Assembly: GCA_016178625.1 (NCBI GenBank)
Contig: JACOSX010000055.1
Coordinates: forward strand, 1-60,090
Length of the DNA stretch: 60,090 nt
Reading direction: 5' to 3'
Origin: Ignavibacteria bacterium
GTDB taxonomy: Bacteria > Bacteroidota > Ignavibacteria > UBA10030 > SZUA-254
The notes beneath the pieces were generated by a model. It was not told the origin of the DNA. It saw only the letters and a program-made list of their open reading frames with translations, and did no database searches. The translations under genes and the position numbers were made by a program. Below, piece by piece: positions 1-60,090 of the stretch. The first letter of the stretch is position 1; every line of letters starts with the position of its first letter.

Positions 1-164
1 AGTCGGTAGACTCGTAGAGGTGAGGTCTGGAGTGCCTCAGTCATTTTATATAATTTTCAAATTAGGGCACTACCTATCTTTAACCATCCTTTTTGATTTC
101 CAGCAGAAATCTTTTACATTGAGCGAACGAATTTTAAGCCTCGCCCTATTCAGGGCGAGAAGGG

Positions 165-2321
165 TTGTCGTTTTACTCATTTGAAAGGAAGACATTGAAG
201 TCAGAGCATGATCTCTCAAACATTCTCAAGCGTTTAGACACACTCGCCTACAATTTATGGTGGAGCTGGAATCCACGGGCACAAGCAATCTTTGAGGAAT
301 TTTCACCACTCATCTGGGAAGCAGCAAATCACAATCCGGTCGCTGTGCGGAGACAAATCTCCGAGAGCGAGTTGCTCGCACGATTAGGAGATAAAGAGTT
401 TCGCCAGCGCGCAGTTGGGGTTCTCCACGAGTTTGAGGAGTACATGCGCCACAAGCCAAGCGGCGTTGGTGAAGCGCGGCAGCGGAAGAAGACTGATCTG
501 ATCGCATACTTCTGCGCTGAGTTTGGAATTCATGAATGCCTCCCTTTTTACTCTGGTGGGTTGGGCGTGCTCGCCGGAGATCACATGAAGTCTGCTAGCG
601 ACCTTGGTTTGCCAGTGATTGGTGTGGGTCTATTCTACCGTCAGGGGTATTTTCAACAGAGCATCGATTCGACTGGAAGTCAGCAAGAACGCTATCCCAC
701 GACGGATCCCTCGATGGTGCCAGTCGAGTTGGTGAAAGATGCTCGGGGCAAGTCTCTTCTCTGCAGTGTCACGATTGGAACGAGTGTCGTCCATTTCCAG
801 GGGTGGAAGATCAACGTCGGTCGGTGTTGCATTTATTTCCTTGACACCGACGTTCCCGAAAATGCAGAACACTTCCGCGGCTTGACAGGTCTGGCATACG
901 GAGGTGATATGAATACGCGCATTCGTCAGGAGATTGTTCTCGGAATCGGCGGCGTGCGGTTTCTGCGCGCTCTCGGCATCACACCGACGGTGTTTCACAT
1001 GAATGAAGGACACGCAGCGTTCTTGACGCTCGAATTATTGCGAGAACAACTGCAACGCGGAGTGCCGAAAGAGAAAGCGGAGGACGAAGTGCGTAAGCAG
1101 TGTGTGTTCACTACGCACACGCCGGTTCCTGCAGGACATGATCGATTTCATGCAGACTTGATTGAGTTTACTCTCCGTTCCTATGCCGACTGGATGAAAA
1201 TCACCGTCGGTCAGCTCATGGAATACGGTCAAGCACCCAAGGCGAAAGGATCTACAGAGTTTACCATGACAATCCTTGGCTTGAAGTTATCCCGTGCCGC
1301 CAATGGTGTTAGTGAGAAACATGGAGAAGTTTCCAGATTGATGTGGACTGATCTTTATCCGGGGCTCTCACCAGCCAAAGTGCCGATTGGTTACATCACA
1401 AACGGTGTTCACGTGACAAGCTGGGCTGCGACCAGGTCGTGGGAGTTCTGGGAGCGTCACAACTCACACCGATGGAAAGAACACTTAAACGATCCGAAGT
1501 TCTGGAAACATGTCGCCGACGCCGAAATCGTTTCTGACGACGAACTGTGGGCTCTCCGATACGAGCTTCGTCGTGCGCTTATCGAATTCATCCGAACGCG
1601 CGCTCGAAGCCAACACGCGTTTGGTGGTGTGACAGGCGAGGATGCCTTGTACCATTTGTTATCATTCGATGCACTAACTATTGGGTATGCGCGCCGGTTT
1701 GCACCATATAAACGGGCTCCGTTGATCTTCTCTGACCTTGCGAAGGCACAACTTCTCTTCGATGACCCCCAGCGTCCAATCCAGATCATCTATGCAGGGA
1801 AAGCCCATCCGCGCGATAACGAAGGAAAGGATTTTCTGAGGCAAGTCATCGGTATGACTCACCAGCATCCATTCTTTGGCAAAGTCATCTTCCTCGAAAA
1901 TTATGATATGAACGTTGCTAAGTACCTCGTCTCAGGTTGTGATGTGTGGTTGAACACTCCCCGGCGTCCACTTGAAGCAAGTGGCACAAGCGGTCAAAAG
2001 GTTGCCATCAATGGGGGTTTGCATCTCAGCATCCTTGATGGTTGGTGGAACGAGGCGTACAATGGTAAGAATGGTTGGTCAATTGGCGGAAAGATTGAAG
2101 ACAATATTTCACCTGAAGAGGTCGATCGCAGGGATGCAGAGTTGCTCTACACCGTTCTTTCCAATGAGGTCATCCCGATGTTTTATGAGAGGGATAAATC
2201 CGGGATCCCTCGTAAATGGATTACTCGCATCCGTCATGCTATGCGCACTATTATTCCCACATATAACACTCACCGGATGGTGCTGGAATATTCGAAGAAA
2301 TATTATTTTCCATCTAAGTGA
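165..2321 (+). CDS. glgP: alpha-glucan phosphorylase (GT35, glycogen/maltodextrin phosphorylase family)
   Basis: 718 aa ORF with TTG start; FCAEFGIHECLPFYSGGLGVLAGDHMKSASDLG, VFHMNEGHAAF and RRPLEASGTSGQKVAINGGLHLSILDGWW motifs typical of GT35. Confidence 0.93.
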   Translation: MSFYSFERKTLKSEHDLSNILKRLDTLAYNLWWSWNPRAQAIFEEFSPLIWEAANHNPVAVRRQISESELLARLGDKEFRQRAVGVLHEFEEYMRHKPSGVGEARQRKKTDLIAYFCAEFGIHECLPFYSGGLGVLAGDHMKSASDLGLPVIGVGLFYRQGYFQQSIDSTGSQQERYPTTDPSMVPVELVKDARGKSLLCSVTIGTSVVHFQGWKINVGRCCIYFLDTDVPENAEHFRGLTGLAYGGDMNTRIRQEIVLGIGGVRFLRALGITPTVFHMNEGHAAFLTLELLREQLQRGVPKEKAEDEVRKQCVFTTHTPVPAGHDRFHADLIEFTLRSYADWMKITVGQLMEYGQAPKAKGSTEFTMTILGLKLSRAANGVSEKHGEVSRLMWTDLYPGLSPAKVPIGYITNGVHVTSWAATRSWEFWERHNSHRWKEHLNDPKFWKHVADAEIVSDDELWALRYELRRALIEFIRTRARSQHAFGGVTGEDALYHLLSFDALTIGYARRFAPYKRAPLIFSDLAKAQLLFDDPQRPIQIIYAGKAHPRDNEGKDFLRQVIGMTHQHPFFGKVIFLENYDMNVAKYLVSGCDVWLNTPRRPLEASGTSGQKVAINGGLHLSILDGWWNEAYNGKNGWSIGGKIEDNISPEEVDRRDAELLYTVLSNEVIPMFYERDKSGIPRKWITRIRHAMRTIIPTYNTHRMVLEYSKKYYFPSK

Positions 2322-2346
2322 TCGGATGCGGGGAAGTAATGTCTGA

Positions 2347-4824
2347 TTATTCAATAACCTCGATCCGTTGCTCGCTGAACGTATCGTCGAACTTTACCTT
2401 GAGAATCTTCATCGCGGAATCATACATCCACCCTACGCGATCTTTGTCAATATCTAAGGACGGAGATGCTTGAATCTCTTTCCTACCAATCCTGACTGAA
2501 GATGGCTTTGTGGAAATATCATTCAGTTTAATGATGATGGAACGGTGCGGAGGTCGGTATGTACCTTCCGGCTTTGCCAGAAAAACCTCATAACCTTTCG
2601 GGAGTGCCCTCATCGTAATTAACCTATTGCTGTAATCACCACGCCGATACTCAAACGAGATTCCATCGTCTTCATAAAGTGATGTCGCACCACTCGCTGC
2701 CGGATAAATCTCAAGGATAAGGGGATCGATAGGTGCTTGATCAGTGTATTGAACGATCTGTTGTGTTGGAATGATTGAACCCGCTTTAACGAAGAGCGGA
2801 ACGCGGTCAACGGGTGCGCTTACGCGCGGATAACTATTTCCGGAATATTTTCTTCCTGTCCAGTAATCGTACCAGTCATCCAGCGGAAGGCGCACGGTAC
2901 GCAGAGTTTCGCCGGGGGTGACAACAGGTGCAACAAGAAACGCATCTCCGAAAAGGAATTCCTCTTCACTCCGATACGTCTCACGATCATCTGGATAATC
3001 AAAAAACAGTGGTCGTATGACCGGCGTACCATCGACGGACGCTTTGTAGAATTGAGTATAGATGTATGGAAGAAGCTTGTATCGAAGCTCGATCGATTTC
3101 TTGTTGATTGCTTCAAACTCTTTGCCGTACTCCCACGGCTCTTTATTAGGACTATCTATTTCGGTATGGCTGCGCATCAAAGGTGTGAACACTCCCAGTT
3201 GAAGCCAGCGGGCATAAAGCTCTCCCGATGGCTTGCCGATGAATCCACCGATGTCGGTTCCTACGAATGGTTGACCTGAAATACTGAGGTTCAAACAGAT
3301 CGGGATTGCCATTGCGAGATGTTCCCACGAGCTGATATTATCGCCGGTCCATGCGGCCGCATAACGGTGTCCGCCCGCGTAGTTCGCTCGCGTCAGAACG
3401 AATGGACGTTCGCTCGGTCGGAGAATCTTTACACCTTCGTAAGTGCCGCGCGCCATCTGCATCCCAAAGATGTTGTGGTTCTTTCAATGGTCCGTCTTCA
3501 GCCCATAATCATCGTGCACAACAGTCAAGTCGAATGTTTTTGTCGGCACCTCGAAGACCGAGGGTTCATTCATATCGTTCCAGAATCCCTTGACGCCGGT
3601 CTCGACCAATTCCTTATACAGGCTACCCCACCAGGATCGAGTTTCTGATCGGGTGAAGTCCGGAAAGACGCATGGTCCTGGCCAGACTGGTCCAATGAAA
3701 TATCTGCCGTCAGGGTATTTCATAAAGTGGTCTCCCTTCAACCCTTGATTATACACCCAGTAGGAAGAATCGTTCTTAATGCCCGGATCGATGATTACAA
3801 CCATCTTGAACCCATCCTTTGCGAGATCGCTCACCATTGTCTTCGGGTCGGGAAACCGTTGCTTGTCCCATGTGAAACAGCGATAGCCGTCCATGTAATG
3901 AATATCTAAGTAGATCACATCGCACGGAATGTGTTTGGTTCGGAAATTAGATGCAATCTCTCGGACCCGCGACTCAGGGTAGTAACTCCATCGGCATTGT
4001 TGATATCCAAGTGCCCATCGTGGGGGAAGGGGCATGGTACCAACCAGCGCCGAGAACTTCTTCAAGACATCGATTGGTTTTGGACCGGCAATGAAGTAAT
4101 AATTGAGTTCACCACCATTCGCACCGAAGGAATATTGCGCGGGATGTTCTTTACCCATGTTGAACCAGGAGAAATACGTGTTATCAAGAAAGATGCCGTA
4201 TGCATTCCCGTCTCGTATCCCATAGAAGAAGGGGATTGTTTCATAGAGCGGGTCGGTATCTGCGCGGTACGCAGGGATATCAGAATTCCACATCGACATC
4301 ATCTTTCCATTCTTCAACAGCGAGCCAGCCTTTTCACCGAAACCGTAATACAGTTCGTTCTCAGGCATCGTTTTCCAGACTCCAACTTCACCTGGTGAAG
4401 CCCAGCAGATACCTTTCGAGGGTTCATCTTGATTAATTACCGTTCCCAATGTATCACAGAAGATCATCCGACATGGAGCCCGATTGATCCGAACGATCAG
4501 TCGAGTGGTGGACAGCTTAAGTTCATTTTTTGTTTCAGTCACGGAGAAGGACTGATTTCCAAGGGTCTGTCGAATAACAGCCCATGAACTATCCGGTTGG
4601 AAATGTCCGTCCGTTGATACTCTGACGCGAATGACATCAGGTGAGAGAACTGTGATTTGAATCTGCGCCGGTCGTGCCGAAATAATCAAACCATTTTTAC
4701 TTTTTTCGAAGCCATCCACAGCTCCAAGAGATCTCCACTGCCCAAAAGAAACATCAATACAGAGAAGAGTGAACGATAAGCTGGCTGCGACTAACAGGGT
4801 ATAAGGTCGTGTCATTAGCTTCAT
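2347..4824 (-). pseudogene. alpha-glucosidase, glycoside hydrolase family 31, interrupted by an in-frame TGA at 3484-3486
   Basis: ORFs 3484..4824 (-) and 2347..3462 (-) are in the same frame, separated by TGA + 7 codons (KNHNIFG). Together they give a continuous GH31 protein with nucleophile motif WNDMNEPSVF and acid/base region WTGDNISSWEHL. Confidence 0.88.
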
Positions 4825-4883
4825 GGGAAAACCTCAGATGTTAGTGAACAGGCGGGTGAAGGTGATCGGTGGGAAGGTCAATG

Positions 4884-5984
4884 TTAGAGTGCATCGCCGG
4901 TGGATTTATCGAAGAAGTGTAGTTTGGCAGTATCGAAGTACAGGTCGACGCTCTTCCCGCTCTCTGGATGAATGTTGGCGGGGATCCGCGAGACGAATTG
5001 ATCCTGTGATGGTCCGAGTGTGAAGTACACAAAAATTTCATTGCCCACCGGTTCTGTCACGTCCACCTTTACTGTGATACCAATGCTTTTGTTATTCTGT
5101 GGCGTGGCACTGATGTGTTCAGGTCTGATGCCTACAATAACCTCTTTTTCACCATGAGGAAGGAGTCGTTCATGATGTTGCGGTAGTAGTGGCAGTTGGA
5201 AACGCATCGGAAGGATTTCACATGTCAGGGAATCACCATGCACCAGTTTTCCATCGAAGAAATTCATAGTTGGACTCCCGATAAAACCCGCAACGAATTG
5301 GTTTGCCGGTTTATTGTAGATGGAAAGGGGGGTATCGATTTGCTGAATGACGCCGTTCTTCATGACAACGATACGATCACCCATCGACATGGCTTCTACT
5401 TGATCATGTGTAACATAAATCATCGTCGTCTCAAGCCGCTTATGAAGGCGAGAGATCTCTGTCCGCATTTGGACACGAAGGTTTGCGTCCAAGTTGCTCA
5501 GCGGCTCATCGAATAAGAACACCTTGGGTCGACGGACGATCGCCCTTCCGAGTGCGACACGTTGACGCTGACCACCTGAGAGTCCTTTAGGTTTGCGTTC
5601 GATGAGTTCGCCGATGCCCAGTATTTGCGCCGCCTGATCGACACGCTGCTTGATTTCGCTCTGTGAATACTTGCGTATCTTTAAACCGAACGAAAGATTC
5701 TCATATACAGTCATATGGGGGTACAAGGCGTAGTTCTGAAAGACCATCGCAATGTCGCGATCTTTTGGGGGAACATCGTTGACGAGACGATCTTCGATAT
5801 AGATTTTTCCCTCGGAGATCTCTTCAAGTCCGGCAATCATTCGTAGCGTGGTGGATTTGCCGCATCCGGAGGGTCCCACGAGGACGACGAATTCTTTGTC
5901 CTTAATCGTGAAGTCGGCATTATTGACAACAACCGCATTGTTATCATATCGTTTAGAAACGTGTTCCAGGCGGACACTAGCCAT
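4884..5984 (-). CDS. sugar ABC transporter ATP-binding protein (MalK/UgpC/MsmX type)
   Basis: 366 aa; Walker A GPSGCGKST, signature LSGGQRQRVALGRAI, Walker B VFLFDEPLSNLD, C-terminal TOBE-like region. Confidence 0.93.
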   Translation of the reverse strand: MASVRLEHVSKRYDNNAVVVNNADFTIKDKEFVVLVGPSGCGKSTTLRMIAGLEEISEGKIYIEDRLVNDVPPKDRDIAMVFQNYALYPHMTVYENLSFGLKIRKYSQSEIKQRVDQAAQILGIGELIERKPKGLSGGQRQRVALGRAIVRRPKVFLFDEPLSNLDANLRVQMRTEISRLHKRLETTMIYVTHDQVEAMSMGDRIVVMKNGVIQQIDTPLSIYNKPANQFVAGFIGSPTMNFFDGKLVHGDSLTCEILPMRFQLPLLPQHHERLLPHGEKEVIVGIRPEHISATPQNNKSIGITVKVDVTEPVGNEIFVYFTLGPSQDQFVSRIPANIHPESGKSVDLYFDTAKLHFFDKSTGDAL

Positions 5985-6335
5985 TGGGTTGTCTCGATTT
6001 TCTGAGTAGGTGATGTTGTCGCAGTCAATATACGTAGTCTATGCTGTAATCTCAAGTTCATTGCTCAGGTTTCGTCACCTTGAGAAGGTGCCTACTCTGG
6101 AAGGAGAGCGTGAAGTCATCAACAATGGCCGATGTCTCTTCATAAAATTACCATAGGATGTATCGGTCCAAATTTATTTCTTACTCCTTGACTTTCCAAA
6201 GAAGAATGGGTAATATTACACAAATTAACACCGGGGTCTTTACCACTACTAATGCACTGAATCTGTTGCAGGACGCTCTCCGTATCCCTTCTCACTTCAT
6301 CCAGAAATGGTAATCAGCGAAGTCACAACAACCCG

Positions 6336-8276
6336 ATGTCCATCAATCGTATCCTGACGAACGCCCGAGAGCATCTTCGCGAGAAGCTGGAGCCGCTCAA
6401 GCGAAAACATTTCCATTATGTAGTTCCGGATCTCTGGATTTCGGGGAGTCACGATCTAAAACACCGCACGCTGGTTAACGTTCATCCATCGCAATACTTC
6501 TTGAAGGCTCTTGATCAGATCATCGAGACAAGAGCGGTGAAGGTCCAGGGCAATCATGGAGGTGGATGGACACGCAATGCTATCATTTATAATATGTTCG
6601 TCCGGGCGACGTGCGCGTTCGACCACAACCAAAACGGCAAGCTTGATGTGCCCGTCAATGATGAGGGGTGGCGGGAGACCGGGACATTCCTGAAGGCGCT
6701 AACACTTCTCCCGTACGTGAAGTCGTTAGGAGTGAACACTATCCATCTTCTTCCTATTACATCCATCGGAGCCGACGGCAACAAAGGAACACTCGGATCA
6801 CCGTATGCCGTAAAGAATCCTTATAAGATTGACAGTACTCTGGGTGAACCCCTTATAGGGATGGGAGTAGAGGAAGAATTCAGGCTATTTGTTCACGCAG
6901 CACGTCACCTCGGCATGCGTGTCGTGGTCGAGTTTGTTTTCCGTACCTCTTCAAAGGATAGTGACTGGATTAAGGATCATCCTGAGTGGTTTTACTGGAT
7001 AAAGGAGACCATCCCTGACCGAGTGCCCGGCTCGCATGATGAGTCACAGTATGGGAACCCAATTTTTTCCCATGGTGAATTGAAGATAATTCTCGCTGCC
7101 GTTGAGAGTGGGAAGCTTGTGAACCTCCTACCACCTCACGATATCTATCGGCAGATGTTCACTGAGCCTCCAACTGCAGACGCAGTCCGATGTGAAAACG
7201 GGAAATACGTTGGAATCGTGGGAGGAGGAACGCGTGTGCGTATACCCGGAGCATTTGCCGATTGGCCCCCCGATGATACCCAGCCCCCGTGGAGTGACGT
7301 CACATATCTGAAGATGTATGACCACCCAGATTTTAACTACATTGCGTATAACACTCTTCGGATGTATGATGAGAGACTTGTACGGCGGTCACATGTTAAT
7401 GAAGCATTATGGGAGATGATCGCCGAGATCATTCCACACTATCAACATGAGTTCGGCATTGACGGAGTGATGATCGATATGGGTCACGCACTACCGAAAG
7501 AATTGAAACTTGATATGATTCGTCGCGCCCGAAGGATTAACCCTGATTTTGCATTCTGGGATGAAAGTTTTACGGTTGGCGAGAAGAGCATCCAAGAAGG
7601 CTACAATGCTGTCATCGGCTACCAATGGTGCGATCAGCACAATTCTAAAAAATTCAAGAACCTCCTTAAGCGATTCTCGACCGAGGGTTTTCCTTTGCCG
7701 TTCTTTGCCACAGCTGAAAGTCACAATACTCCAAGGGCAGCAGCGCGAAAGGGAGGAGTAACGTATTCACGGTATGCATGGGCTCTGAGTAATTTTATTC
7801 CCGCCATCCCGTTCATCCATTCGGGATTTGAGTTGGGAGAAACATTTCCGATCAATACCGGGTTGGATTTTACGAAGAAAGAACTTCAACAATTTCCCCC
7901 GGAACGGCTGCCTCTCTTTAGCCAGCATACGTACGATTGGCTTAGTAAAAGTCAATTTGTCGAATGGATCCGAACGATTTCGGCTCTCCGAAGAACATAT
8001 CATAATCTCATCATCGATGCTTCTCCTCAATCTTTTCGATGGATCGAGACAGATCAGGAGGAAGTGATTGCATTCGCCCGCGTCGACGGACGCCATGGGC
8101 TGTACTTACTTATCCTTGCAAATTCCAATATGAACGCGGCTATACAATGTTCACTCGACATTCAGTCGAAGAAGAAAAGACTGACAGACCTGTTAACCAA
8201 CAGATCACTCGAGTGTCATGCAGGAATGCTTGAAACATCATTGGCGTCGGGTCAAGTGGGCGTGTTTGAGTTATGA
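6336..8276 (+). CDS. alpha-amylase family glycosyl hydrolase (GH13-like)
   Basis: 646 aa; VNTIHLLPITSIG, FGIDGVMIDMGHALP, FWDESF, TAESHNTPR motifs resemble GH13 conserved regions. Confidence 0.8.
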   Translation: MSINRILTNAREHLREKLEPLKRKHFHYVVPDLWISGSHDLKHRTLVNVHPSQYFLKALDQIIETRAVKVQGNHGGGWTRNAIIYNMFVRATCAFDHNQNGKLDVPVNDEGWRETGTFLKALTLLPYVKSLGVNTIHLLPITSIGADGNKGTLGSPYAVKNPYKIDSTLGEPLIGMGVEEEFRLFVHAARHLGMRVVVEFVFRTSSKDSDWIKDHPEWFYWIKETIPDRVPGSHDESQYGNPIFSHGELKIILAAVESGKLVNLLPPHDIYRQMFTEPPTADAVRCENGKYVGIVGGGTRVRIPGAFADWPPDDTQPPWSDVTYLKMYDHPDFNYIAYNTLRMYDERLVRRSHVNEALWEMIAEIIPHYQHEFGIDGVMIDMGHALPKELKLDMIRRARRINPDFAFWDESFTVGEKSIQEGYNAVIGYQWCDQHNSKKFKNLLKRFSTEGFPLPFFATAESHNTPRAAARKGGVTYSRYAWALSNFIPAIPFIHSGFELGETFPINTGLDFTKKELQQFPPERLPLFSQHTYDWLSKSQFVEWIRTISALRRTYHNLIIDASPQSFRWIETDQEEVIAFARVDGRHGLYLLILANSNMNAAIQCSLDIQSKKKRLTDLLTNRSLECHAGMLETSLASGQVGVFEL

Positions 8277-8340
8277 CAATGGTAAAGCACATTGCCAACA
8301 TCAGCAAAAACGAATCACCTCGCCTGTGTTGAACTGCATA

Positions 8341-10614
8341 TCACGGGGAAAGCTGGTGTTCTGCTCTTCGGCCGAGGGTGAAGGCTGTTCGTCGTTTTCT
8401 CATTCCCCTAATCTGATAATGCTTCTGTAATTGCTCAAGATCATACCCAAACGGCGAGAGCAAAGTCTCCACCGCCTTCAGAAATAACTCAGTGTACTTC
8501 TCAATGTCGTATCCATCCTCGTGTTGGTAGGTGAGAAGGCTCTTCGCCTTTTGCGGATCTCGCTTTCCTGTTTGATCGATGATGATGAACTCGATCATCT
8601 CTCCCGGCTGAACATGTACGCCGAACTGTGCAAGCTCTTTGACGACCATTGCATTGAGGTTGTTGTTCGCATACTCGTCAGCCTCTTTCTGAATTTTTTT
8701 CCGCAGCACAAGTTCTTTTGGGTCAACGCGGCCATCGCGTAATTCACTGAGATAAAATTTCACTTCGTTGAGAAGCTCTGGAACGAGGTCTCTTATCTCG
8801 CGAATACTGTGGGCGTTCGAGAGCATCTCAAGGAGTTGTGCTTGCATGTTCTTGATATAGATGGGCGTGTCTCTCCTTCTTGTTTCGATGCCGCGCATTT
8901 TGATGTCGCCATGATCGTACCAGCCAACGTATTTGCCGGCAGTTGAGATGCCGGGATCGGTTTTTGAGCTGGGGAAGAGAATCCAGTGATAGATGCCTTC
9001 AAGGGAGATATCAACCCCCGCGGCATTCTTGATCTGTGCACACAACTGATGGTAGTCTTCATGTGTCGCTCCTTCTTTTTTTAACCATAGACAATCAATA
9101 ATGGCGTGAACGAGATGGTACCCGTTTGCTTCAGCAATCTCTTTTGCAATGAGTAGTGTTTCGCGTGAGAACGCATTGACCGCTTCATGTGCCTCAATTC
9201 GTCCGAAGCGTGCATTCTTATAACCTAAGTAGCCAAAACACGTTACAAGCATCCACTTCAGTGCATTTTGTCTTCGGTCATACTTCTGACGTTCCTGCAA
9301 TGTCGGTGCTGTTTTCTTCCGCGCTTTGTAGTACGCGCGTTTTTCAAGAACAGGCTTTAATGTTATCGGAACAATCCCGCGGCGCTTCTCGCAAATCGTA
9401 TAGCCAAGTTCCGGCACCTTGCTGTTGTGACAGCACGAGCAGTTGATGGTCTCCGGGCTGATGTTGTGCATTGCCATCAGACTTGGATACATGCTTGCGA
9501 AGTCCAATTCAGCAATATCCTCGTGATAGCCGAGCTCAGGCAGGAAGACAAGCCCGCCTCGATCGCTCAAGAGTAATTCATCGGCAGTTTTGAAATCCTC
9601 ACCTTCTTTTTTCTCAGCAGGGATGAGAATATTGTTGCGATAGGCATAGCTCATCTGCATGCTTGCCAACCCTGTACCGATTGATGCCCGTGATTGTTTC
9701 TGCATCGGTATTTGTGCTAAGCGGGCGATGTCCATTGTGCCTTCGATGTTTGATTCACCCATAAAGAAACTGTTTTCAGTATCAATGTGCCAACGACCTG
9801 CAAGCATGAAGGCAGCATCCCGGTGGATGATCTGCCCGTAGGTCCAGTAGCTTCGTTCCTTCATGTGAATATAGCCGTGTGATTGGTCCCGATTTAACAG
9901 TAAAGGAATACGGTGCTTCAACGATGCACCGACAAGTGCGGGGAAGAGCGTGGCATCGCCCCACGACGACATGATGACATCGGGATCGTAATGGTAGAGA
10001 TGCCAGTTCAATGCTTCAAGCACATCGACGGGATAATCCTGCTCGATGGAATATGTTGTACCGTCGTAGGTGAGTTCCAAATTGATTGTCCTGAAAAATC
10101 TTGTCGACGATCTTCCATTGTCTAATGTCATGATTTTAAGATCGGGAACATTGTACTCCAAAGCATCAAATGAATCTTCAAGGATCATGTGCTGAAGTAT
10201 GTTATTGTCGGAGATATCGAATGTACAGCGGGCTAAGGGAAAGATTTGTTTGTCGTACAGGTACATTTGTGCCACTGGGATGTTGCTATTGTAGAAAACA
10301 AAATGTGGAAAGAATTTTTGGAATGTCCACACACAGCGGTTCAACTGCAAAGGGTCGTGTACGGTAATTTTGGTGACGTCCCATTCTTCACCGCTGAAGA
10401 GCTCCAACTTTCGTTCTTTCCCGATCGTTGCAGGAAGGTTAAAGCGTTGCACGAGTACAGGTATACGTTTCTCATCGCTCGCATCAAGACGGAGATACAA
10501 TGACGGACGAAACGGGTGAAAGCAGTGGTATGCTCTGCCATCGTCTCCAATGAACCAGACGCTCATTCCGCTGCGGACAGGATAGACGTCGAAGAACCAA
10601 CCATGGATCATCAT
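8341..10614 (-). CDS. family B DNA polymerase-like protein with altered catalytic motifs
   Basis: 757 aa; motif A DFASMYPSLM, motif B region KWMLVTCFGYLGYKNARFG, motif C region HAIIDCLWL, and RGIETRRRDTP. Exo I and Exo II acidic residues not recognisable. Confidence 0.87.
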   Translation of the reverse strand: MMIHGWFFDVYPVRSGMSVWFIGDDGRAYHCFHPFRPSLYLRLDASDEKRIPVLVQRFNLPATIGKERKLELFSGEEWDVTKITVHDPLQLNRCVWTFQKFFPHFVFYNSNIPVAQMYLYDKQIFPLARCTFDISDNNILQHMILEDSFDALEYNVPDLKIMTLDNGRSSTRFFRTINLELTYDGTTYSIEQDYPVDVLEALNWHLYHYDPDVIMSSWGDATLFPALVGASLKHRIPLLLNRDQSHGYIHMKERSYWTYGQIIHRDAAFMLAGRWHIDTENSFFMGESNIEGTMDIARLAQIPMQKQSRASIGTGLASMQMSYAYRNNILIPAEKKEGEDFKTADELLLSDRGGLVFLPELGYHEDIAELDFASMYPSLMAMHNISPETINCSCCHNSKVPELGYTICEKRRGIVPITLKPVLEKRAYYKARKKTAPTLQERQKYDRRQNALKWMLVTCFGYLGYKNARFGRIEAHEAVNAFSRETLLIAKEIAEANGYHLVHAIIDCLWLKKEGATHEDYHQLCAQIKNAAGVDISLEGIYHWILFPSSKTDPGISTAGKYVGWYDHGDIKMRGIETRRRDTPIYIKNMQAQLLEMLSNAHSIREIRDLVPELLNEVKFYLSELRDGRVDPKELVLRKKIQKEADEYANNNLNAMVVKELAQFGVHVQPGEMIEFIIIDQTGKRDPQKAKSLLTYQHEDGYDIEKYTELFLKAVETLLSPFGYDLEQLQKHYQIRGMRKRRTAFTLGRRAEHQLSP

Positions 10615-10871
10615 GCGGGTAGTATTGTATGTTGTTCTGCCGCCTCGAGGCGCCTAATTTTTTTATACTGTTCAAGAAGCATACTCATGAGAATAGTTTC
10701 AAGGGGCACTTCCTTCGCAATGAATGCGCCGGCGGCAAGGTGGAGCTTCGGGGCTCTCCACATCTCGTCAAATAATAGTTGGTCTTCTTTTCTTAGTGCT
10801 CGTCGAAACTTTCCCCATGCTTCTTTGTTCCTGTCGATGATGAGCGTGAAGGTATCGTTGTTGCGTCCCAT
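10611..10871 (-). CDS. small hypothetical protein, translationally coupled to the PolB-like gene
   Basis: 86 aa, charged/helical; stop overlaps PolB start by ATGA; GGAGAA ribosome-binding-like sequence upstream of ATG. Confidence 0.7.
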   Translation of the reverse strand: MGRNNDTFTLIIDRNKEAWGKFRRALRKEDQLLFDEMWRAPKLHLAAGAFIAKEVPLETILMSMLLEQYKKIRRLEAAEQHTILPA

Positions 10872-10975
10872 AATTGTGTTCTCCGTTGTTCGTGAAGGTG
10901 AATTTCATTATTGACATACTCCAGGATCGTCACACGGTCAGCTGCATGTTGGAGGAGATGAAAGAGCGTTCCTTT

Positions 10976-11488
10976 TCATGGTGGTGTACGAGCCACTTCG
11001 ATATCTGCGACGAGAACGTTAATGTTTTTGTCGACTAGTGCTCTCAGCATTTGGATGATGCGGTGGAGACTTCGCTGACATTCCAACGGCTTGACCTGTT
11101 CATCGTAGTATGTATCGAGCATCCCCAGAATGATCACACTGCGACAGGAAGTATTGGCAATGAAGCGGGGAAGCTTTATGGTAATCGCTGCCTCGGTCTG
11201 AAATGCTGTGAATGATCGCGTGACGTGTGTTCGTGCAAGAAGAGCTTTCGGAGGAAGAGCGAGGAACCTTGCAATCCGCGAAAGAGTATAGCTATTGAAC
11301 TTCATTGCGCCATCAATAACTGCAAGAGGTTGTCGTGTAGCGCTGCCAATAGCAAGTCCGAATGTATATACGCTTGAGTGACCATGCATCAGGTGAAGAG
11401 ATGCCGGACGTTCATGAAAACGGCGTATGGCACCATCTAACCCTGCACATGATTGAAGCTCTACAATTTCCGATTGCCCAAAACTCAT
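10976..11488 (-). CDS. RecA/RadA-like protein lacking a recognisable Walker A motif
   Basis: 170 aa; overall pattern (HLMHGHSSVYTFGLAI...PLAVIDGAMKFN...VIILGMLDTYYDEQVKPLECQRSLHRIIQMLRALVDKNINVLVADIEV) resembles a RadA/Rad51 core with GxxxxGKT missing. Confidence 0.55.
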   Translation of the reverse strand: MSFGQSEIVELQSCAGLDGAIRRFHERPASLHLMHGHSSVYTFGLAIGSATRQPLAVIDGAMKFNSYTLSRIARFLALPPKALLARTHVTRSFTAFQTEAAITIKLPRFIANTSCRSVIILGMLDTYYDEQVKPLECQRSLHRIIQMLRALVDKNINVLVADIEVARTPP

Positions 11489-11585
11489 CTCTCATGGTTC
11501 CTACTTTTGAGATCGCTTACGTTGCCTCCCTCTGTGTACATGCTACGGATAGTGACGCGTTATATCTTGAATGTCTTCTATTGCA

Positions 11586-11614
11586 ATGATACGACAAATA
11601 TGTCTTATTGTCAA
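11586..11614 (-). promoter_or_regulatory. predicted sigma70-type promoter for the RecA-like/PolB operon: TTGACA-N17-TATCAT
   Basis: Reverse strand reads TTGACA (11614-11609), 17 nt spacer, TATCAT (11591-11586), about 100 nt upstream of the ATG at 11488. Confidence 0.65.
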
Positions 11615-11909
11615 GAAAAAAATGTAATAAATGTCGTTATTGGGTCCACTGAAAGTACACGCGATTTAAGGGTAAGAATGTAGGTAATCTTGATCAGAAC
11701 GGCGCTAAGAGTGGAAGTAGCTATTCAGATGGGATTGGGAACGGTGGAGTTATTTCGGAGGTCGAGGGAGAAGAGATTTCCACATAAATCTTCCTTTTAG
11801 GCATACTGTCATCAATTTCGCTCATTTTGTTGCGAGTCGTACAAATTTTTAGTATATTTTTCACGCCCAAGCATTGAGTGGTGGATTAGTGATGAGTGTA
11901 TTGGGTTGG

Positions 11910-11982
11910 GAGCCCGTAGCTCAGCTGGTAGAGCAACGCCCTTTTAAGGCGTGGGCCGTGCGTTCGAATCGCACCGGGCTCA
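11910..11982 (+). tRNA. tRNA-Lys(TTT)
   Basis: Acceptor GAGCCCG/CGGGCTC, D arm GCTCAGCTGGTAGAGC, anticodon loop CTTTTAA, T arm GTGCGTTCGAATCGCAC. Confidence 0.95.
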
Positions 11983-12024
11983 CAATCTTGCCTCCTGTAA
12001 GGGATTTTGGCTGAGATTGGTCCT

Positions 12025-12108
12025 GCGCGAGTGGTGGAACTGGCAGACACACCATCTTGAGGGGGTGGCGCCCGTAAGGGCATGCGAGTTCAAGTCTCGC
12101 CTCGCGCA
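12025..12108 (+). tRNA. tRNA-Leu(GAG)
   Basis: Class II tRNA; acceptor GCGCGAG/CTCGCGC, anticodon stem CCATC/GGTGG with loop TTGAGGG, long variable arm, T arm GCGAGTTCAAGTCTCGC. Confidence 0.93.
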
Positions 12109-12181
12109 CAAACAAACTGGAAATTTCTATTGACTTTTTCGTTGGTGATGCCTATCTTTCTAATCATATTATAGGGATGCT

Positions 12182-12586
12182 ATGCGAACTGTCATTCTTC
12201 ACCTTACCCTCATATTCTTTTTCTCGACGATCTCCCTCGCAGAGGTCATTAAGATTGGGTCGTTCCAAGCGTACAGTGATGGTATCAATGTCACTCTTCG
12301 CTGGGTTACGGAAGATGAAACGAATGTCGCCCGCTTTGAGATCGAACGTAGCTCAGGGAATGATGGCAATTTCGTAATGATCGGTGCGCTTGATGTAAAG
12401 GGTTCGTCCCTGTACGAATTCGTTGATAACTCAGCCTTTAGACGAATTACAACGCTGTACCAGTACCGTGTCAAGGTCGTGTTCTCTAATGGCGCCAATC
12501 CATTCTTCACCGCTCCGTTAACTGTTTCTCATACCGTATCTGGCGTCCGACGAACGTGGGGAAGTATCAAATCCATGTTTCGTTGA
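12182..12586 (+). CDS. small secreted hypothetical protein with a fibronectin/FlgD-like beta-sandwich pattern
   Basis: 134 aa; signal peptide MRTVILHLTLIFFFSTISLA followed by IKIGSFQAYSDGINVTLRWVTEDETNVARFEIERSSGNDGNF. Confidence 0.65.
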   Translation: MRTVILHLTLIFFFSTISLAEVIKIGSFQAYSDGINVTLRWVTEDETNVARFEIERSSGNDGNFVMIGALDVKGSSLYEFVDNSAFRRITTLYQYRVKVVFSNGANPFFTAPLTVSHTVSGVRRTWGSIKSMFR

Positions 12587-12626
12587 TGAGTGTCGTCATA
12601 ACGGGATGACAATCGGAAGATGCCGG

Positions 12627-12656
12627 AGAGCGAGATTCAACCATCGCTCTTTTTTA
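12627..12656 (+). terminator. rho-independent terminator
   Basis: AGAGCGA - loop - TCGCTCT followed by a T run. Confidence 0.75.
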
Positions 12657-12679
12657 TTTCATGACGGAGTAATCGAAAC

Positions 12680-13273
12680 GTGCAGTTAATAAAAAAGCTT
12701 GTTCTTGCCTCGCGTTCTCCTCGACGTCAATCACTCTTACGGCAAATCGGTCTACAGTTTGAAGTCAGAGAAAGTGGTGTAGACGAGGACATATCGGTTT
12801 TAATGCCCCCTGAAGAAACTGCTAAACTTCTTGCGACACAAAAAGCTTCGGCAGTTGGGAAGAATCTCGATAATGCTATCATCGTCGGCGCTGATACTAT
12901 CGTCGTTTTGGATAGAGATATTTTAGGGAAACCTCAGAGTGTAGAGGGAGCCGAGGAAATGCTGAAGAAATTAAGTGGGCGAACTCATTCTGTTTACACA
13001 GGGTTCGCGTTGCTCGATCGGCCGACAAACCAGTCTGTGGCGGATGTTGAAAAAACACAGGTCACTTTCAGAACGTTGTCTTCAGAAGAGATTCATGATT
13101 ATGTTCGCTCGGGATCTCCGATGGATAAGGCAGGAGCGTATGGCATTCAGGATGACTACGGAGCCGTTTTTGTTGAAAAGATCGAGGGATGTTTTTACAA
13201 CGTGGTTGGCTTCCCGCTCGCTCGCTTTTACACGGCAATGGAGAATTTTCAAAAACACCTGATGGGCAAATAA
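12680..13273 (+). CDS. maf: Maf family nucleoside triphosphate pyrophosphatase
   Basis: 197 aa; [61 protein letters not shown]. Confidence 0.93.
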
Positions 13274-13280
13274 CAGGTCT

Positions 13281-13688
13281 ATGGAAAAGAAAGTACGTGT
13301 ACTCATTGCTAAAGTGGGTCTGGATGGTCACGATAGGGGAGCAAAAGTCATCGCTGCGGCTCTTCGTGATGCTGGAATGGAAGTGATCTACTCAGGTCTT
13401 CGCAAAACACCGGAGATGATTGTCGAAGCAGCATTGCAGGAAGACGTCGATGCGATTGGAATCAGCTTGCTGAGCGGAGCGCACATGACCGTATTTCCTC
13501 GCGTTCTCGCCCTCATGAAACAGAAAGGGTTACAGAATGTGTTGTTGTTTGGCGGAGGCATCATTCCAGACCAGGATATCACGACACTGACAAATTTGGG
13601 TGTCGGTCGACTCTTTACACCCGGGGCGTCTACAATTGACATCACCGAATATGTCAAGTCATGGGTGAGAGACCACCGTCCTCATTGA
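13281..13688 (+). CDS. stand-alone cobalamin-binding domain, methylmalonyl-CoA mutase small/C-terminal type
   Basis: 135 aa; [35 protein letters not shown] and B12-binding [12 protein letters not shown]. Confidence 0.92.
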
Positions 13689-13718
13689 CCCTTTCACAAC
13701 TTTCCCTTTCATTGCTCC

Positions 13719-14489
13719 TCATTTCTTCTTGGTTCGATCCAGGAAAGGTTCCAATAAGTCGATCGGAACAGGGAACAAAATCGTCGAATTCTTATCAGCA
13801 GCTACTTCCGTCAGTGTTTGTAGGAAGCGCAATTGGAGTGCTATGGGATTCACGCTGATCACGGCAGCGGCATCGGACAGCTTCTGGCTGGCTTGAAATT
13901 CTCCCTCCGCATGGACAACCTTAGCACGTCGTTCACGTTCAGCTTCCGCTTGTTTTGCCATCGCGCGCTGCATCTCGATCGGCAAATCTATCTGCTTGAC
14001 TTCAACATTCGATACTTTGATGCCCCAAGGCTCCGTGTGCTCGTCGATGATTTTCTGGAGCTCACGGTTGATCTTGTCCCGCTGAGAGAGAAGCTCGTCC
14101 AGTTCCGATTGTCCGAGGATGCTCCGTAATGTTGTTTGAGATAATTGTGAGGTAGCAAAAAGAAAGTTTTCTACTTCCACGACGGACTTCTCTGGATGAA
14201 TAACTCTGAAATATAAGACTGCATTCACTTTGATTGATACGTTGTCCTTTGTGATGACGTCTTGTGGCGGAACATCCAGAACGACTGTTCGGAGGCTCAC
14301 TTTGACCATCCGATCAACGATAGGTATCAGAAAGATAATTCCCGGACCTTTTCCGCCAATGAGCCTCCCCAAACGAAAGATGACACCGCGTTCATATTCT
14401 CGAAGGACCCGAATAGAGTTTGATAAAATAATGACAATAAATAGTCCACCAATGATGAAGATTGATACCGTTTGCATAGAGTTTTCCAT
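13719..14489 (-). CDS. slipin/stomatin-like SPFH (Band 7) protein
   Basis: 256 aa; [58 protein letters not shown]. Confidence 0.94.
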
Positions 14490-14500
14490 GAAGGATTCCT

Positions 14501-15778
14501 TTATGATTTTCTAACTTTGAGTTTTAAATTTTCTATTTCAACCGCGCGGACTTTACAGCCTTTCTTCAAGGTACCATCTACACTCTCTGCCGACCAAATC
14601 TCACCGTGTATCCTGATCTGACCATCAGGTCGAAGGTCGGTAATTGCTTCTCCAATTTCTCCAATGATGGCTCTGCTACCGGTAGCAGGTTTGCGTCGCT
14701 GAGCCCTCACACCCATTCCAATGGCAAACGCAAAAAAGGCAGTTGTAATAACGACAACGATGAGAATCACCGACCAGGAGATCGCCAATACATCAAAACC
14801 TGGTCCATGTCGAATGAGCATCACTGAACCCATCATCAAGGAGACAACCCCACCCACCGTGAGAATACCGTGACTTGCAAGCTTTAGATCAAGAATAAAA
14901 AGGATGATTGCAAAAATGATCAACGCCAGTCCAGCGTAGTTAATTGGGAGTGTATGGAGGGAATAAAAAGCAATAACAAGACTGATGACACCGACGATTC
15001 CAGGAAGAATTGAACCAGGATTGTAAAGCTCAAACAGTAAACCGTAGAAGCCGAGCATCATAAAGATGTATGCAATATTAGGGTCACTCAACAAGTCAAG
15101 GATTTTTTGTTGGAAGGACTTCTCGATAGTAACTATCGTTGCATCCTTTGTCCTCAAAATCTGTTCGCGAGTGGCAAGCTGGATTTTTCTGCCATCAATC
15201 TTTTGGAGTACGTCGGGGATGGAAGCTGCAACTGCATCAATTACATTACTTTTTAACGCTTCCGTTTCAGTGATCGACAAGCTCTTGCGGACAGCGTCTT
15301 CAGCCCACGAAACGTTGCGATTCCGCTTCTCGCTTATGGTGCGTATGAATGCTGCAGCATCATTCGTTACTTTTCCCATCATCACTGAATCTTGCTGCTC
15401 ACCGAGAGTGACAGGATGTGCGGCGCCGATGTTTGTCCCGGGTGCCATTACCGCAATATGGGCTGACAAGGTTACAAACACGCCTGCAGAAGCAGCCTGT
15501 GAGCCGCTCGGAGAAACATAGACGATGATCGGGAGAGGAGCATTCAATATCTCGGAGACGATGACTCTTGTCGATTTGAGTAAGCCGCCGGGGGTGTTGA
15601 GTTGCAGTATGAGGCATTCGGCGTGGTCTGCAGCGGCACGTTCGATTTCTTCATGAATGTAATCGGCTGACGCCGGGTTTATTGCTCCATCAATGCTAAT
15701 GACATGAACTTTGCTCGTTTGAGCATTGGTGAATGCAACGATACTGAAAATAAAAATGGATTGAAGGAAGAGTCGCAC
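14501..15778 (-). CDS. nfeD: NfeD family membrane serine protease (long form)
   Basis: 425 aa; ClpP-like N-term [33 protein letters not shown] helices, C-terminal OB-like NfeD domain; adjacent to slipin. Confidence 0.93.
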
Positions 15779-15970
15779 CTAATTTTCGAGATCGTGTCTC
15801 GTTCAATATTAGAATCAAGTTACCGAAAAAAAGACCGTTTGGCAAGCTGTAACTTCATCTCCGCAATTCACTGGCATGAATCTCAATGGACAACTCCACA
15901 AATTGAGGAGGTCGGGAGTGTGATTTTCAGGAAAGGCAATTTGGGGAAAATCGTGTGTGGGACTAAGCAG

Positions 15971-16057
15971 CGGAAAGGGAGAGATTCGAACTCTCGGTAC
16001 CCTTTCAGGTACACACGCTTTCCAGGCGTGCCAGTTAAACCACTCCTGCACCTTTCC
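15971..16057 (-). tRNA. tRNA-Ser(GGA)
   Basis: Reverse strand GGAAAGGTGCAGGAGTGG...ACGCCTGGAAAGCGTGT...long variable arm...GAGAGTTCGAATCTCTCCCTTTCCG. Confidence 0.93.
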
Positions 16058-16174
16058 AGTGATGACATTGCCTCAAATATACTTTAATTTTGGGCAAAAG
16101 CAAAGAGAGAGAACGACGATCGAGATCATGTACAAAAAATGTTGTATCGATCATACGACGATATGAAAAGCAAA

Positions 16175-16209
16175 ACGCTCAGGTCGGGGGCTTGCCTGAG
16201 CGTTTTTTT
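16175..16209 (+). terminator. strong rho-independent terminator hairpin
   Basis: ACGCTCAGG / CCTGAGCGT perfect 9-bp stem followed by TTTTTTT, preceded by AAAA (could work in both directions). Confidence 0.8.
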
Positions 16210-16595
16210 ATACATCTGCAAATGCTAATAGGGACTAAGCATGAGCAGAAATATCGGAGACAATTAAATTCCATGTAATGGTAAAGAATCAGCGACTAAC
16301 TGTCAAGATGTTAATTATTAGAATTATCTAATCTTAGAAGTTAGATTACTGTAATATCGGTTTTTCTTTTGAATAATCCGAGCGTCTTGGGATTAGCCTG
16401 GATAGCGTTGAGAGTAGAAGAGTATTTTCCATCGGCGTACTCTGCCTGAGAGAAGTTGAAACAACTTTTTATGAAATCTCCCGCAACCATCAAACTTTCA
16501 TCAAGATGGTACAGAATAGGGTTTTGAATTTTAAGGAAATTGAATTATATTGTGCGCTGTTTGCCTGACCCTTCAATTGCTACTCTCGTACCTAA

Positions 16596-18821
16596 GTGAT
16601 GACGCGATTTTGTATCAGTCTTTCCTTTTCGATCATAACGGGAAGTATCTTCCTTGCTACATCGTTCGCTGCCGACCGATCAGAACGTTACCGCAAGATC
16701 TCAGAGGACATTGAACGAAAATACACGAGCGTCGGAAACATTGGTTTGACCATCACCAATTTCGGAACGATCGGCACACGTAATAGTTTTTGGCCCCGTC
16801 AACCTTCCTGTGAATATCCGAGAGGATCTCGAATTGAACATATCTATCAAGGTGCCTTGTGGGTAGGGGCCCAGTTAAAGACTCAGAATCCTTCTGATCA
16901 GCGAAATGGGCTGATACTCGTCACCACTGGAACGAGCGATCGTTCATCACGCTCGTCCTCGGCTAATCGTTTGGTTGATGGTTATGAGTTCAATGCCGAA
17001 AGTCAGGATTCTATGACCGAGCTTTCCTCACTTTCAGACGCCCGGCCATCCACTTCTTCCTTCAGCCCTCTCGCAGTGAGTCATCAAGATTTTATTTGTG
17101 ATTATTCTGATCGATTCACGCGCGTGCCCGGCACAGGCGATACGATTGTAAATCATATTCCCCTCGGTATCAAGGTTCACCAGGAGAGCTACGCATGGAA
17201 TTTTCCCTTTGCTGATTTCTTTGTCGTTCTCCGGTACACGATTATGAACGCGAGTCCTGATACGCTTGATTCCGTGTATGTGGGATTGTGGGACAATGCT
17301 GTTGTCCGAAACACCAACAACGTTCGTCCTGGGACAACCGGATACTTCGATTTCACAGGTCAGGGTTTTGATTCAACACAACGATTAGCGTATTCATTCG
17401 ATTTCAATGGAACTCCTGGTGGATCCCCGGCGGACAGTTATGTTGGACTGAAATTGTTGGGTTCAACGCCATTTCCCTCAGGAGTGGATTCACTTGGGGA
17501 TTTATTCCTACATACATACTATAACGCATGGCAATTCCGCTTAAACGATCCGAATGCGCTTTGGTATACCTCTCCCACCGATGACTACAATACTGATCCC
17601 ACGTTAAGCCGGTATTCAAGAATGTCGCAGTCAATGCCGCAGAACTATATTGATCCGTTGAGAATAGTCCCAAAAAATGTGTCGTACCTTCTTTCTACTG
17701 GACCGTTCAGCCGATTACTTCCCGGTGATTCACTTGAAGTTGTGTTTGCAGTTGTTTGCGCGAAAAAGTTTGGAACGGCTCCTGCGAGTAACGACACCCG
17801 AGAACAGAGGAAGACTCTGTACATCAATAGCGGATGGGCACAGCAAGCCTACAATGGTGAAGACGCAAATGGCAATGACAAGCTTGACCCCGGTGAAGAT
17901 ATTGCCCGAAGAGATTCTGTTTCGCCATCGGAGGTGGGATTGCGGTATGAGCCCGACGGTAAAATCACACGCTATCTCTTACCGGCGCCACCTCAACGAC
18001 CCAGGGTGCACTTCGAAGTCGAAAATCAGAGCGTCGTTATCTATTGGGATAAAGCAACAGCCGAAGAATCCATCGATCCGATCACGGGTCAGAAGGATTT
18101 TGAAGGATATCGAATCTATCGCTCGAACCCCGGCAACGATTTTCTCGACCATGATAATTTCGTATTGAACCTGTCACTCATCGGTGAGTTTGATCGAGCC
18201 GATGATAACATCGGCTATAATACCGGGTTCGGACGAATCTTGATGGATTCGGCGGTTACATTTGAAGGAGATTCGATTAAGTATTGGTATCGTTTTCCGC
18301 CCAAAGGAGCAGAAGTAACTCATCTCAATGGCTGGCAGTATCTTTACGGAGTTTCCGCGTATGATAAAGGCGATTCAATTAATAACGTACCTAGCCTTGA
18401 AAGTGCAAAATTTCTTGAGCGTGTTATCCCCGGAACACGGCCAGCAATGAGCGCTTCAGCTACAATTGGTGTCTACCCAAATCCCTATTATGTCAATGCC
18501 TACTGGGATGGCAACAGGGAACGTTTACGAAAGATCTATTTCTATAACCTTCCGGCACGTTGTGAGATTCGCATATTCACTCTTGCGGGTGATGTGGTGG
18601 CTGTGCTCACTCACGACGCGGCGACGTATAATGGAGATGGCATCGAATGGTTCAATCAATTTGGGGATCGCGGGACAAAAGTCCAGCTTGCGGGCGGAGA
18701 ACATGCTTGGGATCTCATCAGCCGCTATGACCAGGCGATTGCCACCGGATTGTATCTGTTTACTGTTGAAAACAAAGAGACGGGAGATATTAAACGCGGA
18801 AAATTTATGATCGTAAAATAA
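16596..18821 (+). CDS. secreted protein with C-terminal FlgD/T9SS-like sorting region
   Basis: 741 aa; signal peptide; C-terminal IGVYPNPYYVNAYW...CEIRIFTLAGDVVAVL...GLYLFTVENKETGDIKRGKFMIVK. Confidence 0.75.
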   Translation: MMTRFCISLSFSIITGSIFLATSFAADRSERYRKISEDIERKYTSVGNIGLTITNFGTIGTRNSFWPRQPSCEYPRGSRIEHIYQGALWVGAQLKTQNPSDQRNGLILVTTGTSDRSSRSSSANRLVDGYEFNAESQDSMTELSSLSDARPSTSSFSPLAVSHQDFICDYSDRFTRVPGTGDTIVNHIPLGIKVHQESYAWNFPFADFFVVLRYTIMNASPDTLDSVYVGLWDNAVVRNTNNVRPGTTGYFDFTGQGFDSTQRLAYSFDFNGTPGGSPADSYVGLKLLGSTPFPSGVDSLGDLFLHTYYNAWQFRLNDPNALWYTSPTDDYNTDPTLSRYSRMSQSMPQNYIDPLRIVPKNVSYLLSTGPFSRLLPGDSLEVVFAVVCAKKFGTAPASNDTREQRKTLYINSGWAQQAYNGEDANGNDKLDPGEDIARRDSVSPSEVGLRYEPDGKITRYLLPAPPQRPRVHFEVENQSVVIYWDKATAEESIDPITGQKDFEGYRIYRSNPGNDFLDHDNFVLNLSLIGEFDRADDNIGYNTGFGRILMDSAVTFEGDSIKYWYRFPPKGAEVTHLNGWQYLYGVSAYDKGDSINNVPSLESAKFLERVIPGTRPAMSASATIGVYPNPYYVNAYWDGNRERLRKIYFYNLPARCEIRIFTLAGDVVAVLTHDAATYNGDGIEWFNQFGDRGTKVQLAGGEHAWDLISRYDQAIATGLYLFTVENKETGDIKRGKFMIVK

Positions 18822-18828
18822 TTCTATC

Positions 18829-21453
18829 ATGAATCGTCTCCTGAAATTAGTTATCGTTCTCGTGTTCCTTATGAGCGGTTGCACTAAAGAAATTCCCGAC
18901 CGACCGAACGTTAACCAACCGCCAAGAACATTTCTCTGGCTCTTCCCCGATTCGACGATTGCGCAAGGAACAAGCCGCCAGCATATTCGATGGTGGGGGG
19001 AAGACCCCGACGGCATCATCAAAGGTTACTTGTTTGCATCAGGGAAATCGTTCATCACCAATGGCCAGATTTCTTCACCGGATACGATCACCTGGCGCTG
19101 GAAGACCGGCAACGATACGATCATTGCATTTCCACTGTTAATTCGGCAGGATACATTTCAGGTTGCAGTGCGTAGCGTCGACAATACATTCACCGTTCCC
19201 TTGCCAGATCAGGCAATGATTCGATTCTCACCGTTTACGTATTACGATCAAAACGAAAACGGTGTTTTTGATGGCAACGACCAACCCCTCCCGACCCTGA
19301 GCAGCGCAACTGATCACAAGGGAGCGTCGCTCGGTGTACCCGTTCTTAATCAACCTCCATCGATCGTCTTTGCTCAAAATCCCAATGACCCAAACACGAC
19401 GTTGCAACAACCCGAGACAACATACACCGTAGCGACATTCTCATGGGTTGGATCAGATCCAGATGGAGACAAAACTATTGTATCGTATCGTGTCGCATTA
19501 AACAATCCCACAGACAGCACGCATTGGGTCTCGATTCCTGGAAACATTTCACTGATCACCCTGTTCGTGCCTCGGAGTCGCAGTGATTCAGCGACCGGGG
19601 AGGTGTCGGCAGAAATTTATAGCGGTAAATTTCTCAACCGTCAATTGATTGGTTCGCTTCCCGGCTTAAAATTGGATTCGTTAAATACATTCTATGTCCA
19701 GGCGAAAGATATCGCCGGCGATTACAGTCCGATGATTCAATTGCCTCAAATAGGAGGGACGTGGTTCGTCCGTAAACCGAAATGGCGCACGCTTGCGATC
19801 GTGGACTATATCAGTTCGGATTCACTTGCCGCTAGCACAACATATCACAATGCCTTCCTAAATATTGGATTACGAGAGCCAACACTGGCGAACTACGATG
19901 ATCTCAATATCGGGCGAGGAATTACGTCAAGTCAGAAACAATCCGCTGCTGCCGGCGAATCGAATCCACGGTACGGCAATCTGGTTCCTCCTTTTATTGA
20001 TCCTGCATTTATCTACACACTCTTTCTCTACGATTACGTGTTTTGGTACACAGATCAGTACCCAAGCATCCCAGTTGCACAACTCTCGTTGTTTCCGTAC
20101 TACAATACTGTATTCAGCGGGCACAAAGGAAAGGTGATCTTCACGACTTCGTTCGGAACACTTCCTGATCCGCGCGGGTTGTTGAGGGACTTTGCCCCGA
20201 TCGATAGTGCAAGCTCGGTTAACCTCACGGGTGGTCATCTCTTGCCCACATTGGGTGATACGAGAATTCCCGGCGGTGCAAATCCATTTAAGCTATATCC
20301 TGATTCATCAAATGTCGATGACATTTTCCCACAGCTTGTGTTCAATTCTGTTCCATCGTTTCACGTAGTTTCTTTCAGACCGATCTATCGCCGGGCGGAT
20401 GCACGCTATATTTATCACATGCAACCGGACACGAGAACGCCTTTACGCTATGTTAACCTAGCGACACTCAGCGATCTCTTTTCTGTCGTTGCGACGAGCT
20501 CCCAAGGATGGTGCTGCGGCGCTTCGGGTCTTATCTTGAATACAACTGACTCCGGACAAACTTGGCATATTCAGAATACCGGGGTGCAGAGCACGCTGCG
20601 AGCAATACAATTCTTAGATGCCAGTACCGGATGGTGTGTCGGTGATGACGGGGCAATCCTAACAACGACCAATGGCGGATCAACGTGGGGAAACCAATCT
20701 GTCATAACGTACGAAGATTTTGCTGGTATTTACTTCACATCACCAACAATTGGGATTGCGGTCGGGACAAATGGGCTGCTGATTCGCACGACCAACGGTG
20801 GAACATCATGGAGTTCGGTGAGGAGTCAATCGTCAGCGAATCTTCATTCCGTTCATTTCATCGATCAAACTCTTGGGTTAGTTGTGGGGGATAATGGCAC
20901 GATTCTGAAATCAGACGACGGAGGAGTTCATTGGCGCTTGATCTCTTCCGGTACTACGCGCAGACTTAACGCGGTGAGATTTATCGACAATGTGAACGTT
21001 ATTGCTGTTGGAGCGAGTGGTACGGTCATCAGATCAACAGACGCAGGCGAAAGTTGGTCGATTGAGCCAGCGCTGGGAGGCGAATTACAGTCGGTGTATT
21101 TTTCCGATAACCTGAACGGCTGGCTCTGTGGAACTGGAGGAGGCATTTATGCAACGCGCGATGCAGGCGCAAGCTGGCTAAACCAACCAAGCGGCGTCGG
21201 CCAGAATCTATTCGGGACGTCATTTGAGAACTCGTCTGCGGGGTGGTGTGTAGGAAGCGGCGGTATTATCCTCAGAACAGAAAATTCAGGAACAACCTGG
21301 ACAACCCAGCCGAGAGGGAACCTCAACGTCGCTGTTATCGATGGCGCTAAGAGCTTTGTTTTTCTTGGATTGCCCTTACATCTTTTAAACGGGAATGGAA
21401 CGAACGTCCAGGCGTTCCTCGAGCATATTCTTCGCCAGGAATTTGCACAATGA
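18829..21453 (+). CDS. lipoprotein with YCF48/BNR-type beta-propeller repeats
   Basis: 874 aa; lipobox VFLMSGC; repeats such as GWCVGDDGAILTTTNGGSTW, GIAVGTNGLLIRTTNGGTSW, GLVVGDNGTILKSDDGGVHW. Confidence 0.85.
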   Translation: MNRLLKLVIVLVFLMSGCTKEIPDRPNVNQPPRTFLWLFPDSTIAQGTSRQHIRWWGEDPDGIIKGYLFASGKSFITNGQISSPDTITWRWKTGNDTIIAFPLLIRQDTFQVAVRSVDNTFTVPLPDQAMIRFSPFTYYDQNENGVFDGNDQPLPTLSSATDHKGASLGVPVLNQPPSIVFAQNPNDPNTTLQQPETTYTVATFSWVGSDPDGDKTIVSYRVALNNPTDSTHWVSIPGNISLITLFVPRSRSDSATGEVSAEIYSGKFLNRQLIGSLPGLKLDSLNTFYVQAKDIAGDYSPMIQLPQIGGTWFVRKPKWRTLAIVDYISSDSLAASTTYHNAFLNIGLREPTLANYDDLNIGRGITSSQKQSAAAGESNPRYGNLVPPFIDPAFIYTLFLYDYVFWYTDQYPSIPVAQLSLFPYYNTVFSGHKGKVIFTTSFGTLPDPRGLLRDFAPIDSASSVNLTGGHLLPTLGDTRIPGGANPFKLYPDSSNVDDIFPQLVFNSVPSFHVVSFRPIYRRADARYIYHMQPDTRTPLRYVNLATLSDLFSVVATSSQGWCCGASGLILNTTDSGQTWHIQNTGVQSTLRAIQFLDASTGWCVGDDGAILTTTNGGSTWGNQSVITYEDFAGIYFTSPTIGIAVGTNGLLIRTTNGGTSWSSVRSQSSANLHSVHFIDQTLGLVVGDNGTILKSDDGGVHWRLISSGTTRRLNAVRFIDNVNVIAVGASGTVIRSTDAGESWSIEPALGGELQSVYFSDNLNGWLCGTGGGIYATRDAGASWLNQPSGVGQNLFGTSFENSSAGWCVGSGGIILRTENSGTTWTTQPRGNLNVAVIDGAKSFVFLGLPLHLLNGNGTNVQAFLEHILRQEFAQ

Positions 21454-24347
21454 AGAACTTCAAAATTGTTGATCGTTCGTTCATTCGCCGTGTCGTTCGA
21501 ACTGTGGAGATTGTTATGCTCATCTCCTTGTCTTTTTCGATCATCATATGGTCTCAAACTGCAACAAAAGGTACGATCAAGGGAAGGGTCGTCGACACGA
21601 AATCTCAGGAGGCGTTACCGAGTGCGAACGTCACGGTTAAAGGGACGTACTACGGCGCGGTCACCGACTTTGATGGTAATTTCACAATTAACGGAATCAA
21701 TCCAGCGACATACACCGTCGAGGTTTCTCTTCTCGGTTACAAGACAGTCCAGTATACCGGGTTTAAGGTCGTGGTGGGAGAAATCGTAAGACTGGATGTG
21801 AAACTCGAAGAGACCGTTCTGAGTCTCGGTCAGGAAGTGGTCATCATTGGTGAAAAGCCACTGTTCAATATTGAAGAAACGCAAAGTACCCGATCGATCA
21901 ACAGTGAGGACATCAAAGCGGCGGCGTTACAATCGGTGAAGGATGTGGTCTCCATGCAGACTGGAGTTGTCCAAGCCGACAATGAAATCCATATTCGTGG
22001 AGGTCGAACCTACGAAAACGCTTACCTGCTCGATGGCATTTCAGTACAGGACCCCCTTGGGGGCACTGGTTTTGGTCTTCAGCTCAGCCCTGCAGCAATC
22101 CAGGAAGTGGAAGTAATTACTGGTGGTTATAATGCCGAATACGGGCAGGCAACATCGGGCGTCGTGAACATCACCACAAAAGAAGGAGCGAAAGACTACA
22201 ACGGCTCCCTCTCATACAAAAGGGATCATTTTGGTTTTAATAGAAACGCCCGCTCTAACCAGAACACAGACATTTATGAGATGAGTCTTAGCGGACCAGA
22301 ACCGATCTCATCATACTTACTGCCTCGTATGGGCGTGATCGTCCCGGGCAGTATAAGCTTCTTCGGCACGTTCTATGGAAATTTTTCTGATGGATACATG
22401 AGATGGGTTGAAAAGATCATCGGAGGAAGACCTGTCGGCTATGAAGTTCATGTGCCAAACCAGTTGTACTCATCCTTGCTCGATGGAAATACATTCTACG
22501 CCCCGCGACGCAACAACAACTGGTCATGGCTTGGCAAGTTGACGTGGAAACCTTCGTCGACCATTAAACTGTCATACACGTATTCCAGATCGCTTGTCAT
22601 CGATCAGAACTCTCAGACCATCCAGGCAACTCTCGAACACATCGAAGCCAATCCAGGGTATCAATATGAATTCCAAAATATTCCGGACAGCTCAAATACA
22701 TTCACCCAACGAAATATTCAGCATTCGTTCTCTTTCACACACACACTAAGTCCAAAGACTTTTTATGAAATCAAGGCCAGCCGATATACGGCGCACGTCC
22801 GCGGTGATGCAAATGGAAAATACTTCGATCAATACCATGAACCGAAAGACATCGTTACACTGCCAATCCAATATTACAATATTACACGAGACACGATCGG
22901 AGTGATTCCCGGGGATGGCTTCTTCGATATTGGAAATCCAGCACGCTGGCGCGACCATTACCTTAGTGAGTACACGTTCAAGGGCGACCTGACCCATCAT
23001 TTCACTGAGAAGCACAAGTTCAAAACTGGTATCGAGATGCGCTTCCAGAATATGCAGATGATCGATTTGGTCTCGCCCTGGTTCAAACCTCTGGGTCTGA
23101 ATTACGATATCTATACTGTCAATCCGGCGATGGGAGCACTTTACGCTCAGGACAACATTACTGTCAAAGGAATGATCCTGAACTTCGGTCTGAGGTTCGA
23201 CTATTGGTTTCCCGGAAAATACGTGGATCAAACTATAAAGTATCGAACCACCATACCACCGGAGGTTCGTCGACAGTACCTTGATGAAACGTTTGACTTG
23301 CCATTCTTTCAGCGGTGGAAAGGACGACTCAGTCCCCGCCTTGGCGTGTCCCATCCCGTCTCAGACAACCAGACACTCTTCTTTTCGTACGGGCATTTTT
23401 CGAAGCTGCCACGGCCACAGTTCATCTACTCGAAACTGGGTGGCTCAAGCGCAAAAGCAACTTCCCAAACGATTGGGAATCCGAATCTTAACCCCGAGAC
23501 AACAGTGGCCTATGAGCTGGGACTTCGTAATCAGCTGGGTGAAGGTGATGTTTTAACGGTCACTGCTTATTATAAAGATATCTTCGATTACATCACCGCT
23601 CGAACGGTACGCGTCCAAAGCATAAGGTACTCCGGCGGTTTATATACGACATACATAAATCAGGATTACAGCCGCATACGCGGTATCGAAGTGGAATACA
23701 AAACTCGCGTGGGCAATTGGTTTAGAGGAACCCTCTCCGGTTCATACTCGATTGCAACGGGGAAGAGCTCATCAGCGGATGAGGCTGCCTTCAATACTCA
23801 ACAAGGGTTGGAGGAAAACATCAAAGAAGTTCCGATGGTGTTTGATCGGCCGTTGCAGGTGAGCATGAATCTCAATCTCACTTCGCGAAAAAATGAACCC
23901 CTCTTCGGATTTGGACGAGGAGTTCTTGAAGATTACAATCTTTTCTTCAGAGTCTTCTATGAATCCGGAAAGCGGTATACAAAAGATACTCTGAGTCGAT
24001 TCCCTCTTGCTGACGGTCGACCGCTGTACGTACAGGACAATAGCCACCCTCTTGAAAAAATTGCCGAACCATGGTTTTATATTGATATGAACTTCGAGAA
24101 GTACTTCGATGTCGGCATTGGGAAGATTGCTCTCTCCTTCGAAGTACAAAATCTCTTGAACCGAAAAAATTCTCAGATCATCAATCCTGTTACAGGAAAA
24201 GCATACGAGTATGGCGATCCCACCGTCAATTCGGTGAATGATCCGTTGTATCCGGATTTGACGTATCCTGTTGATCCATATCCATATAATCCGGCACGAT
24301 ATTTAACACCGCGTACATTTAGGTTGGGAATGTCATTCAGATTTTAA
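21450..24347 (+). CDS. TonB-dependent receptor with N-terminal carboxypeptidase-regulatory-like domain
   Basis: 965 aa; GTIKGRVVDTKSQEALPSANVTVKGTYYGAVTDFDGNFTI, plug region IHIRGGRTYENAYLLDGISVQDPLGGTG, C-terminal ...RTFRLGMSFRF. Confidence 0.95.
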   Translation: MKNFKIVDRSFIRRVVRTVEIVMLISLSFSIIIWSQTATKGTIKGRVVDTKSQEALPSANVTVKGTYYGAVTDFDGNFTINGINPATYTVEVSLLGYKTVQYTGFKVVVGEIVRLDVKLEETVLSLGQEVVIIGEKPLFNIEETQSTRSINSEDIKAAALQSVKDVVSMQTGVVQADNEIHIRGGRTYENAYLLDGISVQDPLGGTGFGLQLSPAAIQEVEVITGGYNAEYGQATSGVVNITTKEGAKDYNGSLSYKRDHFGFNRNARSNQNTDIYEMSLSGPEPISSYLLPRMGVIVPGSISFFGTFYGNFSDGYMRWVEKIIGGRPVGYEVHVPNQLYSSLLDGNTFYAPRRNNNWSWLGKLTWKPSSTIKLSYTYSRSLVIDQNSQTIQATLEHIEANPGYQYEFQNIPDSSNTFTQRNIQHSFSFTHTLSPKTFYEIKASRYTAHVRGDANGKYFDQYHEPKDIVTLPIQYYNITRDTIGVIPGDGFFDIGNPARWRDHYLSEYTFKGDLTHHFTEKHKFKTGIEMRFQNMQMIDLVSPWFKPLGLNYDIYTVNPAMGALYAQDNITVKGMILNFGLRFDYWFPGKYVDQTIKYRTTIPPEVRRQYLDETFDLPFFQRWKGRLSPRLGVSHPVSDNQTLFFSYGHFSKLPRPQFIYSKLGGSSAKATSQTIGNPNLNPETTVAYELGLRNQLGEGDVLTVTAYYKDIFDYITARTVRVQSIRYSGGLYTTYINQDYSRIRGIEVEYKTRVGNWFRGTLSGSYSIATGKSSSADEAAFNTQQGLEENIKEVPMVFDRPLQVSMNLNLTSRKNEPLFGFGRGVLEDYNLFFRVFYESGKRYTKDTLSRFPLADGRPLYVQDNSHPLEKIAEPWFYIDMNFEKYFDVGIGKIALSFEVQNLLNRKNSQIINPVTGKAYEYGDPTVNSVNDPLYPDLTYPVDPYPYNPARYLTPRTFRLGMSFRF

Positions 24348-25390
24348 TGATGATGTATCAAACCCCATATAGTCCGGCAATTGCGCGTATTGTCTTTGCT
24401 TGTTTGCTTGCCTTCGGCACCATGAGTCGGGCAACTGCTCAACTGATTCCGAATTTGGGTGGACAGCGAGTAGGCATCTCGGCATTTCAGTTTTTGAAAC
24501 TTGGCGTCGGCGCCCGTGGCGTTGGTCTTGGCGAATCGTTTACGGCAATCGCCAATGACGTGTCTGCCTTATACTGGAATCCTGCGGGACTGACGCAGTT
24601 CTCAGAGAACCAGCTCTTTTTCGCCCACACAGAATATGTTGTTGAAGTGAAGCATGAATTCTTCGGGGCAGCGTATCACCTCTCACCGGGCGATGCCATT
24701 GGCTTCTCAGTGACCTCACTCCATACAGAGGAAATGGAGATTACAACCGAAACACAACCGTTTGGCACCGGTCGCTATTTTCGGTTCGGGGATATTGCAC
24801 TTGGAGCAAGTTACAGTAGGAAAATGACCGACCAATTCAGTTTCGGTCTAACGCTGAAATATGTAGAAGAAACTCTCGATGTTCTGAAGATGCGGGGAGT
24901 TATGGCAGATCTAGGGACGTACTATTGGACCGGTATAGGGACCTCGCGGTTTGCGATTGTCATCTCAAACTTTGGTGCCGATGTTGCACCGACCGGAGAA
25001 ATTACCCTGTACAGTGGTGTCACAGACAGTTCTTTCCAATCGTTCTCGCCACCGACACTGTTCAAAATCGGTTTTGCCATGGAGCCGATGGAGAATGAGA
25101 ACCAACGAGTGACCACGTCTTTTGAACTTAATCATCCGAATGATAACGCTGAAAATATTCACCTCGGCATCGAATATCAGTGGGAGCGTTGGCTTCGACT
25201 TCGGACAGGAGTGAAGCGTACGATCGGTGAGCCATTGTTTGGAAGAGATAATTCGAGCTCGAACGACATTACTTTCGGTATTGGCGTATCGGCACCAGTT
25301 TCCGTGATGAAAGTGGATGTTGATTACGCATATGCAAACTTTAATCTGCTGGGAAGCGTGCACCGAATTTCCCTGAGCCTTTCCTATTAA
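24347..25390 (+). CDS. PorV/PorQ family outer membrane protein
   Basis: 347 aa; GISAFQFLKLGVGARGVGLGESFTAIANDVSALYWNPAGLTQ; C-terminal aromatic beta-barrel residue. Confidence 0.9.
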   Translation: MMMYQTPYSPAIARIVFACLLAFGTMSRATAQLIPNLGGQRVGISAFQFLKLGVGARGVGLGESFTAIANDVSALYWNPAGLTQFSENQLFFAHTEYVVEVKHEFFGAAYHLSPGDAIGFSVTSLHTEEMEITTETQPFGTGRYFRFGDIALGASYSRKMTDQFSFGLTLKYVEETLDVLKMRGVMADLGTYYWTGIGTSRFAIVISNFGADVAPTGEITLYSGVTDSSFQSFSPPTLFKIGFAMEPMENENQRVTTSFELNHPNDNAENIHLGIEYQWERWLRLRTGVKRTIGEPLFGRDNSSSNDITFGIGVSAPVSVMKVDVDYAYANFNLLGSVHRISLSLSY

Positions 25391-26598
25391 TGCCAATGAA
25401 AAAGCGTGTCACATACATATTGCTCCTCGTGTTCGCCGCAATCCTTTGTTTGATTGGCTGTGAAGAACGATTCGATCTCAACAAGTTACCCAGTCCTACC
25501 CAGGCGGACACTCTGGGTGTCACCAGTTACGTGGAAGTATTTCCACCCTGGGGCGGGTTTGCTACCCCCACAGCTATTATGGTCGGAGGCGATCAGCTCA
25601 TTTATGTCGTCGATCATGATGACAATCAGGTTGTGATGATGGATGCAAGCGGTGCCATCTTGCAGCGGGATAGCACAATTCTCCACCCGATTTCAATTGC
25701 ACAGAATTCAAAGCTCGATCTTTACATCGGAGGCGAGGCTATCGCGCAAAATGGCACTGATACCATCGGAGCCATTTACAGGATTTTTGTTGTACGGTTC
25801 GATACGATATATGTATCACGAATTGATACAGTGATTAGTCCGTTCGGCGACACGACGTTTGTACCCGTCTACCGGGATACGTCGTACTTTTACAATCACG
25901 ATTTGAAACAGGCGCACAAGCAGGTTGTCTGGCAAGAGCCAGCGCATCCCGAACGGCGTTTCCCTGGCATCGGAATACTGCCAGGAAACAGTTACCTTGT
26001 CGCAAGAGTAGGTCCTGATAATAGCAGTTTTGTCGATCCCGATACTCGGGTTCTGCTCTTCAATGGTGGTGATACGCTCGTAACCCCGGTGCCGGATCTT
26101 GTGACTCGTCCTTCTGGCGGGACCGCAATCACTGATATTCGAAATCTCACGGGTATCCTCGTCGTACCTTCGAGCCGCGATTTCATTCTCACTCAAAGCA
26201 GCGAGCAAGTAGCGTATGGAGCTATATGGATGTCATATTTCAAGAATCCCGATTTTCAAGGATGGCTTCCCAAGTACGACCCGGCGAAAGTTGAACAGCG
26301 CGGCGTTGATTTCATTCGACCGTATCGTTATCGACACGCAACTGGAGCGGCATTTGATCGAAGGCGTCGAGAAGTATTTATCGTCGACTCTGAGCTGGAT
26401 AGTGTCGTCAAGTTCGACCGCAGCGGTCAATTCAGGTCCGAGTCGTTTGGAAGGTACAAAACGACGTCGGATCAATTTCCGGGGTTAAATCATCCTGGCG
26501 GAATTTCATTTTCTAATGATTGTACACTCTACATCGCTGATACCGGTAATCGGGTTATCCGCCGATTTAAGCTATCAACACAAACTCAGTGCAACTAA
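25390..26598 (+). CDS. NHL/6-bladed beta-propeller lipoprotein
   Basis: 402 aa; lipobox AAILCLIGC; LNHPGGISFSNDCTLYIADTGNRVIRRF. Confidence 0.82.
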   Translation: MPMKKRVTYILLLVFAAILCLIGCEERFDLNKLPSPTQADTLGVTSYVEVFPPWGGFATPTAIMVGGDQLIYVVDHDDNQVVMMDASGAILQRDSTILHPISIAQNSKLDLYIGGEAIAQNGTDTIGAIYRIFVVRFDTIYVSRIDTVISPFGDTTFVPVYRDTSYFYNHDLKQAHKQVVWQEPAHPERRFPGIGILPGNSYLVARVGPDNSSFVDPDTRVLLFNGGDTLVTPVPDLVTRPSGGTAITDIRNLTGILVVPSSRDFILTQSSEQVAYGAIWMSYFKNPDFQGWLPKYDPAKVEQRGVDFIRPYRYRHATGAAFDRRRREVFIVDSELDSVVKFDRSGQFRSESFGRYKTTSDQFPGLNHPGGISFSNDCTLYIADTGNRVIRRFKLSTQTQCN

Positions 26599-26623
26599 TG
26601 TGAATAATACTTTTGGAGGTCGA

Positions 26624-27727
26624 ATGACTAAACTCATCTCAATGTTACTGTTCGTTGTCTTTGTTCTGCCCCTCACGGCTCAAGAGGAATCTTCAATATC
26701 TCATGACATCATAGCAACCTACTCGATCGTCGCATGGGATTCTCTTACCGGCGATCTCGGTGTGGCAGTCCAGTCTAAATTTTTAGGTGTTGGTGCTGTG
26801 GTTCCCTACGCAAAATCGGGAGTAGGCGCAATTGCGACGCAAGCGTTCGCCAATACTGAATACGGTCCACAAGCATTGGAGATGCTCGAGCGTGGTATGT
26901 CGGCACAGCAGGTCGTCGATAGCTTCATTAAGTATGATACGAGCGCGAGCAGCCGTCAGCTTGGAGTCGTTGATGCACACGGTGGCTCGGCCGCATATAC
27001 CGGCACATCCTGTCTTTCATACGCGGGACACGTGGTTGGGAAGGGATATAGTGCACAGGGGAACATTCTCGCTAGTGAAACTGTCGTCAAAGCAATCGCT
27101 CGAACATTTGAGATTACGCCGGGAGATTTGGCAGATCGTATGCTTGCGGCACTTGATGCGGGGGAAGCCGCGGGTGGAGACAAACGTGGGCGACAGTCAG
27201 CCGCGCTTCTTGTTGTTCGCGAGAAAGGTGGTTATGCTGGATATAATGATCGTTTCATCGATATCCGCGTTGATGATGATTCCCTGCCTCTTGTTGCCCT
27301 GCGTAGGATTTATATGAAATGGCAGGAGACGTTCCTTCTTGATGCTCGGCTGAGGGCGGTGGATGAATTCAATCGGCGAAAGAGATTTGATGCCGCCCGC
27401 GAGGAAATGCAGCGAATTGTTTCATCCTTTAATGAGCAGTTGCGAAACCGACCCGATGATCCGGAGCTGTTGAACAATATTGCATGGGCGCTCGCAACAC
27501 ACGATCTCGACAGGGAGCGCGCGATGGAGCTTGCCAAACGCGCCGTCAAACTCGCCCCGGACAAGCCGAACTTCCTGGACACGATGGCGGAGTGCCATTT
27601 TCGCCTCGGTCATTATGATGAGGCAATCGCAATAGAAGCTGAACTTGTCACAAAAGACCCAACGAATGATAATTATTGGAAGCAACTTCAGAAATTTAAG
27701 GAAGGCAAGCAGCGGTCTGGTCGGTAA
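26624..27727 (+). CDS. DUF1028 family protein with C-terminal TPR-like region, secreted
   Basis: In-frame ATG at 26624 after GGAGGT; signal peptide; TYSIVAWDSLTGDLGVAVQSKFLGVGAVVPYAKSGVGAIATQAFANTEYGPQALEML; TPR-like PNFLDTMAECHFRLGHYDEAIAIEAELV. Confidence 0.87.
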   Translation: MTKLISMLLFVVFVLPLTAQEESSISHDIIATYSIVAWDSLTGDLGVAVQSKFLGVGAVVPYAKSGVGAIATQAFANTEYGPQALEMLERGMSAQQVVDSFIKYDTSASSRQLGVVDAHGGSAAYTGTSCLSYAGHVVGKGYSAQGNILASETVVKAIARTFEITPGDLADRMLAALDAGEAAGGDKRGRQSAALLVVREKGGYAGYNDRFIDIRVDDDSLPLVALRRIYMKWQETFLLDARLRAVDEFNRRKRFDAAREEMQRIVSSFNEQLRNRPDDPELLNNIAWALATHDLDRERAMELAKRAVKLAPDKPNFLDTMAECHFRLGHYDEAIAIEAELVTKDPTNDNYWKQLQKFKEGKQRSGR

Positions 27728-28277
27728 TCATTCGACATCGCAGCGACTCTTTTCCATAGTTCTGCTTTTGATTCTTAGTGTGCTGTCCTTTGCGTGTATG
27801 GGTGATCGATCTCAGCAAAAGAAGGGAACCCTGCAGACTCAAAACAATAATTCTCCTCGCGACATAAATGTTGGAGGAATTCATCTGTATCAACTACGCG
27901 ATAACATCAAGAAACAGTTTCCCTCGATGGATTGTGCAAAAGAAAATAACGAGAAGGAGTATTGCACAATTCGAATTTCGCGAGCGAACCGGCATGGTCG
28001 ATTTCAGGATATCGATCGACTTTACTTTTCTTTCGTGCATGACACGCTCCGATCGATCAAACTCCGGTACGCTCAAATATTTGATATAGAATATTTAAAC
28101 CTTGTTGCAGACCTTGAGAAAACCTATGGTTCAGCCACGTCAATTACCCCTGATAGTTCACACTACCTCTGGGATAGTGACTCGTTGAACATTATACTCG
28201 AACCGAATCGAAAACCGCATTGGACAGGATCTCTAATGACCTTTACCCCGCTCGTTGAATTCACTGGAAAATTTTAA
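27645..28277 (+). CDS. hypothetical lipoprotein (true start uncertain, likely internal)
   Basis: ORF of 210 aa; lipobox-like ILSVLSFACMGD suggests translation starts near the end of the preceding gene. Confidence 0.5.
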   Translation: MSQKTQRMIIIGSNFRNLRKASSGLVGNHSTSQRLFSIVLLLILSVLSFACMGDRSQQKKGTLQTQNNNSPRDINVGGIHLYQLRDNIKKQFPSMDCAKENNEKEYCTIRISRANRHGRFQDIDRLYFSFVHDTLRSIKLRYAQIFDIEYLNLVADLEKTYGSATSITPDSSHYLWDSDSLNIILEPNRKPHWTGSLMTFTPLVEFTGKF

Positions 28278-28380
28278 GGAATCAACTCGGTTGGCCTCCA
28301 AACGAATGAGGGGGGCAATCAGTCTTGCAACTAAGAACGGAAATCACTACATTGTTTTCAATTAGTTGAGTCATTCTCAC

Positions 28381-28470
28381 GGAGAGGTGGGTGAGTGGCT
28401 TAAACCAACGGTTTGCTAAACCGTCGTACGGGGTCAACCTGTACCGAGAGTTCAAATCTCTCCCTCTCCG
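28381..28470 (+). tRNA. tRNA-Ser(GCT)
   Basis: Acceptor GGAGAGG/CCTCTCC, anticodon region CGGTTTGCTAAACCG, class II variable arm, T arm GAGAGTTCAAATCTCTC. Confidence 0.94.
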
Positions 28471-28519
28471 CAAGGCAGCATAAATTATTGTGCCGTTGTC
28501 ATCCCAATCACCCCGCTTG

Positions 28520-28542
28520 TCCCCGCGCTCAGGGGATTTTTT
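28520..28542 (+). terminator. rho-independent terminator after tRNA-Ser, immediately before gltX
   Basis: TCCCC-GCGCTCA-GGGGA followed by TTTTTT. Confidence 0.7.
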
Positions 28543-28554
28543 GTTTCTGACATC

Positions 28555-30015
28555 GTGATGAGTAAGTTTAAGACGATACGTGTTCGCTTTGCGCCGAGCC
28601 CGACAGGGTACTTGCATGTCGGTGGCTTACGAACGGCTTTGTACAATTTTCTCTTTGCGAGAAAACACGGGGGAGTGTTCATTCTTCGGATCGAAGACAC
28701 AGACCGCACGCGCTACGTAAATGATGCCGTGGACAATCTCATCGAGACGCTGCGTTGGGCAGGACTCGATTACGATGAAGGACCTGAAAAAGGTGGAACC
28801 CTCGGTCCGTATGTACAATCTCAACGATTGGAGATTTACAAACAACATGTTGATCGACTGTTGAACACCCGAACGGCGTACCGTTGCTTCTGTACTCCAG
28901 ACCGATTGGAAATGATGCGGAAAGAGCAGGAAGCTCGACACATTTCACCGAAGTATGATCGGAATTGTTTGAGCTTATCTCAACAGGAGATTCAAGAGAA
29001 TGCCCGAAAGGGGATTCCTTGCGTCGTACGGATGAAGATTCCCGATTCGCTCACCATCAGGTTTCACGACGTCATTCGCGACGATGTTGAGTTTTCGAGC
29101 GAAATGCTGGACGATCAGGTGCTCATGAAGTCGGATGGTTACCCGACGTATCATCTCGCTAATGTGGTTGATGACCATCTCATGCAGATATCGCACGTCA
29201 TTCGAGGTGAGGAATGGTTATCAAGCACGCCGAAACATGTGTTGCTCTACCAATTCTTTGGATGGGAGTTGCCAGAGTTCGCTCATCTGCCGTTGCTCTT
29301 GAATCCGGACCGGTCGAAACTTAGCAAACGCCAAGGCGACGTCGCCGTCGAAGATTATCGAGCAAAAGGATATTTGAAAGAGGCACTGGTAAACTTTGTG
29401 GCAATGCTTGGATGGAACCCCGGCACTGAACAAGAGTACTTTAGCCTGGAGGAACTGATTCAACAGTTCTCGTTGGAACGTGTGAACAAGGCTGGCGCAA
29501 TTTTCAACATCGAAAAACTGAATTGGTTGAACGCCGAACACCTCCGAAGAAAGCCTGATGAGGAATTACTGAGGATGCTGAAGGAAGCGTTAGCACAGTC
29601 CAACTTCAAGAATGCGAAGCATGACGATGAGTATCTGCTCAAGGTTATTTTCGCAATGAGAGAGAGAGTCTCGTTTGTAAATGACTTCATTGAAAAAGGC
29701 TCCTACTTTTTCGAGCCTCCCAATGAGTACGATCAAGAAGTTGTGAGGAAACGGTGGAAGGCAGAGACACCCTCGCAACTAAAACAATTAGCTGAGGAGT
29801 TTTCCAAGTTAACCAGCCCGACCAAACAGGACTATGAAGCAGCATTGCAGAATACTGCCGATGTATTTCATGTTGGCAATGGGACACTCATTCACGCTGT
29901 GCGTCTTGCAGTTTCTGGTGTTGGTGGAGGACCCGGTGTGTATGATATTCTTTTCATCTTAGGGAAGGATGAGAGTCTCAAAAGAATGCACACCGCTATC
30001 GAAAGACTTACGTAA
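28555..30015 (+). CDS. gltX: glutamyl-tRNA synthetase
   Basis: 486 aa; [21 protein letters not shown] (HIGH motif), [13 protein letters not shown] (KMSKS-like). Confidence 0.96.
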
Positions 30016-31724
30016 TGACTTCCGGCAATAACGAACAGCCTGAGAGCATGGATAAGACCGTTGAGATTCCTGAATCTAGAAATTTCATCCGAGAAATCAT
30101 CGATGAAGATTTGAAGACGGACAAATTCGGTGGACGTGTTCACACACGGTTTCCTCCAGAGCCGAACGGATATCTGCATATAGGTCACGCGAAATCGATT
30201 TGTCTAAACTTTGGGATCGCACGAGATTACAAAGGCTTGTGCAACCTGCGATTCGATGACACGAATCCAAGCAAAGAGGATATCGAGTACGTCGAGTCAA
30301 TTGAGAATGATGTACACTGGCTGGGATTTGATTGGGAAGATCGGTTGTATTATGCATCCGATTACTTCGAGCAGTTAGAGGATTATGGGCGAAAGCTTAT
30401 CAAAAAAGGGAAAGCATATGTGTGCGATTTGAGCGCTGATGAGATCCGAGAACACCGGGGAACGCTGACCCAACCTGGCAAAGATAGCCCGTACCGCAAC
30501 CGATCGGTGGATGAAAATTTAGATTTGTTCCGCCGAATGCGAGATGGTGAATTCCCGGACGGTTCACGCACGCTTCGCGCAAAAATCGACATGTCCTCTC
30601 CCAATCTCAATATGCGTGACCCCGTCATGTATCGCATCCTCCGGGCAACGCATCATCGGACTGGCGACACATGGTGCATCTATCCGATGTATGATTGGGC
30701 ACATGGATTGTGCGATTCGATTGAGGGAATAACACACTCATTATGTACGCTGGAGTTTGCAGATCATCGCCCTCTGTACGATTGGTTTCTCGATGAACTC
30801 GGAGTTTACCATCCTCAGCAGATTGAATTCGCGCGACTCAATCTTACCTATACGGTCATGAGCAAGCGAAGGCTTCTTCAGTTGGTCGATGAAGGATTCG
30901 TCAATGGATGGGATGATCCCCGCATGCCTACCATAACGGGTCTGAGGCGGCGCGGATATACTCCAGAATCAATTAGGAATTTTGCGGAACGAGTGGGCGT
31001 CGCTAAGCGAGAAAATATGATTGACATTAGCCTGCTTGAGAATAGCTTACGAGAGGACATGAATAAATGCGCACCTCGTGTCATGGCAATCCTCCATCCA
31101 TTGAAGGTCATCATCGACAACTATCCTGAGGGTAAGGTGGAGGAGCTCGACGGAGCGAATAACCCGGAAGATCCTTCCATGGGATCGAGGAAGATTCCTT
31201 TTTCGAATGTCATCTACATTGAGCGAGAGGATTTCCGAGAGAATCCACCGCCAAAATACTTCCGGCTCTCCCCCGGAGCAGAAGTGCGTCTGAGATATGC
31301 CTATGTCATCATGTGTACCAATGTGGTAAAAGATGGAACGACAGGCGAAATCGTGGAAGTTCACTGCACATATGATCCCGAGACAAAGAGTGGATCATCG
31401 CAGAACAAGAAGAAAGTGAAGGGAACAATTCACTGGGTCTCAGCCTCTCATGCACTTGCTGCAGAAGTGAGAGTGTATGACCGACTATTCACAGTGGAAG
31501 ATCCAAGCGGAGAGAATTGGAAGACTCTCATCAATCCAAATGCTCTTGCCGTATTAAGGGATTGCAAAGTTGAAAGAACCCTATCAAGTGCGAAGGTACA
31601 AGATCGTTTTCAGTTCGAGCGGCTCGGGTATTTTTGTGTCGATAATGATTCTACGAAGGATATATTGATTTTCAATCGCACAGTTTCCTTACGCGATACA
31701 TGGGCAAAGATCGAAAAGTCGTGA
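30015..31724 (+). CDS. glnS: glutaminyl-tRNA synthetase
   Basis: 569 aa; [47 protein letters not shown]; start overlaps gltX stop. Confidence 0.95.
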
Positions 31725-31765
31725 GCCGTGATCGGGTTCATAATGTGACGCGGGGCTTACCTTTC

Positions 31766-31794
31766 TTGACTATAGATAGATAAACAACTATATT
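31766..31794 (+). promoter_or_regulatory. predicted sigma70-type promoter TTGACT-N17-TATATT upstream of folB
   Basis: TTGACT 31766-31771, 17 nt spacer, TATATT 31789-31794; ATG at 31808. Confidence 0.55.
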
Positions 31795-31807
31795 TTGCAG
31801 AATTTCC

Positions 31808-32176
31808 ATGCCCGATGCTATCATCAGAATCAAGAACGCTTCTTTCTATGCCTATCATGGTGTTGCCACAGATGAGCAAAACCTTGGGGGAAAATTCGAA
31901 GTCGACGTAGAGATTCGCAGTGACCTCTCTGCCGCGATCGAAAGCGACAGCCTTAAACAAACGGTCGATTATGAAGCTGTCTATTCGTTTATTCAGAAAA
32001 CTGTTACACGCAAGAAATATTATTTGTTGGAAGCACTTGCCAATACAATTGCACAGGGACTTCTTCAAGAGTTCAACGGCATTCAATCGCTAACAGTAAC
32101 AGTTCGGAAACCACATCCACCGGTGAAGGGAGTGGTTGATTATGTGGAAGTGGTGGTTACGGAACATCGCACGTGA
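31808..32176 (+). CDS. folB: dihydroneopterin aldolase
   Basis: 122 aa; FYAYHGVATDEQNLGGKFEVDVEI, LEALANTIAQGLL, VTVRKPHPPVKGVVDYVEV. Confidence 0.94.
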   Translation: MPDAIIRIKNASFYAYHGVATDEQNLGGKFEVDVEIRSDLSAAIESDSLKQTVDYEAVYSFIQKTVTRKKYYLLEALANTIAQGLLQEFNGIQSLTVTVRKPHPPVKGVVDYVEVVVTEHRT

Positions 32177-32179
32177 ACA

Positions 32180-32686
32180 ATGTATACAGTCTATTTAGGA
32201 TTAGGGTCCAATCTTGGTGATCGTCTAAGCAACCTCTCAAGGGCTGTAGAAGAGATTAACGGAGTTGCCTCGATCATCGATGTTTCATCAATCTATGAGA
32301 CCGAGCCTGTTGAAATGGATTCGGAGAATCTCTTTTACAACATGGTGCTGGGGATTAGTACACCCGATGACCCGCCATTGCTACTGGTGAAGTTAAAAAA
32401 GATCGAAAAAAAACTGGGACGTAAAGCGCGAACCCATCTGGAACCCAGACTCATCGATATCGACATCCTGCTCTATCGCGGACTTGCGTACGAAGATCAT
32501 ACGGTGCGTGTTCCACATCCCGCATTAGAGCACCGACGATTCGCGCTCCAGCCATTGAACGAAATTGCCCCGACAGCAGTGCACCCAATACTTGAAAAAA
32601 CTATTGCCTCATTGTTGCGCGCCTGTCGTGATCGACATCGCGTCGTGCGGACGGAGTATCATATCCATTCTTCAACCTCCCATTAA
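32180..32686 (+). CDS. folK: 2-amino-4-hydroxy-6-hydroxymethyldihydropteridine pyrophosphokinase
   Basis: 168 aa; YLGLGSNLGDRLSNL, YETEPVEMDSENLFYNMV, RLIDIDILLYRGL, VPHPALEHRRFALQPLNEIAP. Confidence 0.95.
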   Translation: MYTVYLGLGSNLGDRLSNLSRAVEEINGVASIIDVSSIYETEPVEMDSENLFYNMVLGISTPDDPPLLLVKLKKIEKKLGRKARTHLEPRLIDIDILLYRGLAYEDHTVRVPHPALEHRRFALQPLNEIAPTAVHPILEKTIASLLRACRDRHRVVRTEYHIHSSTSH

Positions 32687-32696
32687 CGGAAAGCAC

Positions 32697-33374
32697 GTGC
32701 AACGATCCCTCGATTCTCTCATCGAACAATCGGATATTCGTCATATCGCCATTGAAGGCGTCATTGGAGCAGGAAAGACAACCCTGACGAAGCTGCTTGG
32801 AGACCGGCTTAATGCAAAGGTTGTCCTAGAACGATTTGAAGAAAACCCCTTCCTCCCGAAATTCTATGAAGATCCTGAGCGGTATGCATTTCAGACTCAG
32901 ATATTTTTCCTTTTAAGCCGATACAAACAGCAGCAGGAACTCATTCAAGCTGATCTCTTCCATCGCTTCCTGCTCACAGACTACATTTTTGAAAAGGATA
33001 AAATATTTGCGTACCTTAATCTCGCAGACGACGAGCTGAAATTGTATGAAAGCGTGCTCACCTCGATTGAGCATTCGGTGCCAACACCAGACCTCGTCGT
33101 GTATATCCAGTGTCACGTAAATCGTTTGATGACAAATATTCAGAAGCGTGGCAGAGAGATTGAGCGGAATATGGCCGAACAATATATCAGGGACCTTAAC
33201 GAGGCATACAACTACTTCTTCTTCCGATACAAGGCAGCACCGCTGCTCATCGTGAACGCTTCGCAGATCGATTTTGTGAACGACCAGAATGATTTCGAAG
33301 ATCTCGTCTATGAAATCTTCCGACCTGATAAAGCACCGGTCGAGTACTATAACCCATCAAGCTTGAAACGATAG
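32697..33374 (+). CDS. deoxynucleoside (dG/dA) kinase family protein
   Basis: GTG start at 32697 in the longer ORF; HIAIEGVIGAGKTTLTKLLGDRL, ERFEENPFLPKFYEDPERYAFQTQIFFLLSRYKQ. Confidence 0.92.
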   Translation: MQRSLDSLIEQSDIRHIAIEGVIGAGKTTLTKLLGDRLNAKVVLERFEENPFLPKFYEDPERYAFQTQIFFLLSRYKQQQELIQADLFHRFLLTDYIFEKDKIFAYLNLADDELKLYESVLTSIEHSVPTPDLVVYIQCHVNRLMTNIQKRGREIERNMAEQYIRDLNEAYNYFFFRYKAAPLLIVNASQIDFVNDQNDFEDLVYEIFRPDKAPVEYYNPSSLKR

Positions 33375-33385
33375 GCGGGTGCAGG

Positions 33386-33583
33386 ATGATGCGTTTTTTG
33401 TTGTGGTTCGGCTTCATCTTTATCGTGTGGAAGATCGCCAGGCTGTTTTCATCATACGCTGGCCGCTCGCGATATACGAAAAACACCACCTCGTCGTTTT
33501 CCAATATCGAAGATGCTGAATTCGAGGACCTCTCTAAGAAACCTCAATCTTCAGATTCCACCAACGCTCAGCAGGATCATTGA
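33386..33583 (+). CDS. small membrane-anchored hypothetical protein
   Basis: 65 aa with one N-terminal TM helix; located between deoxynucleoside kinase and GT9 genes with minimal gaps. Confidence 0.6.
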   Translation: MMRFLLWFGFIFIVWKIARLFSSYAGRSRYTKNTTSSFSNIEDAEFEDLSKKPQSSDSTNAQQDH

Positions 33584-34725
33584 GTCTCTCCTCTCTTACT
33601 GTTTCTTCCTCGTTCCTGGACAGAATCGAACAACGCTTCAAAAAAATCTTTGTGCAGTTGATGAGCGCGATGATGAAGTCCGAGAATCGGGTCTCATTCT
33701 CCAAAGCTAATGTTAAAAATATCCTCGTCGTCCGACAGCACGACCAACTTGGCGACATGCTCTGTGTGATCCCGCTCCTTCGCGCACTACGCTCGCATTT
33801 TCCGAATGCGCACATCACACTCATCGCGAGTCTCGTCAATTATGAGGTCATGCGAAATCACCCATACCTTGACGACGTGCTAAGTTACGATAAGCGTCGC
33901 TTCATCGCGTCATTTCTTCAGTTGTGGAACTTTATCCATACACTCCGCACACGTCAATACGATCTCGCAGTTGTGCCATGTACAGTGTCCACCTCCGTCA
34001 CGAGCGATGTCCTTGCCTGGCTTTCTCGCGCAAAGGTACGGATCGGTGCAAAGAGCTTGCAGTATCGACAGAACCCAACTGCATTTTGTTTTACAACTAC
34101 TGTTGACCTCCGCTGGGAACCGACTTCACGCAGACACCAAACCCTCCGTAATCTCGATATTCTGGAACCAATCGGACTAACAACGGAAGATCTCATGCTT
34201 GTCATCGGACTCACTGAAGCAGAGAAAGGCTTTGCAAGAGAGTTCCTGGCGCCGCTTCGGAAGAAACATCGAGTACTTGTTGGTATTCATCCCGGAGCGG
34301 GTAAAGTGGCCAATCGATGGAGCCCAGGCAACTTCGCATCTGTGGCAAATCGGATGTCGAAGGAATACGACGTTGGCATTGTCGTCACCGCGGGACCGAT
34401 GGATGATGAGGTCTTGCTTGAAATGCAAAAGGGATTACAATGTCCATTCGAACTCATCCAAGATCAACCTATTCGTCGCGTCGCTGCCATGATCAATGAA
34501 TTGGACCTCTTCGTTACGAACGATACCGGTGTGATGCACATAGCAGGCGCATTGAGCGCAACCGTTCTGGCGCTTTTTGGACCAACAGACCCGCTTGAAT
34601 GGGCACCAATCGGAGAAAAAAATCGTTTTATAGTTGTAGCGGATGGCAACATTAATTCAATCTCGGTGGATGAAGTCAATAATCTTATCGATGTAATCCT
34701 TCTGAACATGTTGAGACAAAAGTGA
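33580..34725 (+). CDS. glycosyltransferase family 9 (heptosyltransferase-like)
   Basis: ILVVRQHDQLGDMLCVIPLLRALRSHFPNAHITLI, VGIHPGAGKVANRWSPGNFASVANRM, LFVTNDTGVMHIAGALSATVLALFGPTDP; exact start uncertain. Confidence 0.93.
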   Translation: MSLSSLTVSSSFLDRIEQRFKKIFVQLMSAMMKSENRVSFSKANVKNILVVRQHDQLGDMLCVIPLLRALRSHFPNAHITLIASLVNYEVMRNHPYLDDVLSYDKRRFIASFLQLWNFIHTLRTRQYDLAVVPCTVSTSVTSDVLAWLSRAKVRIGAKSLQYRQNPTAFCFTTTVDLRWEPTSRRHQTLRNLDILEPIGLTTEDLMLVIGLTEAEKGFAREFLAPLRKKHRVLVGIHPGAGKVANRWSPGNFASVANRMSKEYDVGIVVTAGPMDDEVLLEMQKGLQCPFELIQDQPIRRVAAMINELDLFVTNDTGVMHIAGALSATVLALFGPTDPLEWAPIGEKNRFIVVADGNINSISVDEVNNLIDVILLNMLRQK

Positions 34726-34754
34726 ATTGATTATTGGTGATGTGTTAAGTATCT

Positions 34755-35741
34755 TTGATGAGTATGAATGAAATTCAAATTGCACAATCCAGCGTAGAAA
34801 CAACGGAACTCGAAGAAATTCCGGTGAATCTTGAACAAGAGATTCTGTTTCTGAAGCAGAGTCTGAACGCAGTGTTGCTTGCACACTATTACCAGGAGTC
34901 TGAAATCCAGGATCTCGCCGATATTGTGGGGGATAGTCTCGAACTTTCTCGAAGGGCCGCCACAACGGATGCGGATGTCATCGTTTTTGCGGGCGTTCAT
35001 TTCATGGCAGAGACCGCGAAGATTCTTAGTCCAACAAAACAAGTGCTCCTCCCAGACCTGAATGCAGGGTGCTCGCTTGCCGAGGGATGTCCGGCACTGC
35101 TCTTCAAGCAATTCAGAGAACAGCATCCTGATCACATCGCGATAACATATATTAACTGTTCTGCCGAAGTAAAAGCGCTCAGCGACATCATCTGTACTTC
35201 CAGTAATGCAGAGAAGATTATTCGCCAGATCCCCGAACATACACCGATCCTCTTCGCTCCTGATCGTAATCTCGGAAATTATTTGATCAAGAAGACTGGT
35301 CGAAGAATGTTGCTCTGGCAAGGAACCTGTATCGTTCATGAGACATTCAGCGCGAAGAAAATACTCCATCTGAAAACACAATATCCACAGGCAAAACTCA
35401 TTGCCCACCCCGAGTGTGAAGAGATCGTGCTCAATCAGGCAGACTTTATTGGTTCGACAAGCGCCCTGTTGCGTCACGTTCAGCAAAGTCTGGAGAAAGA
35501 GTTTATCATTGCCACAGAAGTTGGCATCATTCATCAAATGCAAAAGGCTTGTCCCGATAAACTTTTCATCCCGGCGCCTCCCGAAGAGAGTTGCGCATGC
35601 AACCAATGTCCATATATGAAGCTTAACACGATGGAAAAACTTTACCTTTGTATGAAACACCGCTCGCCGGAAATTACATTGAGTGATGAGTTGATTCGTC
35701 GTGCCCGTCTTCCGATCCAGCGGATGATGGAGATGAGTTAA
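34755..35741 (+). CDS. nadA: quinolinate synthase
   Basis: 328 aa; [57 protein letters not shown], conserved Cys in [17 protein letters not shown]. Confidence 0.96.
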
Positions 35742-35869
35742 GCAAAAGACTATCTCCCCGTCCTTCCTAACCAGCCGCCGCGTCATGCTGATCCCGACAA
35801 TGTGGGGACAGCAGCCAAACTAAGATTGCTCTGATGAGATGCCGACCTGAAGTGTGTCGAGATGATGAT

Positions 35870-35945
35870 GAACCCGTCGCATTCCGAACAGTCCCGCCAC
35901 AGCGAGGTCGTCACGAAGTGACGCCTTGGGGGGGAATGACGCGCT
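35870..35945. repeat. MITE-like non-coding repeat with imperfect terminal inverted repeats
   Basis: Termini CGTCGCATTCC / GGAATGACGCG; internal perfect hairpin CGTCAC-GAA-GTGACG at 35909-35923; intergenic. Confidence 0.5.
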
Positions 35946-36057
35946 TCTTATTTTCGACATGACCCATTTCCGCTTTTGAATTTTTTTTAATACATTAAGA
36001 TCAATTCCATCAGTCAATAGAGTACATCACTATTATGCCTTTCTGATTCCTTTAGGG

Positions 36058-38853
36058 TTGAATATGAAAAATCTCGATAGCTTTAAAACAAGGACAACAT
36101 TAGCAATAGGAAGTAAAGCGTATTCCATCTTTTCATTGAAGCGATTAAGTGACGCACGGGGTGTTGAACGGCTTCCAATCTCCTTAAAAATCCTGCTCGA
36201 GAATCTGCTTCGGCAGGAAGATGGATCGACAGTGCGCGCTCAAGATATCCAATCGGTGATTGAGTGGAATCCAACAGCTCCACCCGACAAAGAGATTTCA
36301 TTCATGCCTGCGCGAGTGTTGTTGCAGGATTTCACGGGAGTCCCGTGCGCGGTGGATCTTGCAGTCATGCGCGACGCGATGATTCGGATGGGCGGTGATC
36401 CGAAACGCATCAACCCGCTCCAGCCGGTCGATCTGGTCATCGATCACTCCGTGCAGGTCGATGAGTATGGAACACCACGCTCGTTCCAGATTAACGCTGA
36501 GCGTGAGTTCGAGCGCAACCAAGAGCGGTACGCCTTTCTTCGATGGACCCAACAAGCCTTCAAGAATTTCCGCGTCGTACCTCCAGATACCGGCATCGTC
36601 CATCAGGTAAACCTTGAATACTTTGCCAGTGTTGTGTTTGCGAGTCGGATTAATGAAGAGCTGTTCGCCTATCCCGATACGCTCGTTGGAACAGACTCCC
36701 ACACAACGATGATTAATGGTCTTGGCGTGTTAGGGTGGGGTGTTGGAGGAATTGAAGCAGAAGCAGCGATGCTCGGTCAACCGATCTCGATGCTGCTACC
36801 TCACGTTGTGGGATTCAAACTCTCGGGCACGACACAATCGGGTGTAACAGCGACTGATGTTGTGCTAACCGCGACACAAATGCTTCGCAAGAAGGGTGTC
36901 GTTGGAAAATTCGTGGAGTTCTATGGTCCCGGCTTGGCATCGCTTACACTCGCCGACCGTGCAACGATTGCCAATATGGCTCCCGAGTACGGCGCGACGA
37001 TGGGATATTTTCCCGTCGATGACGAAACACTCAACTATCTTCGCTTCACGGGAAGAAACGACGAGCAGATCAAACTCGTCGAAACGTATTGCAAGGAGCA
37101 AGGACTCTTTCATTCGAAGGATAGCATTGATCCCGTGTTTTCCGATCATCTTGAATTAGATCTTTCCACTGTTGAGCCGAGCCTTGCCGGTCCCAAGCGA
37201 CCGCAGGATCGAGTGCCGCTGAACAAAGCGAAGCAATCCTTCCGCACCTCACTCATCGATCTCCTCGAAGGAAGAGGAACGACAATCAACAAAGTAAGAG
37301 CTGAGACATGGATTACTGAAGGCGGTAGTACAGCAACACCAGTTGCAAAACCGATTGCAGCGACAGAACAGCTTGAGGCTAAGGACATTGTCCAAACAGT
37401 AACGGTGAAGAACAATGGTAGTCAATTTTCGATCGGTAACGGTTCCGTGGTGATAGCTGCGATCACGAGCTGCACAAACACGTCGAATCCCTCAGTCATG
37501 GTTGCGGCGGGATTGCTTGCGAAGAAAGCGGTTGAGAAAGGTCTCCGCACTAAGCCGTGGGTAAAGACGAGTCTCGCACCCGGCTCGAAGGTTGTGACCG
37601 ATTACTTAAACGAAGCCAAGCTCTCCAAGCCGCTCAACGAGCTCGGATTCCATCTCGTTGGTTACGGCTGCACAACATGCATCGGAAACAGCGGTCCGCT
37701 TCCCGAGCCAATTGCTAACGCAATTCAAGCGAACGATTTGGTTGTTGTCTCAGTCCTTTCCGGCAACAGGAATTTTGAAGGTCGGATCAATTCGCACGTT
37801 CGGGCAAACTACCTTGCATCGCCGCCGCTCGTTGTTGCCTACGCGCTTGCCGGCACGATGAACATCGATATCCAAAACGAGTCTCTCGGAACAGACAAGG
37901 AGGGAAAGCCGGTCTACTTGAAAGATATCTGGCCCTCACCGGTCGAGATTGAAAACACGATCCGCGCGTGTGTGAAATCTGAAATGTTCAGGCATGAATA
38001 CGACAATGTGCTTGATGGAAGTGAATCATGGAAAAAACTTCCTGTTCCTGCGGGCGATCGGTATGTGTGGGATGAGAAGTCGACGTACATCAAAGCGGCT
38101 CCGTTCTTTACCGACATGCCTGCCCAGCCTTTGCCGCTTCAGGATATCAAGGGTGCGAGGATGCTTGCCGTTCTCGGGGATTCTGTAACGACCGATCACA
38201 TTTCACCGGCAGGTTCTATTCCGGCAAAAAGTCCTGCCGGACAGTATTTAATTGCTCATGGTGTCGATCCAAAAGATTTCAACTCCTACGGTGCGAGACG
38301 CGGCAACCACGAAGTGATGATGCGCGGGACGTTTGCGAATATCCGACTGCGCAATCTCCTCGCACCCGGAACAGAAGGTGGAGTCACAATTCATCCCTCA
38401 TCCAAAGATCCGATCTCGATTTTCGACGCCGCGATGCAGTACCAGAAGGAGCGAACTCCTCTCATCATCCTCGCTGGGAAGGAGTACGGCTCAGGCTCGT
38501 CTCGTGATTGGGCGGCAAAAGGACCGCGACTGCTCGGCGTTCGCGCAGTGATCGCCGAAAGTTTCGAGCGTATCCACCGGAGTAATCTCGTGGGGATGGG
38601 AGTACTGCCGCTGCAATTTGCAGAAGGACAAAACCGTGAAACGCTCCGGCTGACGGGATTCGAAATGTATGACATCGAGGGAGTTGCAACAGACCTTCGC
38701 CCGGGAAAAATGATGAGCGTGACAGTACGTGACTCCGCCGGGCAGACTAAGACATTCAAAGCTCTGTGCCGGATCGACACACCGATGGAAATTGATTACT
38801 ACAAGAACGATGGCATCTTGCAGTACGTGTTAAGGTCGCTGCTCAAGAGTTAA
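36058..38853 (+). CDS. acnA: aconitate hydratase (AcnA/IRP type)
   Basis: 931 aa; [76 protein letters not shown]. Confidence 0.97.
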
Positions 38854-39071
38854 GAGAGGCAAAACATTCCTATGGTTTCTATTCATGAAGAAGTTAGACG
38901 ACAAAGTTCGTTAAGCCAGGAGATGGACAACATTTGCTTGATGAGAAAAACATCTTGCTCATAAGCATTGCCCTTCACCGCATTGTTTGCTTGCAGATAG
39001 ATTAATCCCAAGTTAGATTAGCTGATTAATAATCCTTATATTGGGGCTACACAAACACGAGGTGATTTCAA

Positions 39072-40025
39072 TTGATGCAAACTGCACTTAAATCAAAGCG
39101 GGCGAAGAAGTCTAAGAAAGAGTCCCCACCGGTTCTTGCAATCCGAGAAGGTACGCCCGAATACCAAACACGACTGCATATTGGGCATACAAGGAGTTGC
39201 AATTGCGGGCCAACTCATATTAATTGTTTGCCTGCAAAGGAGTGGCTTAAGTCTCAACTCGGCGTCTGGCGTTTCACCTATGAAGGTAGAGACGTTCGAG
39301 ACAAAACCTTGCACCCTGCCACGTTTCCGATTTCACTTTCCAAAAAACTGATCGAACTCTTCACGCATCAGGGCGAACTCGTTCTCGACCCGTTTGTCGG
39401 CAGCGGAACAACGCTTGTTGCTGCAAATGACTCGAACCGCAATGCTATTGGCTTTGATTTACAAGAGAAATATGTTTCACTTTGTGCAAATCGTATTAAG
39501 CAGTCCGGGTTATTCAGTTCGTCTCGTCAAGTTGCCATTCAAGATGACGCTAGAAACGTCGCCCAATACCTACCCGAGGAAAGTGTCAAATTGATTTGGA
39601 CTTCCCCACCCTACGCTAATCTCCTCAACCGTAAAAGGAAAAATAAATCTCGGAGAGATCGAGACAATGGGCAGCTTGGGAAAGTTGAACAATACTCCCA
39701 AGATCCCAGAGACCTCGGCACAATGTCGATTGACGATTACAGTGTAGCAATGGGAGACATCTTCGAATCTTTGCTTCCCATCCTTTGCACAAAAGGTCAT
39801 TGCGTCATCAACGTTCCCGATATGTGGTGGGAGAATCAGCGCATCACTATTCACGTCTCTCTTATTCAGGAGTTGCGGAAGCGTGGCTATGAACTCCGCA
39901 ACATCATCATCTGGGATCGCACCAACATTGTCAATCAGATTGGCATATTTGGTTGGCCGAGCAATTACATTACGATGGGAGTGACTTTCGAATATCTGCT
40001 GGACTTCTGGAGACCGCCCAAGTGA
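39072..40025 (+). CDS. DNA methyltransferase of a type II restriction-modification system (TSPPY, amino-methylating)
   Basis: 317 aa; motif X/I HPATFPISLSKKLIELFTHQGELVLDPFVGSGTTLVA, motif IV LIWTSPPYANLLNR. Confidence 0.92.
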   Translation: MMQTALKSKRAKKSKKESPPVLAIREGTPEYQTRLHIGHTRSCNCGPTHINCLPAKEWLKSQLGVWRFTYEGRDVRDKTLHPATFPISLSKKLIELFTHQGELVLDPFVGSGTTLVAANDSNRNAIGFDLQEKYVSLCANRIKQSGLFSSSRQVAIQDDARNVAQYLPEESVKLIWTSPPYANLLNRKRKNKSRRDRDNGQLGKVEQYSQDPRDLGTMSIDDYSVAMGDIFESLLPILCTKGHCVINVPDMWWENQRITIHVSLIQELRKRGYELRNIIIWDRTNIVNQIGIFGWPSNYITMGVTFEYLLDFWRPPK

Positions 40026-40831
40026 TTCGGATAATAACGAAGGAACAGTTAATCGAAGAGATTCGGAAGGTAACTCAGCGAGGTTGGATTAAGAGTGTTA
40101 AACGAACCAAAAATGTCAGAAATGACGGTGCAGTCGGAAACGCGCTTGAGAAACTGCTTGGCATCCCTGAGAACAACCTTCCAATTGCAAACGCCAATGG
40201 TTGGGAACTCAAAGGTCAAAGACTTCACACGACATCTCTTGTCACCCTGAAGCACTACGAACCTTTCCCACGAGGCGCAGACATTGTTTCCAAAATGCTA
40301 CTTCCCCTATACGGATGGGCACACAAGCAAGCCGGCAAGAAGTATCCTCGCAATGAGATGAGCTTCCGTTCTACGACCAGCGCAACTCAATTTACTAATC
40401 GTGGCTTCACCGTCGTTGTAGATCGCCAACAGCGGAAAATCCGGTTCGTCTTTGATTCAACCAAAGCCGATATCGCCGATCCTGATATTGCAACCTGGCA
40501 CAAGTCGGTTGAAAGTCGTGTTGGTCTTCGCCCGTTCAACCCAGAACCATATTGGGGCTTCGATGACCTCAGGGACTTGATGGGAGAGAAAGCCCGCAAT
40601 TGTTTTTATGTCATCGCAGATAGCAAAGTCAAAAGAGGCAGAGAGTATTTCTCTTACCAGAGTTTGTTAATGCTGACCGGCTTCTCTTTCGACAATTTTC
40701 TCTCCTGTATCGAACGAGGGATTATCCAAATTGATTTCGATGCTCGCACTCATCATAATCACGGCACGAAGTTTCGTATCAAGCAAGGCTTCTGGAAAGA
40801 TCTTTATTCTGAAGTCAGTCAGCTTTTTTGA
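40022..40831 (+). CDS. type II restriction endonuclease, MvaI/BcnI-like family
   Basis: GTG start overlapping the methyltransferase stop (GTGA); NDGAVGNALEKLLGIPENNLPIANANGWELKGQR with E-L-K signature; upstream in-frame ATG at 39953 also possible. Confidence 0.8.
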   Translation: MIRIITKEQLIEEIRKVTQRGWIKSVKRTKNVRNDGAVGNALEKLLGIPENNLPIANANGWELKGQRLHTTSLVTLKHYEPFPRGADIVSKMLLPLYGWAHKQAGKKYPRNEMSFRSTTSATQFTNRGFTVVVDRQQRKIRFVFDSTKADIADPDIATWHKSVESRVGLRPFNPEPYWGFDDLRDLMGEKARNCFYVIADSKVKRGREYFSYQSLLMLTGFSFDNFLSCIERGIIQIDFDARTHHNHGTKFRIKQGFWKDLYSEVSQLF

Positions 40832-40847
40832 CCGAGGAGAATACGTA

Positions 40848-41711
40848 ATGCAACCGTACATGCCAATCGGTGTTGCTGGCGATTTGGTTACGCCCAAAGA
40901 AAAAATAAGGGCTGGTTTTATAGCTCTTACTTTGGAGAAAAACCACATGGCAGTTCCTTACATAGAAGAAGCAAAAACGCTCAAATACTTATGCCGTAGA
41001 GGGACGAAGCCCGAAGATCTTTTGGGAGTAAAGGACGTCAGAGTTGACTTGTCAACGACCAGCGACGATTTCATCAATGAGCTTGTTTACCGTTATTTGC
41101 TGACAAAAGGAGACGCCTTAGGTGGTAAGGCAAGAAACTTGGCGGGAGTATTAGGTGAAAGAAAATTCCTGCGTTCATTGCTATCAGTCTTCAATCTCTC
41201 GGGGATCGATTACCAATGGAAAGATGACGACACAGACACTTGGCTGCCAAAGCCACAGGATGATACGGGAATCGAGAAACGGATCAATGGAATGTTCTGG
41301 ACAAAGAACAGACGTCATCGGCTGCTGATCATGAACGTCACTGTCCCGGTCGTCAAGAAAAACGTAGACCTTTCGATTTTGGAGGGAACAATCAACGACT
41401 TAGGCAGGGGAAAACAATCGCTAATACACGACATCGATGCCTACGTAGCACTGGGAGAGTTGAAAGGTGGCATCGATCCTGCAGGCGCAGACGAACATTG
41501 GAAAACTGCCAACTCTGCCTTAGAGAGGATCAGAAAGAGTTTCAGCAAAAAGAAAAAGAAGCCACAGACATTCTTTATAGGTGCAGCGATTGAAAACAGT
41601 ATGGCTTCCGAAATCTTCAAACAATTGCGCAACGGATCCCTTAATAACGCTGCAAATCTTACCAATGACGAACAGTTGGCGTCGATCTGTGAGTGGATAC
41701 TAAACTTGTAG
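40848..41711 (+). CDS. type II restriction endonuclease, AvaI/BsoBI-like family
   Basis: ATG at 40848 after GAGGAG; GDALGGKARNLAGVLGERKFLRSLLSVFNLSGIDYQW, YVALGELKGGIDPAGADEHWKTAN (E-L-K), FFIGAAIENSMASEIFKQL. Confidence 0.75.
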   Translation: MQPYMPIGVAGDLVTPKEKIRAGFIALTLEKNHMAVPYIEEAKTLKYLCRRGTKPEDLLGVKDVRVDLSTTSDDFINELVYRYLLTKGDALGGKARNLAGVLGERKFLRSLLSVFNLSGIDYQWKDDDTDTWLPKPQDDTGIEKRINGMFWTKNRRHRLLIMNVTVPVVKKNVDLSILEGTINDLGRGKQSLIHDIDAYVALGELKGGIDPAGADEHWKTANSALERIRKSFSKKKKKPQTFFIGAAIENSMASEIFKQLRNGSLNNAANLTNDEQLASICEWILNL

Positions 41712-41824
41712 ACCACATTCTCCTTTTTTTCTCCGTGCCGCCAGATGTTAACCGCAATACTTTGGGCGGAATGGCAAACTTCACATTTAAGTAACTAACG
41801 ACAGACGATGGGTGAGGAAATAGT

Positions 41825-42298
41825 ATGGAAATGAAACAATACCTAATTGAGACATTCCGATTCAACGATTATGCAAACAAAAAGGTGCTTGAAAAAATAA
41901 AACAACTCCCTGAAAAGAAGGAGTGTGTAAAATATTTTAGTCATCTGATAAACTCGCAATACAAGTGGATGGCAAGAATTGGTCAAAATTCACAATCGGC
42001 GCAGATGAGCTGGTGGGATCCGGTGTATACATTGGAAGAACTTGAGAAGGAATGGACCAAGAGCTTGCAAACGTGGATCGTATTTCTTGAAGGTAAAAAT
42101 GAAAATGAACTTTTTGAAGAAGTAAAGTTCATTGGTTTTGATGGAGGGGAATGGTCTGCCAAGCTCAAAGACATTGCACTGCAACTGAACTACCATTCCA
42201 TTCATCATCGTGCAAATATCCAATCGTTGATTCGAAAACAAGGCTTGGAACCTGACTTCGTCGATTATATCGGAACGGTGTATAAAAAATTAAGCTGA
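41825..42298 (+). CDS. DinB superfamily protein
   Basis: 157 aa; [65 protein letters not shown]. Confidence 0.85.
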
Positions 42299-42317
42299 CA
42301 CTCTTTCATCATTTGCC

Positions 42318-44294
42318 ATGAACACGACAAAATCACATCGCAGTCACTCCATGAATATCACTTCCGTTTTGAAGGAAGAGAGACTCTTCAAACCGCATCC
42401 TTTATTTTCAAAGCAAGCACACGTCAAATCGTTTGCGGAGTACAAGAAAATCTATAATGCCTCAATCAAGAACCCGGAGAAGTTTTGGGCGGGCGTAGCA
42501 AGCGAGCTTGATTGGTTCAAGAAATGGAGCAAGGTGCTTCAGTGGAAGCTGCCGTTCTCACAATGGTTCGTCGGCGGCAAGATCAATATCGCATACAACT
42601 GTCTCGACCGGCACCTCGCAACATGGCGAAAGAACAAGGCGGCAATCATATGGGAAGGGGAGCCGGGTGAAACACGGACGCTGACCTATCAACAGCTCCA
42701 CGTGCACGTATGCAAGTTTGCCAACGTGTTAAAATCGCTCGGTGTTAAGAAGGGCGACCGCGTTGCCATCTATATGCCGCTCGTGCCGGAACTCGCCATC
42801 GCAATGTTGGCGTGTGCCCGCATCGGCGCAACGCACTCGATTATCTTCGGCGGCTTCAGCGCACAGGCAATCGTCGACCGCATCGAGGATGCACAGGCAA
42901 AGCTCATCGTGACTGCAGACGGAGGTTATCGCAGAGGTAATGTCATTCCTCTCAAACAAAATGTCGATGAAGCGTTAGAGAAAACGACGCTCGTCGAAAA
43001 CGTCGTCGTCATGAAGCGTATCGGGTTGGAGATTACAATGGTGCCGGGTCGAGATCATTGGTGGGAAGAGTTAATGGAGACCGCTTCCGATGATTGTGAC
43101 GCGGAGAAACTCGATTCCGAACATCCACTGTTCATCCTCTACACGAGCGGGACGACCGGCAAACCAAAAGGAGTTGTGCATACTACGGCGGGCTACCTTG
43201 TGCAGGTGTATCTGTCATGCAAATGGGTCTTCGATCTTAAAGACACCGATACATACTGGTGCACTGCCGATATCGGCTGGGTGACGGGACATTCGTACGT
43301 CGTCTACGGACCGCTGGCAAACGGCGCAACAACGTTCATGTATGAAGGGGCACCGAACTGGCCCGAGCCGGATCGTTTCTGGAAGATTATTGATCGATAC
43401 AAAATCACGATCTTCTACACCGCACCGACTGCAATTCGCGCCTTCATCCGTTGGGGTGAACAATGGCCCCTCAAGCACGATCTCAGTTCGCTGCGATTGC
43501 TTGGAACGGTCGGCGAGCCGATCAATCCGGAAGCATGGATGTGGTATCATAAGATCATCGGCAAAAGCCGGTGTCCGATTGTCGACACGTGGTGGCAAAC
43601 GGAAACAGGCGCTATTCTTATCACTCCGATTCCCGGTGCAACACCGACAAAACCCGGAACTGCAACCCTGCCATTCCCCGGCATTGATGCTGACGTTGTT
43701 GATAGAGACGGAAAATCTGTGGGTAAGAACCAGGGCGGTTATCTCGTCATTAAGAAACCATGGCCCTCGATGCTAAGAACAATCTACAGAGATCCTGAGC
43801 GGTTTAAGAAGCAATATTGGAGCGACATCAGAGGAGTATACTTCACCGGAGACGGTGCACGACGTGATAAAGATGGATACTTCTGGATCATGGGCAGGGT
43901 AGATGATGTCATTAATGTATCAGGACATAGACTTGGAACTGCAGAGATCGAAAGCGCGTTGGTTAGTCATGCGTTCGTAGCGGAAGCCGCAGTGGTTGGA
44001 AAGCCCGACGACATCAAAGGATCCGCCATCTGTGCCTTTGTTACATTGGAAGGGGGGCGCACGCCGAGCCCCGATTTGAAAGAGGAGTTACGCTCGCATG
44101 TTTCAAAAGAAATCGGTTCAATGGCAAAGCCCGATGAGATTCGCTTTACGGACGCACTTCCGAAGACACGGAGCGGTAAGATCATGCGACGGCTCTTGCG
44201 TGAGATTGCTTCAAACGGTTCCGTCAGCGGCGACACGACGACGCTTGAGGATTTTTCCGTCCTTGAGAAACTACGAGCGCAGGAGGAAGAGTAG
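42318..44294 (+). CDS. acs: acetyl-CoA synthetase
   Basis: 658 aa; [101 protein letters not shown]. Confidence 0.96.
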
Positions 44295-44320
44295 CCCCAC
44301 CTCTTACCGGAGAACTGTCA

Positions 44321-44971
44321 TCAATGGTACTGGAATCCCAAGGTGATCGAGTATCCCGAAGAGTTAACGACGTATGCATATTTGTCAATCGCATCCTCAG
44401 TCTTCGAGGCGAAGTATAATCTCGGTTCAACGAAGATCTGATTGATCAACAGCCGCGCAAAGATTGAGCCGAACACATTCCCGCCATTTTTAGAATCACT
44501 CTTCGCGATTAGAGTGTTACCCAGGAGTCCGCTAGATGAAGAGCGGTAATCGACGCTGTAAAAATAAAAGGAATAGCCACCTCCGACGCCAACGTATCCT
44601 CGTGTATCCGCGTCCGTAATTTCAAAGAGTTTGTATCCGAGATCAATATGAAGAGGGAGGAGAATCATCAGTTGTCGATCAATGGTAGGGGGGTTGCTTC
44701 CGTCAGGTTGTGGATCCTTGAAGATGGTAATTGATTGTTTTGGATACACCTCAACCGCGCCACCAAGAAAGAAATTATAATGGATGAACTCCGTGATCCC
44801 ATCAATTCCTAAAAGCAAACCATTGTTGAGCCCATCACTCGGTTGATAATAACCAACTTTGCCGCTGTAGTACTGGTGAGTGTTTAGGCTACTGACAGGT
44901 TTGTCGTCTCCTGCAAATACCATGGTGACCCCTCCACTCAACACGAGCATCAACATGAGAATCTGTTTCAT
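44321..44971 (-). CDS. outer membrane beta-barrel-like protein
   Basis: Start at in-frame ATG 44971 (MKQILMLMLVLSGGVTMVFAGDD signal peptide); aromatic/alternating strands; ends YSITLGFQYH. Confidence 0.72.
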   Translation of the reverse strand: MKQILMLMLVLSGGVTMVFAGDDKPVSSLNTHQYYSGKVGYYQPSDGLNNGLLLGIDGITEFIHYNFFLGGAVEVYPKQSITIFKDPQPDGSNPPTIDRQLMILLPLHIDLGYKLFEITDADTRGYVGVGGGYSFYFYSVDYRSSSSGLLGNTLIAKSDSKNGGNVFGSIFARLLINQIFVEPRLYFASKTEDAIDKYAYVVNSSGYSITLGFQYH

Positions 44972-45389
44972 ATCTTCGCTCCTTCTTTTGTTAACGACAA
45001 TTAACGTCTGTGGGTAATAAAATAAAAGACTCGTCAATGGTCAAGTAAAAAATGACATGAAACACGGTCGCTCTTTATGCCGTGCAAAATTCGAGGATCA
45101 TGAAGAAGAATTAATTTTTAAAAATGATACTGCATTCTCCGCCCAAGAAGAAATCTCCATTTTCCTTCGCTGTCACCATCTGGAAGAGAGCCTGCTGACG
45201 TAAGCCCAATGTCATGTTCATCGATCTACGATCTTGCAGAAAAGCAAAATATCTCCCGCTGGCTGGACGAGATCAGCTCCGTTCAGAATGGCATTCTTCC
45301 CATGACGCTCCCCATCCTTCTTGATAATTAGCCAAATTTTGCATACATTTGAAGCGATATTTGGTAATCATTAAAAGGATTTAGTCACT

Positions 45390-46241
45390 ATGAATACGCT
45401 CAAAACAGTATTTCTCATGACATTCATGATGGTACTGCTGATGCTCGTTGGTTCGTTGATCGGTGGACAAAACGGGCTGATCATGGCATTTGTCTTTTCG
45501 CTGGCAATGAATTTTGGATCTTACTGGTTTTCCGACAAGATTGTTCTCATGATGTATCGGGCAAAGGAAGTAACAGAGGCGGAAGCGCCGCGGCTGTATT
45601 CGCTCGTCGCGCGAATCTCGAGTCAGGCACAACTGCCAATGCCTCGTCTTTACATCATTCCTGGGGAAACGCCAAACGCATTCGCAACAGGACGCAGTCC
45701 ACAACATGCAGCAGTTGCTGCGACAGAAGGTATCTTGCAGTTGTTAAGTGATGACGAATTAGAAGGCGTCCTTGCCCACGAGTTTGCGCATATCAAACAT
45801 CGAGACATCCTCACAAGTACTATTGTTGCGACGATGGTCGGCACGATTACCTTTGTTGCCCGCATGGCTGGCTGGTCGATGATGTTTGGTGGTGGAAGCA
45901 GAGATCGGCGTGACTCGAACGGTTTCGCAGAATTGGCAATGCTTATTTTAGCACCCATAGCTGCTGTTCTTGTACAGCTCGCGATATCGCGCTCGCGAGA
46001 ATTTGCCGCCGATGAGGGAGGTGCCCATATCTGCGGTCGCCCTTTATCGCTGGCAAATGCTTTGCAGAAACTTGAGAAAGGAGTAGAGCGCATTCCAATG
46101 CAGAATGCCTCACCCGCTTCAGCACATATGTTTATCGTCAATCCTCTTTTGGGTGGTGGTATCTCGAAGCTATTCTCAACACATCCTCCCATCGCAGAAC
46201 GGGTTGAGCGGTTGCATAACATTGCCATGGGCGGAATCTAA
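45390..46241 (+). CDS. htpX: zinc metalloprotease HtpX
   Basis: 283 aa; [49 protein letters not shown]. Confidence 0.95.
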
Positions 46242-46296
46242 AGCTATATCAACAAGAACTAGAGCATCTCATAACAACATCGTCTAGGAGACTTTA

Positions 46297-47598
46297 TTGG
46301 AACGTATGATCGAACAACCGCCTGCAGTCTACCACGAACCCACTCCTATCCCCGATAAAGAAAACCCCTTTGAATCCATGATGCGGCGATTTGATATCGC
46401 CGCTGAAATTCTTGGACTCGAAGCTGGTCTGTACAATTATCTCAAAACGCCAGCAAAGCAAATGATTATATCTATCCCCATTCAGATGGATGATGGCAGG
46501 ATAGAAATCTTTGAAGGGTACCGCGTTATTCATAACGACATTCTTGGTCCATCTAAAGGAGGCATTCGATACTCACCCGATGTCACGTTGGATGAAGTGA
46601 AAGCTCTCGCAGCATGGATGACATGGAAGTGTGCGGTGATGAACATCCCCTTCGGTGGAGCGAAAGGTGCAGTGCGTTGCGATGTTACAAAGCTGACGAA
46701 GATCGAAATCGAAAAGATCACGCGTCGTTATACTTCAAACCTTTTGGACGTCTTCGGACCCGATCGCGACATTCCAGCTCCCGATATGAACACTAATGAA
46801 CAGATCATGGCGTGGGTGATGGACACCTATAGCATGCACATGAGGAGAACTGAAACCGCCGTTGTCACCGGGAAACCGTTGATCCTCGGAGGTTCACTGG
46901 GTCGGCGGGAAGCAACGGGTCGTGGGTGTATGATTGTTACATTAGGAGCGATGGAAAAACTTGGGATCCGAGCCAAGGACGCCAAGATTGCCGTTCAGGG
47001 GTTTGGAAACGTTGGATCTGTGACAGCACAGTTACTCGCCGAGCAGGGATGTAAAATCGTCGGCATCTCTGACGTGAGTGGCGCGTACTACAACGCAAAG
47101 GGAATTGATACAGTCAAAGCGATCGAGTATGTTGGAAAAAATCGAACACTTGCCGGTTTCAAAGGTGGCGACACGATCTCACAGGATGAGTTGCTCGAGC
47201 TCGAATGCGATGTCTTGGTCCCTGCCGCGAAGGAAGAACAGATCACGGCTGCGAATGCCTCACGAATACGTGCTAAGATTATCAGTGAGGGAGCAAACGG
47301 ACCCACTGATGCCAGTGCCGATCCCATTCTCCAAGAACGAGGAATTCTTGTAATCCCGGATATTCTGGCGAACGCCGGAGGTGTGACGGTTTCATATTTT
47401 GAGTGGGCACAAGATCGGGCAGGGTACTTCTGGACTCTCGATAGAGTCAATCGTCGGCTTGAACGCATGATGCGTCAATCGTTCGACGCTGTATATCATT
47501 CTGCAGCAACGTACAACACGACTTTAAGAATAGGAGCCTATGTGCTCGCTATCGATAAGGTTGCAAAGACGTTGAAGATCCGCGGCATCTACGCGTAG
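46297..47598 (+). CDS. gdhA: Glu/Leu/Phe/Val dehydrogenase (glutamate dehydrogenase family)
   Basis: 433 aa; GPSKGGIRYSPDVTLDEVKALAAWMTWKCAVMNIPFGGAKGAV, VQGFGNVGSVTAQLLAEQG, VPAAKEEQITAANA. Confidence 0.94.
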   Translation: MERMIEQPPAVYHEPTPIPDKENPFESMMRRFDIAAEILGLEAGLYNYLKTPAKQMIISIPIQMDDGRIEIFEGYRVIHNDILGPSKGGIRYSPDVTLDEVKALAAWMTWKCAVMNIPFGGAKGAVRCDVTKLTKIEIEKITRRYTSNLLDVFGPDRDIPAPDMNTNEQIMAWVMDTYSMHMRRTETAVVTGKPLILGGSLGRREATGRGCMIVTLGAMEKLGIRAKDAKIAVQGFGNVGSVTAQLLAEQGCKIVGISDVSGAYYNAKGIDTVKAIEYVGKNRTLAGFKGGDTISQDELLELECDVLVPAAKEEQITAANASRIRAKIISEGANGPTDASADPILQERGILVIPDILANAGGVTVSYFEWAQDRAGYFWTLDRVNRRLERMMRQSFDAVYHSAATYNTTLRIGAYVLAIDKVAKTLKIRGIYA

Positions 47599-47610
47599 CG
47601 GCTCTCGACC

Positions 47611-48273
47611 ATGACCGTTTCTGGTCCGACCCTCAACCTCAAGTGGAAATCCCTCATCGTGCTATTGTTAGGACTGGGCATTCAGATATCAAAAAGTGGG
47701 GATAAGCAAAGCACCACATCTGTCAAGACAAATCTTCACGTGTTGCAGGACCTCGTTGCAGCGGAGGTGGGGGAAGTCATCGAGCATTCAAAATTGGTGG
47801 CAGGCAATCGCATCGAAATGAAATGCCCGCCGGCTGATGATAATTGGATCATGTGCAATTCAATCTCATCGACACTACAATCATTTGGATGCCGAGTGTT
47901 TACCCCAGGCGACACAGCCATCACTCCAGATTTCATGATTGATGTCGGAGGGGCCGAGATGAGGGTGAGATACGAGGATGTATTTCGAAACGGAATGTTC
48001 GGCTCGAAAAAAGTTCGCCGTACAATATCGGTCGGTGTATCTGTTGAGTCAATGAACACAAAGACCAAGGAAGTGCTCTTTAGTGGTTTTTTACGCAAAG
48101 AAGTTTCAGATACGGTTGCGGTTGATGATATTCCAACCCTGGAACTTGCTTCTGCCAAGAGCACCCATGCCGAACTTCCTCCAGAAACCACGTTCGACCG
48201 TATTGTTGAACCCTTTGTCATCATAGGTGCAACGGGTGTTATCGTCTACTTATTTTTTCATGTGCGAAGTTAA
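47611..48273 (+). CDS. hypothetical protein
   Basis: 220 aa ORF, N-terminal and C-terminal hydrophobic segments, tightly placed between gdhA and bamD. Confidence 0.6.
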   Translation: MTVSGPTLNLKWKSLIVLLLGLGIQISKSGDKQSTTSVKTNLHVLQDLVAAEVGEVIEHSKLVAGNRIEMKCPPADDNWIMCNSISSTLQSFGCRVFTPGDTAITPDFMIDVGGAEMRVRYEDVFRNGMFGSKKVRRTISVGVSVESMNTKTKEVLFSGFLRKEVSDTVAVDDIPTLELASAKSTHAELPPETTFDRIVEPFVIIGATGVIVYLFFHVRS

Positions 48274-48297
48274 TCTCACTTGACGTTACGAATGATC

Positions 48298-49119
48298 ATG
48301 AAGGAACTCCTCTCTACACACATCATCACTTCTTTTATTCTTGCTGGGCTACTTTGCTCATGCGGCTCTTCAAATGTTCCCCAAAGCCTTTCGGCGGAAG
48401 AACGGTTTGATCTTGGAAAGAAGAAATTCGATAATGAGGATTACTTGGAGGCGGTCGCCGAATTTGAGATCGTGAAGCTGCAATATCCTGGTAGCGCTGT
48501 TGCAGACGATGCTCAGTATTATCTCGCGGAATCCCACTTTAAGCGGGAAGAATATCTGCTCGCTGCGGAAGAATATCAGACGCTGATTCGGAACTTCCGT
48601 TCGAGCTCATTAGTACCGCTGGCACAATACAAGACAGGGTTATCATATTACTATCTCTCGCCGAAAGCACCGCTCGAACAAAAATACACGTTGCGGGCGA
48701 TCGATGAACTCCAATCCTTCATAGAATATAATCCCAAGCACGAGCTTGTTCCCGATGCAGAGGGAAAAATTAAAGAGCTCGATACAAGACTCGCTCAAAA
48801 ACTTTACGATACCGCAGTTCTTTACATGAAGATGGAGTATTTCAAGTCGGCGACGGTCTATTATTCAACGGTTGTCGAAAAATATCATGATACCCCGTAT
48901 GCTGAACCTGCGTTGATCGGGAAAGTAAGATCATTGGTCGCGCGGAAAAAATATGATGAAGCTAAGCAAGACATCGACAAATTTTTCGAGAAGTATCCTA
49001 ACAGTCGGATGAAAGGTGAGGCGGAATCGCTCAGGGACGAGATTGAGGGCCATCTCAAAAACAAGTCAGCAGAGGTTGGCCATCAGATGCTTCTTGGTTT
49101 CATCATCCAACGTACCTGA
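48298..49119 (+). CDS. bamD: outer membrane protein assembly factor BamD
   Basis: lipobox LAGLLCSCGSS; ERFDLGKKKFDNEDYLEAVAEFEIVKLQYPGSAVADDAQYYLAESHFKREEYLLAAEEYQTLIRNFRSS; start may be 48280/48292/48298. Confidence 0.9.
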   Translation: MKELLSTHIITSFILAGLLCSCGSSNVPQSLSAEERFDLGKKKFDNEDYLEAVAEFEIVKLQYPGSAVADDAQYYLAESHFKREEYLLAAEEYQTLIRNFRSSSLVPLAQYKTGLSYYYLSPKAPLEQKYTLRAIDELQSFIEYNPKHELVPDAEGKIKELDTRLAQKLYDTAVLYMKMEYFKSATVYYSTVVEKYHDTPYAEPALIGKVRSLVARKKYDEAKQDIDKFFEKYPNSRMKGEAESLRDEIEGHLKNKSAEVGHQMLLGFIIQRT

Positions 49120-49127
49120 GAAGGCTG

Positions 49128-49607
49128 ATGATGAGAAAATATCTTGTCAAACGGTCGCAAGTTGAAATGACACAACTTGTTCTTCCGAACGATACGAACC
49201 AATTAGGAAATCTTCTCGGCGGACGGTTAATGGAGTGGATGGATATCGCCGCAGCGATATCCGCCCAACGCCATTGCAATCGGGTATGCGTTACGGCGGC
49301 GGCAGATGATCTTGTGTTTCATCAACCGATCCGTCTGGGTGAAGTTGTCACCTTGCGCGCATCGGTTAATCGAGCGTTCGGGACGTCAATGGAAGTTGGT
49401 GTACATGTTGTGGCAGAAAATCAGTTGACCGGAGAACGGAAAACAGCAAACACCGCGTACCTTACCTTTGTCGCAGTGGATGAACACGGGATGCCTGTGG
49501 GCATTCCTCCTGTCATTCCACAGACACCCGATGAAAAACGCCGTTATCACGAGGCTCTCACGCGTCGCAATCTGCGGCTCAAGCGGCGAAAGACTGTCAA
49601 GAAATAA
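49128..49607 (+). CDS. acyl-CoA thioesterase, hotdog fold
   Basis: 159 aa; VLPNDTNQLGNLLGGRLMEWMDIAAAISAQRHCNRVCVTAAADDLVFHQPIRLGEVV. Confidence 0.93.
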   Translation: MMRKYLVKRSQVEMTQLVLPNDTNQLGNLLGGRLMEWMDIAAAISAQRHCNRVCVTAAADDLVFHQPIRLGEVVTLRASVNRAFGTSMEVGVHVVAENQLTGERKTANTAYLTFVAVDEHGMPVGIPPVIPQTPDEKRRYHEALTRRNLRLKRRKTVKK

Positions 49608-49615
49608 CGGCGATT

Positions 49616-51835
49616 GTGCGCGTGTCGCGACTCTTCCCCCTACGGTCGTTTAATTCTGCTGGCATCATGTTTATCCTTTTTGCTTTGCAGATTTCAGGAT
49701 CGAGTATGCTGAAGGCGCAACGCTATCTGACAACGTTCGGCATGGTGTCAGAGTTGAAGATTGGGCAGGGTGTTCGCGGCATTTTTTCAGGTGATTTCAA
49801 TGGAGATGGTATTGCCGATCTCGCGACGTATGGTAGGGAGGACATTCATTGTTACCTCCAGCACCCGGACTCATTCTCCTTTTCAATGAACACTCTTGTT
49901 GTTGGTAAAACAATTATTCACGCTGCGACTGGACGTTTCAACCATGACCGGTACGGCGACCTTGTTGTGCTCTCGGACGATCCCCTTACATTGCAAATCT
50001 TTCTCGGAAAGCCTCGGGGCAAATATATACGATCTTGGGAAACAACCTTAGAACATTCGTTCGATAACATTCTGGTTGCCGATGTCAACAACGATCGGAA
50101 AGCTGATCTACTTCTCTACGGCAAGCGAGAATTGGGGGTATCCGTGTATCTCGGTCGGGGAAACGGCACCTTTCAAGAAGCTACAACCATCCTTCCAGAA
50201 TACTCTTTCAGCACTCTCCTGGTTGCAGATTTACAAGACGATGGCATCAATGATCTTGTCGGCACGAATTGGATTTCTAACCAAGTTCTGACATTCTCTG
50301 GTTTTGGAAGGCTGAAGTTCAGTGAGCCTTCCATTCTCGAGTGCCAGCAAGAACCGATGATGCTTTCTACCGCGCTTCTAGATTCGGATCTCAACAAAGA
50401 TTTAGTTGTTCTATTTGCAGAGAGCCCTATGTGCCAAACATTCCTCGGTGATGGCTTGGGTGGTTTTCACTTGTTTGAAACTATACCGCTGCAAAACATA
50501 CCGACAGATCTTGGCGTTGTGGATCTCAATGGAGATGGTGTCGAAGATGTTGGCATCCTATCCACCGTTGAGAATAGTATAAGTGTCAGACTTAATAACG
50601 GACGAGGGGAACTCGAGGAGAACGTTGTATTTGCCGGGGGGAGTAAATCTGTCTGGTGTACCTATTTTCGTCATGGTCGGACACGATTCGTCGACGCAGC
50701 GCTTGTAGATACTGTACTGGGACGGCTGCGAATTCTTTACAACGCGAACGTGCATATTCCCAAGAGTGAAGAAACTCAGTATCTGGCTGGTCTCAAACCA
50801 ACGAGTGTCTTGTGTGCTGATATTAACGTTGATGGATGGGACGACCTGATTGTGGCAAATACCGGCTCAAAGAGCATCTCACTTTTCTTGAACCAAGGGA
50901 ATGGTTTCCTCGGGGGACAAATATCCTACCCAGTCCCCATGGCTCCAAGCTCATTGCATTATATTACGAAGGATGATTCTACTGCCGCGATCATTGCCAC
51001 AGGTCCCGATTCAAAAAATATCTCTGTTCTCGAAATCAACTTGCTGGCATTCTCACATGCAGTATACAGCCTTCCGCTGCAAGGAGAGCCTGAAGTTCTC
51101 CGCGCAACTATCGATAAGACTACACATTCACTGCACGTCTTCGCTGCTGAACACGAAACCCCGACCAATTACTCCTCGTTGGTTGAGTTTGAAGAGATCA
51201 GCGCAAACCGGTTCATACAACGAAGTATCAACCCGACTCTTGTGGGACCCATTCTCGGTGTAGTCATGGGTGATTATGACGGCGATGGGTATTCGGATAT
51301 CGTTTACGTCGTTTACGATAAACGTCAACACAAGGAAGAAATTTTTCAATCGGCAGGTGGATCCTCGGAAGAGTTCGGTCCTTTGAAGCTCGCCTGTTCA
51401 TTCGACGAACCAGATGCGGTGGTCCCGCTACTCTGGAGCAGTGATCTCGACAATGATGGTGTAGGAGATCTTATTCTCAACCTCAAAGAACCTGAAAATA
51501 AAATTTTCATATTGAAAGGAACTAAAGACTCAACACTTCATCTTAGTTCTACACAACCAATAGCGTTTGTAGCGGTTTCTTCAAAAGATAGATTGAAAAT
51601 TCTGGATGTCGACGGCGACGGTACCGCCGATGTGGTTTTAGAAAATACGATGACAAAGCGATGTCAGGCATTTTTAGGAAAAGGCGATGGAACATTTCCG
51701 GAGGAGATCCGCTTAACCACAAGCGAAGGATTCGGTGGTTTTGACCTTGGAAATTTTGAGAACGGGCTCATCCCTGAACTTGTCTTATCTGATAGCATCA
51801 ATGGTATTGTGAAGATTATTTCCTTGAAGGAATAA
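49616..51835 (+). CDS. secreted FG-GAP/VCBS repeat protein
   Basis: 739 aa; repeats FSGDFNGDGIADLATYG, VADVNNDRKADLLLYG, VDLNGDGVEDVGIL, MGDYDGDGYSDIVYV, LDVDGDGTADVVL. Confidence 0.88.
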   Translation: MRVSRLFPLRSFNSAGIMFILFALQISGSSMLKAQRYLTTFGMVSELKIGQGVRGIFSGDFNGDGIADLATYGREDIHCYLQHPDSFSFSMNTLVVGKTIIHAATGRFNHDRYGDLVVLSDDPLTLQIFLGKPRGKYIRSWETTLEHSFDNILVADVNNDRKADLLLYGKRELGVSVYLGRGNGTFQEATTILPEYSFSTLLVADLQDDGINDLVGTNWISNQVLTFSGFGRLKFSEPSILECQQEPMMLSTALLDSDLNKDLVVLFAESPMCQTFLGDGLGGFHLFETIPLQNIPTDLGVVDLNGDGVEDVGILSTVENSISVRLNNGRGELEENVVFAGGSKSVWCTYFRHGRTRFVDAALVDTVLGRLRILYNANVHIPKSEETQYLAGLKPTSVLCADINVDGWDDLIVANTGSKSISLFLNQGNGFLGGQISYPVPMAPSSLHYITKDDSTAAIIATGPDSKNISVLEINLLAFSHAVYSLPLQGEPEVLRATIDKTTHSLHVFAAEHETPTNYSSLVEFEEISANRFIQRSINPTLVGPILGVVMGDYDGDGYSDIVYVVYDKRQHKEEIFQSAGGSSEEFGPLKLACSFDEPDAVVPLLWSSDLDNDGVGDLILNLKEPENKIFILKGTKDSTLHLSSTQPIAFVAVSSKDRLKILDVDGDGTADVVLENTMTKRCQAFLGKGDGTFPEEIRLTTSEGFGGFDLGNFENGLIPELVLSDSINGIVKIISLKE

Positions 51836-51843
51836 CCACGCCA

Positions 51844-53643
51844 ATGGGACCAGCGATGTTGAAGATATGTTACTATGTCGGACTGGTATTTTTTAGTACC
51901 GTCGTGCTCATCGGCATCGTAAAAGGACAGGAAGTATTGAGCACAGTGGGGCGGCTCGAACAAATTGTCCAGGCAGCCGAATCAATGCACGGAGACAAAC
52001 CGTTTCCCGCTCTTGCACAATCTCTGGGATATGGAGGGAAGTGCGGCTTGTGGCTTTCGTTCGAAGTCGCACGCAACTGGAGTTCATTCACGGAAGCTCA
52101 GAAGCAGCGCATCCAGATGTCACTTACAGCTCCTACAACTCAGAAGGATCGCATCATCGGGCATTTTCATATGTATTATGATTCGTCAGGTATTGACGCC
52201 CCTTCGATGGTCACGGTCGACTCGCTTGATGTTTGCCAACAAATTCCAGGGACGGTAGAGGCGTTTGTCGATTCTGTGGGAGCGATCTTCAACTATGCGT
52301 GGACGTACGAGATCGATTCCCTTGGTTATCCGCCGCCACCCCTCGAAGCCGATGGCTACTATCGCATCAACATCAGAGATGAAAGCCCGCTATTGTACGG
52401 CGAGACTGTTCACGACTCAAATCCAATCAACTCAGGGATACCCCAGCGTTACAAGACTTACATTGTCATCGACAACGATTTTTGTGAAGTCTATCGACCA
52501 ACCAGAGGAATGCCAGCATTGAAAGTAACGGCGGCACATGAATTTCATCACGCAATACAGCTTGGTCAGTATGGTGAATGGCCCAACGATTTATATTTCT
52601 ATGAGATCACATCAGTATGGATGGAAGACGAAGTATATAATGATATCAATGATTATTATCAGTATCTTAAGATTAATCGTCCTCCACCAAACCCACCTAC
52701 TCCGCTTGGACAATTCGCTACTCCTGATATTCCCTTCACATCGTTCAGCGGACTTCTTCCCTACAGCCGCGGAATCTGGGGGAAATTCATCGAGAAGCGA
52801 TTCTCTCGAGATGTTATACGTCATACATGGGAATACATGCGTAACAGTCCAAGCCTGCCCTCAATGGACTTGGCGCTTGCCGATATAGGCAGCTCCTTTC
52901 GTCGGGCATTTGTTGAATGGGCATACTGGAATTATCGCACGTACACAAACAGCGACACGATAAGATTCTATACAGAAGGTAAACAGTATCCTCCAATCCA
53001 GCAACGCACCGTGATTGAATATAATCACACGGCGCGTTCATTTACCGATAGTGTTGGAGCAGTAAGCTCAGTCTATCATCCTATCTGCATTCTTGCGTCA
53101 CCATCTGATTTTTGCAGCAACAGCCCAACAATGATGGCTATCGTCTCAAATATTAACACGGGAGCCAGCCAGGGCTACGGCAATTTTGGTTTTGTGTATG
53201 ATCTTGCCGATAGTGGAGATGCATCGTACAAGAAGCTCGCGACTGGAATTTTTGTGAGACTTGATGTACCTGATCCTCAGAACTGGATATCGCAGGAGTC
53301 GGATTCGCTCCTAACGATACAATCAGTTCTATCCGACGTCATCGTTTGTCCAAACCCTTTTTATCCACCGCGACAGAATTATATCTACTTTCGATTGCCG
53401 GAAGCGAATCAACAATCGGCCACCTTGACTGTTCTGACCCCCAGTATGGATCAAATCGTTGCCAAAGAATTTCTCTTAAAGACGACAGCGTGTCGGCAAG
53501 GGGCAGAATTAGAAGGCGGGCAGGGACTCCAGTGGGATGGTCTGGACAATAATCAAGCGTTGGTCCCATCCGGAATTTATTTCTACGTTATTAATGTTGA
53601 TGACAAACAGTACATGGGAAAATTCTCAGTTATTAGGGAATAG
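51844..53643 (+). CDS. secreted putative metalloprotease with C-terminal FlgD/T9SS-like region
   Basis: 599 aa; signal peptide; HEFHHAIQLGQYGEWPNDLYFYEITSVWMEDEVYNDINDYYQYL (HExxH-like plus downstream Glu); C-terminal PNPFYPPRQNYIYFRLP...GIYFYVINVDDKQYMGKFSVIRE. Confidence 0.78.
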   Translation: MGPAMLKICYYVGLVFFSTVVLIGIVKGQEVLSTVGRLEQIVQAAESMHGDKPFPALAQSLGYGGKCGLWLSFEVARNWSSFTEAQKQRIQMSLTAPTTQKDRIIGHFHMYYDSSGIDAPSMVTVDSLDVCQQIPGTVEAFVDSVGAIFNYAWTYEIDSLGYPPPPLEADGYYRINIRDESPLLYGETVHDSNPINSGIPQRYKTYIVIDNDFCEVYRPTRGMPALKVTAAHEFHHAIQLGQYGEWPNDLYFYEITSVWMEDEVYNDINDYYQYLKINRPPPNPPTPLGQFATPDIPFTSFSGLLPYSRGIWGKFIEKRFSRDVIRHTWEYMRNSPSLPSMDLALADIGSSFRRAFVEWAYWNYRTYTNSDTIRFYTEGKQYPPIQQRTVIEYNHTARSFTDSVGAVSSVYHPICILASPSDFCSNSPTMMAIVSNINTGASQGYGNFGFVYDLADSGDASYKKLATGIFVRLDVPDPQNWISQESDSLLTIQSVLSDVIVCPNPFYPPRQNYIYFRLPEANQQSATLTVLTPSMDQIVAKEFLLKTTACRQGAELEGGQGLQWDGLDNNQALVPSGIYFYVINVDDKQYMGKFSVIRE

Positions 53644-54291
53644 ATGTCTATTGTCAACCTGATAGCTTCGGACTTGACGAAGTTTTTCAATCGCAGGAAG
53701 ATTTTTTCTGATATCTCTTTCACCCTTCACTATGGCAGCTCCGTAGCAATCACAGGGCGTAACGGTTCTGGTAAGTCAACGTTGCTTAAGATCCTTGCCG
53801 GTGTACTCTCTTCGACAAAAGGGGAGGTGGACATCCAAATCGATGGCAAGGACATCGATTTGGAACACCGTCATCAAATTGTTGGGTTCGTTTCACCCTA
53901 TCTTCAGATGTATGATGAATTTACCGGATGGGAGAATCTTGACCTCTTCCGACGGGTGCGCGGGGTGGATGTCCGCGACGAACTGTTGCTGGATTTGATC
54001 AGGCGTGTGAATCTGTTCGATCGGAGGAATGATTTCGTGAGAACATATTCCTCTGGAATGAAACAGCGGTTGAAATACGCATTCGCTCTTTTGCATCGAC
54101 CGCCAATCCTATTCCTCGATGAACCATCCGCCAACCTTGATAACGAGGGAATCGCGACAGTCTACGATATGATGGAGGAACAAAAACAGAAAGGGATCCT
54201 CGTTGTGGCGACGAACGTTGCCGCGGAGCAAAGCCACTGTGAGTTCGTGCTCGACTTGAACTCAGGTTCACCAATCATGGTTGGACAATGA
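53644..54291 (+). CDS. ccmA: heme exporter-type ABC ATPase CcmA
   Basis: 215 aa; Walker A GRNGSGKST, YSSGMKQRLKYAFALLHRPPILFLDEPSANLD; immediately upstream of ccmB. Confidence 0.88.
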   Translation: MSIVNLIASDLTKFFNRRKIFSDISFTLHYGSSVAITGRNGSGKSTLLKILAGVLSSTKGEVDIQIDGKDIDLEHRHQIVGFVSPYLQMYDEFTGWENLDLFRRVRGVDVRDELLLDLIRRVNLFDRRNDFVRTYSSGMKQRLKYAFALLHRPPILFLDEPSANLDNEGIATVYDMMEEQKQKGILVVATNVAAEQSHCEFVLDLNSGSPIMVGQ

Positions 54292-54968
54292 AACTAACTA
54301 CGTTTGGCTTGACTTCATTTGTTCTCTTCACGAAAGAGTATCGCTCCGAGATTCGCACACGTTATGCCTTGAATGCCCTGTTGATGTTTGTTGTGACGAC
54401 ACTCTCGATGATACTGTTCTCAATCGCTCGAGAAAATGTATCTCCTGAAGTTCTCGCCGGAGTGTTATGGGTTATCATTTTTTTTTCAACAATGTCAGGG
54501 CTGGCGCGGACGTTCGTTAGCGAGGAGGAACGAGGTACTGTTTTAACATTGCAATTAATCGCTCGTCCACTCACGATCTATATAGGTAAGCTGTTTTTTA
54601 ACTTTCTCCTGCTCGCCTCAATTAATGTTGTGACCGTGGCGCTCTATCTCGTGTTGATCACAAATTTTTCAGTTCAGAGTTACTCGATCTTTGCCCTCAC
54701 GCTCATCTTAGGAACACTCGGTCTTGCAGCCGCGACGACGATCCTCGCGGCAATTATCGCAAAGGCTCATTCGAAGGGAACGTTGTTCCCTGTCATCTGC
54801 TTTCCCATTTTGCTTCCATTACTGATCACTGTGATTGCAGCAACACAGAAAGCTGTTGAGGGGGTTCCATTCGAGGAGGCAAGCGGGCTGTTCCGGGCTC
54901 TCATCGCATATATCATTGTCATAGGGGCGGTCTCATACATTTTATTCGATTACATCTGGAAAGATTAA
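54288..54968 (+). CDS. ccmB: heme exporter protein CcmB
   Basis: 226 aa polytopic membrane protein; FTKEYRSEIRTRYALNALLMFVVTTLSMILF, SEEERGTVLTLQLIARPL; overlaps ccmA. Confidence 0.9.
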   Translation: MKLTTFGLTSFVLFTKEYRSEIRTRYALNALLMFVVTTLSMILFSIARENVSPEVLAGVLWVIIFFSTMSGLARTFVSEEERGTVLTLQLIARPLTIYIGKLFFNFLLLASINVVTVALYLVLITNFSVQSYSIFALTLILGTLGLAAATTILAAIIAKAHSKGTLFPVICFPILLPLLITVIAATQKAVEGVPFEEASGLFRALIAYIIVIGAVSYILFDYIWKD

Positions 54969-54989
54969 CGTTTTGGGTAGTGTATCAAT

Positions 54990-55110
54990 TCAAGAAAAAC
55001 ATTTCAGTGGGACAGGCATTTGGCGAAGCCATCCCCTCGGGACTTGCCTGTCAGACAGGTCTACGACTCTATCGAGTCGAAGACTCGGAGAGAATGACCT
55101 ACCAAGAACC
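54990..55110. repeat. intergenic repeat-like element with nested hairpins
   Basis: CCTGTC-A-GACAGG (55047-55059) and CGACTC-TATC-GAGTCG (55064-55079) followed by GACTCGGAGAGAATGACC; lies between ccmB and ccmC. Confidence 0.55.
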
Positions 55111-55200
55111 AAACTGATGCACTACCACATTTTGGTGTGAGTCCATTTTTTTGTATCTTTCAATCGATGATCAAGCGTTGTTACGGTTCGTAAAAAAACC

Positions 55201-55887
55201 ATGGCATTGAAGATATTTCTGGGTCTCTGGCTATCAGCGGTAATTGTTGTTGCCTTTGTGTTTCCGATCGTTTCTCACCCTGCCCGTTGGTATGAGTTTC
55301 CTGTTGTACCTGGTCTCGAAGATAAAGCGCGGATTCTTTTCTTCCATGTTCCAATGTCGTGGACGGCGGTTGTCGCGTTTATCGTTTCAATGGCATATGC
55401 CATCAAATACCTTGCGAAGAAAAAGTTTGATGACGACATTATTTCAGCTTCATCGGCAGGGTTAGGTTTCATGTTTTGTATCCTCGCAACAGTCACAGGA
55501 TCGCTCTGGGCAAAGTTTAACTGGGGTTCATTCTGGAACTGGGATCCCAGAGAAACCTCGATCTTTGCCCTCCTGTTGATATACGGCGCATATTTCGCAC
55601 TTCGATCGGCGCTCGATGTGGAAGAGAAGCGAGCGACACTCTCGGCAGTCTATTCCATTATCGCTGGGGTCACGGTTCCCTTTTTTATTTTCATCATGCC
55701 GAGAATTGTATCGAGTCTTCATCCTGATCCTATCGTGAATACCCGCGGAAAGATCGATATGAACAGTACGATGTTGGTTGTCTTCTTATGCTCGCTTGCA
55801 GGGTTTACAGCCCTTTATCTCTGGATGCTGAGAATGAGAGTGCGAGCAGAGAGGCTCGATCTCAACCTTCAATCAAAGGGAGAGTAA
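55201..55887 (+). CDS. ccmC: cytochrome c biogenesis protein CcmC
   Basis: 228 aa; FFHVPMSWTAVVAF, WAKFNWGSFWNWDPRETSIFALLLIYGAYFALRSAL. Confidence 0.93.
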   Translation: MALKIFLGLWLSAVIVVAFVFPIVSHPARWYEFPVVPGLEDKARILFFHVPMSWTAVVAFIVSMAYAIKYLAKKKFDDDIISASSAGLGFMFCILATVTGSLWAKFNWGSFWNWDPRETSIFALLLIYGAYFALRSALDVEEKRATLSAVYSIIAGVTVPFFIFIMPRIVSSLHPDPIVNTRGKIDMNSTMLVVFLCSLAGFTALYLWMLRMRVRAERLDLNLQSKGE

Positions 55888-56022
55888 GTGTACGACTTTC
55901 TATCACAAAACGCGCTCTATGTTGTGTTACTCATTGTGTTGATCTGCTGGGGTGGAATTTTTTCATACTTGCTGCGGTTAGATAAGAAAATAGCAGACCT
56001 TGAACAGCGTACAAAGAAATGA
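55888..56022 (+). CDS. ccmD: CcmD-like small membrane protein (not in supplied ORF track)
   Basis: 44 aa with GTG start directly after ccmC stop: VYDFLSQNALYVVLLIVLICWGGIFSYLLRLDKKIADLEQRTKK; single TM + charged tail. Confidence 0.75.
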   Translation: MYDFLSQNALYVVLLIVLICWGGIFSYLLRLDKKIADLEQRTKK

Positions 56023-56032
56023 AAATGTCATC

Positions 56033-56422
56033 ATGAAAATCAAAATCATCATCGCATCTATTGTCATTGTCGCAGCTATTATCTTTGGCGCCATCTCCTT
56101 CGTGGAAACCAACGTTGAGTATACAGACTTCCATACTGCCGCGACATCTCACAAGAAAGTCCAAGTCAAGGGCGCATGGGTGAAGGATAAAGAGTCGCTG
56201 TTTGATGCTGCTACAAGTCAATTTGTTTTTTATATGAAAGATGACTTCGGACGGGAAGAGAAGGTCGTCTACGACGGGGCTAAACCAAATAACTTTGAAA
56301 TCGCCAATGCTGTTGTTGTGAAAGGGCGATACCATGATGGATATTTCCATGCCAGCGAGATCCTAACAAAGTGTCCGTCGAAGTACGAAGCTGATGGCGA
56401 AACGGTAAAGAAGACTCTGTAG
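56033..56422 (+). CDS. ccmE: cytochrome c maturation protein CcmE, CXXXY variant
   Basis: N-terminal TM; VKGAWVKDKESLFDAATSQFVFYMKDDFGREEKVVYDGAKPNNFEIANAVVVKGRYHDGYFHASEILTKCPSKYEADGE. Confidence 0.9.
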   Translation: MKIKIIIASIVIVAAIIFGAISFVETNVEYTDFHTAATSHKKVQVKGAWVKDKESLFDAATSQFVFYMKDDFGREEKVVYDGAKPNNFEIANAVVVKGRYHDGYFHASEILTKCPSKYEADGETVKKTL

Positions 56423-56471
56423 TTTTCACGGTAGGTCATACGTTCTTAAAAGAGGGTTAGGAAAAAACTGC

Positions 56472-58802
56472 ATGCTTGGAAGTATCTTTGTACGCTGTGC
56501 CTTCGTTTCATTGCTCGTTTCAAGTGGGGCATATTATTACACGTTCCGTACACAATCTGCACAATCAATTCAGTTAGCGCGATACTGCTATCAGTTTACG
56601 GCCGCGCTGGTGATGGCCTTCTGTGCTACTCTCATCTATTTGATCCTCACCCATCAGTACCAATATACGTATGTCTGGAACTATAGTTCCTCGGACTTGC
56701 CGACCCCGCTTCTGATCTCCACATTTTACGCGGGGCAGGAGGGGAGCTTCTCGTTGTGGGCGCTGTATACAACGATCATCGGTGTGATCTTAATGCAATA
56801 CACATCAAAGAAACAGTACGAGGTTGAGGTTATGCTCGTTTGGTCTCTCATCTTGTCGTTCCTCTTGTTGATGTTGATCGTTAAGAATCCATTCACGCTG
56901 ATCTGGGATTCATTTCCGAAAGATCTTCTCCACACGGGGCCGATCCCAGCTGATGTTTCGAGCTTCATTTGGATCGATAAGGCAAAAGGAATGTGGGCGC
57001 AATTTCCTATTGAAGGCAAAGGGCTCAACCCTTTACTTCAGAACTATTGGATGGTGATACACCCCCAGATTTTGTTCACAGGATTTTCATCGATGGCAGT
57101 ACCATTTACCTTCGCTCTCGCTGGTCTCTTACGAAGAGATTATCAGGGTTGGGTGAAGATTGCCAAGCCATGGACTGTTTTTGGTGCTGCAGTGCTTGGA
57201 ACAGGAATCATCTTAGGCGGTTACTGGGCGTACGAAACACTTGGCTGGGGAGGGTATTGGGGCTGGGATCCGGTCGAAAACTCATCTCTCCTACCTTGGC
57301 TCGTATGTGTTTCATCGATCCACACAATGATGGCACAACGGCGTTCTGGAACATTTGTTCGAACAAATTTCACGTTGAGCATTCTTTGCTTCATCATGGT
57401 TCTCTATAGCACGTTTCTTACCCGAAGCGGGGTGTTAGGTGAAACATCAGTCCATTCGTTCGTCGACCCGGGTATGTGGGCATACTGGCTGTTGCTCGGG
57501 GTGATCGTTGTATTCACATGCATCGGATTCGGATTGCTTCTGCGCAGAACGAAAGAGATGCCCAGAGTTCCCGTTGAGCACAGCATATTCTCTCGGGAGT
57601 TCGCACTCTTCCTCGGTGCATTTACGATTTGCTTTGCAGCGGCCTTCATCACGATTGGGACATCTTCACCGATCATTACCAATATCATAAAAGGTCATGC
57701 TGCTGCAGTTGATACTGCATACTATGTGAAGACAACACTGCCGCTCGGGATCGTGATTGCAATTCTTGCTGGCATCGGTCAGCTGCTCTGGTGGAAAACA
57801 TCAAATACGCGAGACCTCTTGAAGAGCCTGCTCTATCCGCTTTTTTCGTCGCTATTATTTGCAGGTGGACTGATATACTACGGCGTGCGGGATATTCCGA
57901 TCGTTATCTTCTCGGGTGCCTCGGCGTTCGCATTGTTTGTGAACGTGCTGGTTGGATATCGAATCTTTGTTGGCAATCCAAAGTACGCCGGTGGAGCTAT
58001 TGCCCACATAGGAATTGCGTTGCTTTTCCTCGGTTTCGTTGCAAGCGCGCGGTACGATGACAAGCAGACAGTCTCTTTAGAACAGGGAAAGCCCACCGAA
58101 ATTCTCAGAGGTTTTACACTCACCTATCTCGGCAACCACGCTCTTGACGCTGAGCGTTACGGCTTCAATGTGGAAGTCCAGCATGGCAGCGAAGCATACA
58201 CGGTGATGCCTGTGATGCGCTACAGTAGTTTCACCAATAGCATGATGCGTCACCCCGATATTCTGAATATGTATACGAAGGATTTTTATATATCTCCTCT
58301 TTCAGTCGAGTCACCCGATGACAAAGTACAGCGGACAGTCACATTCATCAAAGGAGAGATAAAAGAGCTCAACGCGATGAAGGTGACATTCGTCGATTTC
58401 GATTTCAGTGATATGGAAAAAGGGAAGATGGTTGCCGGCGCGAATTTCTCAATTGGAGTCATCCTCGAAGTTTCGAACGGTGACAAGACGGAGCGTATCA
58501 AACCCCTTATGAACAACACTGGCGGCTCTATTTCTTATGTGCCCGCGAAACCGACAGGGAGCTCCATCGAATTTACTATCGTGAAGTTACAACCTAATCG
58601 AGAGGACCCCACCCAATCAAGAGTTGATATAGAGATTAATGACCCCTCAAGTATTTCAAAGGAACCAAAAGTTGAAACGCTCGTGGTCGAGGCTAGTGTT
58701 AAGCCCTATATTAATCTTGTATGGATGGGAACAGTGACACTCATTCTTGGCTTTGTCCTCACGATTATTCGACGGGTGCAGGAAGCTAAAGACAAGCAGT
58801 AA
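56472..58802 (+). CDS. ccmF: cytochrome c heme-lyase subunit CcmF
   Basis: 776 aa; polytopic; YAGQEGSFSLWALY, GWGGYWGWDPVENSSLLPWLV, TRSGVLGETSVHSF. Confidence 0.94.
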   Translation: MLGSIFVRCAFVSLLVSSGAYYYTFRTQSAQSIQLARYCYQFTAALVMAFCATLIYLILTHQYQYTYVWNYSSSDLPTPLLISTFYAGQEGSFSLWALYTTIIGVILMQYTSKKQYEVEVMLVWSLILSFLLLMLIVKNPFTLIWDSFPKDLLHTGPIPADVSSFIWIDKAKGMWAQFPIEGKGLNPLLQNYWMVIHPQILFTGFSSMAVPFTFALAGLLRRDYQGWVKIAKPWTVFGAAVLGTGIILGGYWAYETLGWGGYWGWDPVENSSLLPWLVCVSSIHTMMAQRRSGTFVRTNFTLSILCFIMVLYSTFLTRSGVLGETSVHSFVDPGMWAYWLLLGVIVVFTCIGFGLLLRRTKEMPRVPVEHSIFSREFALFLGAFTICFAAAFITIGTSSPIITNIIKGHAAAVDTAYYVKTTLPLGIVIAILAGIGQLLWWKTSNTRDLLKSLLYPLFSSLLFAGGLIYYGVRDIPIVIFSGASAFALFVNVLVGYRIFVGNPKYAGGAIAHIGIALLFLGFVASARYDDKQTVSLEQGKPTEILRGFTLTYLGNHALDAERYGFNVEVQHGSEAYTVMPVMRYSSFTNSMMRHPDILNMYTKDFYISPLSVESPDDKVQRTVTFIKGEIKELNAMKVTFVDFDFSDMEKGKMVAGANFSIGVILEVSNGDKTERIKPLMNNTGGSISYVPAKPTGSSIEFTIVKLQPNREDPTQSRVDIEINDPSSISKEPKVETLVVEASVKPYINLVWMGTVTLILGFVLTIIRRVQEAKDKQ

Positions 58803-58981
58803 TTCGATGTGCTGCCTCACAATCGCGGGGGAAGAGATGTCTCCCAGTGTGAGTGCCGCAGGGGCGTGGCATACAAAAGCCATCAAGTTTCTCTTTTAAC
58901 GTGTTCGATGTAGAGAATGCGAGAAGATGGGTTCTACCTTTATCCGTTTCCATCCCAGCGTATTGGTCAAAGCAACAGCAA

Positions 58982-59331
58982 CTATCTTCGCGAGTTGGAG
59001 TGTCTTGAACTCCGTGAGTTTGGTGAGGGGGTTTTTGTGGGTTCACCCGGCGGCGTTTTTGAACGCTTCTCTACCGGTGTTGTCAGGTACTCGATCCATG
59101 CTGTTAAATCCTTCAAAGGTCGTGCCTTGCGCAAGAAGCCGTCGTTCTTCCATCCATCACCGGCATATACACGTCCGAAATAATGAAGTCCATTTTCGTG
59201 TCTTCCATGATCTTCATCGCTGCTACACCATGTTCAGCCAAGAATACCGTATTGCCTTTATCTTGGAGAAATCCTCCAACGAGCATACGGTATTGTGACT
59301 CGTCATCGACGACGAGAATGTTCATGCGCAC
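58982..59331 (-). pseudogene. decayed response-regulator receiver protein (internal deletion/frameshift)
   Basis: MRMNILVVDDESQYRMLVGGFLQDKGNTVFLAEHGVAAMKIMEDTKMDFIISDVYMPVMDG is a receiver N-half. It stops early; a different frame continues with GFLRKARPLKDLTAWIEYLTTPVEKRSKTPPGE. Confidence 0.6.
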
Positions 59332-59471
59332 CCCCTAACTTCATGTGAAAATAACATATCTTGCATGCCATCTGTGATCTTGTACATAATGTACAACAGA
59401 TAAACCATAATTTCAAGAAGGAGAAAAAGAGAGTTCTGTCTTATCTTTCCCAGTCACATAGATCTCGGCCT

Positions 59472-59804
59472 CTACTTTTCAATCTTACAACAAGCGTCTA
59501 ATTTTTCGTAAGCGTCGGGATTTCGCTTGCGGCTGTTGGCATCGTACCCCGCATCGGCAATTGCCATTTCAATCGTTTCAAGATTGGTCTGCAGTGGGAT
59601 ATACTTCACTTCAACTAATTTTGCTTTCAGATCAACGTTGACTTCTTTCACTCCTTCTACCTGGTAGACTGCTTTTTGAATTGTCTTCGCACAACTTCCA
59701 CACACCATGGTGCCAGCATTGATCGTTGTGACCTCAAGATCATTATTCTTTTGACACCCAACGAATACCAGGGTGATGATGAACCCAACAAATGCGTATC
59801 TCAT
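59472..59804 (-). CDS. heavy-metal-associated (HMA/MerP-like) domain lipoprotein
   Basis: ATG at 59804 gives MRYAFVGFIITLVFVGCQ lipobox; GTMVCGSCAKTIQKAVYQVEGVKEVNVDLKAKLVEVKY with CxxC motif. Confidence 0.88.
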   Translation of the reverse strand: MRYAFVGFIITLVFVGCQKNNDLEVTTINAGTMVCGSCAKTIQKAVYQVEGVKEVNVDLKAKLVEVKYIPLQTNLETIEMAIADAGYDANSRKRNPDAYEKLDACCKIEK

Positions 59805-59839
59805 GTTTTTTACTCCGTTCTTTAGTAATTCAATATGAA

Positions 59840-60090
59840 TTATATTCTCGTCTTCCAATTCTTGACCAGACGTTCGTCGATCTGAACTTCATTCCCAATG
59901 ACCTGGCTTGCGATCGGTGCGGGCGGATATTTCTGACAGGACCCCTGCAAGCCCTCGAGGTTATTAAGTTTCCATCGTGTCTCACAATTGCCGCACGCGA
60001 GTTCGGTTCCCTCAATCCGAAACGTATGAGAATTACACGGCTCACAGATTCGAATCGCTGTGACCAGCTTTCCCTCCGGTGAGATAAAAG
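59840..60090 (-). CDS. DUF2318-like Fe-S/metal-related protein, C-terminal part (5' end outside window)
   Basis: Open to window edge: FISPEGKLVTAIRICEPCNSHTFRIEGTELACGNCETRWKLNNLEGLQGSCQKYPPAPI; two CxxC motifs; in-frame stop at 59840-59842. Confidence 0.75.
   Translation of the reverse strand, partial: FISPEGKLVTAIRICEPCNSHTFRIEGTELACGNCETRWKLNNLEGLQGSCQKYPPAPIASQVIGNEVQIDERLVKNWKTRI

Follow-up and report, generated by a model that had tools for sequence, protein, structure and literature searches.

A PolB2 mutasome operon in an Ignavibacteria bacterium with a putative operator shared with a CI-type S24 repressor gene

The window analyzed here, 60,090 nucleotides of contig JACOSX010000055.1 from an Ignavibacteria bacterium, carries on its minus strand a three-gene operon that is an already recognized PolB2 mutasome and not a new system. 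The operon very probably helps the bacterium to copy across damaged DNA, and it is likely that a LexA-like repressor keeps it silent until damage releases it to make a translesion synthesis complex. The three open reading frames in the initial annotation were confirmed in position and strand, as was the ATGA overlap between the second and third. In the order iRadA-PPB2-PolB2, the genes and the polymerase motifs are:

10976..11488, minus strand: iRadA, an inactive RadA/Rad51 homologue, 170 aa as annotated, ending at an in-frame TGA (profile, AlphaFold and Foldseek)
10871..10975, minus strand: C-terminal part of iRadA, stranded behind the TGA at 10976-10978 (in-frame homology to relatives)
10611..10871, minus strand: PPB2 (arCOG07300-like), 86 aa, starting MGRN (27-member alignment; PHROG matches of 1.4e-6 and 5.1e-6)
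8341..10614, minus strand: PolB2 DNA polymerase, 757 aa, frame intact (PF00136, E=1.9e-39; NF004418, a type-B polymerase model and the best in NCBIfam, E=7.6e-122 with a score below the model's curated cut-off; tree)
9481..9504, minus strand: PolB2 motif A, DFASMYPS, with D371 invariant in a 15-sequence alignment
9094..9102, minus strand: PolB2 motif C, I505-I506-D507 (canonical DTD altered to IID), with D507 invariant in the same alignment

An operon of PolB2, arCOG07300 and an inactivated RadA is already known from archaea and from some bacteria, together with a link to LexA (PMC4104785). A pentameric PolB2-iRadA-PPB2(3) mutasome has since been predicted, with the bacterial gene order iRadA-PPB2-PolB2, an MGRT arm and the IID motif (PMC11791011). 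The present operon was assigned to this family because the genes and their order, the MGR start of PPB2, the IID form of motif C and a Rad51/RadA fold that lacks a P-loop all agree with those accounts, as do the links to DUF72, SRAP and LexA-type regulators. It differs from them in having MGRN in place of MGRT, in an iRadA that is cut by a TGA, in its apparent control by a CI-type S24 repressor and operator instead of canonical LexA, and in the presence of DinB in the operons of some relatives. The premature stop of the source genome and the regulatory switch appear to be new. The core idea of the initial annotation, a PolB-based accessory complex for translesion synthesis or mutagenesis analogous to known mutasomes, is what both papers had proposed for this same operon.

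In a scan of one genome per species, the 80 loci kept came from Ignavibacteria-type Bacteroidota, deltaproteobacterial groups, Acidobacteria and archaea, among others. The genes followed the order iRadA-PPB2-PolB2 in 38 of the 39 bacterial loci whose upstream sequence reached 1.3 kb or more, so the order is not peculiar to this genome and the check on its conservation was passed. Close PolB2 relatives were present in 13 of 247 genomes in a phylum-wide sample, the source genome and 12 others. One related operon is split (G227; L163, C4:157900-168500): PolB2 lies about 6 kb from iRadA-PPB2 and has its own operator. Two Leptospira phage records, KF114879 (L165:2686-5942) and KF114878 (L166:2207-5259), hold all three genes in the order seen here, with iRadA and PPB2 annotated as hypothetical. 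A search of plasmids returned relatives that were all below 60% identity and, among the matches listed, all haloarchaeal.

The setting of the operon in the window is chromosomal, beside tRNAs and an alpha-amylase-like gene (named by eye). This setting bears on the ‘genome-defence’ option of the initial annotation, for which no support was found. An anti-phage or mobile-element system would be in keeping with the occurrence of the same three genes in phages of Leptospira, but it is extremely unlikely given the chromosomal neighbors, an operator that is common to SOS-type genes, and a PADLOC search that matched no defence-system family, its sole hit being a homing-endonuclease model over the polymerase region.

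PolB2 is the only B-family polymerase found in the source genome, and in the tree it falls inside the bacterial PolB2 clade of Ignavibacteria-type genomes. The first position of motif C was Ile, Leu or Met in 85 of 85 sequences compared. The initial annotation regarded both recognizable proteins as degenerate in their catalytic motifs; this holds for iRadA, which has no P-loop, and only in part for the polymerase, which retains motif A and the second motif C Asp. From these retained residues, ‘inactive’ is a doubtful label for PolB2. The enzyme is probably active despite its altered motif C, since a Sulfolobus homologue that shares the IID motif is active and extends mismatches (PMC8764526, PMC11791011). 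That homologue, Dpo2 of Sulfolobus islandicus, is damage-inducible and needed for targeted mutagenesis (PMC7390963, PMC8764526). The present PolB2 resembles Dpo2 in its IID motif and its link to damage; Dpo2, however, is archaeal and its activity and lack of exonuclease were measured, whereas the bacterial protein is known from its sequence. The Glu of the Exo I DxE motif is replaced in a pairwise alignment, in a weakly aligned region where the other exonuclease motifs were not resolved. No beta-clamp motif was apparent by eye in the C-termini of iRadA or PolB2; such a motif occurs in a fraction of PolB2 mutasome members and is not required for membership.

A catalytically dead PolB2 that forms a regulatory or replication-initiation complex with iRadA, as was once suggested for archaea, would accord with the replacement of the first Asp of motif C and with the early literature, which described inactivation and a link to ORC2 in archaea (PMC4104785). 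The activity of the Sulfolobus enzyme, the invariance of the motif A Asp and the second motif C Asp, and the identity of the neighboring or co-regulated bacterial genes (LexA, DinB, DUF72 and SRAP, all damage-response genes) make this reading very unlikely.

Single sequences of the two small proteins gave no useful match in Pfam, NCBIfam or PADLOC, and profiles were needed. The 170-aa iRadA, which had no useful match as a single sequence, was recognized through a profile of 28 iRadA sequences that matched archaeal RadA (PDB 4a6p, E=3.3e-10). Read through the TGA, iRadA is about 205 aa, lacks the N-terminal domain and has the character of the RadA-family partner. An AlphaFold model of the 205-aa form was of high quality (pLDDT 92.8, pTM 0.90), and its best Foldseek matches were Rad51, Dmc1 and RadA (best E=1.2e-9). 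The RecA-like fold proposed in the initial annotation therefore stood, and the P-loop was absent from the alignment of relatives. PPB2 adjoins PolB2, is small and has an MGRT-type N-terminal arm (here MGRN), as expected of the family; residues M1, G2, R3, W19, R24, L26, R27 and D30 were invariant in the 27-member alignment.

The in-frame TGA cuts iRadA about 35 codons early. The frame stays open past the PPB2 start, its continuation aligns with relatives, and a tblastn alignment crosses the stop to query residue 206 in one of them (L003). A frameshift was considered and rejected, the defect being a single in-frame TGA. An extra coding meaning of TGA was set aside because the three closest relatives (L003, L016 and L017) have an ordinary Gly codon, GGC, at that position. 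The part lost behind the stop corresponds to the last helix and the beta-hairpin of the model. The locus thus does not have all three genes intact, which is a mark of a working locus and not of the family.

The TGA could be a base error or a real nonsense mutation. If real, the operon may be decaying in this genome, with the mutasome dead or PolB2 working alone. Besides the TGA itself, the amino acid identity of iRadA to its three closest relatives, which drops from 0.62-0.63 before the stop to 0.29-0.47 after it, points in this direction. However, the relatives themselves also diverge more in the C-terminal part of iRadA (0.47-0.68, compared with 0.75-0.79 before the stop position), the frames of PolB2 and PPB2 are intact, the promoter and first operator are intact, and one wrong base is possible in a draft assembly of 177 contigs. 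Decay is unlikely on this evidence, and we infer either a shortened iRadA that still functions or a base error at its stop.

The promoter of the operon was examined for regulatory sites, with the following result:

11609..11614, minus strand: -35 element TTGACA (promoter scan, 11 of 12 positions matched, spacer of 17)
11586..11591, minus strand: -10 element TATCAT (promoter scan and conservation)
11589..11608, minus strand: putative operator O1, the 20-bp palindrome ATAAGACATATTTGTCGTAT, in the spacer between -35 and -10 and running into the -10 (matrix score 28.1 of 31.4; O1 is among the 12 sites used to train the matrix, and scores of training sites are not independent evidence)
11620..11639, minus strand: weak putative operator O2, in which one half-site is good, lying 31 bp farther upstream than O1 (score 9.3)

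Promoter-scan matches of such strength are expected by chance in a region so long, and conservation in relatives is the stronger evidence. The layout of promoter and operator recurred in 23 further rows of the comparison; L010/L022 and L008/L023 are each one contig listed twice, so that the palindrome ATACGACA-N4-TGTCGTAT lies within the operon promoter spacer in the window and in 21 distinct related loci. Most of these have a second operator 30-32 bp upstream, in some cases weak, with scores of up to 23.1. Most of the second sites, the first-site positions in L024, L025, L029, L032 and L043, and the sites at repressor genes are independent of the matrix training. All matrix matches scoring at least 16 in 825 kb of the relatives' loci were upstream of PolB2 operons.

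Across the 3.36 Mb source genome, ACGACAWWWWTGTCGT was found in 2 places when at most one mismatch was allowed, and the reversed-pattern control in 0. The two places for this pattern, ACGACA-W4-TGTCGT, are the PolB2 operon and a gene with HTH_3 and Peptidase_S24 domains. With two mismatches the scan was near background (19 sites, compared with 9 for the control), and a wider regulon is therefore not claimed.

The gene at the second place encodes the candidate repressor (G000:C122:33239-33904; L125, L133), a protein with a CI-type helix-turn-helix and an S24 domain and with the operator just upstream of its gene. Its domains (HTH_3 PF01381, 1.1e-11; Peptidase_S24 PF00717, 5.1e-25) are those of the non-canonical LexA type, as is the presence of the operator in front of both its own gene and SOS-type genes. 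An Ala-Gly pair and candidate Ser and Lys residues are visible in its sequence; counting against release of the operon by this repressor, the repressors of some relatives have VPGG at the expected Ala-Gly cleavage site. An operator common to a PolB2 operon and a CI-type S24 repressor gene goes beyond the published accounts, as represented by open-licence PMC papers, and looks new.

Repressor and operator occur together in the relatives. Orthologues of the S24 repressor were present in 9 of the 13 PolB2 genomes, all 9 of which have the operator at PolB2; the operator was found near PolB2 in 0 of the 4 genomes that lack the repressor. An exact test on these counts gives about 0.0014, which is not a true probability since the genomes are related. 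At the repressor genes, the upstream site scored at least 13.9 in 7 of 9, 15.8 in the eighth and only 11.1 in the ninth (G172). A LexA-type gene lies near the operon in three of the four repressor-less genomes. In G039 and G243 canonical LexA is directly upstream of iRadA; in G121 a LexA-like S24 gene, incomplete in the sequence examined, lies about 3.6 kb upstream with DUF72 between; and in G093 the contig is too short to see. Because the PolB2 of G121 nests among operator-bearing relatives in the tree, its position suggests that a separate loss or swap of operator and repressor may have happened at least once.

In other genomes the operator accompanies the orthologue of the repressor gene, two of these genomes having a divergent DUF72 gene there as well. 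One further site is at a DUF72 gene that has an SRAP gene nearby. One site in G055 adjoins a cupin-like gene (named by eye), so the list of targets is not purely one of repair genes.

Contig C15 of the source genome encodes another protein that has a LexA-type DNA-binding domain (G000:C15:6955-7059, L117; a 240-aa frame, 30.7 bits). This protein could be the regulator in place of the S24 repressor, or another regulator could bind the palindrome. The existence of a second LexA-type protein leaves room for such an arrangement, as does the co-occurrence of repressor and operator, which is correlational and partly phylogenetic. In the other direction, several genomes have the palindrome immediately in front of the S24 gene, as autoregulation predicts; the match of repressor to operator is complete in both groups of genomes, including G121 nested among operator-bearing ones; and no site turned up near the C15 gene when the genome was scanned for the palindrome with at most one mismatch. 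A regulator other than the S24 repressor is quite unlikely. Judged by these sequence patterns, the S24 repressor would be the protein that binds the putative operator.

No Y-family (IMS-domain) polymerase was detected in the whole source genome, which is 97% complete, whereas one was present in 12 of the 12 other PolB2 genomes sampled. A wider rule by which genomes of the phylum have either PolB2 or a Y-family polymerase was considered and does not hold, as those 12 genomes have both. The missing Y-family enzyme weighs against the translesion reading in this genome, as an extender depends on an inserter. In four relatives (L024:3771-4991, L025:3080-4297, L032:2718-3935 and L043:2829-4130), DinB (IMS matches of 2e-46 to 5e-45) is the first gene behind the operator and iRadA-PPB2-PolB2 follow. 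A DUF72-like gene comes after DinB in L025 and L032, with weak Pfam support; L043 has a similar open reading frame, and none was seen in L024. A further locus, L029, has kept the DUF72-like gene and has no intact DinB. The joining of DinB and PolB2 in one operon would fit an inserter-extender pair, and its occurrence in these four relatives appears to be a new addition to the accounts in open-licence PMC papers.

The best explanation for these observations is an operon that is repressed by the S24 protein and released by damage. DNA damage would inactivate the LexA-like repressor, encoded elsewhere in the genome, through its self-cleaving S24 domain; the repressor would leave the operator inside the promoter spacer, and iRadA, PPB2 and PolB2 would be made together. 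PolB2, without proofreading, would then extend mispaired or lesion-blocked primer ends, with iRadA docked on it in the role of a Rad51-like subunit and a probably trimeric PPB2 placing its MGR N-terminal arm near the PolB2 active site. The outcome would be translesion synthesis, paid for in mutations. The gene identities and order, the conserved motifs, the RadA fold, and the operator with its sharing by the repressor gene were observed here. Polymerase and extender activity, the architecture of the complex (a prediction) and damage induction, known in archaea, come from the literature on homologues, by which induction of the operon by damage would be expected in this bacterium also.

The proposed control of the operon is like that by the non-canonical LexA of Bacteroidetes (PMC8565304), in which a protein with HTH_3 and S24 domains replaces LexA, with an operator at its own gene and SOS-type targets. 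This likeness is one of analogy. The operators described there are GGA-N5-TCC or CTAA-N5-TTAG, unlike the present ACGACA-N4-TGTCGT with the PolB2 operon as its target, and that paper makes no mention of Ignavibacteria or Chlorobi. The ImuA-ImuB/DnaE2 and Pol V mutasomes likewise combine a damage-induced error-prone polymerase with a RecA-family partner, but their polymerase family and small subunit are different. The operon is not a member of that group: ImuA-ImuB/DnaE2 systems pair a Y-family-like ImuB with the C-family DnaE2, whereas the polymerase here is of family B and no IMS-domain protein to serve as ImuB was found in the whole genome.

On balance, the evidence leans towards a broader proposal, namely that the PolB2 mutasome of Ignavibacteria-type Bacteroidota may be a main output of an SOS response that has evolved anew. 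The place of LexA would have been taken by a CI-type S24 repressor, which, through the spacer operator and a further one some three helical turns upstream, would control its own gene and the PolB2 operon, the latter headed by DinB and DUF72-like genes in some species; in the source genome, no dedicated translesion polymerase other than PolB2 would be present. The operon carries a recent structural prediction over to a further bacterial lineage. With the regulatory finding, two questions can be put to the test: how SOS control is rewired once another repressor stands in for LexA, and whether a B-family extender can be enough for a bacterium that has no Y-family inserter. The exact operator sequence and the repressor gene are now on hand for such tests.
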